IMG/VR virus record: IMGVR_UViG_3300037847_006885
Location: 1-43,612 of that record
From: a virus
Strand: one strand, 5' to 3'
DNA: 43,612 nucleotides
The notes below the pieces were generated by a model. It did not search any database, was not told where the DNA came from, and was given only the letters and a program-made list of their open reading frames with translations. This document shows, piece by piece, positions 1 to 43,612 of the stretch. The number at the start of each line of letters is the position of its first letter. Position 1 is the first letter of the stretch. A program made the position numbers and the translations under genes.

Positions 1-2
1 GT

Positions 3-1274
3 TTAAACTCGTCTTCTTTCTACGATGATACTGAGCGCTCCTATTTTGGACCCACTGCTTTTATCAGAGACTCGACCTTCGATCCTGATGACCCAGCTAC
101 CCGAGTTAGTATTTCTCGCGGTTACAGTAGCCCTGACACGATTTTAGAGGATTTTCAGTCACTCCCTAGGACTACTGAGGTTTCACGAAATGTTCTTAAG
201 TTTTTAAGAGATAACCCTGGTCTTGGGTCGCAAAGCATTTCATTTAGAACTGCTGCGCCTGGTGAAGATAACTTAGATTTTGACGCTAAGGATTTACCTG
301 ACGACGTTAAAACTGCTGTTATGCGCTTCGTTCGCGATGCGTCGATGACAGACAGGCGCGGAGGAACAATTTTAAAAAATTCGCCTATAAGTAGTGAAGA
401 TTTGATTCAAGAGGCTTACGACAAAGGATTAGACGAAACAACTAGTAGTTACATAAGGCAAGCTAAACCTTTCCTGGATGCAGGGGTGGACCCCCCTTCG
501 TTACGTGGAAAAGCTTATACCTTAAGTGGTTTTGGCCCCCCAACCGAAAGAAGAGGTCAATACACCTTTATTGATAACGAAGGTGACGCAGTGCCTTTAC
601 AACTTACGAAACCAGAACAAGCTCTTGTTGGTCGAGTTAGGTTTGTTGGTGATGAAGTTGTGGGTAAACCTGCTGTTCCTTACAAATCTCAGCCAAGGTT
701 CTATTCGACTTTGGTTCCAGGCATGACGCCAGATGCAATTAACAATCTCGATTTGAGCGGGCTGGCGAAAAACGTCCGAAAAGTTCCTGCTTCTCTAGCG
801 CCTGGTGCTGCTGATTTGATACCTAGTGCTGAGTCAGTTCGGATTGGTTATGAGCAGGGACCTGCAGCAATGGGACAAAACATGGCGAATGAGTTCCTTC
901 AAGGTATTCCAGTAAGTGCAGCTGCAGTTCCGATCTTGGCTGGTCCGGCTGCTCCACTCGCTCCAGGAATCGGTGCGGGTTTGGTTGGTTCAGCCTTAGT
1001 TGAAGCTGGCGATGAAATTGTCAGGCAAGAGACTGGTGAAGGCATTGTGCCTAAGTTCCGTCAGTTCATTGGTACTGAAAAGCGTACGGGTGTGGCCGAT
1101 AAACTCACGCCAACGACGTTTAGCCTTGTTACGCCAGAGATAACTGCGACCCAACAGCGGAGTCCTATTGAACGAATTACTGACGGGATTCGTTTTAGGG
1201 CAGATCTTGCTGGTGAACGGTTTAACCCACGTCGCGGTGAGTTTGGTTTAAGTGAGCTTATTTTCGGTCGTTGA
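3..1274 (+). CDS. Partial virion-type protein, 5' end outside window
   Basis: The frame is open from base 3 to the TGA at 1274, so the visible product is at least 423 residues and its start lies upstream of the window. An ATG at 321 is only an internal methionine, because coding-like sequence without stops precedes it. The middle part (about residues 290-330) is rich in Ala, Gly, Pro and Val and is hydrophobic, like membrane-active regions of internal virion proteins. I recognise no family. It heads a plus-strand series of proline-rich proteins, so a structural role is inferred from context only. Confidence 0.6.
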   Translation, partial: LNSSSFYDDTERSYFGPTAFIRDSTFDPDDPATRVSISRGYSSPDTILEDFQSLPRTTEVSRNVLKFLRDNPGLGSQSISFRTAAPGEDNLDFDAKDLPDDVKTAVMRFVRDASMTDRRGGTILKNSPISSEDLIQEAYDKGLDETTSSYIRQAKPFLDAGVDPPSLRGKAYTLSGFGPPTERRGQYTFIDNEGDAVPLQLTKPEQALVGRVRFVGDEVVGKPAVPYKSQPRFYSTLVPGMTPDAINNLDLSGLAKNVRKVPASLAPGAADLIPSAESVRIGYEQGPAAMGQNMANEFLQGIPVSAAAVPILAGPAAPLAPGIGAGLVGSALVEAGDEIVRQETGEGIVPKFRQFIGTEKRTGVADKLTPTTFSLVTPEITATQQRSPIERITDGIRFRADLAGERFNPRRGEFGLSELIFGR

Positions 1275-1308
1275 TTAAAATAAAACTAGTGGCTACACGT
1301 TTGTAGGG

Positions 1309-1734
1309 ATGTCTTTTCAATATTCGAATCGAATTGTTGATCCTATGGGTTTAGTGGAGCGCAGTAGCGGTGTTATAGATCCTTTTATTTTTGTACCCCG
1401 CACTCCCAGAGGGCCGATTTTAAAGGACGGTGGCATGGTGCCTATGCCTACGTTGCCTAAAATCACAGGTCCTTCTATGCCTGAGATTTTTCCTGGAGGT
1501 GGTATCTTCACTTCTCCGCGTGGGTCTTTTGAAAAGTACCCCGTACCCGATAACCGTTATCCCGATTTTAGAATTCCACGCGTGCCTGGTGAATTGGACG
1601 AGATACCCCGCCGGGGCTATCCCGATTTTGAGCTTTTAAATTTCCCGAGAGGAGGTGGATCTTCTATCCCCGATTACATCGTGCCTGCAGCACAGCTGTT
1701 GGGAACGTTCCTAGGAAAAATCTTGAACAAGTAA
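1309..1734 (+). CDS. Proline/glycine-rich small protein, probably structural
   Basis: This 141-residue protein is rich in Pro, Gly, Arg and Ile and contains a loosely repeated pattern of RYPDF / GYPDF around residues 83-106. The C-terminus (about residues 120-141) turns hydrophobic. There is no recognisable domain. The ATG at 1309 lies 34 bases after the previous stop, in the same direction, and is preceded by GTAGGG, a weak ribosome binding site. Low complexity and position suggest a virion-associated protein. The function is unknown. Confidence 0.5.
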   Translation: MSFQYSNRIVDPMGLVERSSGVIDPFIFVPRTPRGPILKDGGMVPMPTLPKITGPSMPEIFPGGGIFTSPRGSFEKYPVPDNRYPDFRIPRVPGELDEIPRRGYPDFELLNFPRGGGSSIPDYIVPAAQLLGTFLGKILNK

Positions 1735-1766
1735 GCTAGAGTAAGGTATATCTTTGGTAGCTAGAT

Positions 1767-2489
1767 ATGGCCCGCATGGCAGGCGAAGACTTCGATAAGG
1801 AGTCTTACGAAAAATATTTAGATGCCTACGACTTGAAGGGACGTGGTGCAGGTTCTGATAAGAAGCCTCCTGTGAGTCGCTTTAGCGGGAAAGACGTTCG
1901 TTATGTGTTTGATCGAGGTATTGATCGCGGTGGTTCTAAATCTGACGTAGCGCGTCTTGTTTTGGATTATGCCGATGACATGAGGGGCAAAACCAAGATG
2001 GGCGGTGCTACGGAGGCAGCTTTAAATAAACTTCGTGGGTATTTGAAAGATGAAGATGTTATGCAAGGTGAGCCAGATCAACCTGTAAGCGTCGACCCCA
2101 TTCCGGCAGATCCGACCTTACCTGGACCCGTTGATTTCGCAACGCGAACCGAAGAGGCAACATATCCTCCTTTTGCAGGATCTTATTCTCAGTTTATCGG
2201 TGGTGATCCTAGTAATCCCGCTAATTATTATCAAGGCGATCCGACGTTTGACCCCAATCAAGCATTTGTTACTGCAATGCGTCCGGCTGATTTCGTGAAT
2301 CCTGTTCCCGGTGATCTCAGTAGTTTTATTCGCTCAGTTCAAACCGGTTCGTATTTAAGTGATGTTCTTGGTGATTTAGCTGGCGGAGACGATATGTCTG
2401 AAAGGACTTATGAGACTGAATCAGATCGAGTTGCTCGCCGTGTGTCTGACGGGATGAATTTTCTGACAGGCGCTTTCGCGGTAATGTAA
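1767..2489 (+). CDS. Hypothetical protein, N-terminal helical and C-terminal Pro/Asp-rich
   Basis: The product has 240 residues. The first 95 or so are charged and probably helical, containing FDRGIDRGGSKSDVARL. The rest is acidic and proline-rich with a short hydrophobic C-terminus. No family is recognised. It begins at ATG 1767, 32 bases after the previous stop, and its stop is directly followed by the next reading frame at 2491, so the genes look co-transcribed. A structural or virion-internal role is inferred from neighbours. Confidence 0.5.
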   Translation: MARMAGEDFDKESYEKYLDAYDLKGRGAGSDKKPPVSRFSGKDVRYVFDRGIDRGGSKSDVARLVLDYADDMRGKTKMGGATEAALNKLRGYLKDEDVMQGEPDQPVSVDPIPADPTLPGPVDFATRTEEATYPPFAGSYSQFIGGDPSNPANYYQGDPTFDPNQAFVTAMRPADFVNPVPGDLSSFIRSVQTGSYLSDVLGDLAGGDDMSERTYETESDRVARRVSDGMNFLTGAFAVM

Positions 2490-2490
2490 G

Positions 2491-2727
2491 TTGACCCCTG
2501 GAGAGTTTCGACCGAAGCTCTTTTTGCTACGTGCGTTAGTAGGGGTATTTTTGTATCAAGGCGTAGCGGTTATGATCGCTATAGTCTTGTGCGGACAGCA
2601 GGCCAAGATGAATAACAGTACACGGGTTGCTGAAGCGTGTCCTGATTTAGCAGGGCGTATGGAAAATTTGTTTGGTGTAGCAACTGCCACTATACTGTCG
2701 TTACTGTCGAGCGATAAGCTGAAGTAA
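2491..2727 (+). CDS. Small membrane protein, possible holin
   Basis: This 78-residue protein starts with TTG at 2491, one base after the TAA of the previous gene. Residues about 10-35 form a strong hydrophobic segment with an N-terminal positive charge. Residues about 60-73 form a second, weaker hydrophobic stretch. Size and topology would suit a small phage holin or another membrane effector, but no family signature is visible. A second holin-like protein is at 19406-19714, so which one (if either) serves in lysis is open. Confidence 0.4.
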   Translation: MTPGEFRPKLFLLRALVGVFLYQGVAVMIAIVLCGQQAKMNNSTRVAEACPDLAGRMENLFGVATATILSLLSSDKLK

Positions 2728-2826
2728 GAAAAAAGACCGTGGGCCTAAAGAGCTAAGGGGAAAGGGTAGAAGGTCTGAAGTTTTGAATAAAAACGATCAA
2801 GACGCGATGCTGTTGTAAATTCTTCT

Positions 2827-2953
2827 GTGGACGCAGTGCTTGCGTGAATTGCCACATGCGTTAAATTCGGTATGAAACCGAGATCCCCCGGCTGTGTTGG
2901 ACGAGGCACAGCTTTCGGTTTCCGTTGAGGGGTCGTAGGTGCTTCACGACCCC
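2827..2953. ncRNA. Cluster of RNA hairpins between convergent genes
   Basis: Several stems can be drawn. ACGCA 2831-2835 pairs with TGCGT 2841-2845, enclosed by GTGG/CCAC. GAAACCGA 2874-2881 pairs with TCGGTTTC 2915-2922 around an inner stem GCTGTG 2891-2896 / CACAGC 2907-2912. GGGGTCGT 2929-2936 pairs with ACGACCCC 2946-2953. TCGGT 2867-2871 can alternatively pair with ACCGA 2877-2881, which excludes the larger stem. The region lies between a plus-strand gene ending at 2727 and minus-strand genes ending at 2960. No T-run follows any stem, so a simple intrinsic terminator is unlikely. Strand and role are undetermined. Confidence 0.45.
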
Positions 2954-2959
2954 AAAACG

Positions 2960-3055
2960 TTATCCTCCTGCGGCAAATGTAAAGAGAATTAGCAGCGTAG
3001 GAAGCATAAGTGGGCTGAGGAGCAAGAAAAGCTGCCCGAAATCATCAGGTGACAT
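2960..3055 (-). CDS. 31-residue hydrophobic peptide
   Basis: An ATG at 3055-3053 follows directly on the TAA (3058-3056) of the upstream small ORF and opens a 31-codon frame ending at TAA 2962-2960. The peptide begins MSPDDFGQLF and then consists almost only of Leu, Met, Pro, Ile, Phe and Ala, as a single membrane-spanning helix would. No ribosome binding site is seen, so translation would rely on coupling. It is the last gene of the methyltransferase operon. Its reality is supported only by composition and junction. Confidence 0.35.
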   Translation of the reverse strand: MSPDDFGQLFLLLSPLMLPTLLILFTFAAGG

Positions 3056-3250
3056 TTAAGAAAGAATGTCGCACTTACCTCTCACCTTAGTCCGAAGGTA
3101 ATAAACGATTTTTAATCGCTCTGCTAGTGGTAACTTTTCGTTAACCAAGATCTGTTTTGATCTGGTTTGCCACGTTTCACAGGTCATTGACCAGTGCCAA
3201 GGAGCGTGGTTAACTTGAAAAGTTGTTAGCAGAGCGATTAAAAAGCTCAT
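3056..3250 (-). CDS. Small ORF (64 aa) embedded in an inverted repeat
   Basis: The likely start is ATG 3250-3248, overlapping the TAA of the methyltransferase gene by one base (TAATG), a usual coupling junction. The 64-residue product is Trp- and Leu-containing with a basic C-terminus and matches no family I know. Both ends of the frame lie in the arms of a long inverted repeat (3109-3244), so the sequence may be conserved as RNA or DNA structure rather than as protein. Confidence 0.35.
   Translation of the reverse strand: MSFLIALLTTFQVNHAPWHWSMTCETWQTRSKQILVNEKLPLAERLKIVYYLRTKVRGKCDILS
3109..3244. repeat. Long interrupted inverted repeat
   Basis: TTTTTAATCGCTCTGCTA at 3109-3126 is the exact reverse complement of 3227-3244. 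The pairing extends inward with small interruptions: TAACTTTTCGTTAACCA (from 3131) faces TGGTTAACTTGAAAAGTT on the other side. Each arm is therefore about 38 bases, separated by roughly 60. Transcribed on either strand it would form a long hairpin. Confidence 0.8.
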
Positions 3251-4005
3251 TAGTCCTCTCCGTGGGATCTTTTGTAGTCGCTGACGACTCCAACAAGCTG
3301 CCAACCGGTGAAGATCGCAAGATCAAAGGTGGCAAAAGCGTTTAGAGACATATCAACGGCACGTCGGACGTCCGGGTGAGCGTAATCATCAAAGAAAACA
3401 ACGCCACCAGGCTTAACTAATGGTACGTATAAAGTCACATCACGAGCAACTGACGTGGAATCGTGGGCTCCGTCGATGTAAAGAATGTCGATCCACGGTT
3501 CAGCTCCGTAGCGATGATGGAGGTGAGGGTAGATGAGATGGGAATACCCTTTGATCACCTCCACTTTTCCTGCATTTTTCGATTTAGCGATATTCGAACG
3601 CGCTGTGGTCTCAATAGTCGCTAAACCAGCGTATTTTTCGGGGTCACGTAGGTGTTCTTCGCTCCCGGTAAAGGGGTCAATAGTAATTAAGCGAGAATCT
3701 TCGTGATCTAAGTAGAAATCTGACCAGAAACAGGATGAAGCTCCTTCATAACAACCAATTTCGAGGATTTTCTTTGGTTCTTCTGGCGTTAAGTCGATCG
3801 TTTGTCCATGGTTATTGTGCTGTACAAGCCATTCACTGTTAAGAAGTGCGTCGTACCACCCTTCTGTAAAGTTATATTTGTCTGAAAGAGTTTTCTTCTT
3901 ATCAGGTGAAGGGAGTTGTGCTTGGTTTTGAGGTTGGGGAGCAACTTTGACGGTCGGGTCCTCTTTGAGTTGCCCCATAAGGTCCTGAAAAGAAGAAGCA
4001 GTCAC
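3250..4005 (-). CDS. Class I SAM-dependent methyltransferase (Methyltransf_24-like)
   Basis: The 251-residue protein has a variable N-terminus, then the SAM-binding motif I LEIGCYEGASS (residues 81-91), an acidic strand end LITIDP (106-111), YIDGAHD (176-182) and the strand VVFFDDYAHP (202-211). This order and spacing are typical of the cephalosporin-hydroxylase/macrocin O-methyltransferase type that methylates small molecules or sugars. The substrate cannot be read from the sequence. It leads a minus-strand operon with two tiny downstream ORFs. Glycosyltransferases nearby on the other strand make glycan methylation a reasonable inference. Confidence 0.8.
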   Translation of the reverse strand: MTASSFQDLMGQLKEDPTVKVAPQPQNQAQLPSPDKKKTLSDKYNFTEGWYDALLNSEWLVQHNNHGQTIDLTPEEPKKILEIGCYEGASSCFWSDFYLDHEDSRLITIDPFTGSEEHLRDPEKYAGLATIETTARSNIAKSKNAGKVEVIKGYSHLIYPHLHHRYGAEPWIDILYIDGAHDSTSVARDVTLYVPLVKPGGVVFFDDYAHPDVRRAVDMSLNAFATFDLAIFTGWQLVGVVSDYKRSHGED

Positions 4006-4098
4006 TTTTAAATTTCTGCGAGCATCAGCATGGTAACAGTCTTAAAAGTTTTTGACAGTGCTTTTCGGGTCTGAGATTAGGTGTATATTCTTGGTGCC

Positions 4099-4184
4099 GG
4101 GAGTATGCCGGAATTGGTCTACGGAACGGACTTAAAATCCGTCGAGCTGTAAAGCTCTTGCGGGTTCAAGTCCCGCTACTCCCA
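4099..4184 (+). tRNA. tRNA-Leu (anticodon UAA)
   Basis: The 86-nt sequence folds as a class II tRNA. The acceptor stem is GGGAGTA/TACTCCC, the D stem CCG/CGG, the anticodon stem ACGGA/TCCGT with loop CTTAAAA giving anticodon TAA, the long variable arm GAGCT..AGCTC, and the T arm GCGGGTTCAAGTCCCGC. The discriminator is A and no CCA is encoded. It reads UUA leucine codons, which are common in the AT-richer genes of the window and rarer in many marine Synechococcus hosts. A TTGACA hexamer at 4052-4057 could be part of its promoter. Confidence 0.95.
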
Positions 4185-4199
4185 TTAAAATTCTTTTCC

Positions 4200-4592
4200 A
4201 TGAAGCACTTCGACAAACCAAACAAAGCTAAAGAAGCAGCAGATAAACGCTGGCTCATGAACAAAGCTGACTTTAACTTTGGGAGACGTAAGTTAGAACT
4301 TGCTTGCGACGGATGTGGGACCAAATTAATTCGATATTCCCAGAACGTTCGTCTTGAATGCGGGCACGTCTGTAAGGAGTGCAAAAAGAAGATGCCTCAG
4401 ATGTTTACCCCTGAGACCACTAGAGGCTCTAAAAACCCGAACGCAAAGCTTACGGAGGATGATGTGCGTTCTATTAAGACTATGCTTAAGGAAGGCGTCA
4501 AGCGATTGTATATCGCTCAGCAGTATGGTGTTATTTACCACACAATTTATGAGATAGACACTGAACGCAGCTGGAGGCACGTTACTATTTAG
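4200..4592 (+). CDS. Zinc-finger/HTH DNA-binding protein, homing-endonuclease-like C-terminus
   Basis: I choose ATG 4200, not an in-frame codon at 4158, because the latter lies inside the tRNA. The 130-residue product has a four-cysteine zinc ribbon (ACDGCGTK and HVCKECKKK, residues about 35-65). It is followed by an acidic-start HTH beginning NAKLTEDDVRSIK and ending with a SWRHV motif. That C-terminal HTH is typical of DNA-recognition tails of phage HNH homing endonucleases, yet no HNH catalytic core is present. It may be a regulator or a decayed endonuclease. It sits 15 bases after tRNA-Leu. Confidence 0.6.
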   Translation: MKHFDKPNKAKEAADKRWLMNKADFNFGRRKLELACDGCGTKLIRYSQNVRLECGHVCKECKKKMPQMFTPETTRGSKNPNAKLTEDDVRSIKTMLKEGVKRLYIAQQYGVIYHTIYEIDTERSWRHVTI

Positions 4593-4602
4593 TGCGTATC
4601 TA

Positions 4603-4830
4603 GTGAACGAAAAACCAGTGCCAGAGACTAAATGGGAACGCGAATGGATTCGTGGAGAGAAAGGAGGTCTTTATTATCTAGATGACTGGGGGCGGAGGGT
4701 TTACAAGAGACCTAAACGTGCCGCACAGAAGCAAAAACCCAAGAGAAGCTTTACGCCGAAGAAAGGGTGTTTTTATCGCCATCTTCAAAACCAGATTGAC
4801 TCTGATGGTAAGAGCTTAGATTTGTGTTAG
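4603..4830 (+). CDS. Small basic hypothetical protein
   Basis: A GTG-start frame of 75 codons begins 10 bases after the previous stop. The product is rich in Trp, Arg and Lys and contains a central stretch of Lys, Arg and Gln. No family is recognised. A basic, possibly nucleic-acid-binding small protein is all that can be said. The correct direction and tight packing support it, but the GTG start has no clear ribosome binding site. Confidence 0.4.
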   Translation: MNEKPVPETKWEREWIRGEKGGLYYLDDWGRRVYKRPKRAAQKQKPKRSFTPKKGCFYRHLQNQIDSDGKSLDLC

Positions 4831-4853
4831 CATACTGCCATTGCTAACTGTTG

Positions 4854-5624
4854 ATGAACAAAATCCCAGTTATCGGTACGGCAATCGTTAATACGCCTTA
4901 TTGGTTGCATCGGCTCTATATGAGCATCGACTATCCTGTAGAGCACTTTGTTGTTTTCAATAACAACGGTCGGGGTCAAATCACTCACGAAGTCGATCTA
5001 CTCAAGGAGATCCCTAATAAGTTCATCGAGAATGTTCATGTTTGTCACTTACCCGCAAACGTCGGGTGCAGCGGCGCGTGGAACCTAATTATCAAGAGCT
5101 TTATGAAAGCTCCTTACTGGGTTATCGCGAATCATGACGTTAAGTTTGAGCCTGGTTTTCTTCAGGAGATGAATGAGAAAGCTCAGGATAATGAAGTTGG
5201 GATTGTTCACGGTAGTGGCGGCGGTTGGGATATCTTTCTGCTGAAGGACTGGATGGTCGAAAAGTATGGCCTTTTTGATGAAAACTTATATCCGGGTTAC
5301 TGCGAAGATATGGATTACGGGATGCGCTTTATACATGATGATGTAAAGCGTGTACTTGATCTAGAGCACGGTTATTACCACGGCAGTAAGAAGAACGATT
5401 ATTCCGATGGCTCTCAGACTTGGAGGTCAGAACCTTCGATAGCTCAAGGTATTCACGTAGCGCACGAAATGAACAAGCGTTACCTACACCTTAAGTGGAA
5501 TGAAGCGTGGCAAGGACATGTGGAGGGTCTGACTAATAAGACTCCTTTTAATCTGCCTGACATGCCTGTGAGTTTCACGACTTACGACCTAAGCTTCGTC
5601 CGCCGCAAACACCTGGGATTCTGA
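4854..5624 (+). CDS. GT-A fold glycosyltransferase (GT2-like)
   Basis: The 256-residue protein starts at ATG 4854; a TTG at 4851 is a less likely alternative. A Rossmann-like start (IGTAIVNTP) is followed by NVGCSGAWN (residues 69-77), typical of the nucleotide-sugar site of GT2 enzymes. Next come NHDVKF (93-98), in the position of the metal-binding DxD, and a YCEDMDYGMRF segment (149-159) matching the catalytic ED region. It should transfer a sugar from an NDP donor; donor and acceptor are unknown. Its stop is two bases before a methyltransferase gene, so the two probably act together. Confidence 0.75.
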   Translation: MNKIPVIGTAIVNTPYWLHRLYMSIDYPVEHFVVFNNNGRGQITHEVDLLKEIPNKFIENVHVCHLPANVGCSGAWNLIIKSFMKAPYWVIANHDVKFEPGFLQEMNEKAQDNEVGIVHGSGGGWDIFLLKDWMVEKYGLFDENLYPGYCEDMDYGMRFIHDDVKRVLDLEHGYYHGSKKNDYSDGSQTWRSEPSIAQGIHVAHEMNKRYLHLKWNEAWQGHVEGLTNKTPFNLPDMPVSFTTYDLSFVRRKHLGF

Positions 5625-5626
5625 TC

Positions 5627-6310
5627 ATGCGAGTAGTACGACACCGTATTCCTAGTGAGTGTTGGTCGACCGACGACGACGCGGCGGCTCAGAGCTTCAG
5701 CAACTGGGACTATGTTCTTGACAGTGTTTCGACTGCTTCAAAATGTCATATTAATATTGATAACCCTTACGCTAACGCTTTCCCTGGCGATCACTATCGG
5801 CTTCTTGCTGGTCTCATTTTTAATCTCGACCGCAGGGGCGGACCTCTCAGCCTGGTCGATATCGGAACGCACTACGGAGCTTCTACTCGCGTAATGCTTG
5901 ACTACTCACCCAACCAGGACAAGGTATCTACCTTTGATGTAACACCGTGGAAGAAACATCAAACCACTTATTTGACCGAAGAGGATTTTTCGAGCGGGAG
6001 GCTAACACAGCATATAGAAGACCTTAAGAAAAGTGAGGTATTTAGCAAGTTCGTAAAGTTACTTGTTAACGCCGACTTCATTATGTGTGACGGCCCGAAA
6101 GACGGTGTATTTGAAAGAACTTTCGCTAGTTTATTAACAACAATCGAGTTTCCTAAAAAAGATCGTTGGCTACTCCTGGACGACATTCGTTTTCCTAGCG
6201 AACTGCCCCTTTGGCGTTTGATTGCTTCTCCTAAAATCGATCTAACGTCGTTTGGTCACTTCAGCGGTACAGGTTTGGTCAATATCTCTGAGGGGCTAAA
6301 ACTTGGCTAA
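5627..6310 (+). CDS. Class I SAM-dependent methyltransferase
   Basis: This 227-residue protein carries motif I VDIGTHYGAS (residues 77-86), FDVTPW (103-108) in the acidic strand, IMCDGPKDG (152-160) and LLLDDIRF (182-189). The layout resembles the Methyltransf_24 type also seen at 3250-4005, but the sequences differ, so they are not recent duplicates. It follows the glycosyltransferase by two bases and its stop overlaps the next start (TAATG at 6308-6312). Methylation of a glycan or sugar nucleotide is inferred from context. Confidence 0.7.
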   Translation: MRVVRHRIPSECWSTDDDAAAQSFSNWDYVLDSVSTASKCHINIDNPYANAFPGDHYRLLAGLIFNLDRRGGPLSLVDIGTHYGASTRVMLDYSPNQDKVSTFDVTPWKKHQTTYLTEEDFSSGRLTQHIEDLKKSEVFSKFVKLLVNADFIMCDGPKDGVFERTFASLLTTIEFPKKDRWLLLDDIRFPSELPLWRLIASPKIDLTSFGHFSGTGLVNISEGLKLG

Positions 6311-6582
6311 TGCCTTTTTACTCAGCACATACAGCCAGCGGTTACCTGGTTAATAATCTGACCAGCTTGCTTGCAGAGAAGGATTTATCTTCTTTTGCTT
6401 TAAGCAAGCTGGCTTCTCTGTCTCCCACAACTACGCGGAAGATATGTAGCGATAAAACATATATCCCCTCGCCGGATGTATTAGAAAAGATCTGTTTGAC
6501 CCTAGAAGTTACACCAGGCGACGTTCTTGGAATACAGAGTACAATGGAATTAACTGTTGCTGTAGGTTCCGGTGTTTTCTAG
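6310..6582 (+). CDS. XRE/Cro-type helix-turn-helix regulator
   Basis: The 90-residue protein contains a five-helix Cro/C1-like domain at about residues 18-72. The recognition region runs SKLASLSPTTTRKICSDK and is followed by the usual DVLEKICLTLEVTPGDVLGI end. Translation is coupled to the methyltransferase by TAATG. The last 11 bases overlap the GTG start of the next gene. A small phage transcription regulator is likely. Its operators cannot be assigned. Confidence 0.7.
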   Translation: MPFYSAHTASGYLVNNLTSLLAEKDLSSFALSKLASLSPTTTRKICSDKTYIPSPDVLEKICLTLEVTPGDVLGIQSTMELTVAVGSGVF

Positions 6583-7078
6583 GGCAGATTATGAATTAGC
6601 GTCTCGGATGCTGGGTCTTCCTATGCCCGAGACTCCCGACGAACAAGCTGCTGCAGCCCCGATGGTGGCCTACGTCTTGCGTAGCTTTGCGCAAGGAAAG
6701 GCTCCTCGGATGGAAGGAGAGCCTGGCGGTATGTACACCGGGGCCACTCGTTCACTTAATTCTTATCCGGATATTGATGATCCTATGGGTCGCAACCAGT
6801 TAGCGGCTCGTCTGCGTGTGGAACAAGCTGATCCTCCGGCTATGGATCCTGTTCTGGTTGAACTGCTTGATCGTGTTTGTGAAAGACCAGATCTTATTGA
6901 TGAGATGCTGGAGATGTTAGATATTCTTGAGCGTCAAGGGGATATGCACATGGATGAGCTTTCTGCTCAGCGTCCTGCTGAATACGACACACCGAATATG
7001 GGCGGTAATTATTCGATGCTCAACGCTCCTTCGAGCAACAATATTCCTCCTTCAATCCAGTTCCAACAGTTGAGCTGA
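6572..7078 (+). CDS. Hypothetical virion protein
   Basis: The start is GTG 6572, inside the end of the regulator gene. The 168-residue product has an Ala/Glu-rich helical N-terminus, a Gly/Tyr/Met segment and an acidic helical part around residues 95-130 rich in Leu, Asp, Glu and Met. The C-terminus is Asn/Pro/Gln-rich. No family is recognised. It opens a run of seven genes joined by 1- to 4-base overlaps or very short gaps that look like one internal-virion-protein operon. Confidence 0.5.
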   Translation: MFSRADYELASRMLGLPMPETPDEQAAAAPMVAYVLRSFAQGKAPRMEGEPGGMYTGATRSLNSYPDIDDPMGRNQLAARLRVEQADPPAMDPVLVELLDRVCERPDLIDEMLEMLDILERQGDMHMDELSAQRPAEYDTPNMGGNYSMLNAPSSNNIPPSIQFQQLS

Positions 7079-7311
7079 TGGACAGAAAACAACAATTACG
7101 CGAGCGGGACGTTAGAAAAGATGCTCCTGTTCAAAACCCAAATGAGTTTTTAGGTCGTTACTTAGCGTCTAACTTCCCACAGACAGCTGCTATTGCTTCT
7201 AAAGAACAAAGGGATGCAGAAGTTGCACCAATGCCTCCTGGTGAAAATGACTTAAAATCGATAAAGAAACCGCTTAGCGGGACACAGTACGACAAACCTG
7301 GAGTTAACTGA
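7078..7311 (+). CDS. Small hypothetical protein
   Basis: A 77-residue charged and polar protein whose ATG overlaps the preceding TGA (TGATG) and whose own TGA overlaps the next ATG in the same way. It begins MDRKQQLRERDVRK and is rich in Pro, Lys and Asn, so it is probably partly disordered. Position in the coupled operon suggests a virion or assembly factor. No family is recognised. Confidence 0.5.
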   Translation: MDRKQQLRERDVRKDAPVQNPNEFLGRYLASNFPQTAAIASKEQRDAEVAPMPPGENDLKSIKKPLSGTQYDKPGVN

Positions 7312-7823
7312 TGGGCTTCCCTGCTGCTGCTATTCCTAGCGCTCCCGCTGCTGCTGCGGCTTCCGTCGGTACTCCTGCTGGATTCAAAACAGCACTCGCT
7401 GCTGATATTCTGACCCAACTGGGGGTTAGAGGTTTAGATTCTTTGTTTGGCAATAAACCAGCCCCTGCTACTGGGAGTAACTCAAAATTCACGATTACAG
7501 CAAACGATCTACTTGCTTTTGAGCAGTGGGCTGCAGGTGAAAATTATAGACGTAGTCTGCTCGGTAAACCTCCGATCGACGTTCAGGCAAAATTACAAGA
7601 AGCTATTGCTCTCAACAATAAATATTTAGAGGAGTCCTCACGCAGAGAGGCTTATTTAGAACGTGTAAGAGGTGAACAGCAGAATATCGGTCAAGCTATT
7701 GCTTCTCTTGGTGCCTTGGGTCAAGAAGAAGAAAGAACTCTGCAAACCGCAATTAATAAAATTTTAGCTCAAGATCCAGTAGGATCTAATCAAGCTCTAG
7801 CTAACTTAAGCAGAGGTTTCTGA
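7311..7823 (+). CDS. Ala-rich helical virion protein
   Basis: The 170-residue protein begins with about 30 residues of Ala, Pro, Gly and Ser that are hydrophobic. A long, mostly helical region follows (about residues 60-165), rich in Gln, Glu, Leu and Ala with likely coiled-coil character. It is translationally coupled upstream (TGATG at 7309-7313). In podoviruses, small Ala-rich proteins with long helices in such an operon are often ejected internal proteins. That role is inferred, not shown. Confidence 0.5.
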   Translation: MGFPAAAIPSAPAAAAASVGTPAGFKTALAADILTQLGVRGLDSLFGNKPAPATGSNSKFTITANDLLAFEQWAAGENYRRSLLGKPPIDVQAKLQEAIALNNKYLEESSRREAYLERVRGEQQNIGQAIASLGALGQEEERTLQTAINKILAQDPVGSNQALANLSRGF

Positions 7824-7825
7824 TT

Positions 7826-8575
7826 ATGGATAACCAGACTAAATTCGAAGATCTTAACCCATTCTTTAAAGCAGTAATGGGAGGATCGCAAGGTTCTAGT
7901 CAACAGCTTAGCGACCTTACAAACGTGCAATTTCTCCCTAAACCGATGGATCGGGCAGTCAGGGATGCAACCCGTGGAACCGGCAGAGCTATTGAAAGTG
8001 TTTACGGTCAGTTAGATAAAAATGTTTTCGGCGGCCTTCTCCCTGGAGGAGCTGAAAGTATATTTGGAAAGGTGAAACGTGTGGTAGATGGTGATGTTCC
8101 TATTCAAGTACAACCTCCTGCAACGACTTCTCAAGTACAACCTCCTGCAACGACTACACCACAGACATCGACAAAGTTGCCGGGTGATCAGCCAGAGAAC
8201 ACGACTACTATGCTCCCTGGTCTAGCTGGCGTTCTTGAGAGAGAGTTCGAGGAACGAGGTAAGCGATTTGATCGCATCACTTCTCGTGAGTACTTAGACG
8301 ACCAACAGCGTCGGAGGCAAGAGGAATTAGCGTACGCCACCAATCTTCTTTCAAGAGCCCAGATGGCTCAGATGAAAGAAAGTACCCGCCGAAATGTTAT
8401 TAACGCTTGGCGAGACGTCACTAATCAGCAGATTAAACGTGACGCTGTTCTTGGATCATCTATGCTACAAGCAGCATATTTATCTGCCACGCCTAACGCA
8501 AATGTGTTGAGTGCTTTAGCAGGTCCAGCACAACAAGCCATGGCTGCATTTAAACCCGGACAAGCGGTGATCTAA
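7826..8575 (+). CDS. Probable internal virion protein with a tandem QVQPPATTS repeat
   Basis: The 249-residue protein has a globular N-terminus, a Pro/Thr-rich linker (about residues 90-125) containing two copies of QVQPPATTS, and a helical C-terminal half with many Arg, Gln and Ala. The repeat is also exact in DNA (25 bases at 8104-8128 and 8131-8155), which indicates recent duplication. The gene begins two bases after the previous stop. No known family is recognised. Confidence 0.5.
   Translation: MDNQTKFEDLNPFFKAVMGGSQGSSQQLSDLTNVQFLPKPMDRAVRDATRGTGRAIESVYGQLDKNVFGGLLPGGAESIFGKVKRVVDGDVPIQVQPPATTSQVQPPATTTPQTSTKLPGDQPENTTTMLPGLAGVLEREFEERGKRFDRITSREYLDDQQRRRQEELAYATNLLSRAQMAQMKESTRRNVINAWRDVTNQQIKRDAVLGSSMLQAAYLSATPNANVLSALAGPAQQAMAAFKPGQAVI
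8104..8155 (+). repeat. Tandem 27-base repeat, two copies
   Basis: A 25-base unit starting TCAAGTACAACC is present at 8104 and again at 8131 without a mismatch, giving a 27-base period that keeps the reading frame. Confidence 0.9.
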
Positions 8576-8577
8576 TT

Positions 8578-9504
8578 ATGGGTTTCTTTGACGCTTTAGG
8601 AAACATCGCTCAAGTCGCCGCTCCTATCGTGGGCGCTGCTGTCGGTGGGCCAGCTGGTTTTCAAATTGGTTCAGCTGTTTCCGGAGGGATTGGAGCACTC
8701 CAGGGTAGCGGCGGACAAGCTAGCGCTCAGGGAGCACCCGCTGGAACTGGCGGCGGTCAGTATGGATATCAGCAGATTCCTTACGACTTTTTCGCTAAGT
8801 ATGGCACTGAAGCTGCTGCAGCTAACGTACCGCTTACCCTTGCTGGTTTGCGGTTTGCTGAACAAACTGGTGCAAATATCGGTGCTCAAGGTCTTCTCGG
8901 AGAGGGTTTGAGTACTGGGCAGAAAACTATCCTGGCTGATGCAGCCCGTGATTCTGCAGGTGCTCGACAACTTCAAATGAATGAAGTTCAAGGGATGCTT
9001 AACGCTGGTCAACGACTTGCTGAGCAGACCGGACAAGCAAAACTTCAGTTAGAGCTTTTAAACCCTGCATTCGCTGCTCAAGCAGGCAGCGCAATGCTGA
9101 ACCAAGACAATCGTTTAGCTGAGAGTTTAGCGAATACTAATCTTGGCTTGAGAGCACTACAAGAGGGAGCTAAGACGAATATTGCAACTAAGTTCGCGGA
9201 TACACTTGGGACCATGTTGGGAACCAGGGCCGCGACAGAAGGAGGATTAGCTCTTGGTCAACAAAATATTCAAGGCAAATTAGCCTTAGGCCAACAAAGC
9301 GTTCGGAATCAACTGTCTTTAGGTGAGCAGCGAATTGCTGGTGCTTTAGCTCTTGGCGATCAAGGGATCATTGGTGATCTGGCCCGCAATCAGGCGAAAG
9401 TTAAAGGCAACATTGCGCAAATCCGTGCAAATGCCATGGCTACCGATGATCTGCGTAATCGTTCGGCAGCAAGGGCTCTAAACGCTCAGGCTTTCTTCGG
9501 ATGA
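8578..9504 (+). CDS. Glycine-rich internal/ejection-type virion protein with 11-residue repeats
   Basis: The 308-residue protein starts with a Gly/Ala-rich hydrophobic region (residues 10-45) that could insert into membranes. Near the C-terminus it has five consecutive 11-residue repeats (about residues 224-278) of the form LALGQQxIxGx. An 11-residue period fits a right-handed hendecad coiled coil. A membrane-active N-terminus plus long helices is the pattern of podovirus DNA-ejection proteins. No sequence family is recognised, so the role is inferred. It is tightly linked to its neighbours. Confidence 0.55.
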   Translation: MGFFDALGNIAQVAAPIVGAAVGGPAGFQIGSAVSGGIGALQGSGGQASAQGAPAGTGGGQYGYQQIPYDFFAKYGTEAAAANVPLTLAGLRFAEQTGANIGAQGLLGEGLSTGQKTILADAARDSAGARQLQMNEVQGMLNAGQRLAEQTGQAKLQLELLNPAFAAQAGSAMLNQDNRLAESLANTNLGLRALQEGAKTNIATKFADTLGTMLGTRAATEGGLALGQQNIQGKLALGQQSVRNQLSLGEQRIAGALALGDQGIIGDLARNQAKVKGNIAQIRANAMATDDLRNRSAARALNAQAFFG

Positions 9505-10025
9505 TCGATACTAAAACTGAGAACACAGTTGCAGAGTGGCTGCAATCGCTGGATAAAACACAGAAAGACGCATTCCTGCATCACGCCAAGAACTCAACCA
9601 GTGACATTGAGTCTTACTTGTACGCTCGGTTTATGCGCCCAGCGTACGATGGGTCTATTGCAGACATCACTGCGTATATTCAAGAAAAGTATCCCAAACA
9701 AGACTTACGTAAAGTTCTCTTGATTGAGATCGATGCGATTAGAGAAGATATTCATAACGTTAGGCAGATGACTCTGACTGGGATGCTCGACCATGCCACA
9801 GCGGCAACCAAGATTTCAGTCCTTCAAAAAGAACTCCGCTCGCACATCCAAGCGGTCCGACAGCTCACTGATGGTCTTGATCGCCGTGGGCTTTTACTTG
9901 CTGGTGCGGATCGTTGTTTACGTGAACTCATGAATACATTTGAAGACACACCAACGATGGCTGACCTTTTAGAGGAAGCATCGATGGTGGTCTGGTCGAC
10001 TATGGAGCGAGAAGAAAAGTCGTGA
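9501..10025 (+). CDS. Helical protein, candidate small terminase subunit
   Basis: The 174-residue product overlaps the previous gene by four bases (ATGA). It has an N-terminal helical part that could hold an HTH (around EWLQSLDKTQKDAFLHHAK) and a long central helix with Ile, Leu and Gln spacing (about residues 75-125). Size and position shortly before the large terminase suit a small terminase subunit. The helical composition would equally suit an internal virion protein. The assignment is tentative. Confidence 0.4.
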   Translation: MIDTKTENTVAEWLQSLDKTQKDAFLHHAKNSTSDIESYLYARFMRPAYDGSIADITAYIQEKYPKQDLRKVLLIEIDAIREDIHNVRQMTLTGMLDHATAATKISVLQKELRSHIQAVRQLTDGLDRRGLLLAGADRCLRELMNTFEDTPTMADLLEEASMVVWSTMEREEKS

Positions 10026-10237
10026 CAGACGATCAATCGTCCTTGACGCATCGTGAAAGACTTATCGAGTACATAGAAGACACTGAATACGACCGTGAGG
10101 TGCTTCCTCACTACGGCTTAATCCCTGATTGGTTTATTCGGTATAAAGAACTCAGGGATCTAACCTGTGCTTTTTTAAACAGTCTCGAGTATTCCAAGGA
10201 TGTTGACGAGAGGGCATCGGAAGATACCCATAAATGA
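10022..10237 (+). CDS. Small acidic hypothetical protein
   Basis: A GTG start at 10022 overlaps the preceding TGA (GTGA). The 71-residue product is acidic and rich in Tyr, Glu, Asp and Leu. The last 63 bases overlap, in opposite orientation, the 3' end of the glycosidase-like gene. It closes the internal-protein operon. No function is assigned. Confidence 0.5.
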   Translation: MTDDQSSLTHRERLIEYIEDTEYDREVLPHYGLIPDWFIRYKELRDLTCAFLNSLEYSKDVDERASEDTHK

Positions 10238-11266
10238 GTCGTTAACACCTAGAGGTAACTCGATACAATCTGTTTCTTCGTCGTACTCTCCACCGAAGGG
10301 AAGGATACAAGCTGGTTGTTTTGATACAGGTGCCCCCGTGGCGTCGGTCCACCAGATGAGTTTGTCTTCTGTAGAACCACTAAACAGAGCCTCTGTGCAC
10401 ATCCGAGTTATCTTCGTCATCTCTTCGTCGAGTGTGTAAGCTCCCAGGTGGTACAAAAGATAAGTAATCTGCTTTTGGGCATCAAAAGCCATGTACTTCC
10501 AGTGGAAGAACACAAGCCATTCGTCTCCGATTTTTATAGGAGCTGTCGAGTTGAAAGTCGGATTCTCTCCGACAACTTTTTTAAGGCAGCTGGAATCGAT
10601 AGTCTTATCTGGTTTGCCTGGTGTTTTAATTGTCAGGGGGATGGTTGAATAAAGAAGTTTTAGTTCTTCTTTGTCGGTGAAGAAGCACCAGTTCTTTTCT
10701 GGTTTTCCTGCTTCGAGGTTTTGTCCTGCAGGAGGATAGACACAATCCACTACCTCACCGTGGGTCGTAAGTTTACCCACGCAGACCTTTGGTTGATTTA
10801 CAAGAAGATGCTTAGAGCTGTCCCATTTAGACGCGTAAGAGCTTGTGATGAACTGACAGTAAATTTCACCGTCAGGTGCTTTGAACAATCGTGGATCTTC
10901 GTAGCTGAGACGGTGCGGAGCAGTTCGAACCTTACGAGCGCCGAGGATCGTGTCATCACTTACTAGCTCCCCTACGTAGACCTCTGTGGGAGTGTTGTTG
11001 TAGTAAAAATATTTTTGATCATGCCGAAATACGAATGGTTCGGGTTGACTACGGAACGCAAGAAGAAGATGTCCCTTTTCGCGGACCAAACAAGGGCTGA
11101 AATTAGCAATCGATTGATCTGGCAAACCCCAGCAAATCCTTGTAAAAGTGCCTCCGATATCTTCTGCCTGTTGGTAGACAGTCCCGTAACCGGAACTAGG
11201 TCGCATCTTAATAGGATGCTCTAGATAAGTAAGTGCTGCTGCGTGACGTACGTGTTGAGTAGTCAT
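10175..11266 (-). CDS. Five-bladed beta-propeller glycosidase/phosphorylase-like protein (GH130/GH43-type)
   Basis: The 363-residue protein has repeated beta-blade signatures: NFSPCLV and LLLAFRSQP near residues 55-75, SYEDPRLFKAPDGEIYCQF (about 121-139) and NPTFNSTAPIKIGDEWLVFF (about 235-254). The EDPRLF motif is characteristic of GH130-type mannoside phosphorylases and related propellers. Acting on a beta-mannoside or a similar phage-made glycan is plausible, though catalytic residues cannot be fixed by eye. Its ATG overlaps the stop of the upstream GT4 gene (ATGA), so both are one operon. It converges on the gene ending at 10237. Confidence 0.6.
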   Translation of the reverse strand: MTTQHVRHAAALTYLEHPIKMRPSSGYGTVYQQAEDIGGTFTRICWGLPDQSIANFSPCLVREKGHLLLAFRSQPEPFVFRHDQKYFYYNNTPTEVYVGELVSDDTILGARKVRTAPHRLSYEDPRLFKAPDGEIYCQFITSSYASKWDSSKHLLVNQPKVCVGKLTTHGEVVDCVYPPAGQNLEAGKPEKNWCFFTDKEELKLLYSTIPLTIKTPGKPDKTIDSSCLKKVVGENPTFNSTAPIKIGDEWLVFFHWKYMAFDAQKQITYLLYHLGAYTLDEEMTKITRMCTEALFSGSTEDKLIWWTDATGAPVSKQPACILPFGGEYDEETDCIELPLGVNDSFMGIFRCPLVNILGILETV

Positions 11267-12429
11267 TTGAGCACCTCCATGGCTTTAGTGAAACCTTCAG
11301 CGACTTTGTCCCATCTATAAGACGGGTTTTGAGTCACTTCGTAGCATTGGTCAGCGATCTTACTCCGATATTCCTTGTCGTCGTAGAGGTCGTTGAGAAG
11401 TTTCGCTGCGTGTTTGTAGTCGATAACCCCACGCTCAACGCCTAGATCTTTATCTGTGATCCACGCGGCAACATCGATAAGAAGACCTTTGTTCTTCCAG
11501 ATGTCTTGGCAGGAGGTGTGGTTAGGAACGATCTGAGGTTTTCGGCAAAGAGCGTGTTCGAAAGGCACAAGTCCCCAACCTTCACCGTTTGCTGTATTGA
11601 TCCCTACGTCCACAGCGTTGTACACGATATTTAAGTATTCGTCGGGAGGAGCTGATATGTAATTGATGTTTGGTGTTAGGCACATCTTCTGAGTCGGGTC
11701 CTCACCCCTTCGACGCATCTCAGTTTCAAAGAGTTCTCTAACTGCCCAACCTAAGTCTTTCTCTCCCATGTTCAGGTAGAGCATGACATCTTTCTTGCCG
11801 ACAGCGAATTCAGCAAAAGCTTTGATCGTTTGATCAATAAGCTTTCGAGGCTGGTTTCTATTTCCGTTAAATACGATGAATTTGTCATGAGGCAAACCAA
11901 GCTTGTTCCTTGCCTCCTGCATATCCATTTCAAAGAATTTACCTTGATCTAAGCCATGAGGGAGGACACCTAGTTTCTTCGGTTTTACCCCGTGAGCCAT
12001 CAAACGCTGAGCTTGTTCGATGGTGAACGTGATCGCAAAGTCCCAGTCCTTAATAAATCGAAGCATCGAGAGGGGATACCACTCGGAATCGATGGGGAAG
12101 TATGCAATAAATTTAAATTTCAGGTGGTTCTTCAGGAGATGAATCCTTTCCCACACTTGATTAACTACCCAGATGTCGTTCAGACAAAAGAAATAATCTG
12201 GTTTCTCCTTATCAACAATCTGATGGATCCTACCTAAGCCAAATCGATCAGCCGGATTTGCAGCTGCAGCTGGGTAAATCTTGAAAGGATAATCATGAGG
12301 ATCTCCCGTATGGTTGATACCAAAGACAACTACTTCATGATCTTTACTCAAGTGCTCTAGTATGCTATGCGTTACCCGAGCGAACCCTGTATTTGAAACA
12401 GCGTCTCCGTACCAGAGTATCTTTGCCAT
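11263..12429 (-). CDS. GT4-family (GT-B fold) glycosyltransferase
   Basis: This 388-residue protein has the GT-B layout. The N-terminal acceptor domain includes SNTGFARVTHSIL (residues 12-24). The linker YLPHGLDQ-like segment is GVLPHGLDQGKF (154-165), and the C-terminal donor domain opens with FIVFNGNRNQPRK (184-196). The E-x7-E donor-binding signature is E283 and E291 within GEGWGLVPFEHA. Transfer of a sugar from NDP-sugar with retention of configuration is expected of the family. The acceptor is unknown. It diverges from terL across a 44-base gap. Confidence 0.85.
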   Translation of the reverse strand: MAKILWYGDAVSNTGFARVTHSILEHLSKDHEVVVFGINHTGDPHDYPFKIYPAAAANPADRFGLGRIHQIVDKEKPDYFFCLNDIWVVNQVWERIHLLKNHLKFKFIAYFPIDSEWYPLSMLRFIKDWDFAITFTIEQAQRLMAHGVKPKKLGVLPHGLDQGKFFEMDMQEARNKLGLPHDKFIVFNGNRNQPRKLIDQTIKAFAEFAVGKKDVMLYLNMGEKDLGWAVRELFETEMRRRGEDPTQKMCLTPNINYISAPPDEYLNIVYNAVDVGINTANGEGWGLVPFEHALCRKPQIVPNHTSCQDIWKNKGLLIDVAAWITDKDLGVERGVIDYKHAAKLLNDLYDDKEYRSKIADQCYEVTQNPSYRWDKVAEGFTKAMEVLK

Positions 12430-12473
12430 ACAGGGTTAGAATTTCGATAACAGTATATAAGCACTTTTAAGAG
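12430..12473. promoter_or_regulatory. Short divergent promoter region before terL
   Basis: The 44 bases between the oppositely oriented GT4 and terL genes are AT-rich and contain ACAGTATATAAG, which includes a TATATA -10-like element about 15-20 bases before the terL ATG. A -35 element is not clear. Both genes must be served from here or from further away. Confidence 0.3.
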
Positions 12474-13994
12474 ATGCCTAGCAGAGAGACGTTTGCATAT
12501 CGTCGTGCTTTAAAAAACAAAGCCCAGAAAGCTGTAGAAAGAGATGACTCCAGTATCGATAGTGTATTTTCAAGAGCCCAAGATGATTTTCTGACATTCT
12601 GTACTCTGCTTGATAAACCTCCCGCTGCTCACATGCTTGAGTGGCACAGAGAGCTGATTACCGGAGAGAGCAATAAGTACTTGTTAGATATCGCTGGTCC
12701 AAACCTGGACATCCTTAGTCCGCGGGGCTCAGCGAAGTCGACCGTTTTAAACCTTTTTACCGCGTGGGTTATCGGGAGACACACCTCTGACGGGAGACCT
12801 CTTCAGATTATTTACTGTTCGTATAACATCGCCACGGCTATCCCAAAGAGTCGAATTATTAAACAGATTATCGACTCTTCGACTTTCAAGAAAATATTTC
12901 CGAAAGTGAGGCTTAGAGCAGGTATGCAGAGCGATATTGGTTGGTCGATTGACTTTGATTACGCCGGTATTCAACGAGTCGGTGATGAAGAATTCACCCT
13001 TCGTGCAGCGGGTCTAAGGGGTTCGATTACGTCTAAACGTGCTCACCTAGTCATTGTGGATGACCCTATTAAGTCAAGCTCGGACATCAAGAACCCTGCT
13101 GTTCGAGACGAGATGAATAACAACTGGTCTTCAGTTATTGCACCCATTGTTTTCGAGGGTGGTCGTTGTATTTGCTTGGGTACTCGATTTCATCCTTTGG
13201 ATATACATAAAACTATGTTCATTCCTAAAAAAGGCTGGAAACAGGTAGCCCAAGAGGCTCTGACCTACGACAAAGAAGGGGAACCGATAAGTTATTGGCC
13301 TGAGCAGTGGTCTGTCGAATATCTACAAGGACAGAAAGAATTAGATCCAGTTGCTTTTGCTTATCAGTACCAGCAACAACCGGTCATGACTTCCGACCTT
13401 GTGCTATCTCCTGATTTGCTTATTAAAGGTGAAGTAGAAACAGAGTTTGATACTCTTGCAGTTGGTATTGACCTCTCAGCGAGTAAAAACGAAACGTCTG
13501 ACTACACAGCCTTTGTCTTAGGTGGTCGTCTCAAAGATAAATACTACATTATCGACTCTCACCAAGTTCGCTCCATCGGCAACCTGGAGAAGATTGACTT
13601 GCTGTGCGACATGCTTGTTGAGTGGGGGATTCTCGAACTCCAAGGCGACCAGTATTTTCCTACTTTTTCAACAGTCACGCTTGTTGTGGAAGCTGTTGCT
13701 TACCAGGCTTCGTTGGCTGCTGACCTTAAAAGGGTGTTGTTAGATGAACGAGGCTTAGGTAATCTCCACATCCACGAGGTTAAAGGCTTTCGTGGTGACA
13801 AAGTCGCACGTTTTAGAGGCACTCTTGGCTTACTGGAGAACAAAAAAGTAACATTCAATAAGTTCAGAAAGTTTGAGGCTCTTCACGATCAAATACTTAA
13901 TGTTGGTGCTACTTCTCACGATGACTTACTAGACGCATACACTCACTTAATCGCTTATCTCCAGAAACGAGGCAACTACAACATCGAGTATTGA
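12474..13994 (+). CDS. terL: Terminase large subunit
   Basis: The 506-residue protein is the DNA-packaging motor and headful or end-cleaving nuclease. Walker A is SPRGSAKST (residues 82-90) and Walker B is LVIVDD (192-197), ending in Asp-Asp rather than Asp-Glu. The coupling motif region is CLGTRFH (234-240). The RNase H-like nuclease domain shows VGIDLSASK (D333), VVEAVAYQ (E406) and HDDLLDAY (D483, D484, D487), the usual acidic triad. The length is normal for the family. It starts at ATG 12474, and the next gene overlaps its stop. Confidence 0.95.
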   Translation: MPSRETFAYRRALKNKAQKAVERDDSSIDSVFSRAQDDFLTFCTLLDKPPAAHMLEWHRELITGESNKYLLDIAGPNLDILSPRGSAKSTVLNLFTAWVIGRHTSDGRPLQIIYCSYNIATAIPKSRIIKQIIDSSTFKKIFPKVRLRAGMQSDIGWSIDFDYAGIQRVGDEEFTLRAAGLRGSITSKRAHLVIVDDPIKSSSDIKNPAVRDEMNNNWSSVIAPIVFEGGRCICLGTRFHPLDIHKTMFIPKKGWKQVAQEALTYDKEGEPISYWPEQWSVEYLQGQKELDPVAFAYQYQQQPVMTSDLVLSPDLLIKGEVETEFDTLAVGIDLSASKNETSDYTAFVLGGRLKDKYYIIDSHQVRSIGNLEKIDLLCDMLVEWGILELQGDQYFPTFSTVTLVVEAVAYQASLAADLKRVLLDERGLGNLHIHEVKGFRGDKVARFRGTLGLLENKKVTFNKFRKFEALHDQILNVGATSHDDLLDAYTHLIAYLQKRGNYNIEY

Positions 13995-14875
13995 TGGAAA
14001 AAATCTACATCGCAATCACTGCTCACGACCCGATGTCACGGGTCGAATCGACTCTTGCAGTTTTAAGAGCTTACGAGACTTTGCCTCTTGACGTTTATGT
14101 AGAATTTTTTATCGATCATAACCACAAGCATGATTTAGATGAGTTTTCTCTAATTGTTGGCTCTCACTGCCATCTAAGGCAAACAAGTTTTGAAGTAGCA
14201 TCCCCAGATTTTGAGGGGTATTACTTGTGTTGGGCACACAAGAAGAGGTTTTCCAGAAAAGTACTAAATAAAGAGTTTGATTATTACATGTACTCTGAAA
14301 ACGATATGTTATTCGGTGATAAACAGTTTGCTTATTGGAAAGACTACAAAGATAAACTTAGACCTCTTAACCTAGAGCCCGGTTTCTGTAGGTTCGAACA
14401 TTACAAAGACCTAGATATTCCTTTCGATAACTATAAAACTTGGAATCTTGACCGAGAGACTAAATCTGTTTGGGGTGAAATAGGTTACGACTGTGGATTC
14501 ATCCTTACACACAGTGATCCTAACTTTGTTGGTTTTACTTCTCTTGGTAATCCTTACGCAGGTCTCATGATTCTTGATCAACAGGACGCTGAAAAATATA
14601 TAACTAGCGCAAGTAGTGATCCTTGTAAAAGCTACGAGATTATTGGTAAACGTGACTGGCCCATAGCTGACAGGAGTTCGATGGGCTTGGCGTTTGAAAA
14701 TTTGCTACCTGGTCAAGAACACAGAAGAGTGGTTCCGTTAGTGAAAGACGGAGAAAATCTCGAAATTCATCCGTGCGCCTTAGTAAGGCATCTAGATGTG
14801 AAGTATTCAAAGCAGCTTTACGACAAAACCAATACGATCACCGTAGATAAAATGTTCAGCTATGGAAACTGTTAA
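13994..14875 (+). CDS. GT-A-like glycosyltransferase
   Basis: The start is taken as ATG 13994, overlapping the terL TGA; TTG 13991 is also possible. The 293-residue protein has a short nucleotide-binding start (YIAITAHDPMSR), a long aromatic middle and FDYYMYSENDMLF (residues 95-107), where END sits in the place of the DxD metal motif. Later segments (VWGEIGYDCGFIL, PNFVGFTSLGNPYAGLM) look like acceptor-side loops. I recognise a glycosyltransferase-like fold but no certain family. Placement between terL and portal suggests a virion-linked or surface-glycan role. Confidence 0.55.
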   Translation: MEKIYIAITAHDPMSRVESTLAVLRAYETLPLDVYVEFFIDHNHKHDLDEFSLIVGSHCHLRQTSFEVASPDFEGYYLCWAHKKRFSRKVLNKEFDYYMYSENDMLFGDKQFAYWKDYKDKLRPLNLEPGFCRFEHYKDLDIPFDNYKTWNLDRETKSVWGEIGYDCGFILTHSDPNFVGFTSLGNPYAGLMILDQQDAEKYITSASSDPCKSYEIIGKRDWPIADRSSMGLAFENLLPGQEHRRVVPLVKDGENLEIHPCALVRHLDVKYSKQLYDKTNTITVDKMFSYGNC

Positions 14876-15077
14876 CCACCCGGTTCACTATACGCAAGGT
14901 GATATTGAGTGCATTGACGCCATGGCAGCGGCTGCGGGGTCCGAGGGGGTTAAATCTTTTTGTCAGCTTTCCTGCTTCAAGTATCTCTGGCGCTTTCAGC
15001 ACAAGAACGGAGTAGAAGACTTGAAGAAAGCAAAGTGGTACTTGGATAAACTCATCGAGCTATATACAGTAGACTGA
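14862..15077 (+). CDS. DUF3310 family protein
   Basis: The 71-residue protein matches the small phage family DUF3310. It begins METVNHPVHYTQGDIECID, has FKYLWRFQHKNG in the middle, and ends DLKKAKWYLDKLIEL. This family is common in many phages, alone or fused to nucleotide-metabolism enzymes, and its biochemical role is not settled. The start lies 14 bases inside the preceding glycosyltransferase gene. Confidence 0.9.
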   Translation: METVNHPVHYTQGDIECIDAMAAAAGSEGVKSFCQLSCFKYLWRFQHKNGVEDLKKAKWYLDKLIELYTVD

Positions 15078-15094
15078 AAGAAAATAAAGTCGTA

Positions 15095-15382
15095 ATGGAC
15101 ATCAAGGCTTTTGGATCGGTTTATGGGCAGACTGCTCCTCTGCCTATGTGTAGTGGTTTTGTTTGGGTGCCTTCTGACGGTGAAAAGACTTTTGGTACTT
15201 GCAGGGCTCTTTTTGTTGAGTCAAAAAGCTCGGTAGGGACGGACGATTTTTACGTTCGTTTAAACGACATGGCTGTTAATCAATATCTCCATGTGGAGAA
15301 TGTTGGAGGTGATACGCAGCTTGATTGGGCGGCGGTAACGCTGAGTGGCGGGTCTGTTAACGGTGTCATTGTTCTCTACTAA
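15095..15382 (+). CDS. Small beta-rich hypothetical protein
   Basis: The 95-residue protein alternates hydrophobic and polar residues, as a beta-sandwich would, and ends VNGVIVLY. It resembles small surface or decoration proteins in composition only. Its TAA overlaps the next ATG (TAATG at 15380-15384). Lying just upstream of the portal gene, a structural role is likely but unproven. Confidence 0.5.
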   Translation: MDIKAFGSVYGQTAPLPMCSGFVWVPSDGEKTFGTCRALFVESKSSVGTDDFYVRLNDMAVNQYLHVENVGGDTQLDWAAVTLSGGSVNGVIVLY

Positions 15383-15675
15383 TGGAAAATTACAACACAA
15401 CTGGAAGCACTCTCGCAGGTCGCTATGCAAATGCGGTCAGAGCTGCTGATAAAGAACGTCGTGAAGACGCGGAATCAAGTGCAGAGTTTGACTCATACGT
15501 TCAAAGTGATTTTGATCGAGAAACTAATGGTCCAACTCCGCCTGAGGAACCCGAAACTAATGAAGAGCGCATGGATGCTCAGTTTGGTCCTGCTGACGAA
15601 GGGACCGTTGACCGTACTAAAGAGTACCTAATAAACAAAGCTAAAAGCCAAGTAGCTGGCGTTGCTGATATGTAG
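15382..15675 (+). CDS. Acidic disordered hypothetical protein
   Basis: The 97-residue product is very rich in Glu, Asp, Asn and Thr with an acidic Pro-containing centre (about residues 45-75) and is probably disordered. It is coupled to the previous gene by TAATG. Acidic small proteins near portal and scaffold genes sometimes assist head assembly, but no family match is visible. Confidence 0.45.
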   Translation: MENYNTTGSTLAGRYANAVRAADKERREDAESSAEFDSYVQSDFDRETNGPTPPEEPETNEERMDAQFGPADEGTVDRTKEYLINKAKSQVAGVADM

Positions 15676-15710
15676 AAGCGTGGTATCGTAAAACATCTAA
15701 TCGTGTCAGC

Positions 15711-16523
15711 ATGTTGTTAGATTGTTTTCCGTACTTCAACGAGAAAGAACTTCTTGAGCTTCGTATTCGCACCCTAGAAGACCATGTAGATGGTTTTTTG
15801 ATTACTGATGCAAATAAAACTCACAGAGGTGAAGATAAGCCGTTTACGTGCCTAGATACGATTCGAGAGCTTGGTCTACCCGAAGACAAAATTCAAATTC
15901 TCCACGTCGAGTTACCTACTTACGAAGAAGCCCCTGACCCGTGGGTTCGTGAGCGCGGTCAGAGAGACGCACTGAGCGTTGGTCTCTTTATGACCCCGGA
16001 CGACACTTTCTTTATCTGCAGTGACTGTGATGAAATTACTAACCCCGACAAACTAGAAGAAATCAAAGAAACGGTTCTAGAAAACAAAGATAAAGTCGTG
16101 CGCATGAGTATGTCTATGCACTACGGACGTGCTGATCGTCAGTTGATTTCTCCCAAAGGAGAAAAATTTGACTGGCGTTGCGGCACAGCTTCTACTGTGG
16201 GACAACTGCGAGATTTTGGTACTTTGTCCTCCCTCAGGGCCTCTACAAACAACGTTTATGTAGGGGATCGTGACGCTGGTTGGCACCTTAGTTGGATGGG
16301 TGATGCCGACAAGCGGAAGACCAAACTTCGTTCTATAGCAGAGTATTACATCTGGGATAAACCAGAAGTTCAGGAAAAATGTGAAAACTTTGTGCCTGAA
16401 GAAGGTAATACAGACATGTTAGGTCGAGAAGATCACCTTATTACTACTTATCCGGTATCTGACCTTCCTGAACCTACCCTTAGAATAGAACGAGTACGGA
16501 ACTACCTTCTGCCTGACAGCTGA
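15711..16523 (+). CDS. GT17-family glycosyltransferase
   Basis: The 270-residue protein opens with LLDCFPYFNEKELLELRI (residues 2-19). It continues with VDGFLITDANKTHRG (26-40), WVRERGQRDAL (78-88) and the metal-binding FFICSDCDEI (100-109). This arrangement is characteristic of GT17, named for beta-1,4-N-acetylglucosaminyltransferases and common in giant viruses, cyanobacteria and phages. Later GWHLSWMG (186-193) is also typical. Donor and acceptor here are unknown. It stands alone between a small acidic protein and the portal gene. Confidence 0.85.
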   Translation: MLLDCFPYFNEKELLELRIRTLEDHVDGFLITDANKTHRGEDKPFTCLDTIRELGLPEDKIQILHVELPTYEEAPDPWVRERGQRDALSVGLFMTPDDTFFICSDCDEITNPDKLEEIKETVLENKDKVVRMSMSMHYGRADRQLISPKGEKFDWRCGTASTVGQLRDFGTLSSLRASTNNVYVGDRDAGWHLSWMGDADKRKTKLRSIAEYYIWDKPEVQEKCENFVPEEGNTDMLGREDHLITTYPVSDLPEPTLRIERVRNYLLPDS

Positions 16524-16537
16524 GGGTCAAATAAATA

Positions 16538-18754
16538 ATGACAGCTTCCATCGATGTCCGTAGTCAGTTTGAAGAGATTTTAGAGGCAGCTCGCACTCAA
16601 GATCGTTCTAATCAAGCTGCAACGATGGTGGTCTTGAGCCATCTACAGCAGATGACTCTTCTGATGATCAAGAAGGGTCTGTCTTTTTATTGTGATCAAG
16701 ATACGTATAAATCCAGAACTAGGTTTTTAAACGACGTTATTGAGCTGAATAGGTTAGATATTCGTTTCCCTGCGATTATTCGTAACTTTTTAATCGATGG
16801 TTGCGGACTTTTTTACTTTAGACCTGACCCTAAATTGAAATATCAGATCTACTTCTTCAATAAGAAGCAGTATCGGGTCTTTCACGACGCTAACGGTCAG
16901 ATTGAAGAGGTCGTAATCATTTATGACTACAAAGTAAAGAACAATAATCTTGGTTTACCGAGTGATGTGTACGGTCAGAACAAGCGTTATGTGCGTCTGA
17001 GCATCACTGCGGATTATATCGTTGAGAACGAGTCCGATACAGAGCTTAGTTTTGAGCTTGAACCTGGCGGTGTTCTTACAGCAGACCGTAAAAGACCGAA
17101 TTCACTCGGTTTTGTCCCTGCTGTTGAGGTTTTAAACAAACCAAACGCCAGCGGGACCGAAGGAGAAGGTGATTTCGACCCGTTCATGGAGCAGATTGTG
17201 CTTCATGACCAGATGATTAAGAATATTTCGAAAAATATCGAGTTTTTCGGCAACCCAACGCTTATTTCGAGTCGACCTAGGTCAGACCTGGTCGAAGCAA
17301 ACGACTCTGGTAACACTTTTCGACCCACAATCAGCTCTCAGTCGGGTTTTGCGGGTCAAAATACGCCTTCCACACGGGTTAGTGAGCCTTTTGGCTCCTC
17401 GATGGGTGGTGGGCTGCGTGTTCCACGCATTATTGCCAACGTAGAGCCTTCGGACCGAGTCGGTTACATGACTCCGGACCCGATTAGCGGTGATATGAAC
17501 CGCTATGCGCTTCTTTTACGCGAAGAAATCCGTACAGCCCTCGGCGGTGTGGATGAAATCTCTATTTCAGCCGGAGCAACGGCTACAGAGATTAAAGGTT
17601 TGATGGGAAGGGCTCAAGCGACCGCAACGAGGAAGAATAAGAGCTTCCTTACTTATGGTTTCTGTGCTCTTTTGGAAATGATGATTTTCCACCAGGAAAA
17701 CATCTTCCGTGAGTCATTTATTGCGGCGATCGGTCTAAAAGAACCAAAAGTCCCTGAAGAACAGACTGAAGAAACCTTTGAGCGTTATCAAAAAGCTCGT
17801 TTCCGCTTTGAGCAGAAACTTGATAAGGAAATGCTCAAAGCTGTCACCGAAAACAAAGTACCAAGGGGTGTCGTTGGTCTTCCTAAAGACGGCGCACGCA
17901 ACGTCAGTTATAGATATCAAGGTGATGTCTATGAAGACACTGCTTACGACGTCCTTCAGAAGTCCATGGTCGTTCGAAATATGCAGGAGTTAGGTGTTGA
18001 GAGTGTTGAAGCTCTTAAATACCTTTTCCCTGATAAAAATGAATCCGAACGTGCCGAAATGTTGAAAGGATTTCCTTTCAGAATGGTTGGACAAGTACAG
18101 TCGTCAATGCAGCAATTCCTGGTATTATTAAACCAGATGTTGCAGTCTCCGCATCCTCTTGCGCCTGATCAACCTTTAGCGGCTGATCCTAGGCTGAATA
18201 TCACTCCGCTCCTGTACAGGACATTCGACCATCTTGCGGAAGAACTAACTTATTCCGGTAGCTATGAGCCAGCAGATCCAAGCTTCGATCCCGAGCCCGG
18301 TCTCCCCGGCACCAGCGCCGGTAATCAGCGACCAGGGTTCAACAACAGTCTCACCCCAGCAATGGGTGGTGCAAGGAGCTACCCCGGTGGTAGCTTCGGC
18401 TCCTACAGCCCAACCGCCGTCCCAGGTGGCACCGGCTTCGGACCCTTCTATCAGCAGCCAGTCCAGCCAGTCAACGTTCAGCTCCTCCCCAACCAACCCT
18501 TGGGAAGCAGCGATGGGCTCACTGGAGCGGGTTCTGACTTCCCAGTCACAGTCCCCCAGCCAGGCAGCGTCGTATCCAACCCAGGCTCCACTGCAGGCTA
18601 CAACACCGATCAGTCAGCCTTCACAGGCCCAGCCCTCGGTTTACCAGCAGCCGGTTCAGCAGACCTCGCCTACCAGCGCCTCTCAGACCCAAGCTTCCTC
18701 CAAGGGTTCTACGGACCCGAAACTAAGCGAGGCAAGCGCAGAGGTCGTTCGTAA
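16538..18754 (+). CDS. Portal protein
   Basis: The 738-residue protein follows the terminase block and precedes scaffold and capsid genes, the standard portal position. It has a wing-like start, a RYVRLSITADYIVENE region (about residues 149-164), a central GGVDEISISAGATATEIKG stretch (about 340-360) and long helices in residues 390-470, as expected for portal stem and crown. The last 163 residues or so are rich in Gly, Pro, Ser and Gln and are encoded in a region that also encodes the next protein in another frame. The family subtype is not identifiable by eye. Confidence 0.75.
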   Translation: MTASIDVRSQFEEILEAARTQDRSNQAATMVVLSHLQQMTLLMIKKGLSFYCDQDTYKSRTRFLNDVIELNRLDIRFPAIIRNFLIDGCGLFYFRPDPKLKYQIYFFNKKQYRVFHDANGQIEEVVIIYDYKVKNNNLGLPSDVYGQNKRYVRLSITADYIVENESDTELSFELEPGGVLTADRKRPNSLGFVPAVEVLNKPNASGTEGEGDFDPFMEQIVLHDQMIKNISKNIEFFGNPTLISSRPRSDLVEANDSGNTFRPTISSQSGFAGQNTPSTRVSEPFGSSMGGGLRVPRIIANVEPSDRVGYMTPDPISGDMNRYALLLREEIRTALGGVDEISISAGATATEIKGLMGRAQATATRKNKSFLTYGFCALLEMMIFHQENIFRESFIAAIGLKEPKVPEEQTEETFERYQKARFRFEQKLDKEMLKAVTENKVPRGVVGLPKDGARNVSYRYQGDVYEDTAYDVLQKSMVVRNMQELGVESVEALKYLFPDKNESERAEMLKGFPFRMVGQVQSSMQQFLVLLNQMLQSPHPLAPDQPLAADPRLNITPLLYRTFDHLAEELTYSGSYEPADPSFDPEPGLPGTSAGNQRPGFNNSLTPAMGGARSYPGGSFGSYSPTAVPGGTGFGPFYQQPVQPVNVQLLPNQPLGSSDGLTGAGSDFPVTVPQPGSVVSNPGSTAGYNTDQSAFTGPALGLPAAGSADLAYQRLSDPSFLQGFYGPETKRGKRRGRS

Positions 18755-19178
18755 CTTCGGCATTGAGGCTCCTGGGATCCTCAATGCTTACGCCTGCTCC
18801 CTGGAAGATCTGCTGATGGAGCAAGCCCAGAAGACGGACGTTGTTCTTGATCGCGCTCGCGGAATGGAGACGATCCTGACCAACCCGGATCACCTGGCTG
18901 ACTACACCGATCGGTTCTTTACTGAAGTCGTGCCTGTTGATCTTGACGAAGACCTTTACGTCAACAATCAAGAAGCAGCAGCCGGTGCTTACCAGCAGCA
19001 ATACGACATGCCTGCTCCCCCCGTGGGATCCGCTGGTCAAGGCCAAGTTCCTGCCGGTCAGTCCTGGGAACAGTTCGGTGAGGTTATGAGCCGTTCTCCT
19101 GAAAATGCTTGGCGCGTCCTTAGCTCCATGCAACCTGAAGCACTTCGGTCTAAGCTCCTGTTCATGGAGCCCTCCTGA
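18264..19178 (+). CDS. Scaffold-like head assembly protein, overlapping the portal gene
   Basis: This frame is offset by +1 from the portal frame and overlaps it for 491 bases. The N-terminal half (to about residue 155) is Ser/Gln/Pro/Ala-rich and disordered. The rest is acidic and helical (NFGIEAPGILNAYACSLEDL, then a Gly/Gln-rich part and a helical end). Such composition between portal and capsid genes fits a scaffolding protein. ATG 18264 lacks a clear ribosome binding site. ATG 18513, preceded by GGGAAG, would give a 221-residue product and still a 242-base overlap. Confidence 0.6.
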   Translation: MSQQIQASIPSPVSPAPAPVISDQGSTTVSPQQWVVQGATPVVASAPTAQPPSQVAPASDPSISSQSSQSTFSSSPTNPWEAAMGSLERVLTSQSQSPSQAASYPTQAPLQATTPISQPSQAQPSVYQQPVQQTSPTSASQTQASSKGSTDPKLSEASAEVVRNFGIEAPGILNAYACSLEDLLMEQAQKTDVVLDRARGMETILTNPDHLADYTDRFFTEVVPVDLDEDLYVNNQEAAAGAYQQQYDMPAPPVGSAGQGQVPAGQSWEQFGEVMSRSPENAWRVLSSMQPEALRSKLLFMEPS

Positions 19179-19189
19179 GCAAAGGGCTC
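19167..19189 (+). other. Hairpin over the scaffold stop codon
   Basis: GAGCCCT 19167-19173 pairs with AGGGCTC 19183-19189 around the TGA stop. It is followed by TTAAATTT. It may act with the strong terminator just downstream. Confidence 0.5.
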
Positions 19190-19208
19190 TTAAATTTGGG
19201 GGAACCGA

Positions 19209-19237
19209 CCTCGCTGTTAATTCAGCGGGGTTTTTTT
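19209..19237 (+). terminator. Intrinsic terminator after the portal-scaffold block
   Basis: CCTCGCTG (19209-19216) pairs with CAGCGGGG (19223-19230) across a six-base loop, with one G-T pair, followed by seven T. This is a classic Rho-independent terminator ending the transcript of the terminase-portal-scaffold genes. Confidence 0.85.
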
Positions 19238-19263
19238 GTGTTTACACTGGAGAAAAAGAATCA

Positions 19264-19416
19264 ATGACACGTCGTAGTGCACCTAGGAAAAATCACGACG
19301 GCAATACCCGTCGACACCCAGACCGCCGACAGTCGACCCACGTAAGGCAGTCAGCTTGGGCGACAGTTAGAGAGGAACCTCAACCTGAGGTCTTTGATGA
19401 AGACGTTAGTCTTTAG
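19264..19416 (+). CDS. Small basic protein (50 aa)
   Basis: ATG 19264 is preceded by GGAGAAAAAGAATCA, a good ribosome binding site, which decides this start over longer in-frame options running into the terminator. The product begins MTRRSAPRKNHDG and is rich in Arg, His and Asp, with an acidic tail. It could bind nucleic acid. The last 11 bases converge on the holin-like gene. No family is known to me. Confidence 0.5.
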   Translation: MTRRSAPRKNHDGNTRRHPDRRQSTHVRQSAWATVREEPQPEVFDEDVSL

Positions 19417-19714
19417 TTTCCTTGTTAAATCGATTAGATGCGATCTTTTCGGCGGCTGCGACGATACGTATTCCGAAGTAACCGCCGATAAAGCAAATAG
19501 CTGTGGACTCGTTCTTAGTTAATTCAAATCGATCTGTTATCGCTGGTGACACAAAAACAGCTAAGGCCCACCCCACAAATAAGGCTTTAGTTAAATGAGC
19601 CACAAAACTACGCGCTTCTCGCGGGTGCATAATTGACTCCGTGACTGAGCCTGCGACAGAACTTCCCACGTTTTCGCTGCTGACGACAACGACGTCCATC
19701 ACTTTTTCGATCAT
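19406..19714 (-). CDS. Holin-like membrane protein
   Basis: The 102-residue protein has two hydrophobic segments: about residues 41-58 (HLTKALFVGWALAVFVSP) and about 70-88 (STAICFIGGYFGIRIVAAAE). A short polar loop with Asp, Arg, Glu and Lys separates them, and the C-terminus is basic. The loop-then-helix pattern resembles the LydA/superfamily III type of phage holins, which open the inner membrane for the endolysin. The lysozyme at 31682 is far away, so the pairing is inferred. It is a single minus-strand gene among plus-strand structural genes. Confidence 0.55.
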   Translation of the reverse strand: MIEKVMDVVVVSSENVGSSVAGSVTESIMHPREARSFVAHLTKALFVGWALAVFVSPAITDRFELTKNESTAICFIGGYFGIRIVAAAEKIASNRFNKETKD

Positions 19715-19735
19715 CTTTCGTCAGTCTTTAATACA

Positions 19736-19755
19736 ACTCTAATAGGAATTAGAGT
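19736..19755. promoter_or_regulatory. Perfect inverted repeat in divergent intergenic region
   Basis: ACTCTAAT 19736-19743 and ATTAGAGT 19748-19755 are exact reverse complements separated by AGGA. The element sits between the divergent holin-like gene and the cupredoxin-domain gene, so it could be an operator. No T-run follows that would make it a terminator. Confidence 0.45.
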
Positions 19756-19776
19756 GAGAAAAATTAAAATCAAAAC

Positions 19777-20985
19777 ATGACGTATGCTTCTCTAACAAAC
19801 TGGAAATACGACAAAAGTTTATACCACCCTATTCAGTCGGGTCCGCAACATACTGGTAATAATTTAGATTTAACTGACACTTATAGTGTTGTAGGTAGTG
19901 GCTACGTAGATTCAAAAGGTAACGTAGTTCAATGGTATGGTGTAAACAATCAAGGAATTGATTTTGGGCGTATAGTTCCTGGTCCTCCTCAGTCTTTTGC
20001 GTCTGATTTAGGTTTCGAAACTACTTCGTACCCTGAAACAAAAACTTTCGAAGTTACTGTTGTAAGTGATGACGGTAATAAATTTGCCCTAGACGGTGTT
20101 TCTCAGAAGAGTCTCACACTCATCCAGGGAAGTACTTATATTTTTGATCTGTCTGATACAAGCGTTAGCTCTCATCCTTTCCGATTAAGCGAAACAGAGT
20201 ACGGGACGTGGGCTAGCGGAGTTGAATTTACAAATGGAGTAACGACATCTGGTGTACAGGGAACACCAGGCGCATACTTACAAATAGTCGTCGCTTCGGG
20301 GCAACAAGGAGCTGTATATCCTTATTGCACAGTTCACTCAGGTATGGGTGGAAGTGCTGTCTATTCCTTTAACGGACCTCCGTACAACTTACCTTTGTAC
20401 GAGAGCACTGATTGGAGGTACGTTCCTACAGCAGTTCCTGGGTATTGGAACAACTATGACGAGTCTTATCCGGAAGCTTCTGGTGTTTTAACAGCACGCG
20501 ATGGTTATAGACGACAGGGTCTGTTTAATACAGCTAATTCAACTGTTCAGACCGCATATGGCCCTGAACCTGGTCTTAAAAGCATTGGCGCTTATACATA
20601 TTACAACGGTGTTGTTCCTTCTAATCAGGCATATAGTCCTTTTCAAACTCCTGCAGGTAATACAACCGCAGAAGGAAGCACTGGGGGAGCTGGCACATAC
20701 CCACGTAGCCAGAACCCGATGTTAACTAACCCAACAAATAACAGTTCAGGAAGTCGCGCACCGTGGGTCTATAACGGACCGGTTTATTGCCAAACTTTCG
20801 TTCAATCTATTAGGTCAGATTTGCCTGGAACCATGGAAACAGTTTCACGCGATATGTATAGAGGTAGGTCTTCGTACTATGTACCAAATTATGCCTCTGT
20901 TTACGGTGTGCTTGGTGAGGGTGTTCGAGGAATGATTCACACGTTCAGTGCATCTGTAAACAGCTCAAATCAGAAGGGAATTTAA
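19777..20985 (+). CDS. Virion protein with cupredoxin (plastocyanin-like) domain
   Basis: In this 402-residue protein, residues about 88-197 look like a cupredoxin. A beta-rich region starts FEVTVVSDDGNKF, SSHPFRLS supplies His133, and YPYCTVHSGMGG supplies Cys184, His187 and Met190. The His and C-x2-H-x2-M arrangement is that of type I copper sites. Similar domains with this CTxHxGMGG ending occur in marine phage virion proteins. Whether copper is bound is not known. The rest is Tyr/Asn/Gly/Pro-rich, like structural proteins. It starts the transcript leading to the capsid gene. Confidence 0.7.
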   Translation: MTYASLTNWKYDKSLYHPIQSGPQHTGNNLDLTDTYSVVGSGYVDSKGNVVQWYGVNNQGIDFGRIVPGPPQSFASDLGFETTSYPETKTFEVTVVSDDGNKFALDGVSQKSLTLIQGSTYIFDLSDTSVSSHPFRLSETEYGTWASGVEFTNGVTTSGVQGTPGAYLQIVVASGQQGAVYPYCTVHSGMGGSAVYSFNGPPYNLPLYESTDWRYVPTAVPGYWNNYDESYPEASGVLTARDGYRRQGLFNTANSTVQTAYGPEPGLKSIGAYTYYNGVVPSNQAYSPFQTPAGNTTAEGSTGGAGTYPRSQNPMLTNPTNNSSGSRAPWVYNGPVYCQTFVQSIRSDLPGTMETVSRDMYRGRSSYYVPNYASVYGVLGEGVRGMIHTFSASVNSSNQKGI

Positions 20986-21064
20986 CGCTACAAACGCGAC
21001 ATTTTTATACTGACAGAGCTTGTTTTGATCTAGTATTACTAAGTAGTTTCTACGGAACTTATCG

Positions 21065-22180
21065 ATGTTCATCGATAATGATTTTCCGAAGATCCTTGGG
21101 GCTGAATTATATAGGCCCCACCCGGCTTACATCGTGGAAATGGCGGCTGAGCCCGTTGTTGTCCATGATTTCTCTAAACAGCCAGGTCAAACGGTCCAAC
21201 TTGACCGTTATCGGTTCTTCGGAAATCCTGGCTCTAAGGAGTCACGCGAGCGTACTGCTGAGCAAACCATCGGTACGGCAAATAGCCGGAACATTGTTAA
21301 GGACAAGGTCCTGGTGACTCTTAAAGAGTACACCGGTCCTGCCGACTCCAATGACCCGACTCAGCCCTCTACCTTTAAGGTCGCCCGTGAGACCCTGATC
21401 ACTGCGCAGCGCCTGCTGCTTGATACCGGTAATCTCACTACTTTCCACCAGTCAATCGGCAGCCTCACGCTGTTAGACGACTACCGTCGTTGGCGTGATC
21501 GGGTGTTCATCAATGAACTCCTGAAAGCTGTTTCCAAGGGTCAGTCTTCTGACTCACAGGGTGGTTACTACTTCCCTGGCGACCTGGCTACCGGCGCTCT
21601 GACCTACACCAACGCCGAGCAAGCCAAGTTTGACGTTAAGGACGACCTCCTCCGTGTGGTCAAGTCCCTGCGTAAGCGCAACACCCCGACCTACCAGGAC
21701 GGTTTCTATCGTTGCGTTTGTGACCCCACTTTCTTGATGCACTTGCGTCAGAACAGTGACTTCCGTGAGGTGGCCCGCTACCCCGGTAACGGTCAAATCA
21801 ATCCCCTCATGTCAGCTATGCAGCCTAACGCTGCTATCTACATGGGTCAGGGCTTCGGCCAAGCCAGCTTCGTGGCTGGTGAGCCTATTATGCCTACGGG
21901 ATTTGTCTTCGAGGGCGTGCGATTCTTCGAATCCACCAATATGCCTTCCCAGACTCAAAACGCCACCATCGCTGGATCCACCGCAGATTACAACGCTGCG
22001 ATCGGTATCTTCTTCGGCCCGCAATCTGTCGGCGTCGGCATCGGTGGCAACAACGCCCAGGTGCTTCTGAATAACAACGACGACTTCAGTCGCTTCATTC
22101 AGATGATCTGGTCGCTGTATGCAGGATTCGAACTGTTAAACGCAGATTTCGTTTCCGTTGGTTACTCTTTCGACGCTTGA
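21065..22180 (+). CDS. Major capsid protein
   Basis: This 371-residue protein lies downstream of portal and scaffold. It has the feel of HK97-fold capsids of the N4-gp56-like group: TAEQTIGTANSRNIVKDKV near residue 65-83, then VLVTLKEYTGP, a long helix region (about 105-160), and PTYQDGFYRCVCDPTFLMHL (about 213-232). Codon use differs from most of the window: C-ending codons and Leu CTG/CTC dominate, as in highly expressed genes. The adjacent decoration gene shares this bias. Confidence 0.75.
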   Translation: MFIDNDFPKILGAELYRPHPAYIVEMAAEPVVVHDFSKQPGQTVQLDRYRFFGNPGSKESRERTAEQTIGTANSRNIVKDKVLVTLKEYTGPADSNDPTQPSTFKVARETLITAQRLLLDTGNLTTFHQSIGSLTLLDDYRRWRDRVFINELLKAVSKGQSSDSQGGYYFPGDLATGALTYTNAEQAKFDVKDDLLRVVKSLRKRNTPTYQDGFYRCVCDPTFLMHLRQNSDFREVARYPGNGQINPLMSAMQPNAAIYMGQGFGQASFVAGEPIMPTGFVFEGVRFFESTNMPSQTQNATIAGSTADYNAAIGIFFGPQSVGVGIGGNNAQVLLNNNDDFSRFIQMIWSLYAGFELLNADFVSVGYSFDA

Positions 22181-22194
22181 GGAGGTAACTAACA

Positions 22195-23073
22195 ATGGCG
22201 ATCAACTCTAACCAGCTTCACGTTGCCAAGATCTATCCTGGCAACTACACCAACGTTCTTCGTTACTGGCACGAAGAAAAGACTGTTCAGTACGACAACG
22301 CCAACGGCGTGTCGACGAACATGACCAACCAACCCATCGGCGGCCCCGTCGGTGTGGTTTTCCAGCCTGGCTGGATTGCACAGCAAGCCGTTGGTTACGT
22401 GGACATGAGCTACCAAGCTCTTGGCACGTCTAACCAGATGAGCTACTACACCAAGCCTTATGGCTCTGGTCAAAACAGCGCTGAGCAGCCTTTCCTGAAC
22501 GGCGACGTCATCGTTCCTTCTCCCGACTTCCATAAGGATGTCCGGGCTGACATCACCGACGGCATCAAAGTTCCGGCTACTGCTTACGTCTATCGCGCAT
22601 CCCTGCGTCTCAGCGGTGGCGACCTCGTTAGCTCCGGCGTTGCCGGTGCCGACACCACCCCTGAACTGAGCCTCGTTCCCGCTGTGGGCGAAGGTCTGTT
22701 AGACGACGGCACTGTCGTTTCCGGTCAGTTCGGTGTTTCTCTCACCGGTTCTGACAGCCGTATCGCTAACGGCAGCACCGCTTCCACCAACATCATCGAC
22801 TCAAGCAGCCTGGCTGCTCTGGGTTCTGAGACTCAGTGGAAGCTGTTCACCACGACTGACCTGGGCGGCGCTTCCGCTTCTGGTCTGGCTCAAGGTTCTG
22901 GTGTCTACGACCCCCGCGCCGAAGCCAACAAACTGTCTGGTGATGACAAGGCTCTCGCAATCTGCGAAGTCTGCTGGATCATCCCTGACGAACCGCCCGA
23001 GCGTGACGATGTTGCCCTGCAGCCCGACGGACTCGTCGAGTCACAGGTCTACACCTCTACCTCACCTTCCTGA
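22195..23073 (+). CDS. Probable capsid decoration/head protein
   Basis: The 292-residue protein follows the capsid gene by 14 bases and has an excellent ribosome binding site (GAGGAGGT, six bases before the ATG spacer), so strong translation is expected. It is rich in Ser, Gly, Ala and Val with beta-type patterning and includes a variable Ser/Thr/Ala part (about residues 150-245). Codon bias matches the capsid gene. Position and expected abundance point to a decoration or second head protein. No family is named. Confidence 0.55.
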   Translation: MAINSNQLHVAKIYPGNYTNVLRYWHEEKTVQYDNANGVSTNMTNQPIGGPVGVVFQPGWIAQQAVGYVDMSYQALGTSNQMSYYTKPYGSGQNSAEQPFLNGDVIVPSPDFHKDVRADITDGIKVPATAYVYRASLRLSGGDLVSSGVAGADTTPELSLVPAVGEGLLDDGTVVSGQFGVSLTGSDSRIANGSTASTNIIDSSSLAALGSETQWKLFTTTDLGGASASGLAQGSGVYDPRAEANKLSGDDKALAICEVCWIIPDEPPERDDVALQPDGLVESQVYTSTSPS

Positions 23074-23097
23074 TATAGTCAGAAGGAACACGGGTGC

Positions 23098-23126
23098 GAC
23101 CTCTCCTTCGGGAGGGGTCTTTTTTT
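23098..23126 (+). terminator. Intrinsic terminator after capsid genes
   Basis: GACCTCTCC (23098-23106) pairs with GGAGGGGTC (23111-23119), with one G-T pair, closing a TTCG tetraloop. Seven T follow. A strong Rho-independent terminator. Confidence 0.9.
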
Positions 23127-23197
23127 GTCTTTATTTAATAATGAAATGATTAATAAATTGAATGCTCTCCTAGTCTTATAAGAACATAGTAAAGACT

Positions 23198-23485
23198 ATG
23201 GCTGAGGCTTCCGATCTTTCTCTAGAGAGAAAAGAGTGCGCAAAGTGTGGCGCTTGTTGGCTTAACGGGCAACACTACTGGGCTACGGGGGCTAAAGGAA
23301 ACGAATTAGATTTAGCCGGTTTAGTTTGCAACAAAGCAAACTCACCCGAGTGCATTAATCCGAAAAAGGGACAAGAAGGAGGGGATACGTGGGAGAAACG
23401 AGAAATGTTCCTAAATAATCTTGAGAAAATTACGGAACAAAGAGGCAAACCCCAGTGGGATGCAGGGATCTGGGGTGAAGACTAG
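23198..23485 (+). CDS. Conserved cyanophage-type Cys-rich small protein
   Basis: The 95-residue protein contains CAKCGACWLNGQHYW (residues about 14-28) and a second Cys pair in VCNKANSPECIN (about 43-54). This suggests one zinc site. The GQHYW plus GNELDLAGLVCNK pattern is one I know from small uncharacterised marine cyanophage proteins. The function is unknown; DNA or protein binding via zinc is possible. It converges with the minus-strand gene at 23482, overlapping by four bases. Confidence 0.65.
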   Translation: MAEASDLSLERKECAKCGACWLNGQHYWATGAKGNELDLAGLVCNKANSPECINPKKGQEGGDTWEKREMFLNNLEKITEQRGKPQWDAGIWGED

Positions 23486-23931
23486 CGAGTAGGGAGAACC
23501 AACCCTCCAACTGTCGGGGTACGCATCCGGTTTAACCGACCCATGATGGATTGGTCTTCTGCTGGAGTTAAAGAGTCTTTTCTAGCTTGTTCTAAATATG
23601 CTTCTGTGGGTGCATGTTTACCGCCGTAAGAAAGAAGACGAAGGTAGTGCTCCGGTTGAATAAGAGGAGCAATTTTTTGTAAACGATTAATAATCGGGTC
23701 ATCAGCTTCGTACCCGAGAGCAGTTGCAAGTTCGAGCGCATCAGGAACGGCATCGAGACCGCCCGTAAGCACAGAAGCCCCTACTTCACCTAAGCCAACT
23801 ATTCCGGCATTCATCATTTTTTGACCAAGGTCTGATTCGTAAGGGTTAGTAAGCTCTTGAACCACCCCGATAGCATCCCCTATATAAGGAATGGATTTCA
23901 TAAATTTTCCCGCTAAACGAAAGTCTGCCAT
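23482..23931 (-). CDS. Hypothetical protein
   Basis: The 149-residue product begins MADFRLAGKFMKSIPYIGDA and has a Gly/Ala/Leu-rich middle (residues about 40-75) followed by a helical charged part ending GGLVLPTR. It may contain an amphipathic or membrane-associated helix near the N-terminus. No family is recognised. It is a lone minus-strand gene, facing the previous gene and diverging from the next across 67 bases. Confidence 0.5.
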   Translation of the reverse strand: MADFRLAGKFMKSIPYIGDAIGVVQELTNPYESDLGQKMMNAGIVGLGEVGASVLTGGLDAVPDALELATALGYEADDPIINRLQKIAPLIQPEHYLRLLSYGGKHAPTEAYLEQARKDSLTPAEDQSIMGRLNRMRTPTVGGLVLPTR

Positions 23932-23998
23932 TAGATCACTACGTATTTCACTATTTTAGTAGTATCCGGTATAAGCTACTGTCCGTATAGTGATTGCT

Positions 23999-24457
23999 AT
24001 GACCACCAAAATTTACGCACCCAGTGGTATTAAAATTACTGTGTTGTCAGTCCATGACGACGGTGAATACTTCATGGTTCGGTCCGACACCTCAGGTAAG
24101 GTCTTTTTCGCTCATTGTGACCAGGTCATTGACCCAGTAGAAGATAAAAGTTCTGAAGTCGACGAAAATCGAGGGTTAAACCGCCGGAATCGACGAAAAG
24201 TTTCTAGCGCACCTCAGGAAAAGAAAGTTCTTGTGCAGCCCGTCAAACCTGTGGACAGCCGAGTCAACCTCAATACGCTCACCGCTGAAGGTCTCACTCA
24301 AGTGCTTCCTGGTGTCGGAATTAAGACTGCTAAAGAGATTATTGAACTCAAGCAGACTCTTCCTGGTGAAAAATTCATTAAGTTAGATCAGCTTAAGTCT
24401 GTTAAACGTATTGATTGGGACGAAGTTTTTGCTACAGGAGAAGTGTTTGTAGAATAA
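23999..24457 (+). CDS. ComEA-type helix-hairpin-helix protein
   Basis: The start is ATG 23999; GTG 23990 is an alternative. The 152-residue protein has a small beta domain first (about residues 1-50, ending FFAHCDQV), a basic linker (NRRNRRK), then a helix-hairpin-helix pair. The pair reads VNLNTLTAEGLTQVLPGVG, KTAKEIIELK and KSVKRIDWDEVF (about residues 87-145). ComEA-like HhH domains bind DNA non-specifically. Located next to head-completion candidates, a role in DNA handling at the portal or connector is a reasonable inference. Confidence 0.7.
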   Translation: MTTKIYAPSGIKITVLSVHDDGEYFMVRSDTSGKVFFAHCDQVIDPVEDKSSEVDENRGLNRRNRRKVSSAPQEKKVLVQPVKPVDSRVNLNTLTAEGLTQVLPGVGIKTAKEIIELKQTLPGEKFIKLDQLKSVKRIDWDEVFATGEVFVE

Positions 24458-24478
24458 TAAATATATGATCAATAAATC

Positions 24479-25099
24479 GTGGCGCAGTTAACCCAGCAAG
24501 AACTTGAGCAGATCCAGAGTTATCTAGCTCAACAGGGTGTAACTTTTAACGCCACGACGACTGACGCTACCAAGCGTGAAGTTATTTACGCGGCGATCAA
24601 TCAGATTACGCGTAACCCTGCTCAGGTCTTCGGTTACAAGCTTGATGACTACAACTTCAGTCGTGTTGCGTATCACCTTGCTTATAACATTGCCACTGTT
24701 CCTGCTGGTGACTACGCAAGACTTTTAGAAGCGTGTAACAGCATTCCTAGTGAGTTCTATAACGACAAAATTGTTCAGCAGATCGAGCGCTGTGAAGACG
24801 CGGAGCGTTTGACTGAGCTTGCCACCGGGCGAGCAACGAGTCGTCAAGAGACGATCTTGGGTGACGTTCAACGTTCAATCAACATTCAGGACAAGCGCGA
24901 GACGGCGCGAATCTGGCGTGAGAACTATATGTATGAGTGTGATCGTTTGGCACAGATGCTTTACGTTCCTAACTACCGAGACCCAGTTGCCTCTAGGTAC
25001 AGATTCGAAAGGTCAGGAGGTGAGTTTATACAAGCTATTCCTGGTCCTCCTGATGTATCACGCTCTGACAGAATTTATTTTAGAGATAATTGGCGCTAA
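24479..25099 (+). CDS. Probable head-tail connector/adaptor
   Basis: The 206-residue protein starts at GTG 24479. It is largely helical and contains LDDYNFSRVAYHLAYNIATVP and DAERLTELATGRATSRQETILGDV-type segments. Its C-terminus is short and beta-like, ending in DRIYFRDNWR. Length and placement after the capsid block resemble small adaptor or tail-tube-A proteins of podoviruses. No signature confirms this. Confidence 0.4.
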   Translation: MAQLTQQELEQIQSYLAQQGVTFNATTTDATKREVIYAAINQITRNPAQVFGYKLDDYNFSRVAYHLAYNIATVPAGDYARLLEACNSIPSEFYNDKIVQQIERCEDAERLTELATGRATSRQETILGDVQRSINIQDKRETARIWRENYMYECDRLAQMLYVPNYRDPVASRYRFERSGGEFIQAIPGPPDVSRSDRIYFRDNWR

Positions 25100-25102
25100 A
25101 CT

Positions 25103-25115
25103 AATTTTAGAAAAG
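25103..25115 (+). promoter_or_regulatory. Leader motif AATTTTAGAAAAG (copy 1)
   Basis: The motif ends 13 bases before a GTG start at 25129. The same TTTAGAAAAG core, at identical spacing, precedes the GTG starts at 32565 and 42231. Confidence 0.4.
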
Positions 25116-25128
25116 CGCTTATTTAACC

Positions 25129-26787
25129 GTGTCTAGAGCTGAACGTAGTGCGGATATGGTTCGCCAAGCACAATTAGTGCTTGGGCAAATGCTTGAAGAC
25201 TCACCAGTAGGGCAGCGACTTTTAAGGGGGTTGGGTATCACCCCTGAAATGTCTCGTGCTATTAAACAACGTTTAGAGGCTGCTAAGCCTACAGCTATCG
25301 GTGACGCTGTACGGGAGTCGGGTGGTATCACGATGGGTTCACGTAGTGTTCCATCAATGCGTGATCTCGGCGCAGCACCTGTTCCTGAGTTCCCAGTTCC
25401 TGCGGGTTCTCCACAAATTCGTCGCTTACAACAACTTCGTCGAGAGATTGGGGCTCCTCAAGGCCCTCGCGAGTCGACTGCAGCAGACTATATCTTCCAG
25501 CCCGCTATTCGCGGGATGCAGTACCCGGCTGGTTCAGTAGCCGAAGGTTCTATGTTCTCTGCTCGTGGTAAGTACACCGCACCAGGGACCAAGATTGGTG
25601 GTCGCCAAATGAGCGGTGATTACCCTTCCTCTCCTATGCCTCAGGTTGAGCCGCCTGTAACTGCGCGGATGCCTGAAGGTCAAATGCAAATTGATCTTCG
25701 TAGTAATGAACAACTTCTGGGAGATACAGCTCCCATGACTTCACCTCCTGTACCAGGTTCACCTGGTGCTTCGGCTCGAATGGCAGGCCAAGGTCGTTTA
25801 GTTCGTTCTCCTGGTGGAGAAGTGATTGAATATCAAGCTCCTCGTCAGGCTCCTGGCGCAAATCCTCGTATGGAAATGCCTGAGGATCCCATGCGTCCTC
25901 AAGGTGTCCGCATGGTTGACCTGAACACTGAGTTCACCATGGATGCTGCTCAACGTCGTAATGCGTTGATGACGGGACTTGGTTTAGGAACCATCGGAGT
26001 TGGGGCCATGCTTCGTCGCCCTGAGCAAAATAATCCTGCTCCTGAACCGTTAGTTCCTCCTACAGTTGCTCCTCTTGGTGAAACGCCTGAAAATCCCTCA
26101 GGTGCTACAGAAGGAGAACTACCTTCAACTGGATTGCAAGGAGAAGCAATGGCTCCTGCTGGAGTTATCCCCACCAATCCTCCTGTTACCACAACGCCAG
26201 CGCCGGATCTAACTCCTGAGGAAGCAGCAGCTATTGCGCAAAATACAAGTCGAGTAGTTACAGCAATGCAACAAGCTGATCCTGCCTCGTCTTCTGCTGT
26301 TCGCGCTCTTGCTCCTCGCGATCCTTCCTCTTATCGCAATATTGGCGAGTATTACGCAGATCAACGTCGTTTTGTAGACGCGATGGATCAAGGCCGGATG
26401 AAAGATATCGTCCAGATGATCGGTGCCTCCCAAAGAGACGAGGTAATGGCAAACAACATGATGACATGGGCTAAGCGACACCCTGTTTTGGCTTATCAGC
26501 TGGCAAATCGAGAGGGAATGGTGAACCCAGCTCAAAATCAGCAAAGCGGACAACAGTTAACTACTTCCACAGTTGGCTCTTCCATGGGAGACAACAACGA
26601 AGCCTCTGCTATTGGGCAGGCAAACGCAGCCGCGTCTCAGGTGAACACGATGGAAGCAAGCAGCGAACTTGAGGCCGCTAACCTCCGTCAACGTAACAAC
26701 GAGTTGATCGAAGCAAATCGTCCCATTGTTCGTCCCCAACTCAGCCGTGCTGAGGAGTTCCTTCTTCGTAGAACTGGTCGTCTCTGA
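25129..26787 (+). CDS. Large Pro/Gln/Arg-rich structural protein
   Basis: The 552-residue product begins at GTG 25129. A helical N-terminus (residues 1-55) is followed by a long disordered Pro/Gly/Met/Arg region. One hydrophobic stretch, LMTGLGLGTIGVGAMLRR (about residues 280-297), could span a membrane. The end is Gln/Asn/Ala-rich and helical. Disorder plus a single hydrophobic segment resembles ejected internal virion proteins. No family is recognised. Confidence 0.5.
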   Translation: MSRAERSADMVRQAQLVLGQMLEDSPVGQRLLRGLGITPEMSRAIKQRLEAAKPTAIGDAVRESGGITMGSRSVPSMRDLGAAPVPEFPVPAGSPQIRRLQQLRREIGAPQGPRESTAADYIFQPAIRGMQYPAGSVAEGSMFSARGKYTAPGTKIGGRQMSGDYPSSPMPQVEPPVTARMPEGQMQIDLRSNEQLLGDTAPMTSPPVPGSPGASARMAGQGRLVRSPGGEVIEYQAPRQAPGANPRMEMPEDPMRPQGVRMVDLNTEFTMDAAQRRNALMTGLGLGTIGVGAMLRRPEQNNPAPEPLVPPTVAPLGETPENPSGATEGELPSTGLQGEAMAPAGVIPTNPPVTTTPAPDLTPEEAAAIAQNTSRVVTAMQQADPASSSAVRALAPRDPSSYRNIGEYYADQRRFVDAMDQGRMKDIVQMIGASQRDEVMANNMMTWAKRHPVLAYQLANREGMVNPAQNQQSGQQLTTSTVGSSMGDNNEASAIGQANAAASQVNTMEASSELEAANLRQRNNELIEANRPIVRPQLSRAEEFLLRRTGRL

Positions 26788-26789
26788 TT

Positions 26790-27329
26790 ATGTCTGATTT
26801 TATTTTCGATGCAGCTCCTGATTTAGCAGGCGCTTATACCTCAGCAGCATCTTCTTACAATCCTCAACCTAAGCCTGAAAATCGAGCTGAGACTGCAACT
26901 GATTACATTCGAGCAGCCACCAACATCCTCGGCGGTGTGGACGATGTCGTCCGCGCTTTCAAAGGTAAACCCCGTCGACCATCATTTCAGCCTGGTGCGA
27001 TAAATTTTGGTCAAGCTGACGTTGATGCGTTTGGACTGCCCAAGGGTTTTGAACCACCGAATTACTCTGATGTTATGTCAGGGGGATCAGAACGAGACGC
27101 TGAGTCAGTGCCAGAAGAGACTGATCCTTTTACTGCAGCTGTCGAGAGTGCTCCGGAAGCGGTTATCGGTGATGAAGTAGAAGTTCCTATTTTTGATGAG
27201 GGGACTAATGAAGTTGTTCGTTTTCCTCGAAAATTTTTGGAAAAGCACAACTATAAAATCATCCAAGAAGGTGGACAGCTTAAGGGTTACATAAGACCAG
27301 ACGGCACTAAGGTCTTGTACACAAAATGA
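26790..27329 (+). CDS. Hypothetical structural protein
   Basis: A 179-residue acidic protein beginning two bases after the previous stop. The N-terminus resembles flexible virion proteins (Ser, Ala, Tyr, Pro). The C-terminal part from about residue 135 (PIFDEGTNEVVRFPRKFLEKHNYKI..) alternates like a small beta-domain and ends KVLYTK. No family match is known. Operon position suggests the tail or an internal protein. Confidence 0.5.
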   Translation: MSDFIFDAAPDLAGAYTSAASSYNPQPKPENRAETATDYIRAATNILGGVDDVVRAFKGKPRRPSFQPGAINFGQADVDAFGLPKGFEPPNYSDVMSGGSERDAESVPEETDPFTAAVESAPEAVIGDEVEVPIFDEGTNEVVRFPRKFLEKHNYKIIQEGGQLKGYIRPDGTKVLYTK

Positions 27330-27361
27330 TCTACACTGTTATTACTAAGGCATAGCGGAAC

Positions 27362-27919
27362 GTGGCATCTACCTCCACAAACAAGCAACCCATGATGGTG
27401 GACCGCCCTTTTTTAAGGGGAGCCACCCTCAACAGTTCCACGCCTACTGTTGATCCGATCAACCCTGTATTCCAGAACTTAGTGCAACTCGTCCGTGTGG
27501 GTGATCTCCCTACTGAGGACGGAGCGATCGTCGAAGATATTTTTGTCAGCTCAAAAGAAGCTTATCCAGACGACAGCGGTATGCGAGCTGCTTCTTTTGG
27601 CATTTACGCTTATATGCCTAACCAGTCAGCTCCTTCTACGGCTGTTCCACTTCAAATCAGCACCTTCACAGTTGGTTTATCAGGATCTACTTTCGGTTTG
27701 ATTCAACGCATTGAACTACCTAAGGTCATTGCTCCTACTCCGAATACTGGTTTCACCGATCAAATCCGACCTATTGAGCTAGGTGCTTCTGAAGCTCTTT
27801 ATCTTGAAAAAGGATATATTCTTGCCGTTGGTCAAATCCCTGCTCCTGACGCAGTTTCAGTGTCAGGTGGCATGAGTGCTTCAGGTATTGATATTTTTGC
27901 TCAAGGCGGCTTCTATTGA
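27362..27919 (+). CDS. Probable tail/neck structural protein
   Basis: The 185-residue protein uses a GTG start at 27362. It is beta-rich and Pro/Ser/Gly-rich with a Val/Leu core such as LQISTFTVGLSGSTFGLIQ. The 3' gene starts four bases after its stop. The composition fits a small virion surface or tail protein, without a named family. Confidence 0.5.
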   Translation: MASTSTNKQPMMVDRPFLRGATLNSSTPTVDPINPVFQNLVQLVRVGDLPTEDGAIVEDIFVSSKEAYPDDSGMRAASFGIYAYMPNQSAPSTAVPLQISTFTVGLSGSTFGLIQRIELPKVIAPTPNTGFTDQIRPIELGASEALYLEKGYILAVGQIPAPDAVSVSGGMSASGIDIFAQGGFY

Positions 27920-27922
27920 TCT

Positions 27923-29491
27923 GTGTCAAAAAGAAAGAAAGGTTCTGATTATTTCGGTTGGGACAACCACCGTCCGAAAAAATCAGACTTTCGTTTCGGC
28001 AATGTAAAAGGCGCTTCTTCGGCATACAGTCTTAGTAGACCTATGCCGTGGGAGCAAAAGTTTCGTCCTGATCAGAATCTGAAAGATTTCAGCATTCTCT
28101 TCGACTACAACTACGCCTCGATGTGGACGAGGTGGAGAAGAGGATACGAACTATATATGTATGCCAACCAAGCTATGGAAGGCATTAACTACACTTTCAG
28201 ATACGCCATTAACGGTCAAGCAGGTTCTGGAGGCACTGAGTTGCCTGGTGTTTGTTATATGTATCCGTCCTCTAAGCAGGACATGGCTATGCGTATGACG
28301 GTCATACGCCCCAGAGATAGCTTCAACTTTCTTGACGTCGGTCTTTCCATTAAAAGTGTTTCTACTTATGACGCTACTAATCGGATTATTGCAGTTGAAT
28401 TAAGTAGTAATTTTGGGGCACCAGTTGCTTTCTTCACTGGAGAGGTTCTGTCTGACAGATTCAACTCAGACGGCACTCCTAAGAGTAAGTACGGAAATTA
28501 TACAGTCGTCGCTGTGGGCACAAAAGCTGCTGGGCCTAATGTGCCTAGTCCTGTTCCTATACAAGACACTCTTTTCTTATCAGTCACTGAAGACACAAGC
28601 TGGACTACTGAGGATGGCGTAGGTTTTACTACGCCAGCAGAAAACCCTACTCCAGGAGACTTTTTCAGCACCGCGATGAGATTTGGCTGTAATTGTCCCG
28701 ACTATCTAGCTAGAGAGGATTTTAATCTTTATAAATATGCTTCTAAGAAAAGTTATCCGTACACAGGTGTTCAGGATTTGAAACCTGGTATTTATGACGC
28801 GGGCACAACTACAACTTCTGGCCCACGTCAAACAGATACTCGTGACATGCCGGGTTTCACCCGTGACTTTGGTTTTATATACACGAAAAGACTATTAGGG
28901 TTACCTGAGTACAAAGACAGTGCTGATTCTTCTTACTCAGACCCAAACCTTCTCTTCTTTCAGCCAAGGTTTTGTAAACACATATACGCCTCGTGGTGGG
29001 ATATGCAAAATAGATTCCCTTCTTACTCATACCTCGATGATCTTTTGGTACAACCATCTGATGAACCGATGGATGAACGGTATAGAGAATATTTCGATAG
29101 AAATTTAGCTAAACAAACTGACTTCTTATACCAGGTAGATAATCTCAACTGGTGGTCAAAATATTCTCCTTTCAAGGACGATCTTCCTGTTCACATGATG
29201 TATTCGGATATGTTTCCGACCATGGTCAAGGTGCTGAATTTCGACACTCTTGCGTCCGGTGATGTACCCAACGTGGTAGCTAGTGGTTTTTCGATGTTTG
29301 ACATCGATACTTTTAACCCTCTACAACCAATTCCACCTGAAAATCGGCCAATAGTGGATGGAGGTATCTACGACGACGGTGTCACCATAAGTGGGAGTTT
29401 GTCTGTACTTACTTATGATGGAGGCGAGTATTTCAACGGCTCTCCGCTGCCCCCTCTCTTTAGACCGCAAGTAAACGGAGGTACTTATTAA
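27923..29491 (+). CDS. Large virion protein with a SWIM-like zinc motif
   Basis: The 522-residue protein starts at GTG 27923. It is rich in aromatic residues and has a long Tyr/Asp/Phe N-terminal domain. FGCNCPDY gives Cys256 and Cys258, and RFCKHIYASWW gives Cys351 and His353. CxC followed far downstream by CxH is the SWIM zinc-finger ligand pattern, here with an unusually long spacer of about 92 residues. Similar CxCPD..CKHI pairs occur in structural proteins of marine phages. Its size suits a tail-tube or tail-hub protein. Confidence 0.55.
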   Translation: MSKRKKGSDYFGWDNHRPKKSDFRFGNVKGASSAYSLSRPMPWEQKFRPDQNLKDFSILFDYNYASMWTRWRRGYELYMYANQAMEGINYTFRYAINGQAGSGGTELPGVCYMYPSSKQDMAMRMTVIRPRDSFNFLDVGLSIKSVSTYDATNRIIAVELSSNFGAPVAFFTGEVLSDRFNSDGTPKSKYGNYTVVAVGTKAAGPNVPSPVPIQDTLFLSVTEDTSWTTEDGVGFTTPAENPTPGDFFSTAMRFGCNCPDYLAREDFNLYKYASKKSYPYTGVQDLKPGIYDAGTTTTSGPRQTDTRDMPGFTRDFGFIYTKRLLGLPEYKDSADSSYSDPNLLFFQPRFCKHIYASWWDMQNRFPSYSYLDDLLVQPSDEPMDERYREYFDRNLAKQTDFLYQVDNLNWWSKYSPFKDDLPVHMMYSDMFPTMVKVLNFDTLASGDVPNVVASGFSMFDIDTFNPLQPIPPENRPIVDGGIYDDGVTISGSLSVLTYDGGEYFNGSPLPPLFRPQVNGGTY

Positions 29492-30238
29492 ATGACATCC
29501 ACCCCGGTAACCATACTTTCGAAGCGGTCTGGTAACGCAGCTGATAGACCGCTTACAACCACAGTTCAAGCTGGAGAGTTAGCGTTAAATTTCGCAGGTG
29601 CGGAGAATGGTCTTTATTTCAAAGATTCTGCCGGTGCTATTAGAAAAGTTGCTGGCACTCATTATGGGACTAATGCCCCTAATTCTTCACCCGCAGGGGA
29701 GACAGGTAACTCGGTTGGAGAGGTTTGGGTAAGCTCAAGCGCCCCTTATTACCTACAGGTGTGGACGGGAGCTTCATGGCAAAAAGTCGGTGCAGCTTTT
29801 GCTGATGTATCAACTCAAGCCAACGTAACGATCGCATCGGGAGCGTTATCAGCCAACGGTGCAATCCTTGCTTCAGGAGCATTATCAGCCAACGGTGCAA
29901 TCCTTGCTTCGGGAGCACTTTCGGCAAATGGTGCCGTTCTTGCATCTGGAGCATTATCTGCTGATGGTGCAATACTTGCCTCCGGAGCTTTGTCAGCTAA
30001 CGGCGCAGTACTTGCTTCTGGTGCTCTTTCCGCCAATGGTGCTGTTTTTGCCTCAGGATCTTTATCTGCCGATGGGGCTATTCTTGCATCTGGTGTTATT
30101 ACTGCTACGGGTGTTCCTGTCGCAGGTATATACACCGGAGGTTTCCCAGCCGTAGGCGACATAGGAACTTTAATCTATAGAAATGATGCACCCAGCGGTC
30201 TTTATATTTCTGTTAATGGAGGCTGGGCTCTTACCTAA
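29492..30238 (+). CDS. Tail fibre with 12-residue ASG repeats
   Basis: In this 248-residue protein, the N-terminal attachment-like part (RPLTTTVQAGELALNFA, then GLYFKDSAGAIRKVAG) is typical of phage fibres. The middle has seven near-perfect 12-residue repeats ASGALSANGAIL plus one diverged copy (about residues 115-210). The C-terminus is short (GLYISVNGGWALT). Repeat length suggests a regular trimeric stalk. It begins directly after the previous TAA and overlaps the next convergent gene by eight bases. Confidence 0.75.
   Translation: MTSTPVTILSKRSGNAADRPLTTTVQAGELALNFAGAENGLYFKDSAGAIRKVAGTHYGTNAPNSSPAGETGNSVGEVWVSSSAPYYLQVWTGASWQKVGAAFADVSTQANVTIASGALSANGAILASGALSANGAILASGALSANGAVLASGALSADGAILASGALSANGAVLASGALSANGAVFASGSLSADGAILASGVITATGVPVAGIYTGGFPAVGDIGTLIYRNDAPSGLYISVNGGWALT
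29834..30121 (+). repeat. 36-base tandem coding repeat, eight units
   Basis: Eight consecutive 36-base units encode ASGALSANGAIL-type repeats. Units 1 and 2 differ at only two positions, while later units differ at many silent sites. This implies expansion at different times. Confidence 0.85.
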
Positions 30239-30764
30239 GAGTGCTTTTAAGCATCCAAGCTCCTTTAAACATATGTTTTACAACGTCAGCTAGAGCGTTA
30301 GACACATCAGGAGCACCGACCTTTTCGGATAACTCGTAGATATCTTTTGCCATGTATCCACCGTCCTCAAGGTTTTTGAGGTAAGTGAGCAAACTCTCTT
30401 TAGCTTCGTAAGTAGTAATAGTTTTAAATTCAGGGTAAGCACCAAGTAAACCTTTTTGACACATAGGCATCAAGTAGTCCATAGAACGTACCATTTCGGA
30501 CAAAGTATCAAAGTCTTCTTGATGTTCTTGATATTGTTTTTTTAAAAATTTATGTACTGCCAAGAAGAAAGGAGCTTCAACGTTTAAATGCAGAAGGTGA
30601 GCCTGCATATTCAAGTGAAATAAAAAAGAAGCCAGCTTGACGAGCGAACGAATCAACTCATCAACACCAGCTTCTACGTCATCTTTCACGTCTGGCTCAG
30701 CAGATTTAAGCTGCTCTGCAGCTAATTGCTGTTGATACAAATCTTCCAGAGTGAGAGATTCCAT
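30231..30764 (-). CDS. Dps/ferritin-like protein
   Basis: The 177-residue all-helical protein matches Dps ferroxidase spacing: His59, then His71 twelve residues later, Asp86 (+15) and Glu90 (+19), within LLHLNVEAPFFLAVHKFL and DFDTLSEMVRSM. The Asp normally four residues after the second His is Lys75 here. The C-terminal helix carries KGAWMLKSTL, as in Dps. Dps proteins form 12-mers that oxidise iron and shield DNA. Here it may protect the infected cell or phage DNA from oxidative damage. The Lys substitution may weaken iron binding. Confidence 0.7.
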   Translation of the reverse strand: MESLTLEDLYQQQLAAEQLKSAEPDVKDDVEAGVDELIRSLVKLASFLFHLNMQAHLLHLNVEAPFFLAVHKFLKKQYQEHQEDFDTLSEMVRSMDYLMPMCQKGLLGAYPEFKTITTYEAKESLLTYLKNLEDGGYMAKDIYELSEKVGAPDVSNALADVVKHMFKGAWMLKSTLR

Positions 30765-30776
30765 TTACATTAGCGA

Positions 30777-31082
30777 TCACATTTCACACACTTTAGCTTC
30801 TTCTTCCTGCTGGTTGAGGTGTTCTTGGAGAGCATCAATATTGATGCGGAAAAGTGACTTCACGCCGTTGGGCTGAAGATTCACATAACAGTTCTTGGGC
30901 CAACCGCCAGGTTGACGACTCTCAGTCAGAGAGATTCGTTTGCGAACAAACCCCGTGGAGCAATTAAGCAGTTCAGCGGTCTGAGCGATTGTAAGCAGCT
31001 TCTGTGATTCCATACCAAAGGTGTCGTTGAGTAACCGCAACGACAAAAGATTAGCACCGTCTTCAAGAAAGTCAGCCTGCAT
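30777..31082 (-). CDS. HTH DNA-binding protein (excisionase/HTH_17-like)
   Basis: The 101-residue frame includes an HTH from about residue 28: KLLTIAQTAELLNCSTGFVRKR. This is the helix pattern of MerR/excisionase-like HTH_17 domains, followed by a wing-like WPKNCYVNLQPNGVK-type segment and FRINIDALQEHL. The start may instead be the internal ATG at codon 24, which begins close to the domain. It is upstream of the Dps-like gene on the same strand, a likely two-gene unit. No integrase is visible to make it an excisionase. Confidence 0.65.
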   Translation of the reverse strand: MQADFLEDGANLLSLRLLNDTFGMESQKLLTIAQTAELLNCSTGFVRKRISLTESRQPGGWPKNCYVNLQPNGVKSLFRINIDALQEHLNQQEEEAKVCEM

Positions 31083-31141
31083 AATCGGTTAAACATCTTT
31101 GTGGCTGAAGTCTTTAGAATTAGTCCAGACTTCGAGCGAAA

Positions 31142-31393
31142 ATGGCTAAGATTCGTATCGCTGGAGAGGCTTTTTCAGGCTATAACAAGCCGAAACGAGA
31201 CGTGCAAGGGGGCAAAAAGTTCGCCGTGGCCGCGAAAGAGGGAGACAAGGTGCGTCTTGTCCGCTTTGGGGACGCAAACATGACCATCAAAAAAGACGAC
31301 CCAGAGAGGCGTCGTAGTTTTAGAGCAAGGCACAAATGTGACGAGAAGAAGTCAAAACTGACCGCTGGTTACTGGTCCTGTAAAGCATGGTGA
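31142..31393 (+). CDS. DUF5754-like conserved viral small protein
   Basis: The 83-residue protein has KVRLVRFGDANMTIKKDD (residues about 37-54) then RRRSFRARHKCDEKKSK and TAGYWSCKAW at the end. This ending is shared by a family of small proteins in marine phages and large DNA viruses (DUF5754-type). The family's role is unknown. It is basic with two conserved Cys. Confidence 0.7.
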   Translation: MAKIRIAGEAFSGYNKPKRDVQGGKKFAVAAKEGDKVRLVRFGDANMTIKKDDPERRRSFRARHKCDEKKSKLTAGYWSCKAW

Positions 31394-31455
31394 GCATATA
31401 GTAACACTATTTGTGTGAAAAAGCTGACCTAGACTTATAGATATGCGGATGTGTC

Positions 31456-31698
31456 ATGGACGACACCGGTCACGTCAGTGTAAGCCTCACGCTTGAAGAC
31501 GAATTTACGCTTACACGGATTAAAAACTCTGCTAAAGAACTCAAAGGCAAGGATCGCGATCAATATCTGTGGGATCGGATTGTCCGGTTTGTTTGCAGGG
31601 AGCGTGCCTATAAATTCGTCGCAGATGAACTCGGAGTCATTATCGACCCTAACATTGGAGTATTCGACGAATACGAAGAGGATGACAGTCTCGCCTAA
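31456..31698 (+). CDS. NblA-like phycobilisome degradation protein
   Basis: An 80-residue protein with LTLEDEFTL (residues 11-19) and RERAYKF (48-54). The stretch from residue 11 to 54 lines up without gaps with the remembered NblA pattern LTLEQEFxL...KENLFKQ, with hydrophobic positions kept between. NblA is the small adaptor that directs ClpC-dependent breakdown of phycobilisomes, and NblA genes are known in cyanophages. Identification rests on short motif similarity, not on a search. Its end overlaps the lysozyme start by 17 bases. Confidence 0.55.
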   Translation: MDDTGHVSVSLTLEDEFTLTRIKNSAKELKGKDRDQYLWDRIVRFVCRERAYKFVADELGVIIDPNIGVFDEYEEDDSLA

Positions 31699-32533
31699 TG
31701 CTCGTAATTGGTTAAACGCTATATCTGCGGCGGAAGGAACTACCAGAAATGGTAAAGTTCAGTACAACATTATGTTCGGTGGAGGTACTTTTAACGACCT
31801 CAGTAAACACCCCGATACAGTTATAGATAGTGGACGTTACCGAAGCGCTGCTGCTGGTGCATATCAGTTTATGCCTGCCACCTACAGGGGAGTCGCGAGA
31901 GATCTAAATCTCCAAGACTTTAGCCCTGAGTCTCAAGATCAAGCTGCTTTAGAGCTTATCCGACGCCGAGGCGTGGATCCTGACAGAGACCCGATTACTC
32001 GTGAGAACGTTGCGAAATTAGCTCCCGAGTGGGCAGCTTTGCCAACTCTCTCCGGCAAAAGTTTTTACAACCAACCAGTTAAATCCTTCGAATTTGTTTC
32101 TAGAGCTGGAGGTAACCCTTACTTGACTCCACAAGAGGCAGCTCCTTCAAAACCACCTGAACCGGTTCAGGTCGCAAAGTCTCCTGCTGGAGAATCTAAA
32201 ACAGCTAAAACTGGACAAGAATTACCTTCTCAAGGCTTTACCGAGCAAGAACTAGTCCTTTTAAAAATGGCAACTAAACTTTTAGAAAGCCAGAATCAAC
32301 TAGGGGGCGCATCAGAGGGTCAGGTTGTATCTCTCAATTTCCCTCAGCCTGAGGCTTCCACAGCTGATCAAATTGCTTCGCGTTTAGTTGAATACTTGAA
32401 ATCGAAAGAATCCGAAGAACCAAAGAATCCATATTCCATATTTGCTCAAGACCCTCTTAAGAACATGAATGCCCTTGCTGCGCAGTCATCTAGAAGCGCC
32501 AGTAACTTTAGGCCAGGAAGATCGGTTATATAA
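31682..32533 (+). CDS. Lysozyme/muramidase-like protein (GH24/GH104 type)
   Basis: I choose ATG 31682, overlapping the NblA-like gene, because homology begins there. The 283-residue protein starts NARNWLNAISAAEGT, where Glu18 is the expected catalytic Glu, and has the substrate-binding SAAAGAYQFMPATYRG (about residues 55-70). This is the phage muramidase fold that cuts peptidoglycan. After about residue 150 there is a Pro/Ser/Gln-rich tail ending in a basic motif, which is unusual for a free endolysin and suggests a virion-borne lysozyme. Confidence 0.75.
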   Translation: MTVSPNARNWLNAISAAEGTTRNGKVQYNIMFGGGTFNDLSKHPDTVIDSGRYRSAAAGAYQFMPATYRGVARDLNLQDFSPESQDQAALELIRRRGVDPDRDPITRENVAKLAPEWAALPTLSGKSFYNQPVKSFEFVSRAGGNPYLTPQEAAPSKPPEPVQVAKSPAGESKTAKTGQELPSQGFTEQELVLLKMATKLLESQNQLGGASEGQVVSLNFPQPEASTADQIASRLVEYLKSKESEEPKNPYSIFAQDPLKNMNALAAQSSRSASNFRPGRSVI

Positions 32534-32539
32534 CTGTAT

Positions 32540-32551
32540 AATTTAGAAAAG
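32540..32551 (+). promoter_or_regulatory. Leader motif AATTTAGAAAAG (copy 2) with TATAAT
   Basis: TATAAT at 32537-32542 merges into AATTTAGAAAAG. The motif ends 13 bases before the GTG at 32565. Confidence 0.4.
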
Positions 32552-32564
32552 AAGTTATAGCGAA

Positions 32565-33362
32565 GTGTCTTACACCCTTCCTGGTGGCGCAAGCCCAATG
32601 ACCGGCGGCATTGATTTTTCGAGTGCTTTTGGCTCAGCCGCTACAGGTTCAGCCGCTGGTACAGGAGCCCCTTCGTGGCTAAACCAAATCCCTGGGCTTT
32701 TAGGAGCTGGCGCTAACATCGTCAGATCTTTTGGAAACGAGGGATCCTCCGGAGGAGACTCCTTTTACGAGGATTATGACCCCGAACCTGTTGAAGAAGC
32801 CACTGAAAAGGTAAACACTGAATACGAAAAGATGCTTACCCAGATTGGGGGCATCTTTAACGATATTGCTTATTTGACCGGCACCAACCTTCCGACGGCT
32901 GTTGATGCGTTTCGTCAAAGATATACGGGTGTTTTGAACCCCATGTATGAGCGTGCGTATAACCAGTTCTTTAATTATGAACCTGGTCAAGTAGGTCAAA
33001 CTCCTATCGGAGACTATTCACAAAAAGCTGTAGACCAGCTTTTCGGAACTGCCTCAAGAGCTAGTGCTCTTAATCGTCCTGAGTATATGGCTCAGGCTAT
33101 TGATCCTTCGACTGTTACTATCGATCCTGCTGTTTATAAGTCTTCTTTCCAACCATACAAAGACGAAGCAAAATCACAAGATATGTTTGACTACACGAAT
33201 GCAGCTACTCAAGCACTTATGACTGCACCCAAGGCTCCTCCTCGTGAGCCTGTCCCCGATATTCCTAAAGAATACAAGCGTGGAAGCATCGGTAGTTACT
33301 ACGCTAATTCTCCTGACGTCGACAAATTAATGAAGTTTGGAAGTTACTTCGATGTTGCGTAG
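32565..33362 (+). CDS. Hypothetical virion protein
   Basis: The 265-residue product uses a GTG start and begins with a Gly/Ser/Ala-rich hydrophobic segment (residues 10-55) like other internal proteins of this genome. An acidic helical part follows (about 70-130), and the end contains Pro, Lys and Tyr. No family is recognised. It follows the lysozyme, and both may be virion components. Confidence 0.5.
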   Translation: MSYTLPGGASPMTGGIDFSSAFGSAATGSAAGTGAPSWLNQIPGLLGAGANIVRSFGNEGSSGGDSFYEDYDPEPVEEATEKVNTEYEKMLTQIGGIFNDIAYLTGTNLPTAVDAFRQRYTGVLNPMYERAYNQFFNYEPGQVGQTPIGDYSQKAVDQLFGTASRASALNRPEYMAQAIDPSTVTIDPAVYKSSFQPYKDEAKSQDMFDYTNAATQALMTAPKAPPREPVPDIPKEYKRGSIGSYYANSPDVDKLMKFGSYFDVA

Positions 33363-33663
33363 ATCCGGAGCTGAAAAAAGAGTCGACAGGAACGTTTACC
33401 GGCGGTCCACACATGTAGATAAAAATCCCGCATTTCGTCTTGCGGGAAAACTTTTTTCAGAGTCCAAAGCTAAATCAGACTTCAGAAACAGCATCCGACA
33501 GTCGATGCAAAGGTCTCGTCCTGTAGGTGTAGGTTTTGGAAACTATGACTTATATGGCCCTGATGAGAGTTGGACATCTCAAGATAGTCTCAGAGATATA
33601 CACGACCGAGACCACTATATAGTTGGTGAAAGTCATGGGTTCGGTTTTGATAGTCCTGAATAG
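33352..33663 (+). CDS. Small basic hypothetical protein
   Basis: ATG 33352 overlaps the previous stop; TTG 33337 is an alternative. The 103-residue product has a strongly basic N-terminal half (many Arg, Lys and Ser) and an Asp/Gly/Tyr-rich end. The last 74 bases overlap the oppositely oriented methyltransferase-like gene, a long convergent overlap. No function is assigned. Confidence 0.45.
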   Translation: MLRRSGAEKRVDRNVYRRSTHVDKNPAFRLAGKLFSESKAKSDFRNSIRQSMQRSRPVGVGFGNYDLYGPDESWTSQDSLRDIHDRDHYIVGESHGFGFDSPE

Positions 33664-34165
33664 GCGGTAGGTAAAAGATAAAACCGAAAACTTTCGAGTG
33701 CTTGATCGGCTCTAGGTCTTTATTGTCCTTGAGTAGTTTTGGGTGTTCTTTGAGCACGCACATCGGAAGATCTATACCTATTTTCTGCGTGGAGATCAAA
33801 GCCACCTGTGTCGAAGTTATAAATATCAGACCTTCGTCGAACTCTCGTTTTATCCATTTGTTATACGCGACTTCTAGCCAAACACGCTGATTCGATTTTT
33901 TAAAGTAAGTCTCTTTAGTAAAAAGCTTTGTACTTTTCGGTTGCTCCGCTTTCAGAGCTATATCTCTCGGAGGATACAGATAAATGTTTTTAGCTTTCCA
34001 CGTCTGATTTAGGCCGTTGTCTTTCCAGTCGAAGTATCGGTTTGCCTGTACAACCTTGTTCGCGTATTTACTACTTGCAGGGTCTAAATTTATTTCTCCT
34101 CCGAACAGTGCAGTCGCTGCCGCGATTAGTGCAGGTGGAGAAACAAAATCTTTACTCGCTAGCAT
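33590..34165 (-). CDS. Dam-like phage DNA adenine methyltransferase, atypical catalytic motif
   Basis: The 191-residue protein follows the phage N6-adenine methyltransferase pattern. FVSPPALIAAATALFGG (residues 7-23) is followed by INLDPASSKYANKVV and YFDWKDNGLNQTW (about 25-56). The expected (D/N)PP(Y/F/W) catalytic motif appears as IYLYPPRDI (about 61-69), so the acidic/amide residue is Tyr and the aromatic is Arg. It may be inactive or belong to a variant subgroup. It is the last gene of a minus-strand operon, and the start overlaps the upstream gene by 14 bases. Confidence 0.6.
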   Translation of the reverse strand: MLASKDFVSPPALIAAATALFGGEINLDPASSKYANKVVQANRYFDWKDNGLNQTWKAKNIYLYPPRDIALKAEQPKSTKLFTKETYFKKSNQRVWLEVAYNKWIKREFDEGLIFITSTQVALISTQKIGIDLPMCVLKEHPKLLKDNKDLEPIKHSKVFGFIFYLPPIQDYQNRTHDFHQLYSGLGRVYL

Positions 34166-34436
34166 CTTCGTAAAACTGAAGACGCATTTGACTGTGTGTA
34201 GTCACGTGATCTGAGTTTTCCCAGGCAACAGTTATATAAAAGTAGTTAGCACCCTGCTTTGTGGGCTTAGTCGTTACGTCGGTTACAACACCGACTTTTC
34301 TATCTGTAAATTTTTTTATTTGATTCACTGAGTTTTTTGAAAGAAAAATCTGACCCGGTCTGGGTTTCTCAGTAACCCGGTCACCGATTTTAAATTTTGG
34401 CTTTGCTTGGCCTTTGCGAGAGTTTGGATGAGTCAC
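34152..34436 (-). CDS. Small SH3/KOW-like beta-barrel protein
   Basis: The 94-residue product starts with GTG, overlapping the upstream TGA by four bases (GTGA). It has KFKIGDRVTEKPRPGQ (about residues 14-29), then KVGVVTDVTTK (47-57) and FYITVAWENSDHVT (67-80). The pattern of short strands with Gly and Asp turns is that of an SH3-like barrel. Similar small proteins occur in marine phages. The function is unknown. Confidence 0.55.
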   Translation of the reverse strand: MTHPNSRKGQAKPKFKIGDRVTEKPRPGQIFLSKNSVNQIKKFTDRKVGVVTDVTTKPTKQGANYFYITVAWENSDHVTTHSQMRLQFYEDASE

Positions 34437-34849
34437 AGAATTAGTCCGCTTGATGCTTCGTCAATACGCTTATTAGCTTCCTCCGCATCGATAATATGTA
34501 TGTGCATACTGTCTTCTTCCAGTAACGCTACGATTGCCATACCTTGTTTATCTTCTTTATCAATTACATTAAGAACTTTTGTGAACATAGAAGATATAAC
34601 TTCATCCATCGCTTCTTGAGCGATAGACAAGTCGCTTTCAAGATCTTTTTTTGTCATATATTTACTTTTCTTTGGCTCTTCAGGATTGAATACAAGACAA
34701 CCAGGTCCTCTTGCAGTCCTGTTTTCCGTATAAATATTGATCATGTCAGACAAGATAGTGCGGATGATTCCTGCCGAAAGCATCCGTTCAGTCTCGTTGC
34801 CTTTGAACAGACTCGCAATTTTCTTAGCGTTTTCGCTGAAATTAGTCAT
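34433..34849 (-). CDS. Hypothetical helical protein
   Basis: I choose ATG 34849 over an upstream frame start, giving 138 residues. It is mostly helical: an N-terminal KIASLFKGNETERML, a middle rich in Lys, Asp and Ser, and a C-terminal DAEEANKRIDEASSG. No family is recognised. It is part of the minus-strand operon of HTH and methyltransferase-like genes. Confidence 0.5.
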   Translation of the reverse strand: MTNFSENAKKIASLFKGNETERMLSAGIIRTILSDMINIYTENRTARGPGCLVFNPEEPKKSKYMTKKDLESDLSIAQEAMDEVISSMFTKVLNVIDKEDKQGMAIVALLEEDSMHIHIIDAEEANKRIDEASSGLIL

Positions 34850-35168
34850 ATTTAAAGTTGCTCCAAGCGGCTTGGAGGATTTCGTGGATATCATACAGAA
34901 ACTTAGCAGGATTGTTGTCTGCGGGATCTAGTTTCGTATAGTGCCTACCCTCAACTAAACCAGATTTTCCATCAGAGGCAATACCTTGGTATATCAATTT
35001 ATCTACAGCTACTGAAGGCACTCCTAATCTCTGAGCTACCGCTTTTTTATTCACAAAAGCAGTGGTTCGTCTCCTTTTATCAGAACTTAGAAGCTGAAGA
35101 GAGATATCAATATTTGTCAAGGCAATAGAGATTTCTTTGAGAGCTTTGGTTAGTTGAGGGTTGTCCAT
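34842..35168 (-). CDS. HTH DNA-binding protein
   Basis: From ATG 35168 the product has 108 residues. A helical N-terminus (residues 1-30) is followed by KKAVAQRLGVPSVAVDKLIYQGI (about 39-61), a clear helix-turn-helix. A wing-like stretch with GRHYTKLDPAD-type residues follows, then a helical end. The upstream extension to 35216 seems untranslated, because it runs into a structured region. It ends inside the start of the next gene. Confidence 0.6.
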   Translation of the reverse strand: MDNPQLTKALKEISIALTNIDISLQLLSSDKRRRTTAFVNKKAVAQRLGVPSVAVDKLIYQGIASDGKSGLVEGRHYTKLDPADNNPAKFLYDIHEILQAAWSNFKYD

Positions 35169-35219
35169 GTAAATGTGAAAGCACTGAAAGCATAACAGCT
35201 GTTTCAGGTATTGCAAGCA

Positions 35220-35324
35220 CGAGGGCTCCTCTCGATCACCTGACGTCAGGCAACCAGAGCGACTTGCGTGGGGGCAGAAACCGGAAAAATGCTACCCCAA
35301 CCCTCGTTAGCTTTTGCGCCGGTT
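35220..35324 (-). ncRNA. Candidate structured RNA with a possible pseudoknot
   Basis: AACCGG 35279-35284 pairs with CCGGTT 35319-35324, and inside it GCTA 35291-35294 with TAGC 35308-35311, extended by AAAA/TTTT. The 13-base loop contains CCCTCG (35301-35306), complementary to CGAGGG at 35220-35225, allowing a pseudoknot. A perfect palindrome CCTGACGTCAGG lies between them (35239-35250). The region is the 174-base gap upstream of the HTH gene, so a leader or regulatory RNA on the minus strand is plausible. Confidence 0.4.
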
Positions 35325-35342
35325 CTTACACAAAAACCAGTG

Positions 35343-35807
35343 TCAGTCTAAGAGTTCCTGAGCTTGTTGAACGAAATCACCAGGTTCATCGATTAAAAGT
35401 TTCAAAAGCTTATTGAATTTATTCTCATAACTATTAAGAGACGGATCATTAAGTTTTAACCAGTATTTGTATGCGTTCAGTAAATAGTATTGATTCTGTT
35501 TTGCTCTTAGAGCACTGACTCGCCATTTTTCAAAATCCCAGTTATTGGAGTATTTACCGCTTCCTAGATTCATTTCTGCTTGCTTTATGTCTATTTGTAT
35601 ATCGATATCGATAATGGTTAGTTCAATAGAAGATATTTTTGCCTCGCAGTGCGCGTAGGAAGAAGGAGGTTCGTTGCTCTCATAAATATAAGGAGGCAGG
35701 TTTTCGATGACGTATTTCTTATCCCAAAGAGAAGCTTGTGAAAGACCTTCAGTTTTCGGAGAAGAAATGTTTGAGAATATCGTTGATGAAGATGTTGAAG
35801 TCGCCAT
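35343..35807 (-). CDS. Hypothetical helical protein
   Basis: From ATG 35807 the product has 154 residues. A Ser/Thr-rich N-terminus is followed by long helices (IELTIIDIDIQIDIKQAEM and NQYYLLNAYKYWLKLND-type segments). No domain is recognised. Its start lies within the preceding HTH gene by 59 bases, so the two are coupled. Confidence 0.5.
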   Translation of the reverse strand: MATSTSSSTIFSNISSPKTEGLSQASLWDKKYVIENLPPYIYESNEPPSSYAHCEAKISSIELTIIDIDIQIDIKQAEMNLGSGKYSNNWDFEKWRVSALRAKQNQYYLLNAYKYWLKLNDPSLNSYENKFNKLLKLLIDEPGDFVQQAQELLD

Positions 35808-36156
35808 TAATGCAATAGAGGGTGTGGAATTCGAAAGAGGTTGCAATAACCAAATCCAGCTTCATCAGCTTACGGAGCTGTGAACGCGTGGTGTTTTCAC
35901 ACTGACCAAGTGACTGAGAAAGTGTCAGGACGTCAGTGGGCTGAAGCGACTGTAGCTCATAAATCAAGTAACGCAGCTTCTCGACGCTCTTAGACCTTTT
36001 CTTGTTTCTTGAATCGATCTCACAGACAGCTCTATAGAGTGCTTCTCGCGCAGCAGCTGTTGAGCTATATCTGTCGGAGTGCCTAACTCCAGAAGACGGA
36101 GAAGAAAAGCCTTTGACTCCGGCGTGAGCTTGTTTGCGGGATTGTTTACGAGACAT
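35749..36156 (-). CDS. HTH (winged-helix-like) regulator
   Basis: The 135-residue frame has a basic, low-complexity N-terminus, then a helical domain with SVEKLRYLIYELQSLQ (about residues 57-72). A clear recognition region follows, DVLTLSQSLGQCENTTRSQLRKLMKLDLV (about 75-103). The last part is TLYCINGDFNIFINDILKHF. Its first 193 bases overlap the zinc-finger gene in another frame, so the true start may be downstream. A transcriptional role is inferred. Confidence 0.5.
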   Translation of the reverse strand: MSRKQSRKQAHAGVKGFSSPSSGVRHSDRYSSTAAAREALYRAVCEIDSRNKKRSKSVEKLRYLIYELQSLQPTDVLTLSQSLGQCENTTRSQLRKLMKLDLVIATSFEFHTLYCINGDFNIFINDILKHFFSEN

Positions 36157-36641
36157 AAATGGTAGGGGTTGATACAGAGTTTATTAGAGCACTTGGAACT
36201 CACACAGTGCCCAAAAGGCACAGTTTTCTTCCAAAAGTGCTCATAGACACGTCTCCTTAGCCTGGGGTTTGGCTTTGTGAGGTCGTCTCTGAGTACACAC
36301 TCTGTTTCTGAGAGGGTGTTACGAGTTCGATTTAACCAGGCGTCGAGGCGCTGCCACTTAGTGGAAGCTGCCCTGAACTCACCTCTGCAAACCTCGCAAG
36401 CAGCAAGGTCACGAGGAAGTTCAACTCGCGGGTAATCCACCAATCGCATCAGGAAAGGAGCCGATCTACCGCAACGACACGTCCATAGGACCGCAGTGCT
36501 GAAGAAAGAAACATCCCAGTGACCAAGGGTCTCGGTCTTTGTGGGCGGTTCAAGAGGCTGCTCTACAAGAGGAGGGTCGAGAAGGTGGAAATTTTCCATC
36601 GCTCTGATTGAGCGCTGGGTCAAGTGAATGTCGATACTCAT
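35964..36641 (-). CDS. Zinc-binding His-Me-finger endonuclease-like protein
   Basis: The 225-residue protein has Cys pairs at WTCRCGR (C55, C57) and ACEVCRGEF (C82, C85). A later FGHCVSSKCSNKLCINPYHL (residues 143-162) matches the zinc-binding loop of homing endonucleases (zf-His_Me type). The C-terminus (about 172-217) looks like an HTH: SKAFLLRLLELGTPTDIAQQLL. Similar proteins are mobile nucleases or DNA-binding factors. The first gene of the minus operon, it overlaps the next gene by 193 bases in a different frame. Confidence 0.6.
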   Translation of the reverse strand: MSIDIHLTQRSIRAMENFHLLDPPLVEQPLEPPTKTETLGHWDVSFFSTAVLWTCRCGRSAPFLMRLVDYPRVELPRDLAACEVCRGEFRAASTKWQRLDAWLNRTRNTLSETECVLRDDLTKPNPRLRRRVYEHFWKKTVPFGHCVSSKCSNKLCINPYHLCLVNNPANKLTPESKAFLLRLLELGTPTDIAQQLLREKHSIELSVRSIQETRKGLRASRSCVT

Positions 36642-36985
36642 GCCAGCACTATAGCAGAAATGCTTTCAAGTGCACAGAGCGCACAGAAGGGTAGGTATCC
36701 TCAAAAGTCCTTAGAAAAAGAACTTTTTGTATGAAGCTGCTTTTACCGCCAAATTTCGCCTGCTAGCGGATTGTATCTTTGCGCGATAGGCGAAAATTGA
36801 AGCAAAATCCCGAACTTTACCTAATACTATTATTTAATACGTATATAAATATCAGTACTAAGCGAAATTTAAGGGTAAAAATCTAGCGTGTAGAAAAACT
36901 TTTTGCGATTGATCTCTCGTAAAGCACTCGTGGAAGTGCGATGTAATTCGTGATGTTCTAGTATTCAGGAAATGACTTTAGACTC
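36642..36985. promoter_or_regulatory. Intergenic regulatory region between divergent operons
   Basis: This 344-base AT-rich gap separates the minus-strand operon from the plus-strand tail fibre genes. It contains AAATTTCGC (36751-36759), GGCGAAAATT (36789-36798) and GCGAAATTT (36862-36870), which are versions of one site in both orientations and could be operators. A CAAAAGT..ACTTTT hairpin is near 36710, and an AT-rich stretch with TATAAATA is at 36844-36851. No gene of convincing size is seen. Confidence 0.4.
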
Positions 36986-37135
36986 ATGCTTGGACCAGCT
37001 GTTCAACTAGAGCAAGGAACCTCTTGGCAGAAACTCAAAGAACGTTCTGCTAGATTAGGAATTCCAGCTTGGAAATTAGCCGAAGAGCAGGCATTTCACA
37101 GTAAGGAAAAGAAAAAAGAGTCTCGAAAGAGTTAA
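36986..37135 (+). CDS. Small basic ORF (49 aa)
   Basis: ATG 36986 opens a 49-codon frame with LEQGTSWQKLKERSARLG at its centre and a Lys/Ser-rich C-terminus. The middle looks amphipathic and helical. No ribosome binding site is evident and no family is known. It precedes the fibre gene by 27 bases in the same orientation. Coding status is uncertain. Confidence 0.35.
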   Translation: MLGPAVQLEQGTSWQKLKERSARLGIPAWKLAEEQAFHSKEKKKESRKS

Positions 37136-37162
37136 ACTTATAAAAGGAGGTTCTATACCTAT

Positions 37163-37981
37163 ATGCAGCCCGCAGAGCAGAACATACCTCCTTGTCCTTT
37201 ACATGGGGCACCTCCCAGGGCACTTCACGAGCATAATTTCTTCGGTATCGTTACCGTTATTGAAGAACTGATCACTACGGTTTCCGGTGTGGGCACTACT
37301 TCTTTCTCTCGTTGCCCTTACGGGTATCCAAGCAATTTCGAAGGAATTGTAAGAGCGCTTGAGGATCTAAACCTTACTGTTAGTGGTATTCAAGGTGGAG
37401 GCAGCTCGCCAGTAATTACATCAGGTGTTGCAACCGGATCTGGCTTATATGCTTCGATTAGCGGAGATTTGATTCTCTTCAACTTAGACGCACGCGCCGA
37501 AGGTTCTGTCACTCTTAGCTACGACGGAAATACTGCTGTTATTAGTGGAACTGAAAGCACAGGCGGAGGTGGTGGTGCGAGCGTTACTGTTTCTGGTGAG
37601 CCTGGTACTGGTTACTCAGCAGGTGATCTTTGGTTTGATACAAATGAAGGTCGTTTGTTTGTCTATGCGTCAGGCAACGATATAGCTAACCCTGATTGGT
37701 ATCAGACAAATGCCGAAGCTATCGCTCTTATGAGCGACCTACCTCCTTCTGGTGCTGGTGTTAATGCTCCTGCTCGTCACGGAAGCATCTGGTTTAATCA
37801 GCTCGTGGGCTCGCTGTTTGTTTACGACTCGACCACCAGTGGTTGGTACGAGACTGGTCCTCAGCGAAGTGTTGCTTACGGCTCTGCTCCCCCGAGTCCT
37901 CCTGTCGCGGGCGCTGGTTGGTACGACACCATTGATTCAGCACTTAAAGTTTGGAATGGCACTTCCTGGATTAGCACCTAA
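37163..37981 (+). CDS. Tail fibre protein
   Basis: The 272-residue protein has a strong ribosome binding site (AGGAGG, twelve bases upstream of the ATG). The N-terminus carries PCPLHGAPPRALHEHNFFG and may attach to the tail. The rest is Gly/Ser/Val-rich with three repeats of a GDLWFDTNEGRLFVYASG-type unit: SAGDLWFDTNEGRLFVY, HGSIWFNQLVGSLFVY and GAGWYDTIDSALKVWNGT. Such units form beta-prism or fibre shafts. It opens the fibre cassette. Confidence 0.65.
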   Translation: MQPAEQNIPPCPLHGAPPRALHEHNFFGIVTVIEELITTVSGVGTTSFSRCPYGYPSNFEGIVRALEDLNLTVSGIQGGGSSPVITSGVATGSGLYASISGDLILFNLDARAEGSVTLSYDGNTAVISGTESTGGGGGASVTVSGEPGTGYSAGDLWFDTNEGRLFVYASGNDIANPDWYQTNAEAIALMSDLPPSGAGVNAPARHGSIWFNQLVGSLFVYDSTTSGWYETGPQRSVAYGSAPPSPPVAGAGWYDTIDSALKVWNGTSWIST

Positions 37982-38005
37982 TATCAGGACGTTAATTTCA
38001 AACTC

Positions 38006-38125
38006 ATGGCTGCCAAGAACGGTAACTACATCGCTTCGCGTCCTAAGACGACTTGTCAAGGTCAAGGCACTAACTCGCGCCCTAAACGCCGAGGCAAGAA
38101 AAAATTGAGAGGCCAAGGACGCTAA
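38006..38125 (+). CDS. Small Lys/Arg/Gly-rich cyanophage protein (39 aa)
   Basis: ATG 38006 to TAA 38125 encodes a 39-residue basic peptide beginning MAAKNGNYIASRPKTTCQGQ and ending KKKLRGQGR. This pattern (basic, QGQG, RGQGR end) is found in short conserved proteins of marine cyanophages. The function is unknown. It lies between two fibre genes and was below usual length cutoffs. Confidence 0.6.
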   Translation: MAAKNGNYIASRPKTTCQGQGTNSRPKRRGKKKLRGQGR

Positions 38126-38149
38126 AGTTATAGTAAACAGTAAATAAAA

Positions 38150-38638
38150 ATGGCGATCGTCAGTCTTGTTGCAGGTGCAAGTATTACTGCTGGAGAAGCA
38201 GTAATTATTAACACCTCCGGTCTCGCCTTAAGAGCCCAGGCTGACGGTGATAATTTTCAACTAGCTTCTGTGGCAGGTGTTGCTCAGGACACTGTCACAG
38301 AAGGTCAGAGTTTTAGATGTAACGTTGATTCTGTGTCGGAAGTACCGGGCGGAACTTTTACACCAGGTACAAAACTATATTTACATCCTTTTAATGACGG
38401 TGAATTAGTCGAGTACGATGTTTTTGCTTCTGGTATTGAGCAGGTCGTTACAGGTGGTCTTTATTTAACTCAAATAGGCACAGCTTTAACCGAGACTCGT
38501 GTCGCTGTTGAGTTAAAAAGACCGATTTTTATTAACAGCGGAGCCTCCATTCTTCTTATGGAGACTGCATCTGGTCTTGTTGTTGATGCTATCCTAGATG
38601 AAGATGGCTTTAGAATCGATAAAGAGGATGCTTTCTAA
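38150..38638 (+). CDS. Beta-rich fibre-associated protein
   Basis: The 162-residue protein is rich in Val, Gly, Ala and Thr with regularly alternating residues. A GASITAGEAVIINTSG start is followed by EGQSFRCNV and TPGTKLYLHPF segments. It resembles small cement or DUF2190-like phage proteins and the protein at 42844-43341. Placed between fibre genes, it may be part of the fibre or a virion surface protein. Confidence 0.55.
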   Translation: MAIVSLVAGASITAGEAVIINTSGLALRAQADGDNFQLASVAGVAQDTVTEGQSFRCNVDSVSEVPGGTFTPGTKLYLHPFNDGELVEYDVFASGIEQVVTGGLYLTQIGTALTETRVAVELKRPIFINSGASILLMETASGLVVDAILDEDGFRIDKEDAF

Positions 38639-38640
38639 TT

Positions 38641-39405
38641 ATGACTAGCCAGAAGATATCACAATTTCCCTCTCAAACGACCGTAGCGTCGGGAGATATT
38701 CTGGCGCTTGTCACTGTTTCGGGAAGCAGTTTTGATAACAAGCGTATTGGCATTGACGTATTAGATAACAGATATCACGCTTCTGCCTCTGGTGGCGCTG
38801 CGCTCGAAATTGCTGTGGAAGCGCTTGCTTCTGGTAACGCAGCACTTGTCGATTCTTCTGAAGCACTTGCATCAGGAAACGCCGCTTTAGAAGACGTAGT
38901 CCCTGCACTTGCGTCTGGAAACGCAGCTCTCACTGACGCTGCCGAAGCTCTAGCTTCTGGCAATGCTGCTCTCACGGATGTTGTTGCCGCTCAAGCTTCT
39001 GGTAACGCTGCTTTAACCGACTTAACTGGTAAATACAATACGACCGGCGGCCCTATTACAGGAACTGTAACTATTCAAGATCAGTCGATTGGTACAGTCG
39101 GTAATCAAGGTGTTCGTAACGGTACAATCACTTTAGATTTTGGTTCAGCTAATAATTTTGAATTTACTCTCGATGGCACCTCCACTTTAGGTGTACCTAC
39201 AAACGCCAGTGGCGGACAATGTGGAGCTATTACTGTTCGCCAAGACAGTACGGGCTCTAGGACTTTGGCTTATAACGCGGTATTTAACTTTACTGAAGGG
39301 ACCGCACCGACTTTAACTACTGCTGCGAGCGGGGTTGATGTAATCACGTTCTATGTTTCGTCTCCAACTGAGATTCAGAGTGTCGCCATCTTAAATCTGT
39401 CATGA
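38641..39405 (+). CDS. Tail fibre with 14-residue repeats
   Basis: This 254-residue protein has an N-terminal SQFPSQTTVASGDILALVT region, then five 14-residue repeats of the form ALASGNAALTDAAE (residues 61-130). A C-terminal beta domain follows (LDFGSANNFEFTLDG and VDVITFYVSSPTEIQSV) like other marine phage fibres. A 14-residue period is two heptads, so a coiled-coil trimer is plausible. The start follows the previous stop by two bases, and the end overlaps the next gene by four (ATGA). Confidence 0.7.
   Translation: MTSQKISQFPSQTTVASGDILALVTVSGSSFDNKRIGIDVLDNRYHASASGGAALEIAVEALASGNAALVDSSEALASGNAALEDVVPALASGNAALTDAAEALASGNAALTDVVAAQASGNAALTDLTGKYNTTGGPITGTVTIQDQSIGTVGNQGVRNGTITLDFGSANNFEFTLDGTSTLGVPTNASGGQCGAITVRQDSTGSRTLAYNAVFNFTEGTAPTLTTAASGVDVITFYVSSPTEIQSVAILNLS
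38821..39030 (+). repeat. 42-base tandem coding repeat, five units
   Basis: Five 42-base units encode ALASGNAALxDxxE-type repeats. Silent sites differ between units, so they are not newly duplicated. Confidence 0.8.
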
Positions 39406-42182
39406 TTCCAGGCCAGTCTCAACAGTTTTTTGAGGGAGCAGCTTCTGCTCTTGGCGGTTCGCACCAAATAGACCGTAGCTTGCGGTTTAACGCAGCAAAT
39501 ACTCCTTCGCTGAATCGTACTCCTTCGTCTCAAAGTAATACAAAAACCTGGACTTACAGTTGTTGGGTTAAAAGGTATAACCCTAATGCAGGTAGTCTTG
39601 CTTTTCTTTTAAATGCAGGCACTAGCACTTATTTTCAAATTTATTTTTCAGCAGATGGTTTTTATGTACAGAACAATAGTTTTTATGTACAACTTTCGAG
39701 AAAATTTAGAGATGTATCAGCTTGGTATCACATTGTAATTGTTGTTGATACACCTCAAGCTTCTGCTTCTGACAGATTAAAAATTTACGTTAACGGAGAA
39801 TTGCAAACTGAATTTGCAGTTGACCAACGTTCTTCTTTTACTCAAGACACTACAACAACGATCAACTCTACAGATACGCATAAAATAGGTGCTCAAACAG
39901 GAGGAGCCCAGCACACCAATGTATATCTAGCTGAAGCACAGCTGGTTGACGGCACTGCATTGGCTGCTTCTGATTTTGGACAAACAGACGCCAACGGCGT
40001 GTGGCAACCCAAAGAATATTCTGGATCATATGGTACAAATGGTTTTTATCTAAAATTTGCAGACAACAGCAGCGATGCTGCACTCGGTACAGATAGCAGC
40101 GGCAATGGACATACGTTCACGGTTACTGGTATTAACGCAGTCGATAAAGCAACAACCGAAGTAACTGCAGCGTGGGCAGGCTATGTCGGATCTTGGTCAA
40201 CTACCGACACCTGGGCTTCTCTGTCAGAGGCGTCTTCATTCGGAAACAACGGTGGAACTAAAGGTTATTCAGGTACAACAGAATCTTGGGCTGGTGATAA
40301 ATCTATTACCACTGGTGATTTCGGTTCAAGTAATCGTGGAGGTAATGGTTGGGCAGTAAGATACCCATCTACAACAACAATTACTATTGACCCTGGAGCG
40401 CAGGGTTCTCTTACAGATCTTGTTGTTTGTCCAGACGAATCAACGGATATAGCTAACGGTACTTCTGTTACAACTTATCCTGCAACAGTAACTGGTCAAG
40501 TTTTCTGGTTGCGTTACACAGGTAGCGGGTATCCAGCCATAGACGCTCTTGGAACTATAACTAACCCAGGGGCACAAACTGCTGACAGCTTAATTGACAC
40601 GCCCACCAACTATTCAGCAGATACCGGCAACAACGGTGGAAACTATGCGACGTGGAATATTCTTGATATAGATGCAAGTATCACTATTAGTAACGGCAGT
40701 TTAGATCTTCTTGGAAATTCAGACTGTAGAACGCGTGCAACACTTGGGATGCCGAGTGGACAGTGGTACTGGGAATGCACTATTGGTGACGTTCCTGAAT
40801 CCAATCATGTAGGTGTTTGGGCAACTCAAGTAGCATTGACTAATGATGCTTATAGAGTAATTTATCGCGGCGACGGTTTAAATGTCGTAGGTGGCTCAAT
40901 ACAACCATCTGTTGCTGCTGTTACAACAGGTGATGTTGTTGGAATGACATTTGATGCCGCAACACGTGAATTTAAGCTTTACAAAAATAACTCATTACTG
41001 CTGACATTAACGGCTCCAGCTTTGCCCGACGGTTCAGTTTATACACCTGCATCAATTATGGCAGGCACGAACTCTACTTTGGTTGCTAACTTCGGCCAGC
41101 GCCCATTTGCGTACACGCCACCAACAGGTTTTATCAGTCTCTGCACGGCTAATTTCAGCGACCCAACGATTGCCGACGGCTCATCCGAAATGAGCGCAAC
41201 TTTGTATTCTGGAGATGGAACAAATGGCCGCGCTATAACTACTGGTCACGGCTCAGATTTAGTTTGGATTAAAGCAAGAAATCAGACAGATGGTCACAAC
41301 TTGTTTGACATATTGCGTGGAGTTACGAAGGTAGTTAAGAGCAATAGCACTGCCTCAGAACTTACTGAAAGTAATTCGCTTACTGCGTTCGATTCGAGTG
41401 GTTTTACCGTTGGGGATAACGCTTCTAACGCACAAGTTAACCAGAGCGGTTTTAATTATGTTGCCTGGTCCTGGGATGGTGGGACGTCAACAGCCAGTAA
41501 CACTGACGGTACAATTACGACAAGTGTAAGGGCTAACACCTCTGCAGGTTTTAGTATTATTAGTTATACAGGAAATGGGACAATAGGTGCAACTATAGGT
41601 CATGGATTAGGTGCTACTCCAGAGTTTTTAATATTCAAAAATAGAGACGATGTTCTTTCTTGGTATTGTTATCACGTAGTTAACGGAGAAACTAAAGTTC
41701 AGTACCTTAATAGCGATATCGCCGCTACGACAAACGATTTCTTAAATAACACTGCGCCTACTAGTTCTGTTATTACTCTGAAAAATACAGCTGAGGTTAA
41801 CGCCAACACACAAGATATAATTTGCTACGCGTGGACCTCCGTTTCCGGTTATTCAAGTTTTGGTAGTTATCTTGGTACTGGAAATTCAAGCACAGGCCGA
41901 TACGTATATACCGGATTCCGCCCAGCTCTAATAATTTTCAAAGCTGCTAGCACCACCAGTTCTTGGAATATATTCGACACCGCTAGGGCTCCTTACAATG
42001 TTGTCCAAAATGGTTTATTAGCCGATAGCGCAAATGCCGAGTTTACTGGGACTGATCGATGCGATATTCTCTCAAACGGCTTTAGGTTAAGAGCAGGGGC
42101 GGCTGAGCCGAATGTGAGCGGAGTTACTTACGTATATATGGCTTGGGCTGAGCATCCTTTCAAAACGGCTCGTGCGCGGTAA
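39402..42182 (+). CDS. Large adhesin: LamG-like, SPRY-like and C-terminal beta domains
   Basis: The 926-residue protein starts four bases inside the previous gene. Residues about 20-235 form a LamG/concanavalin-like domain (SLRFNAANTPSLNR, then AWYHIVIVVDTP and LKIYVNGELQTEF). Residues about 426-577 look like SPRY (QWYWECTIGD, VGMTFDAATREFKLYKNN). The rest is repeated beta domains with WIKARNQTDGHNLFD and FRPALIIFKAASTTSSWNIFDT, typical of DUF7483-like ends of marine phage fibres. It probably binds the host surface. Confidence 0.75.
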   Translation: MIPGQSQQFFEGAASALGGSHQIDRSLRFNAANTPSLNRTPSSQSNTKTWTYSCWVKRYNPNAGSLAFLLNAGTSTYFQIYFSADGFYVQNNSFYVQLSRKFRDVSAWYHIVIVVDTPQASASDRLKIYVNGELQTEFAVDQRSSFTQDTTTTINSTDTHKIGAQTGGAQHTNVYLAEAQLVDGTALAASDFGQTDANGVWQPKEYSGSYGTNGFYLKFADNSSDAALGTDSSGNGHTFTVTGINAVDKATTEVTAAWAGYVGSWSTTDTWASLSEASSFGNNGGTKGYSGTTESWAGDKSITTGDFGSSNRGGNGWAVRYPSTTTITIDPGAQGSLTDLVVCPDESTDIANGTSVTTYPATVTGQVFWLRYTGSGYPAIDALGTITNPGAQTADSLIDTPTNYSADTGNNGGNYATWNILDIDASITISNGSLDLLGNSDCRTRATLGMPSGQWYWECTIGDVPESNHVGVWATQVALTNDAYRVIYRGDGLNVVGGSIQPSVAAVTTGDVVGMTFDAATREFKLYKNNSLLLTLTAPALPDGSVYTPASIMAGTNSTLVANFGQRPFAYTPPTGFISLCTANFSDPTIADGSSEMSATLYSGDGTNGRAITTGHGSDLVWIKARNQTDGHNLFDILRGVTKVVKSNSTASELTESNSLTAFDSSGFTVGDNASNAQVNQSGFNYVAWSWDGGTSTASNTDGTITTSVRANTSAGFSIISYTGNGTIGATIGHGLGATPEFLIFKNRDDVLSWYCYHVVNGETKVQYLNSDIAATTNDFLNNTAPTSSVITLKNTAEVNANTQDIICYAWTSVSGYSSFGSYLGTGNSSTGRYVYTGFRPALIIFKAASTTSSWNIFDTARAPYNVVQNGLLADSANAEFTGTDRCDILSNGFRLRAGAAEPNVSGVTYVYMAWAEHPFKTARAR

Positions 42183-42205
42183 CGTTGTATTTACCAGTTA
42201 TACTT

Positions 42206-42217
42206 AATTTAGAAAAG
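42206..42217 (+). promoter_or_regulatory. Leader motif AATTTAGAAAAG (copy 3) after TATACT
   Basis: TATACT 42199-42204 precedes the motif, which ends 13 bases before the GTG at 42231. Confidence 0.4.
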
Positions 42218-42230
42218 TACTGAAGTCGCC

Positions 42231-42833
42231 GTGTTAGTTCTTGACGGAAAAACACTAGTTTATGACCGTCCGTTTTCGCACGACGGTATCAATTACCCAG
42301 CAAACTGGCTTCGTTTAACTACTCTGGCTGAAAAAGAAGCCATTGGTATTGAGGAAGTTCCCGATCCTGTAGTTCCTACTTACGACCAACGTTTCTATTG
42401 GGGTCCAGGACTTCCGAAAGATCTGGATGATTTAAAACCACTGTGGGTTAAAAACACAAAAGAAACAGCTAATAATCTTCTTAAACCGTCAGACTGGTAC
42501 GCCATTCGTAAGGCTGACACGAACGAAGCGATGCCTGCTGCCTGGTCTGACTGGCGGCAAAGCATCCGTGAGGCAGCAAAAGCGAAGGTCGCGATGATCG
42601 AGCTTCAAACTGATGTTGATTCTTTAGCTGGCTACATCACCATTTCTACTGGCGCTGAGAGTGATTATTCATTTTGGCCTGCTGACCCTGATCAACCTGT
42701 TGTGGAACCGCCTGAAGAGGAAGTAGATCCTGAATTTGGCGTTGAACCTCCGGTTGACGGAACTACCTCTGCTGGTGAAGTCGTTTCAGGCGGTCTTTCT
42801 GATGGTTCTGGTGACGACGTCGTTACTTTTTGA
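42231..42833 (+). CDS. Probable tail fibre assembly/associated protein
   Basis: The 200-residue protein uses a GTG start. It has an N-terminal LVLDGKTLVYDRPF strand region, a middle WYAIRKADTNEAMPAAWSDW (about residues 87-106) typical of the DUF4376-like/fibre-assembly type, and an acidic Pro/Glu/Gly-rich end. Such proteins follow tail fibre genes in many marine phages and may act as chaperones or fibre parts. The stop is ten bases before the next GTG. Confidence 0.55.
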   Translation: MLVLDGKTLVYDRPFSHDGINYPANWLRLTTLAEKEAIGIEEVPDPVVPTYDQRFYWGPGLPKDLDDLKPLWVKNTKETANNLLKPSDWYAIRKADTNEAMPAAWSDWRQSIREAAKAKVAMIELQTDVDSLAGYITISTGAESDYSFWPADPDQPVVEPPEEEVDPEFGVEPPVDGTTSAGEVVSGGLSDGSGDDVVTF

Positions 42834-42843
42834 GGGGTAAATC

Positions 42844-43341
42844 GTGTCAAACCGATCTATTTTTAACAGGCGTTATACGTCTTACCAACCAGCAGGTACT
42901 CAGGTTTGGTTAGTCAACGGTGCTGGTATTTCTTCACAGCTAAATCCAACATTTGACTTCGAACTTGGTGAAAATCTTGACTCTGGCTCAGTCGTATATG
43001 TCAGTGGTTCTCTAATCTTTGCTGCCTCTGCTGCATCGGGAACTATTGCTGACGCTGCTTACGCTGTCGGTATCACCACTCTTTCTGGTAACGCAGGTGC
43101 AACAGTCCCTGTTGTTACTGATGAAGTTGCTACTGTCGATAGTCAAAATATTACGCATCAAAGCACTTTAACTCCAGGACGTTATTACTATTTGTCGAAT
43201 GTCCCTGGACAAGTAACTCTTACAGAGCCTTCAGGTATTACTGTTTCTGGAGGGTTCCAAGCCTCGACACTCGTGGGCATGGCACTTACTCAGTCAGATA
43301 TTCACTTAGAAATCGACGGTCCTGTTTTCTTAACTCCCTGA
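42844..43341 (+). CDS. Beta-rich virion protein
   Basis: The 165-residue protein starts at GTG 42844 and is almost entirely Ser, Thr, Val, Gly and Ala in alternating pattern, with LDSGSVVYVSGSLIFAASA and TPGRYYYLSNVPGQV segments. It is similar in style to the protein at 38150-38638 (TPGTKLYLHP versus TPGRYYYLSN), so they may be paralogues. It lies in the fibre cassette. Confidence 0.5.
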   Translation: MSNRSIFNRRYTSYQPAGTQVWLVNGAGISSQLNPTFDFELGENLDSGSVVYVSGSLIFAASAASGTIADAAYAVGITTLSGNAGATVPVVTDEVATVDSQNITHQSTLTPGRYYYLSNVPGQVTLTEPSGITVSGGFQASTLVGMALTQSDIHLEIDGPVFLTP

Positions 43342-43368
43342 GTTAGACTGTAATTAAAATATTGAGTC

Positions 43369-43612
43369 ATGGCAGATCGTCAGCCTATTGTTTTAGTCAG
43401 CGGCGCTTTTGCTGAGTTGCCTCCTGGTGACGCGATTCTGGGAGCAAGTGTAACTCTTGTAGATAACCCAAGTGGTTTATATCTTGTTGGTTCAGAACTT
43501 GGATATGACGGCACCGCGATCACAGCGCTTGCTTCCGGAAATGCTGCTCTTGCGGATGTAGCTGGCGCTTCTGCTTCGGGAAATGCAGCTCTTGCCGATG
43601 CTGCAGAGGCTC
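43369..43612 (+). CDS. Partial tail fibre with ASG repeats, 3' end outside window
   Basis: ATG 43369 opens a frame that runs to the window end (81 codons visible). It begins MADRQPIVLVSG and from codon 53 carries the 14-residue repeats ALASGNAALADVAG and ASASGNAALADAAE, the same type as the fibre at 38641. It is therefore a further member of the ASG-repeat fibre family, cut by the window edge. Confidence 0.75.
   Translation, partial: MADRQPIVLVSGAFAELPPGDAILGASVTLVDNPSGLYLVGSELGYDGTAITALASGNAALADVAGASASGNAALADAAEA

Follow-up and report, generated by a model that had tools for sequence, protein, structure and literature searches.

Does the end of a phage portal gene code for two proteins at once, and if so, how is the second protein started? 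The question is raised by IMG/VR virus record IMGVR_UViG_3300037847_006885, which was analysed over its positions 1 to 43,612 (43,612 nucleotides; the whole stretch is called the window here). In this DNA the last part of the portal gene is also open in a second frame, which runs on into the next gene:

16538 to 18754, + strand: portal gene P, an ORF of 738 aa with its core at about residues 1-575
18264 to 19178, + strand: gene S, 304 aa, ATG start, in frame +1 relative to the portal
18264 to 18754, + strand: out-of-frame overlap of P and S, 491 nt, very probably coding in frame 0 (portal) as well as in frame +1 (S)

Two open frames at the end of the portal gene

The ORF calls returned exactly the overlap that a sequence-only reading of this locus had described, a portal end shared with a 304-codon ORF over 491 nt. 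The label "portal" given there was confirmed by profile matches and by fold comparison: P matches phrog_20475 (E 3.7e-161) and the portal families phrog_64 and phrog_104 in PHROGs, and in Foldseek searches with the predicted structure (model mean pLDDT 49) the best PDB matches are all phage portals, with E-values from 2e-7. Portal fold matches comprise 33 PDB chains at E ≤ 0.001, with T7, SaPI1/80alpha and P-SCSP1u among the best. The C-terminal tail of P is rich in Gly, Pro and Ser, and in the window it ends in the basic sequence KRGKRRGRS.

The S frame is open from position 18249, directly after an in-frame stop, and the third frame of the overlap contains 5 stops. The sequence-only reading had argued that so long an open frame is unlikely to arise by chance; taken on the window alone, this argument is weak, since 20% of the permutations of synonymous codons that preserve the portal protein leave the S frame open. 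When codons were instead redrawn, again for the window alone, the S frame was open in 13% of cases with the usage of the overlap, 3% with that of the portal core and 1% with that of the genome. Conversely, the portal frame stayed open in 1.2% of permutations that keep S. The length of an open frame in one sequence proves little; relatives were therefore required, and it is the comparative evidence that decides.

The overlap is kept across a deeply diverged phage family

Viral contigs and species genomes were scanned with portal, S and mixed profiles, which gave 386 loci; the overlap was surveyed in the 363 of these that hold the two genes in full (238 distinct overlap sequences). In 362 of the 363, S lies in frame +1 and neither frame is interrupted over the 446-665 nt of overlap, a length that varies from clade to clade; the sole exception, locus L312, has frame breaks along both genes, which we interpret as assembly errors. 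Relatives with stops in one of the two frames had been named at the outset as the finding that would speak against the overlap, and this survey gave no such refutation. Loci with the overlap reach portal identities as low as ~40%, and the overlap is therefore old. No outgroup without it was found in portal-based scans of viral contigs and species genomes, and tblastn searches with the portal core against annotated phages returned only S-EIV1 and two marginal matches. As to which of the two frames is ancestral, a comparison of codon usage gave conflicting signs between clades.

The group consists of widespread uncultured, deeply diverged relatives of the cyanobacterial virus S-EIV1. Synechococcus phage S-EIV1 (KJ410740), the only annotated relative and isolate in the phage collection searched, is ~42-46% identical to the window in the portal and ~34% in S; it has the same gene order and the same out-of-frame arrangement, with 554 nt from the ATG to the portal stop. 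Its GenBank record, in contrast, shows no overlap: S is given there as a short CDS (59863-60264) that follows the portal stop and lacks the N-terminal part of S. The overlap was thus missed by annotation, likely because annotation habits avoid long overlaps.

Selection acts on both frames

Sites were sorted by their effect on both proteins into NN, NS, SN and SS, where dNN/dSN gauges constraint on the portal with the effect on S held constant, and dNN/dNS constraint on S with the effect on the portal held constant; P-only and S-only regions served as controls. Within the overlap of the window's clade (39 representatives), dNN/dSN was 0.17 (0.11-0.24) for the portal and dNN/dNS was 0.20 (0.13-0.28) for S, while the control, the S phase in the portal-only region, gave 0.78 (0.64-0.98). 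The S-EIV1 clade (62 representatives) gave 0.27 for the portal and 0.13 for S, with 0.72 for the S phase outside the overlap; in a third set (67 representatives) the corresponding values were 0.47, 0.34 and 0.77. The third phase is without constraint inside the overlap.

The same picture emerges from synonymous change. Close pairs show 0.33 portal-synonymous differences per site in the core, compared to 0.06 in the overlap. S-synonymous differences stand at 0.07 before the portal stop and climb abruptly to 0.39 just beyond it. Among codons whose amino acid is invariant, 18 of 48 are also invariant at the DNA level in the overlap, compared to 0 of 260 in the portal core.

A comparison of synonymous variation in both frames across relatives had been proposed as a check by the sequence-only reading, which left three options for the locus: true dual coding from 18264, a late internal start, or a programmed frameshift. 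Both frames proved to be constrained in three clades, and together with the 362 of 363 loci this supports the first option. We conclude that ~500 nt very probably encode the C-terminal portal tail in frame 0 and, in frame +1, the N-terminal half of S, with S arising by independent internal initiation; we infer from the sequences that both products are translated.

A very probable start of S inside the portal gene

18264 to 18266, + strand: ATG at which S would start, conserved in the clade of the window; most members have a stop in the same frame 15 nt before it

In every clade S has its own start codon with an in-frame stop shortly upstream, and in most clades other than the window's an SD sequence and an ATG or GTG are conserved. 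In the S-EIV1-like phages (62 representatives), AAAAGGAGATGAGTTATG is invariant before the start of S, as are the SD and start themselves, AAAAGGAG..ATG; another large clade carries AAGGAGTTAAGTTACAGTG before the start, with AAGGAG..GTG conserved. The SD of S is spelled by portal codons, which read ..K-E-L/M-S/T-Y.. in the portal protein. In the window's clade the start of S lies 12 nt further downstream than in the other clades, and the ATG is kept with no recognisable SD before it (GGAAGAACTAACTTA..); judging by these alignments, the start is shifted downstream and the SD has decayed. Ribosomes would start at the ATG or GTG inside the portal gene, mostly behind an SD written in portal codons.

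A late start of S, at the ATG at 18513, would leave only the last 242 nt common to both genes. Most members of the window's clade do have an ATG near that position, and it falls in a conserved motif, NPWEAAM. The Met is, however, replaced by Phe in S-EIV1 (NPWESAF), the conserved SD of the other clades is located at the early start, and S-frame constraint in 18264-18512 is at least as strong as in the 3' part (dNN/dNS 0.12, 0.03-0.31). Since 18264-18512 and 18513-18744 are each under purifying selection in both frames in the window's clade, a late start is not needed, and we reject this option as very improbable.

Programmed +1 frameshifting, by which a portal-S fusion would be made and S would have no start of its own, is formally conceivable as the two frames are +1 related and overlap. 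Against this, the start of S, and in most clades its SD, is conserved just after an in-frame stop, and the overlap differs in length between clades. No conserved shift site was found at the portal stop, whose context is not conserved either (TAA, TAG and TGA with varied flanks). A conserved start and SD behind an in-frame stop, together with the varied context of the portal stop, make internal initiation the best explanation; the frameshift option is unsupported and, in our view, very unlikely.

Constraint extends upstream of S

18090 to 18263, + strand: portal-coding stretch with strongly reduced synonymous change, a possible internal promoter or 5' leader for S
18120 to 18130, + strand: TGGTATTATTA, an extended -10-like sequence within the constrained stretch, by consensus match only

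Synonymous constraint is also found upstream of S. The constrained stretch measures ~175 nt in the clade of the window and ~300 nt in that of S-EIV1 (~5450-5747 of the S-EIV1 locus, L001), and none of the other frames on either strand is consistently open there. For close pairs, pS in 18090-18263 is 0.025 vs 0.327 in the portal core. The TATTATT within TGGTATTATTA is invariant in the 39 representatives of the window's clade, and the constrained stretch of the S-EIV1 clade holds an invariant block, TTAGGTGTTGATAGCATTGAAG..; in the third set, upstream constraint is weak or limited to the SD region. An internal promoter or leader would be the simplest reading of this pattern, and it would let S exceed the 12-copy portal in amount.

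One may ask whether the conservation as a whole reflects a DNA or RNA element, such as a packaging site or an RNA structure, and not two proteins. Such an element would fit the constraint that extends 175-300 nt upstream of S into sequence lacking a second open frame, and also the finding that the upstream RNA of S-EIV1-like phages has a more favourable fold than its synonymous permutations (mean z -2.6). Within the overlap, however, dNS is well above dNN, so that substitutions keep to the codon phase of S, and constraint stops at the portal stop; the upstream fold is nearly devoid of covariation, with double change in 1 of 60 pairs, and we make no claim for an RNA structure there. We thus consider it highly improbable that an element explains the overlap in place of two proteins; a cis element may be superimposed on the portal gene upstream of S. 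Finally, the view that a single frame is coding, and that chance or a C-rich composition keeps the second one open, is scarcely tenable. It is compatible with the share of codon permutations in which the window's S frame stays open but is already contradicted by the substitution pattern in three clades, by both frames being open in all loci but one, and by a third frame that has stops and shows no constraint.

S is a probable capsid scaffold

19207 to 19232, + strand: intrinsic-terminator-like hairpin and T run, just after S
21065 to 22180, + strand: major capsid protein (MCP) gene, downstream of S (phrog_1357, E 5e-22)

With dual coding and internal initiation as the preferred reading, the question becomes what S is. 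AF2 predicts helices at residues 79-93, 156-218 and 264-300, the last with the best confidence, in a model of mostly low confidence (overall pLDDT 49). The N-terminal half is predicted to be disordered and is rich in Pro, Ser and Gln, with one helix at the conserved NPWEAAMGSLERV within the overlap; the C-terminal part would consist of the helical stretch 156-218 followed by a helical bundle at 264-300. Such a layout would suit a scaffolding protein. The slot between the portal and the major capsid gene is the usual position of the scaffold, and an MCP homologue lies downstream of S in 133 of the 175 loci with enough downstream sequence (median 726 nt). Searched against PHROGs, Pfam and the PDB, the last by sequence as well as by fold, S gave no match, nor any homology to a known scaffold. 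The earlier description of S as "scaffold-like" remains a reading of the gene order (portal-S-MCP) and the predicted helices and receives no backing from homology; on gene order and helices, we believe that S is probably the capsid scaffold.

The disordered portal tail and the disordered N-terminus of S would tolerate common DNA because neither would need a fixed fold. We speculate, tentatively, that throughout the phage family the overlap ties portal and scaffold together in an old and obligatory genetic link, in which portal tail and scaffold N-terminus might act together at portal nucleation, while an internal late promoter or leader in the portal gene might set the portal:scaffold ratio.

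Comparison with known overlapping genes

In phage lambda, the Nu3 scaffold arises by internal initiation in the upstream head gene C, in frame, so that its sequence is common with C. S resembles Nu3 in that a scaffold would be initiated within an upstream head gene; it differs in that it lies in frame +1 in all 362 loci and has no residues in common with the portal. In phiX174, the internal scaffolding gene B lies inside gene A, out of frame, and the likeness here is that of a scaffolding gene overlapping another gene out of frame. However, phiX174 is a small ssDNA microvirus with unrelated proteins and a fully nested B, whereas the present case concerns a tailed dsDNA phage, a terminal overlap and a portal as the partner. 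Gene overlaps in phiX174 have been reviewed (PMC8227390).

An out-of-frame embedded gene in a tailed phage is known from the lambda spanin genes Rz/Rz1 (PMC8785237), which are lysis genes and not structural head genes as here. The lambda tail chaperone gpG/gpGT likewise involves two overlapping frames in phage structural genes, but it uses one start and a programmed shift (PMC8785237), while portal and S have two starts and no shift site was found. As in-frame internal scaffolds and out-of-frame embedded phage genes are both known, there is nothing new in an overlap by itself. In dsDNA viruses most overlaps are short, with a reported median near 16 nt (PMC8903798), and tailed phages are said to have embedded genes only rarely (PMC8785237). 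Searches of open-licence papers turned up no long out-of-frame overlap of a portal gene with the following head gene that persists across a family of tailed phages.

Dual coding would cover ~500 nt of two head genes across a deeply diverged and environmentally widespread family. With hundreds of sequences, the family offers a clean natural system for dual coding, and it makes testable how portal and scaffold are balanced by a phage that reads both from a single stretch of DNA.

Neighbouring genes

Some further features of the region were observed. In many relatives a leader, GTAGTTTCTACGGAACTTATCG, is conserved before the MCP start (window ~21043-21064). A candidate late-promoter motif common to S and MCP, GTATTAYTA, lies 31 nt upstream of the MCP gene in the window; it is absent before MCP in most relatives and is therefore probably a coincidence. 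The start of the capsid gene is apparently interrupted by group I introns in some relatives (Rfam RF00028, E 1.9e-21), located just upstream of MCP codon 5 at 10600-10842 in locus L048 and 6594-6836 in locus L046.

The MCP gene of S-EIV1 (L001 7320-8471; KJ410740 ~60859-62010) encodes 383 aa from a GTG start and is 68% identical to that of the window; in the GenBank record just its C-terminal part (61540-62010) is annotated, and most of the remainder is covered by an ORF called on the opposite strand. Between S and MCP, the window has an ORF of 402 aa (19777-20985), of which only residues 86-199 match PHROGs, namely parts of tail-fibre and virion structural families. A glycosyltransferase family 17-like gene (15711-16523; Pfam E 1.8e-12) lies between terminase and portal, and a tRNA-Leu with anticodon TAA is located at 4099-4184.
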